Shown: positions 1 to 5,756 of the stretch, one piece after another
Numbering within the stretch: the first letter of the stretch is position 1
How the letters are laid out: every line of letters begins with the position of its first letter
The notes under the pieces: generated by a model
The model's database searches: none
Seen by the model: the letters and a program-made list of their open reading frames with translations, nothing else
Told to the model about the DNA's origin: nothing
Made by a program: the position numbers and the translations under genes
Origin: Chloroflexota bacterium
GTDB taxonomy: Bacteria > Chloroflexota > Anaerolineae > UBA3071
NCBI GenBank assembly: GCA_014383605.1
Contig: JACNHM010000219.1
Coordinates: 1 to 5,756, forward strand
Length of the DNA stretch: 5,756 bases
Reading direction: 5' to 3'

Positions 1-698
1 TCCTGTTCACCGACCCACCGGATGGTTACGCTTCGGTTTCGATGGTGGATATTGCTTACTTCGGGTTCGAGGGAGCCAGGTCTGGCACCCTCACCGACTT
101 GCCTCTCAGTGAGCGCCGAGCGCTTTTAGATGCCCCATTCTGGCCATTCGATGGCATGAACGAGCATGGCCTGGTCGTTGGCATGGCCGCCGTACCGCCA
201 GGGAACATGCGACGCGCCCCCAACAAAGAGACCATAGGCTCGTTGGGGGTGATCCGCCAGATGCTCGATCACGCCACCAACGTGGATGAGGCCGTGGCCA
301 TCATGCAAAGCTACAACGTTGATTTCGAGGGCGGTCCCTCCATCCATTACCTGATGGCTGACTCGTCGGGGCGGTCGGTGCTGGTGGAGTTCTACCAGGG
401 GGAGCTAGTCATCATCCCCAACGAGACGACTTGGCATCAGGCGACCAATTTCCTGCGCGCCTCGGCCGGCGAATCTGCCGAAGGAGAATGCTGGCGGTAT
501 GACAAGATCAGCCAGCGACTCACCGAAGCTGAGGGTCAGCTTACCGTGCAGGACGCTATGGAACTCCTGGCGGCAGTAGCCCAGGGTAGCACCCAATGGT
601 CGGTTATATATGGGATGAGCGAGGGCGATGTCAACGTGACCATGGGGCGGCAGTACAACACAATACACACCTTCCCCCTGAGCTTGGCGAGTAAGTAG
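1..698 (+). CDS. C45 / choloylglycine hydrolase-like Ntn amidohydrolase or acyltransferase, 5'-truncated
   Basis: The reading frame is open from base 3 to the TAG at 696-698 (231 residues visible), so the ATG at 42 is probably internal and the true start lies left of the window. Numbering from that ATG, the family pattern is clear. DGMNEHGL is at residues 37-44, a helix with DEA follows at 82-84, and HYLMADSSGRSVLVEF at 102-117 matches the strand pair of linear amide C-N hydrolases. ATN at 134-136 matches the oxyanion-hole asparagine region (Asn175 of clostridial bile salt hydrolase), and QWSVIY is near the C-terminus. The family cleaves linear amide bonds or transfers acyl groups with an N-terminal cysteine exposed by self-cleavage; that cysteine would lie upstream and cannot be seen. 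The position equivalent to Asn82 of bile salt hydrolase appears to be alanine (residue 50), which fits a C45/acyltransferase-like member better than a true bile salt hydrolase. Substrate unknown. The next gene begins 37 bases downstream on the same strand. Confidence 0.8.
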   Translation, partial: LFTDPPDGYASVSMVDIAYFGFEGARSGTLTDLPLSERRALLDAPFWPFDGMNEHGLVVGMAAVPPGNMRRAPNKETIGSLGVIRQMLDHATNVDEAVAIMQSYNVDFEGGPSIHYLMADSSGRSVLVEFYQGELVIIPNETTWHQATNFLRASAGESAEGECWRYDKISQRLTEAEGQLTVQDAMELLAAVAQGSTQWSVIYGMSEGDVNVTMGRQYNTIHTFPLSLASK

Positions 699-724
699 CG
701 ATCCATCATCACGGTCGAAAAGTT

Positions 725-730
725 AGGAGG
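725..730 (+). promoter_or_regulatory. Ribosome binding site for the PLP dehydratase
   Basis: A perfect AGGAGG lies 5 bases before the GTG at 736. It decides for this GTG start; the first in-frame ATG is far inside the conserved fold. I saw no convincing promoter in the 37-base gap. Confidence 0.85.
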
Positions 731-735
731 AAACC

Positions 736-1692
736 GTGCATCAACGACCAACCTTTCACGATGTCTTGAAAGCCAAAGCCGTCATCGCCAGCTATCTGTC
801 TCGCACGCCGTTGTACCGCTACTCGTCTCTGTGCCAACTGCTGGGCTGCGAGGTCTACGTCAAGCACGAGAACCATCAGCCGGTGGGCGCCTTCAAGGTG
901 CGCGGCGGCATCAACCTGATGTCACAGCTCTCTGACGATGAGCGACGGCGGGGCGTCATCGCCGCCTCTACCGGCAACCATGGGCAGTCGGTGGCTTACG
1001 CGGCCCGGCTCTTCGGAGTGGAGACCACCATCGTCGTGCCGGAGGACGCTAATCCGGGCAAGGTGGAGGCCATGCGTGGTTTGGGGGCGCACGTCGTATT
1101 CCACGGGCGGGACTTCGACCAGGCCCGCGAGCACTGCGAGGCTCTGGCTGCCGAACGGGGCTATCGCTACGTCCACTCTGGCGACGAGCCGTTGCTCATC
1201 GCGGGGGTGGCTACAGTGACCCTGGAGGTGCTGGAGGATCAGCCAGACACTGAGATCATTATCGTGCCCATTGGCGGGGGCAGCGGGGCAGCGGGAGCCT
1301 GCATCGCGGCCAAGGCCATCAACCCGGCCATTCAAGTCATCGGCGTGCAGTCCGAGCAGGCCCCAGCGGCCTATCGCTCGTGGAAGGAGCGGCGGTTGGT
1401 GGAGGACAAAATGGAGACGGCGGCCGAAGGACTGGCCACCCGCAGCGCCTTCGCCCTGCCGCAGAGCATCCTCTGGGACCTGTTGGACGACTTCGTCCTG
1501 GTGAGCGAGGAGGAGATCTGCCGGGCCATCGTCCTCTATCTGGAGAAGACGCACAACCTGGCCGAGGGGGCCGGGGCAGCGCCTCTGGCGGCGGCCATGA
1601 AGATGCGAGAACGTCTACAAGGACGCAAAGTGGCCTTGGTACTCAGCGGAGGGAACCTGAGCCTGGCGCAACTCAGGGTGGCTTTATCTTAG
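736..1692 (+). CDS. PLP-dependent threonine/serine dehydratase-like enzyme (fold type II)
   Basis: A complete 318-residue protein with a GTG start behind AGGAGG. It belongs to the tryptophan-synthase-beta (fold type II) PLP family. The Schiff-base lysine is K54 in VGAFKVRGG. STGNHGQ at 78-84 is the substrate/carboxylate loop, GGGSGAAG at 180-187 holds the PLP phosphate, EGAGAA lies near 280-285, and SGGN at 304-307 contains the serine that contacts the pyridine nitrogen. Known members deaminate threonine or serine to a 2-oxo acid plus ammonia in the cytosol. There is no C-terminal ACT-type regulatory domain, so it resembles the short catabolic form rather than isoleucine-regulated biosynthetic IlvA. 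Related short enzymes act on hydroxyaspartate or serve ectoine breakdown, so the substrate stays open. All key residues are intact. The neighbours, an amidohydrolase and a methyltransferase, do not fix the pathway. Confidence 0.9.
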   Translation: MHQRPTFHDVLKAKAVIASYLSRTPLYRYSSLCQLLGCEVYVKHENHQPVGAFKVRGGINLMSQLSDDERRRGVIAASTGNHGQSVAYAARLFGVETTIVVPEDANPGKVEAMRGLGAHVVFHGRDFDQAREHCEALAAERGYRYVHSGDEPLLIAGVATVTLEVLEDQPDTEIIIVPIGGGSGAAGACIAAKAINPAIQVIGVQSEQAPAAYRSWKERRLVEDKMETAAEGLATRSAFALPQSILWDLLDDFVLVSEEEICRAIVLYLEKTHNLAEGAGAAPLAAAMKMRERLQGRKVALVLSGGNLSLAQLRVALS

Positions 1693-1696
1693 CTGC

Positions 1697-1702
1697 GGAG
1701 GA
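1697..1702 (+). promoter_or_regulatory. Strong Shine-Dalgarno that faces an out-of-frame ATG (1711)
   Basis: GGAGGA sits 8 bases before an ATG at 1711, ideal spacing. That ATG opens a 62-codon frame (1711-1899) out of phase with the methyltransferase and with no recognisable protein character. The methyltransferase start at 1740 has its own, weaker GGAG. The site may drive a short upstream ORF that delivers ribosomes, or mark a one-base sequence error or frameshift near 1711-1740. Confidence 0.4.
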
Positions 1703-1725
1703 TTGCACAAATGCTTGCCGTCCGC

Positions 1726-1731
1726 GTGGAG
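1726..1731 (+). promoter_or_regulatory. Ribosome binding site for the methyltransferase
   Basis: GTGGAG (GGAG core at 1728-1731) lies 8 bases before the ATG at 1740. This supports that start over in-frame ATGs further upstream, which lie inside the dehydratase gene. Confidence 0.6.
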
Positions 1732-1739
1732 TCTATTCT

Positions 1740-2933
1740 ATGCCTACCTGCCGCTACTGTCGCGAAATCCATCACCACGACCCGTCCTATCCACGGCGCC
1801 GCGCCCGCCACAATCTGGAGGCCGACTATCCCCGCTGCCATCGCCATTGGCGCTACGTCTGCGACCTCTGCGGCCAGCCCTCTCACTTCAACGGCCTGAC
1901 CTGGTGCCCAGAGGCTGGCAAGTTCACCTGCCTGCACTGCGCCAGCGGCTATCGCCAGGTCAACGAGCCCTTCTGGGGGTGGGACTACTATTGGGACATC
2001 GCCTGCCCCCACTGCGAGGCCAGCCACCCGGCGTTGGATCGCCTGGAGTACGAGGGCCGTCATCCCTGGCAGGTGATGCCAGGGGCCGAGCGGCGACGCC
2101 TGGGCCTGAGCCAGGAAACCGACTTCCGGGGCGTCTTCTGGTCCGAGCACTTCCCCGGCGATGAGCGCCCGCCTAGCGACGAAGCCATCGCTGCCCAGTG
2201 GAATGTCATGGCCACGAACTGGGACGCCCGCTACGGTGAGGAAGGCGACACGTCGCGGGTGCATCTTCTCAACTCCGCGCTCCTGGGCATCCTGGGCGAC
2301 GTGGCGGGCAAGCGCATCCTGGACGCCGGCTGCGGCAACGGCTACCTATGTCGTATGTTGGCCCGGCGAGGGGCGGAGATGGTGGGAGTGGACCTGGCCC
2401 CCGGTTGGATCGAGATGGCTCGCAGCCGGGAGCCAGAGCTGGGCATTGAGTACCATGCTGGCAGCATCGCTCACATGCCCTTTCTGGCCGATGGCTCCTT
2501 TGAGGCGGTGGTCTCCGTCTGTGTCTTGATGGACGCCCGAGCCTACGGGGAGGCCCTGGGTGAGATGCATCGGGTGCTGGCGACTGGAGGCATCCTGGCC
2601 ATAGCCATCATGCACCCCTGCTTTGCCTCGCCGCCCGGCGGTAGGTGGGAGCGCCACCCCGTGGACAGCACCCGCCCGGAGGATCGCTGGCACTGGCGGG
2701 TGAGTAGCTATCTCCAGCGTACCTGGGAGACCTGGCATTGGGAGCCCGTGGGCACGGCTACCGGCTTCCATCGCCCACTGTCGGACTACATGCAGACGCT
2801 CCTGGGCCTGGGTTTCCGCCTGACGCATTTCATCGAGCCCGCCCCGTCGCCAGAGCTGGTTGCTGCTGATCCCGCCGACTGGGCCCCCTACGCCCGCATC
2901 CCGATCTTCCTGGTACTTGGAGCGATCAAATGA
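1740..2933 (+). CDS. Class I SAM-dependent methyltransferase with N-terminal cysteine-rich (zinc-ribbon-like) domain
   Basis: A 397-residue protein. Residues 1-110 carry four CxxC pairs (C4/C7, C41/C44, C64/C67, C89/C92) plus C33, C56 and several histidines, a pattern that suggests two structural zinc sites. I do not recognise this domain as a named family. Residues about 150-290 form a Rossmann methyltransferase: ILDAGCGNGYL at 193-203 is SAM motif I, D218 in GVDLA is the acidic residue expected to bind the SAM ribose, and DGSFEAVVSV at 251-260 is the following strand. The C-terminal part (MHPCF, FHRPLSDY, IEPAPSPEL) resembles small-molecule/UbiE-type methyltransferases. The start at 1740 is chosen for its GGAG and because the first CxxC follows at once; the frame stays open back to 1380, but only because it shadows the GC-rich dehydratase gene. 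Its TGA overlaps the ATG of the ABC gene. The substrate is unknown: the ribbons could bind nucleic acid or protein, or could be purely structural. Confidence 0.85.
   Translation: MPTCRYCREIHHHDPSYPRRRARHNLEADYPRCHRHWRYVCDLCGQPSHFNGLTWCPEAGKFTCLHCASGYRQVNEPFWGWDYYWDIACPHCEASHPALDRLEYEGRHPWQVMPGAERRRLGLSQETDFRGVFWSEHFPGDERPPSDEAIAAQWNVMATNWDARYGEEGDTSRVHLLNSALLGILGDVAGKRILDAGCGNGYLCRMLARRGAEMVGVDLAPGWIEMARSREPELGIEYHAGSIAHMPFLADGSFEAVVSVCVLMDARAYGEALGEMHRVLATGGILAIAIMHPCFASPPGGRWERHPVDSTRPEDRWHWRVSSYLQRTWETWHWEPVGTATGFHRPLSDYMQTLLGLGFRLTHFIEPAPSPELVAADPADWAPYARIPIFLVLGAIK
2919..2933 (+). promoter_or_regulatory. Translational coupling site: GGAG and ATGA overlap
   Basis: GGAG at 2919-2922, inside the methyltransferase coding sequence, lies 7 bases before the ATG at 2930. 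Start and stop overlap as ATGA (2930-2933). This arrangement usually means that ribosomes finishing the first gene restart on the second. Confidence 0.75.
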
Positions 2934-4684
2934 CCAAAAGAGAATTCAGGCTAGAAAACGAATACCACTACAATCGCTCCGGGCCGGTGCGCTGGATCGC
3001 CTCCCACGTCATGCGCTACCCGCTTTTCCCGCTGACCACCATCCTGGCGGCCATCCTGAACAACGGGTTCTACAGCTTCATCCAGATCTTTGTCGGCCGG
3101 GCGTTTGATCTGATCACCACCCCCGGCTGGCAGACGGCCTCGCTGCTGGCGCTGGCGGCGAGCGTGATGGGATCGGCCATCGGGCAGGGACTGACGGGAC
3201 TGGTGAGGAACTTCTCCACCGAGTTCGCAGCCCAAAGGGTCGAACGGGACGCCCGCGACGAGCTCTACGCCAGCCTGTTGGGCAAGAGCCAGACCTTTCA
3301 CGGCCGGCAGCGGATCGGCGACATCATGGCCCGCGCCACCAACGACGTGCGCATGCTCAACCTGATGTTCAGCCCCGGCCTGATGCTCATCGTTGATTCG
3401 CTGATGGCGATCGTCGTCCCCATTGTCATGATCGGACAGCTCCAATTCGAGCTGCTGCTCGTTCCCTCCATCTTCATCGTCCTGTTGGCCGTTACGGTGG
3501 CCGATTACAACCGACGGCTCAAGCCAGTGAGCATTGCCCGGCGAGATCAGTTTGGGACGATGAACGCAGGCTTGGCGGAGGCCATCGCCGGCATCGAAGT
3601 GGTCAAGGCCAACGTCCAGGAGCGGTACGAGTGGGACAAGTTCACCCAGAATGCCCGCCTGTTCCGCGACTATTTCGTGAAACAGGGGGAAATCCAGGCC
3701 CGCTACTGGCCGATGCTGATGTTCAGCCTGGCCTGGGCCGGCGGCTTCTTGCACGCCCTGCTGCTCTGGCGGGGCGGCGCCATCAGCCTGGGCGAGGTGG
3801 TCGCCTTCATGGGGCTGTTGGGCACGCTCCGCTTTCCCACCTTCATCTCCATCTTTTCTTTTGACCTGGTCCAACTGGGGATCGCCAGCAGCAGGCGGAT
3901 TCTGGATTTGATCAACACGGAAACAGAGCTGGACGAGAACCCGGCCGGCGTCGCCCAGCCGATTCGGGGAGAAGTGGTCTTCGAAAACGTCAGCTTTGGC
4001 TACGACGGGACGCCAGTGCTGAAAGACATCACCTTCGCCGCCCGGCCGGGCGAGACGATTGCCATCGTGGGGCAGACCGGTTCGGGCAAGACCACCTTCA
4101 CCCAGCTCATCAACCGCATCTTTGACGTGGACAGCGGGCGAGTGCTGATTGATGGCCTGGACGTGCGCGACTGGAGCCTGGAATCGCTGCGGTCGCAGAT
4201 CTCGACCATTGAGCAAGATGTGTTCCTCTTCTCCCGCACCTTGGCCGAGAACATCGCCTTTGGCTGCGCCGACGCCAGCCAGGAGGCCATCGAGCTGGCG
4301 GCCCACGAGGCTCAGGCCCACGAGTTTGTCGCCAGCTTCAGTGAGGGCTACGCCACCGAGATCGGCGAGCGCGGCGTGACCCTCTCTGGCGGGCAGCGGC
4401 AGCGCATCGCCATCGCCCGCGCCTTTCTCACCGACCCGCGCATCCTGATCCTGGACGACAGCACCAGCGCCATTGACAGCGCCACCGAAGACCAGATCCA
4501 GCGGGCCATGCGGCGCATCAGCCGCCAGCGGACCACCTTTCTCATCACCCACCGCCTCAGCCAGATCCGCTGGGCCGACCGCATCCTGGTGCTGCGCCGG
4601 GGCGAGCTGGTGGATCAGGGGACGCACGAGGAGTTGATGGGGCGGTGTGTGGACTATCGGCGGATTTTTGCTCGCTACGATTAG
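2930..4684 (+). CDS. ABC exporter half-transporter (membrane domain plus ATPase), degenerate-site subunit
   Basis: A 584-residue inner-membrane protein of normal length for a type IV (B-type) exporter half. The membrane domain spans about residues 25-325, with six likely helices near 32-56, 69-92, 148-168, 171-190, 259-280 and 287-306. The ATPase domain follows: A-loop Y358, Walker A GQTGSGKT 381-388, Q-loop Q429, x-loop TEIGERG, signature LSGGQ 485-489, Walker B ILILDD 505-510, D-loop SAID 513-516, H-loop H541. Position 510, normally the catalytic glutamate, is aspartate. In heterodimeric exporters of the TM287/288 and BmrCD type, this change marks the subunit whose own ATP site is slow or inactive, while its intact LSGGQ completes the active site built on the partner. 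The likely partner starts at 5197. The gene is coupled to the methyltransferase by ATGA. Substrate is not predictable: lipid, peptide and drug exporters all share this form. Confidence 0.95.
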   Translation: MTKREFRLENEYHYNRSGPVRWIASHVMRYPLFPLTTILAAILNNGFYSFIQIFVGRAFDLITTPGWQTASLLALAASVMGSAIGQGLTGLVRNFSTEFAAQRVERDARDELYASLLGKSQTFHGRQRIGDIMARATNDVRMLNLMFSPGLMLIVDSLMAIVVPIVMIGQLQFELLLVPSIFIVLLAVTVADYNRRLKPVSIARRDQFGTMNAGLAEAIAGIEVVKANVQERYEWDKFTQNARLFRDYFVKQGEIQARYWPMLMFSLAWAGGFLHALLLWRGGAISLGEVVAFMGLLGTLRFPTFISIFSFDLVQLGIASSRRILDLINTETELDENPAGVAQPIRGEVVFENVSFGYDGTPVLKDITFAARPGETIAIVGQTGSGKTTFTQLINRIFDVDSGRVLIDGLDVRDWSLESLRSQISTIEQDVFLFSRTLAENIAFGCADASQEAIELAAHEAQAHEFVASFSEGYATEIGERGVTLSGGQRQRIAIARAFLTDPRILILDDSTSAIDSATEDQIQRAMRRISRQRTTFLITHRLSQIRWADRILVLRRGELVDQGTHEELMGRCVDYRRIFARYD

Positions 4685-4685
4685 A

Positions 4686-4734
4686 GGTTGGAAGTTGGAA
4701 GTTGGAAATTGGAAATTGGAAGTTGGAGGTTGGA
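4686..4734 (+). repeat. Left heptamer array, seven tandem RRTTGGA units
   Basis: Seven uninterrupted 7-base units run in the order GGTTGGA, AGTTGGA, AGTTGGA, AATTGGA, AATTGGA, AGTTGGA, GGTTGGA. Only the first two bases vary, and always between purines. A weaker unit, GATTAGA at 4679-4685, overlaps the ABC stop codon. Seven is not a multiple of three, so the array reads as a 7-residue repeat every three units. It is not a CRISPR: there are no spacers. Confidence 0.95.
4725..4729 (+). promoter_or_regulatory. Ribosome binding site formed by the heptamer repeat
   Basis: GGAGG arises at the junction of the last two left-array units, because the final unit begins with GG. It lies 11 bases before the ATG at 4741, at the long end of normal spacing. 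It is the only perfect GGAGG in the left array. Confidence 0.6.
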
Positions 4735-4740
4735 TTGAGG

Positions 4741-5106
4741 ATGGCAATCAGAAGCTATCGCGACATTGAGGCCTATCAGCGCGCCAAAGCGTTGGTGGTC
4801 CCTATGCATAAACTGGTCAAACGCTTTCCGGCCTACGAGCAATTTGATCTGTGTGATCAGATCAGACGTGCGAGCAAGTCGGTGGTGTCTAACATGGTGG
4901 AAGGATACAGCCACAAAGATACCCCTGCCAAAACCAAGCACTTCTGGCGCATCTCAATGGGGTCGGCCAACGAGATGATTGAGCACCTGGAAACAGCCGT
5001 TGCCTTGGAGTACGCTTCCCAAGACATCTACCAGCCTTACATCGAGCAGTATACCGTTGTGGCCAAACAGCTCAACAAGCTGATCCAGACCTGGCGCAAA
5101 TTTTAG
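4741..5106 (+). CDS. Four-helix-bundle protein (S23 / 23S rRNA intervening-sequence protein family)
   Basis: A 121-residue protein, normal size for the family. It begins with the typical YRDIEAYQRAKAL helix. The family core follows: FDLCDQIRRASKSVVSNMVEG at residues 35-55, close to the usual QIRRAavSi.sNIaEG pattern, then FWRISMGSANEMIEHLETAVAL at 68-89, and a last helix ending LNKLIQTWRKF. Family members were first noted in ORFs inside 23S rRNA intervening sequences, and relatives such as the Avd accessory protein of diversity-generating retroelements form pentameric barrels that bind nucleic acid. The general role is unknown. Here it is not in an rRNA gene but between two ABC genes, bounded by heptamer arrays. 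I chose ATG 4741 because homology begins there; an in-frame ATG at 4645 would only add ABC-gene and repeat sequence. Lower G+C than its neighbours suggests separate origin. Confidence 0.9.
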   Translation: MAIRSYRDIEAYQRAKALVVPMHKLVKRFPAYEQFDLCDQIRRASKSVVSNMVEGYSHKDTPAKTKHFWRISMGSANEMIEHLETAVALEYASQDIYQPYIEQYTVVAKQLNKLIQTWRKF

Positions 5107-5154
5107 ATTGGAGGTTGGAGGTTGGAAATTGGAGGTTAGAGGTTGGAAGTTGGA
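5106..5154 (+). repeat. Right heptamer array, forward units
   Basis: Seven 7-base units follow the small gene's stop codon directly: GATTGGA, GGTTGGA, GGTTGGA, AATTGGA, GGTTAGA, GGTTGGA, AGTTGGA. They have the same form and orientation as the left array, with one internal change (GGTTAGA). The total of seven units and 49 bases equals the left array. Confidence 0.93.
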
Positions 5155-5188
5155 CATCCAACTTCCAACCTCCAACTTCCAACTTCCA
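5120..5188 (+). other. Long imperfect hairpin between the four-helix-bundle gene and the second ABC gene
   Basis: The centre is at 5155-5156. The 14 bases 5141-5154 pair perfectly with 5157-5170; the two central bases leave no room for a loop, so the innermost pairs must open. The stem continues outward through 5123-5140 with 5171-5188, with two mismatches (5138/5173 and 5128/5183) and one G-U pair (5134/5177). No run of T follows, so it is not a standard intrinsic terminator. It could slow polymerase, protect an RNA end, or be a folded recognition end of a mobile unit. Confidence 0.7.
5157..5188 (-). repeat. Right heptamer array, inverted units
   Basis: After the two bases CA the same heptamer appears in reverse: TCCAACT, TCCAACC, TCCAACT, TCCAACT and a partial TCCA. 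Inverted copies occur only on this side of the cassette. They can pair with the adjacent forward units or with the left array. Confidence 0.93.
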
Positions 5189-5196
5189 GAAAGACC

Positions 5197-5756
5197 ATGG
5201 GCTTTATCTTGGACGGCCTTGAAACAGAAGCATACGACCGCGAATACAGCGACCGGGAGCTGCTGAGCCGCATCATCAGCTATTTTCGGCCGCACAGCCG
5301 GCAGATGATCCTGGTGGCCGCGATGATCACGCTGAACTCAGCGGCAGGGACGGGCAGCCCTATCCTCATCTCCAGAGCCATTGACATGGTGGCGGAAAAC
5401 CCATCGGTCGAGGCCATGCTGCTCCTGGCGGGAGGTGTGCTTTTGCTGGGCGTAACCGCCTGGATATTCAACTACATCCGGCAACTGTTCTCCGCGCGGG
5501 TGGTGGGGGACGTGGTGCTCCAGTTGCGGGAGGATGTCTTCGATGCCACCGTCGGACACGATCTCTCCTTTTTCGACGAGCACCCTTCTGGCAAGATCGT
5601 CAGCCGGGTCACGTCGGACACGCAGGACTTTTCCGCAACCATCACCCTGGTCATGGACCTGCTCAGCCAGGTGTTGCTGGTCGCCATCCTCTCCGTCTGG
5701 CTGTTCAAGATCAACGTCTTGTTAGCATTGTTGATGCTGGGAATGGCGCCGGTTGC
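5197..5756 (+). CDS. ABC exporter half-transporter, N-terminal part of membrane domain, 3'-truncated
   Basis: The frame is open from the ATG at 5197 to the right edge (186 codons). The first 35 residues are a polar cytoplasmic lead-in with an elbow-helix pattern (MGFILDGLETEAYDREYSD, then LLSRIISYFRPH). Hydrophobic helices follow near 37-58, 72-95, 150-170 and from 172. SFFDEHPSGKIVSRVTSDTQDF at 124-145 is the first intracellular coupling region, typical of B-type exporters. The ATPase domain is beyond the window. Position and type suggest it is the partner of the ABC half at 2930-4684. If so it should carry the catalytic Walker B glutamate, and perhaps an altered signature motif. No good Shine-Dalgarno precedes the ATG: only AGAAAGA is there, right after the inverted repeats, so translation may be weak or start differently. 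Confidence 0.9.
   Translation, partial: MGFILDGLETEAYDREYSDRELLSRIISYFRPHSRQMILVAAMITLNSAAGTGSPILISRAIDMVAENPSVEAMLLLAGGVLLLGVTAWIFNYIRQLFSARVVGDVVLQLREDVFDATVGHDLSFFDEHPSGKIVSRVTSDTQDFSATITLVMDLLSQVLLVAILSVWLFKINVLLALLMLGMAPV

Follow-up and report, generated by a model that had tools for sequence, protein, structure and literature searches.

The question raised by this locus is why a small gene lined by short repeats lies between two ABC exporter half genes, and whether it is a mobile insert. In the window, i.e., the whole 5,756-nucleotide stretch analysed, the upstream half gene (ABC1; 2930–4684, forward strand) was recognised by the Pfam domains ABC_membrane and ABC_tran, and the downstream half gene (ABC2; 5197–5756, forward strand), which is cut by the window end, by ABC_membrane. 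Counting of repeat units revealed the following order between them: direct array, four-helix-bundle (4HB) gene, direct array, CA, inverted array. The left array (4679–4734, forward strand) consists of GATTAGA and seven exact RRTTGGA units. The exact units occupy positions 4686–4734, and GATTAGA (4679–4685), which precedes them in register, is ABC1's own 3' end; the array begins one base past the ABC1 stop codon. The 4HB gene (4741–5106, forward strand) encodes a protein of 121 amino acids, and its open frame spans 4645–5106, i.e., it runs through the left array. The right direct array (5106–5154, forward strand) contains four exact units, GGTTAGA and two further exact units, and the G that closes the TAG stop codon of the 4HB gene also belongs to the first unit. 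After the CA spacer, the inverted array (5157–5188, reverse strand) has four exact units at 5157–5184 plus TCCA. The first-pass annotation had described repeats close to the flanking stop codons, seven RRTTGGA units on each side and inverted units on the right; the positions and the inverted units were confirmed, as was the left-hand count, and the right-hand count came to six exact units and one near unit. RRTTGGA matched exactly 20 times in the window, compared with 2.65 ± 1.62 matches in 200 shuffles (largest 7), and its longest in-phase run was seven units in the window versus one in 200 shuffles. The G+C content of the 4HB gene (51.6%) was, as had been claimed, lower than that of ABC1 (63.1%) and the ABC2 part (59.1%).

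In the predicted fold the inverted array pairs with the direct arrays. The z-score was −7.15 for positions 5100–5196 and −3.74 for 4676–5196, where the arrays pair around the 4HB open reading frame (ORF). Rfam offered only miRNA models for this hairpin, all under their gathering scores, and these were taken as chance matches. The 4HB protein of the window matched Pfam PF05635 (E 1.1e-25) and TIGR02436 (E 8.3e-26), and the profile match of 90.3 bits, against curated cut-offs of 33.8 and 24, places it in this family. PF05635 was the only Pfam match, and no catalytic domain was found in the protein by this search, a point that was counted against its being part of a mobile element. Its structural model (pLDDT 95) has four helices and matches 2gsc (TM 0.84–0.89) and 2rld, each of which lists five chains; we presume that these relatives form pentameric rings. 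The model also resembles the phage Avd protein 4dwl (Foldseek probability 0.99, TM 0.61). To our knowledge, PF05635 proteins have no settled function outside rRNA.

The first-pass annotation had assumed that the two ABC genes normally sit back to back, and the relatives bear this out. Among 80 loci with an ABC1 relative, kept from one scan and mostly derived from metagenome-assembled drafts, the distance from ABC1 to the start of ABC2 was at most 130 bp in 51 and larger in 12, and no ABC2 was seen in 17, a number that includes contig ends; the closest ABC1 relatives were Chloroflexota metagenome-assembled genomes. When these 80 loci were searched with all the 4HB proteins collected, a 4HB gene was found behind ABC1 in three, L002, L023 and L039. 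Only L002 carries the 4HB lineage of the window, in a frame that is broken, perhaps by assembly. L023 and L039 carry a different lineage (53% and 59% identity to L096); their ABC1 scores are identical, so they may represent one organism. The closest ABC1 relative, L001 (88%), has no 4HB gene, and a direct plus inverted RRTTGGA array lies directly behind its ABC1 stop codon, with a predicted hairpin of z −8.65. The proposed comparison of the ABC pair with and without the insert yielded both states, L002 having the gene, L001 the arrays without it, and most loci lacking a 4HB gene. Among the first 30 of the 80 loci (L001–L030), the junctions of those with a full ABC1 end were also inspected by eye. 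Mirror-image arrays of other units occur there in L003, L005, L017 and L018, the palindromes of L017 and L018 having fold z-scores of −5.6 and −3.3, and L030 has a few RRTTGGA-like units. Since the arrays and 4HB lineages at this spot differ among relatives, the site behind the ABC1 stop codon has received several different elements, and the ABC1–ABC2 junction seems open to inserts. No clear target-site duplication was seen by eye at the junction in the relatives inspected, and this was counted against mobility. Longer unrelated genes, as judged by eye, lie between ABC1 and ABC2 in L008 (acetyltransferase-like) and in L032, L061 and L072 (MFS-like). Closely similar ABC1 genes were also present in L016, L019, L044, L045, L052 and L076, titled Spirochaetes or Aminicenantes, which reflects either gene transfer or binning errors.

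The array architecture is widespread among 4HB genes in this class. Five related genomes had 11, 11, 7, 3 and 1 PF05635 matches, and 40 of 60 genomes of the class had a match at E ≤ 1e-10. The class set, which covers part of the matches listed in the 60-genome search, comprised 114 4HB loci: 27 from the five related genomes, 27 from the 60-genome search, 59 of 60 loci retrieved in addition, and the window. The flanks of 108 were long enough for analysis. The weak or broken loci L102 and L105 were not included, L109 and L110 were treated as one, and L227 duplicates L165. A tandem array lay within 250 bp of 88 of the 108 genes, compared with 33 of 613 control windows. Arrays were present on the left in 67, on the right in 66 and on both sides in 45 cases, with periods of 7 (89 arrays), 8 (51), 9 (4), 6 (1) and 5 (0), i.e., 7 or 8 in 140 of 145. 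The flanks were mirror images, above the 99th percentile of between-genome pairings, in 77 of 108 genes and in 2 of 96 distant flanks; for 63 genes, their own right flank was the single best mirror match of all 108. Direct-orientation similarity reached the same level in 28 of 108. Left and right periods agreed in 63 of 66 cases (all sets), and the two units were mirror images with at most one mismatch in 40 of 63 (mean 1.3 and largest 6 in 200 shuffles). On the coding strand, 87 of 104 left arrays were G-rich and 77 of 99 right arrays were C-rich. The genes are lower in G+C than their flanks in 108 of 114 loci (median difference −7.3 points). The genes for which the detector found no array (20/108) and those without strong mirror flanks (31/108) were both counted against the view that the insert is a mobile element.

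The mirror layout is specific to the 4HB genes. It was seen in 76 of 107 of them versus 3 of 534 other ORFs at the ABC loci and 2 of 62 at the 4HB loci, and in a sample of 135 ORFs from genome G005 four had mirror arrays, one being the 4HB gene itself. A weaker control based on intergenic gaps at the same loci, for which ORFs were called crudely, gave arrays in 31 of 43 gaps beside the 4HB gene versus 36 of 95 other gaps; the ORF-level comparison is the better one, but the frequency of arrays in the other gaps was counted against mobility. That the particular unit RRTTGGA marks 4HB genes in general was rejected, since another 7- or 8-mer is found in most lineages.

Instead of a common unit, each protein lineage has its own. 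We analysed 6492 different-site pairs, scoring flank arrays as similar at a score of at least 18; pairs below 35% identity were sampled 1 in 5, at least 50 aligned residues were required, and 32 same-site pairs and L220 and L226 (duplicates of L308 and L307) were left out. Similar arrays were found in 0–1% of pairs below 45% 4HB protein identity, about 2% at 45–55%, 8% at 55–60%, 26% at 60–70%, 36% at 70–80% and 89% at 80% or above (n = 18), and in the wrong orientation in at most 17% of pairs. Period agreement rose likewise from 57–65% (below 60% identity) to 78% (60–70%), 92% (70–80%, n = 37) and 100% (above, n = 9). That unit similarity is kept in only 26–36% of pairs at 60–80% identity was counted against mobility. 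Determination of the unit by the insertion site was rejected: the same-site pairs L305/L306, L237/L239 and L093/L230 (about 40% identity) had no array similarity, whereas a single lineage retains one unit across different junctions. The window protein had relatives at E ≤ 1e-30 in 7 of 396 class genomes, one of them being the L002 copy; the six others (61–75% identity) lie at five junctions with RRTTGGA-type left arrays and mirror right arrays. Of the earlier suggestion of mobility, the part that stands is that the cassette acts like an insert, with the same 4HB lineage in 1 of 80 ABC1 relatives and at five other junctions; movement itself is deduced. Turnover was also evident at the argS–dcd junction, where G251 and G060 carry the element, G025 retains a truncated remnant, and G293 lacks the element and has a different short array. 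Near-identical copies within genomes were few (5 of 146 pairs at ≥80% identity), so that there was no recent burst, another point counted against mobility.

The arrays are also dispersed in the genomes. Three consecutive units were sought in 46 genomes, overlapping pattern hits being counted. Each of the seven carriers of the window lineage had 15–129 RRTTGGA hits, versus any hits in 9 of 39 other genomes (p 2e-4); GCAAATCR gave 38 and 47 hits in the two genomes whose 4HB gene has this unit and eight hits in 3 of 44 others (p 0.0097). TGCGTRB was less selective (20 of 46 genomes) and adjoins a 4HB match outside the set at G061:C111 and G060:C180. The nine non-carriers with RRTTGGA arrays include G001, where arrays are left at the ABC site, and G025, which has the argS remnant. 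The high counts in non-carriers were set against mobility (G062, 188 hits; G001, 75; G022, 53; G043, 44); G062, which is not among the seven genomes with a window-4HB relative at E ≤ 1e-30, has the most hits of all 46. In 40 sampled solo arrays, 20 of RRTTGGA (G251) and 20 of GCAAATCR (G001, G003), no 4HB match was present in the fetched flank (up to about 600 bp), and only eight had an inverted partner within 350 bp, which likewise counts against mobility. The first-pass annotation had named arrays spread through the genome with no link to the gene family as a refuting case; they are indeed spread and lie mostly away from 4HB genes, but they track the cognate lineage.

The left arrays tend to lie right behind stop codons. 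With the upstream frame defined as co-directional, open from stop to stop and at least 80 codons long, the left array began within 20 bp of an upstream stop codon in 71 of 104 4HB loci versus 130 of 1387 random positions. TAG accounted for 32 of 90 upstream stops beside left arrays versus 80 of 455, an excess that perhaps arises because the array can supply TAG. The arrays are often crossed by open frames of 4HB genes, and some predicted relatives of the window protein (P0076, P0086 and P0118) contain translated array repeat at an end. The 4HB protein is under purifying selection, the median dN/dS being 0.064 in 30 pairs of at least 70% identity and 0.089 in the 19 pairs with dS < 2.

The same layout was detected in other phyla and on cyanobacterial plasmids. 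A PF05635 match at E ≤ 1e-15 was present in 48 of 79 genomes in the phylum of G066 (locus L039, titled Opitutia) and in 10 of 80 genomes in the phylum to which G068 belongs (locus L076, titled Spirochaetales). In the former, 29 loci were used (30 chosen from a longer list, one with a short flank), with mirror flanks in 19 and arrays in 19, compared with 9 of 172 control windows. In the latter, 15 loci were used (13 plus L248–L250, one with a short flank, L251 left out), with mirror flanks in 8 and arrays in 9, compared with 4 of 85 control windows. The 12 plasmid loci, taken from 32 plasmid records, had mirror flanks in 7 and arrays in 10 (control windows 1/72). For example, pNe_5 of Nostoc edaphicum has an AGTAGGG array, a 4HB gene and a mirror array. 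In pANA02 of Anabaena sp. 90 the 4HB gene lies between cas6 and cas4, and the cas6–cas4 junction of Nostoc UHCC 0302 is without insert. At the same junction, Pseudanabaena galeata has a 4HB gene with another unit and arrays that run mostly in one direction; such departures from the mirror layout, seen in several elements, were counted against mobility. The Dolichospermum UHCC 0315A sequence is 98.7% identical over the 62% matched and has no annotated 4HB gene. It was rejected as a clean empty site, since another palindrome sits there: at L357 1117–1343 (Dolichospermum sp. UHCC 0315A plasmid) a palindromic insert with GTAGGTTGGGTT-type ends occupies the site of the 4HB element of Anabaena sp. 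90. In plasmid pANA02 of Anabaena sp. 90 (L296 1914–1980) the right array falls within the 5' end annotated for cas4, and its units seem to be translated.

Taken with the presence and absence of the element at ABC1–ABC2, argS–dcd and cas6–cas4, which support mobility, these data make it fairly probable in our view that the insert is a minimal mobile element, consisting of a single PF05635 4HB gene with arrays of 7–8 bp units on either side. From genome comparison we infer that the 4HB protein recognises its own repeat and that the element moves. In the usual element, a G-rich array precedes the 4HB gene and its mirror image follows. Like its relatives, the 4HB protein is probably a pentameric ring; it may bind single-stranded DNA or RNA that carries its own unit, with about one repeat unit per subunit, and such binding would bring the two arrays together. 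An enzyme of the host (of replication, of recombination, or a transposase acting in trans) could then copy or move the element and the solo arrays, in a manner comparable to that of the RAYT transposase with its REP/REPIN repeats. If the two direct arrays recombined with each other, the 4HB gene would be lost and a direct plus inverted array would remain, as in L001. Solo arrays may thus be partly scars of lost elements and partly copies made in trans.

Other explanations have to be weighed against this one. The 4HB protein could be a regulator that binds the repeat in either nucleic acid (RNA or DNA) and adjusts both its own gene and the neighbours of solo arrays, the cassettes spreading as regulatory units and not as selfish DNA. 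Purifying selection on the protein, the strand polarity of the arrays (G-rich ahead of the gene), the placement of cassettes inside operons and the strong hairpins of the window (4676–5196) and of L001 would all fit, and a network of this kind has been proposed for TAACTGA repeats (PMC4679880). However, it would be odd for a regulon that the element comes and goes at one junction among close relatives and that different 4HB lineages use this junction in turn, and we regard the explanation as unlikely, if a serious one. It is rather improbable, too, that arrays spread by slippage or recombination and that functionally unrelated 4HB genes land among them and move passively between like arrays by homologous recombination. 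Moves of this sort would likewise preserve the link between unit and lineage, arrays without a 4HB gene nearby are common, and some genomes are rich in RRTTGGA arrays without having a gene of the window lineage; yet mirror arrays around other ORFs are rare in all three samples above (3/534, 2/62, and 4/135 including the 4HB gene), and the association with one gene family recurs across phyla.

An intervening element acting at the RNA level, like the intervening sequence (IVS) of 23S rRNA, would have its arrays pair in the transcript, with RNase III then excising the 4HB segment from the operon mRNA. The window arrays do pair in the predicted fold, and the IVS, which carries the same protein family, is described in PMC4990558 as having a 28-bp terminal stem and being cut by RNase III. 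But the window element lies outside rRNA, and the tandem 7–8 bp periodicity and locus-specific units exceed what a stem needs; we consider this quite improbable. That the pattern arises from chance or assembly is practically negligible. Most source genomes are indeed metagenome-assembled drafts, but the pattern is also found on plasmids recorded complete (pNe_5 and pANA02), and for the architecture the control windows, distant flanks and other ORFs are taken to refute this explanation.

The proposed mobile element can be compared with several known systems. The 23S rRNA IVS also places a PF05635 ORF between complementary ends, as in the predicted fold of the window, and the IVS with its 4HB/S23p ORF is regarded as selfish (PMC4990558); by contrast, the window element is inserted between ABC1 and ABC2 and not in a 23S rRNA gene, and the ends of 4HB elements are tandem arrays of 7–8 bp whose unit varies by lineage. 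A 23S rRNA IVP is also named in a figure legend on CRISPR associations (PMC10910872). The window 4HB fold resembles 4dwl, an Avd protein as found in diversity-generating retroelements (DGRs), and a resemblance of Avd to PF05635 is mentioned in PMC10053308, but Pfam found no reverse transcriptase (RT) domain in the six window frames tested. Solo direct plus inverted arrays (L001, L017, L018) are short palindromic inserts like MITEs, from which they differ in that only 8 of 40 solo arrays had an inverted partner; by eye, the ABC1 junction showed no clear target-site duplication. REP/REPIN systems combine one RAYT transposase gene, mirror repeats beside it and many dispersed repeat copies. Dispersed copies of the flanking repeat likewise occur in 7 of 7 genomes carrying the window lineage; however, the 4HB protein has no Y1 transposase domain (only PF05635 matched), and its repeat is an array of short units, whereas REP is a single palindrome.

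Intergenic 7-mer arrays at many places in the relatives' genomes also recall the known heptamer satellites: STRR of cyanobacteria, GGGAATC of Xanthomonas, where convergent heptamer pairs occur (PMC4692102), TAACTGA of Beggiatoaceae, for which a repeat-binding protein has been suggested as the mobile entity (PMC4679880), and the GATAGRA heptamer family of Chloroflexus aurantiacus (PMC6749651). In the available text of these three papers no agent of the arrays is named for cyanobacteria, Xanthomonas, Beggiatoaceae or Chloroflexus, nor is any 4HB gene, whereas here the units are tied to 4HB lineages. Among the papers listed by searches of the open-licence PMC literature, none was seen to connect PF05635 genes with heptamer arrays. 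If such a connection holds, genes and arrays would each gain a role that can be tested. The 4HB elements suggest a type of mobile DNA that has drawn little notice, and they may be a source of bacterial satellite repeats that lack an explanation. If the 4HB protein reads its own unit, a small protein family would provide binders of nucleic acid with many naturally occurring sequence specificities, as well as a type of mobile element without a catalytic gene of its own. A ring protein that reads RNA repeats is known in TRAP, which serves here as an analogy and not as a relative. On this basis we tentatively put forward a broader proposal, which we hold to be possible but more doubtful than the mobility of the insert: PF05635 proteins might be repeat-reading rings, each lineage recognising its own 7- or 8-base unit, one per subunit on a single strand, and might drive the birth and spread of arrays of that unit. 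They could then be the cause of the STRR, GGGAATC, TAACTGA and GATAGRA satellites and the first mobile elements with cognate-microsatellite ends, the rRNA IVS and the DGR Avd being offshoots.

RT was also considered as a possible partner of the 4HB gene. RT genes were found in 19 of 40 4HB-positive versus 2 of 20 4HB-negative genomes (p 0.004), a difference confounded by gene-rich drafts, and 21 carriers had none. Weak 4HB-like matches stand beside RT genes, similarly to DGR Avd, at G003:C122 (match 29530–29823, L105; RT 30048–30695) and at G001:C309 (match 2847–3146; RT 1969–2616).
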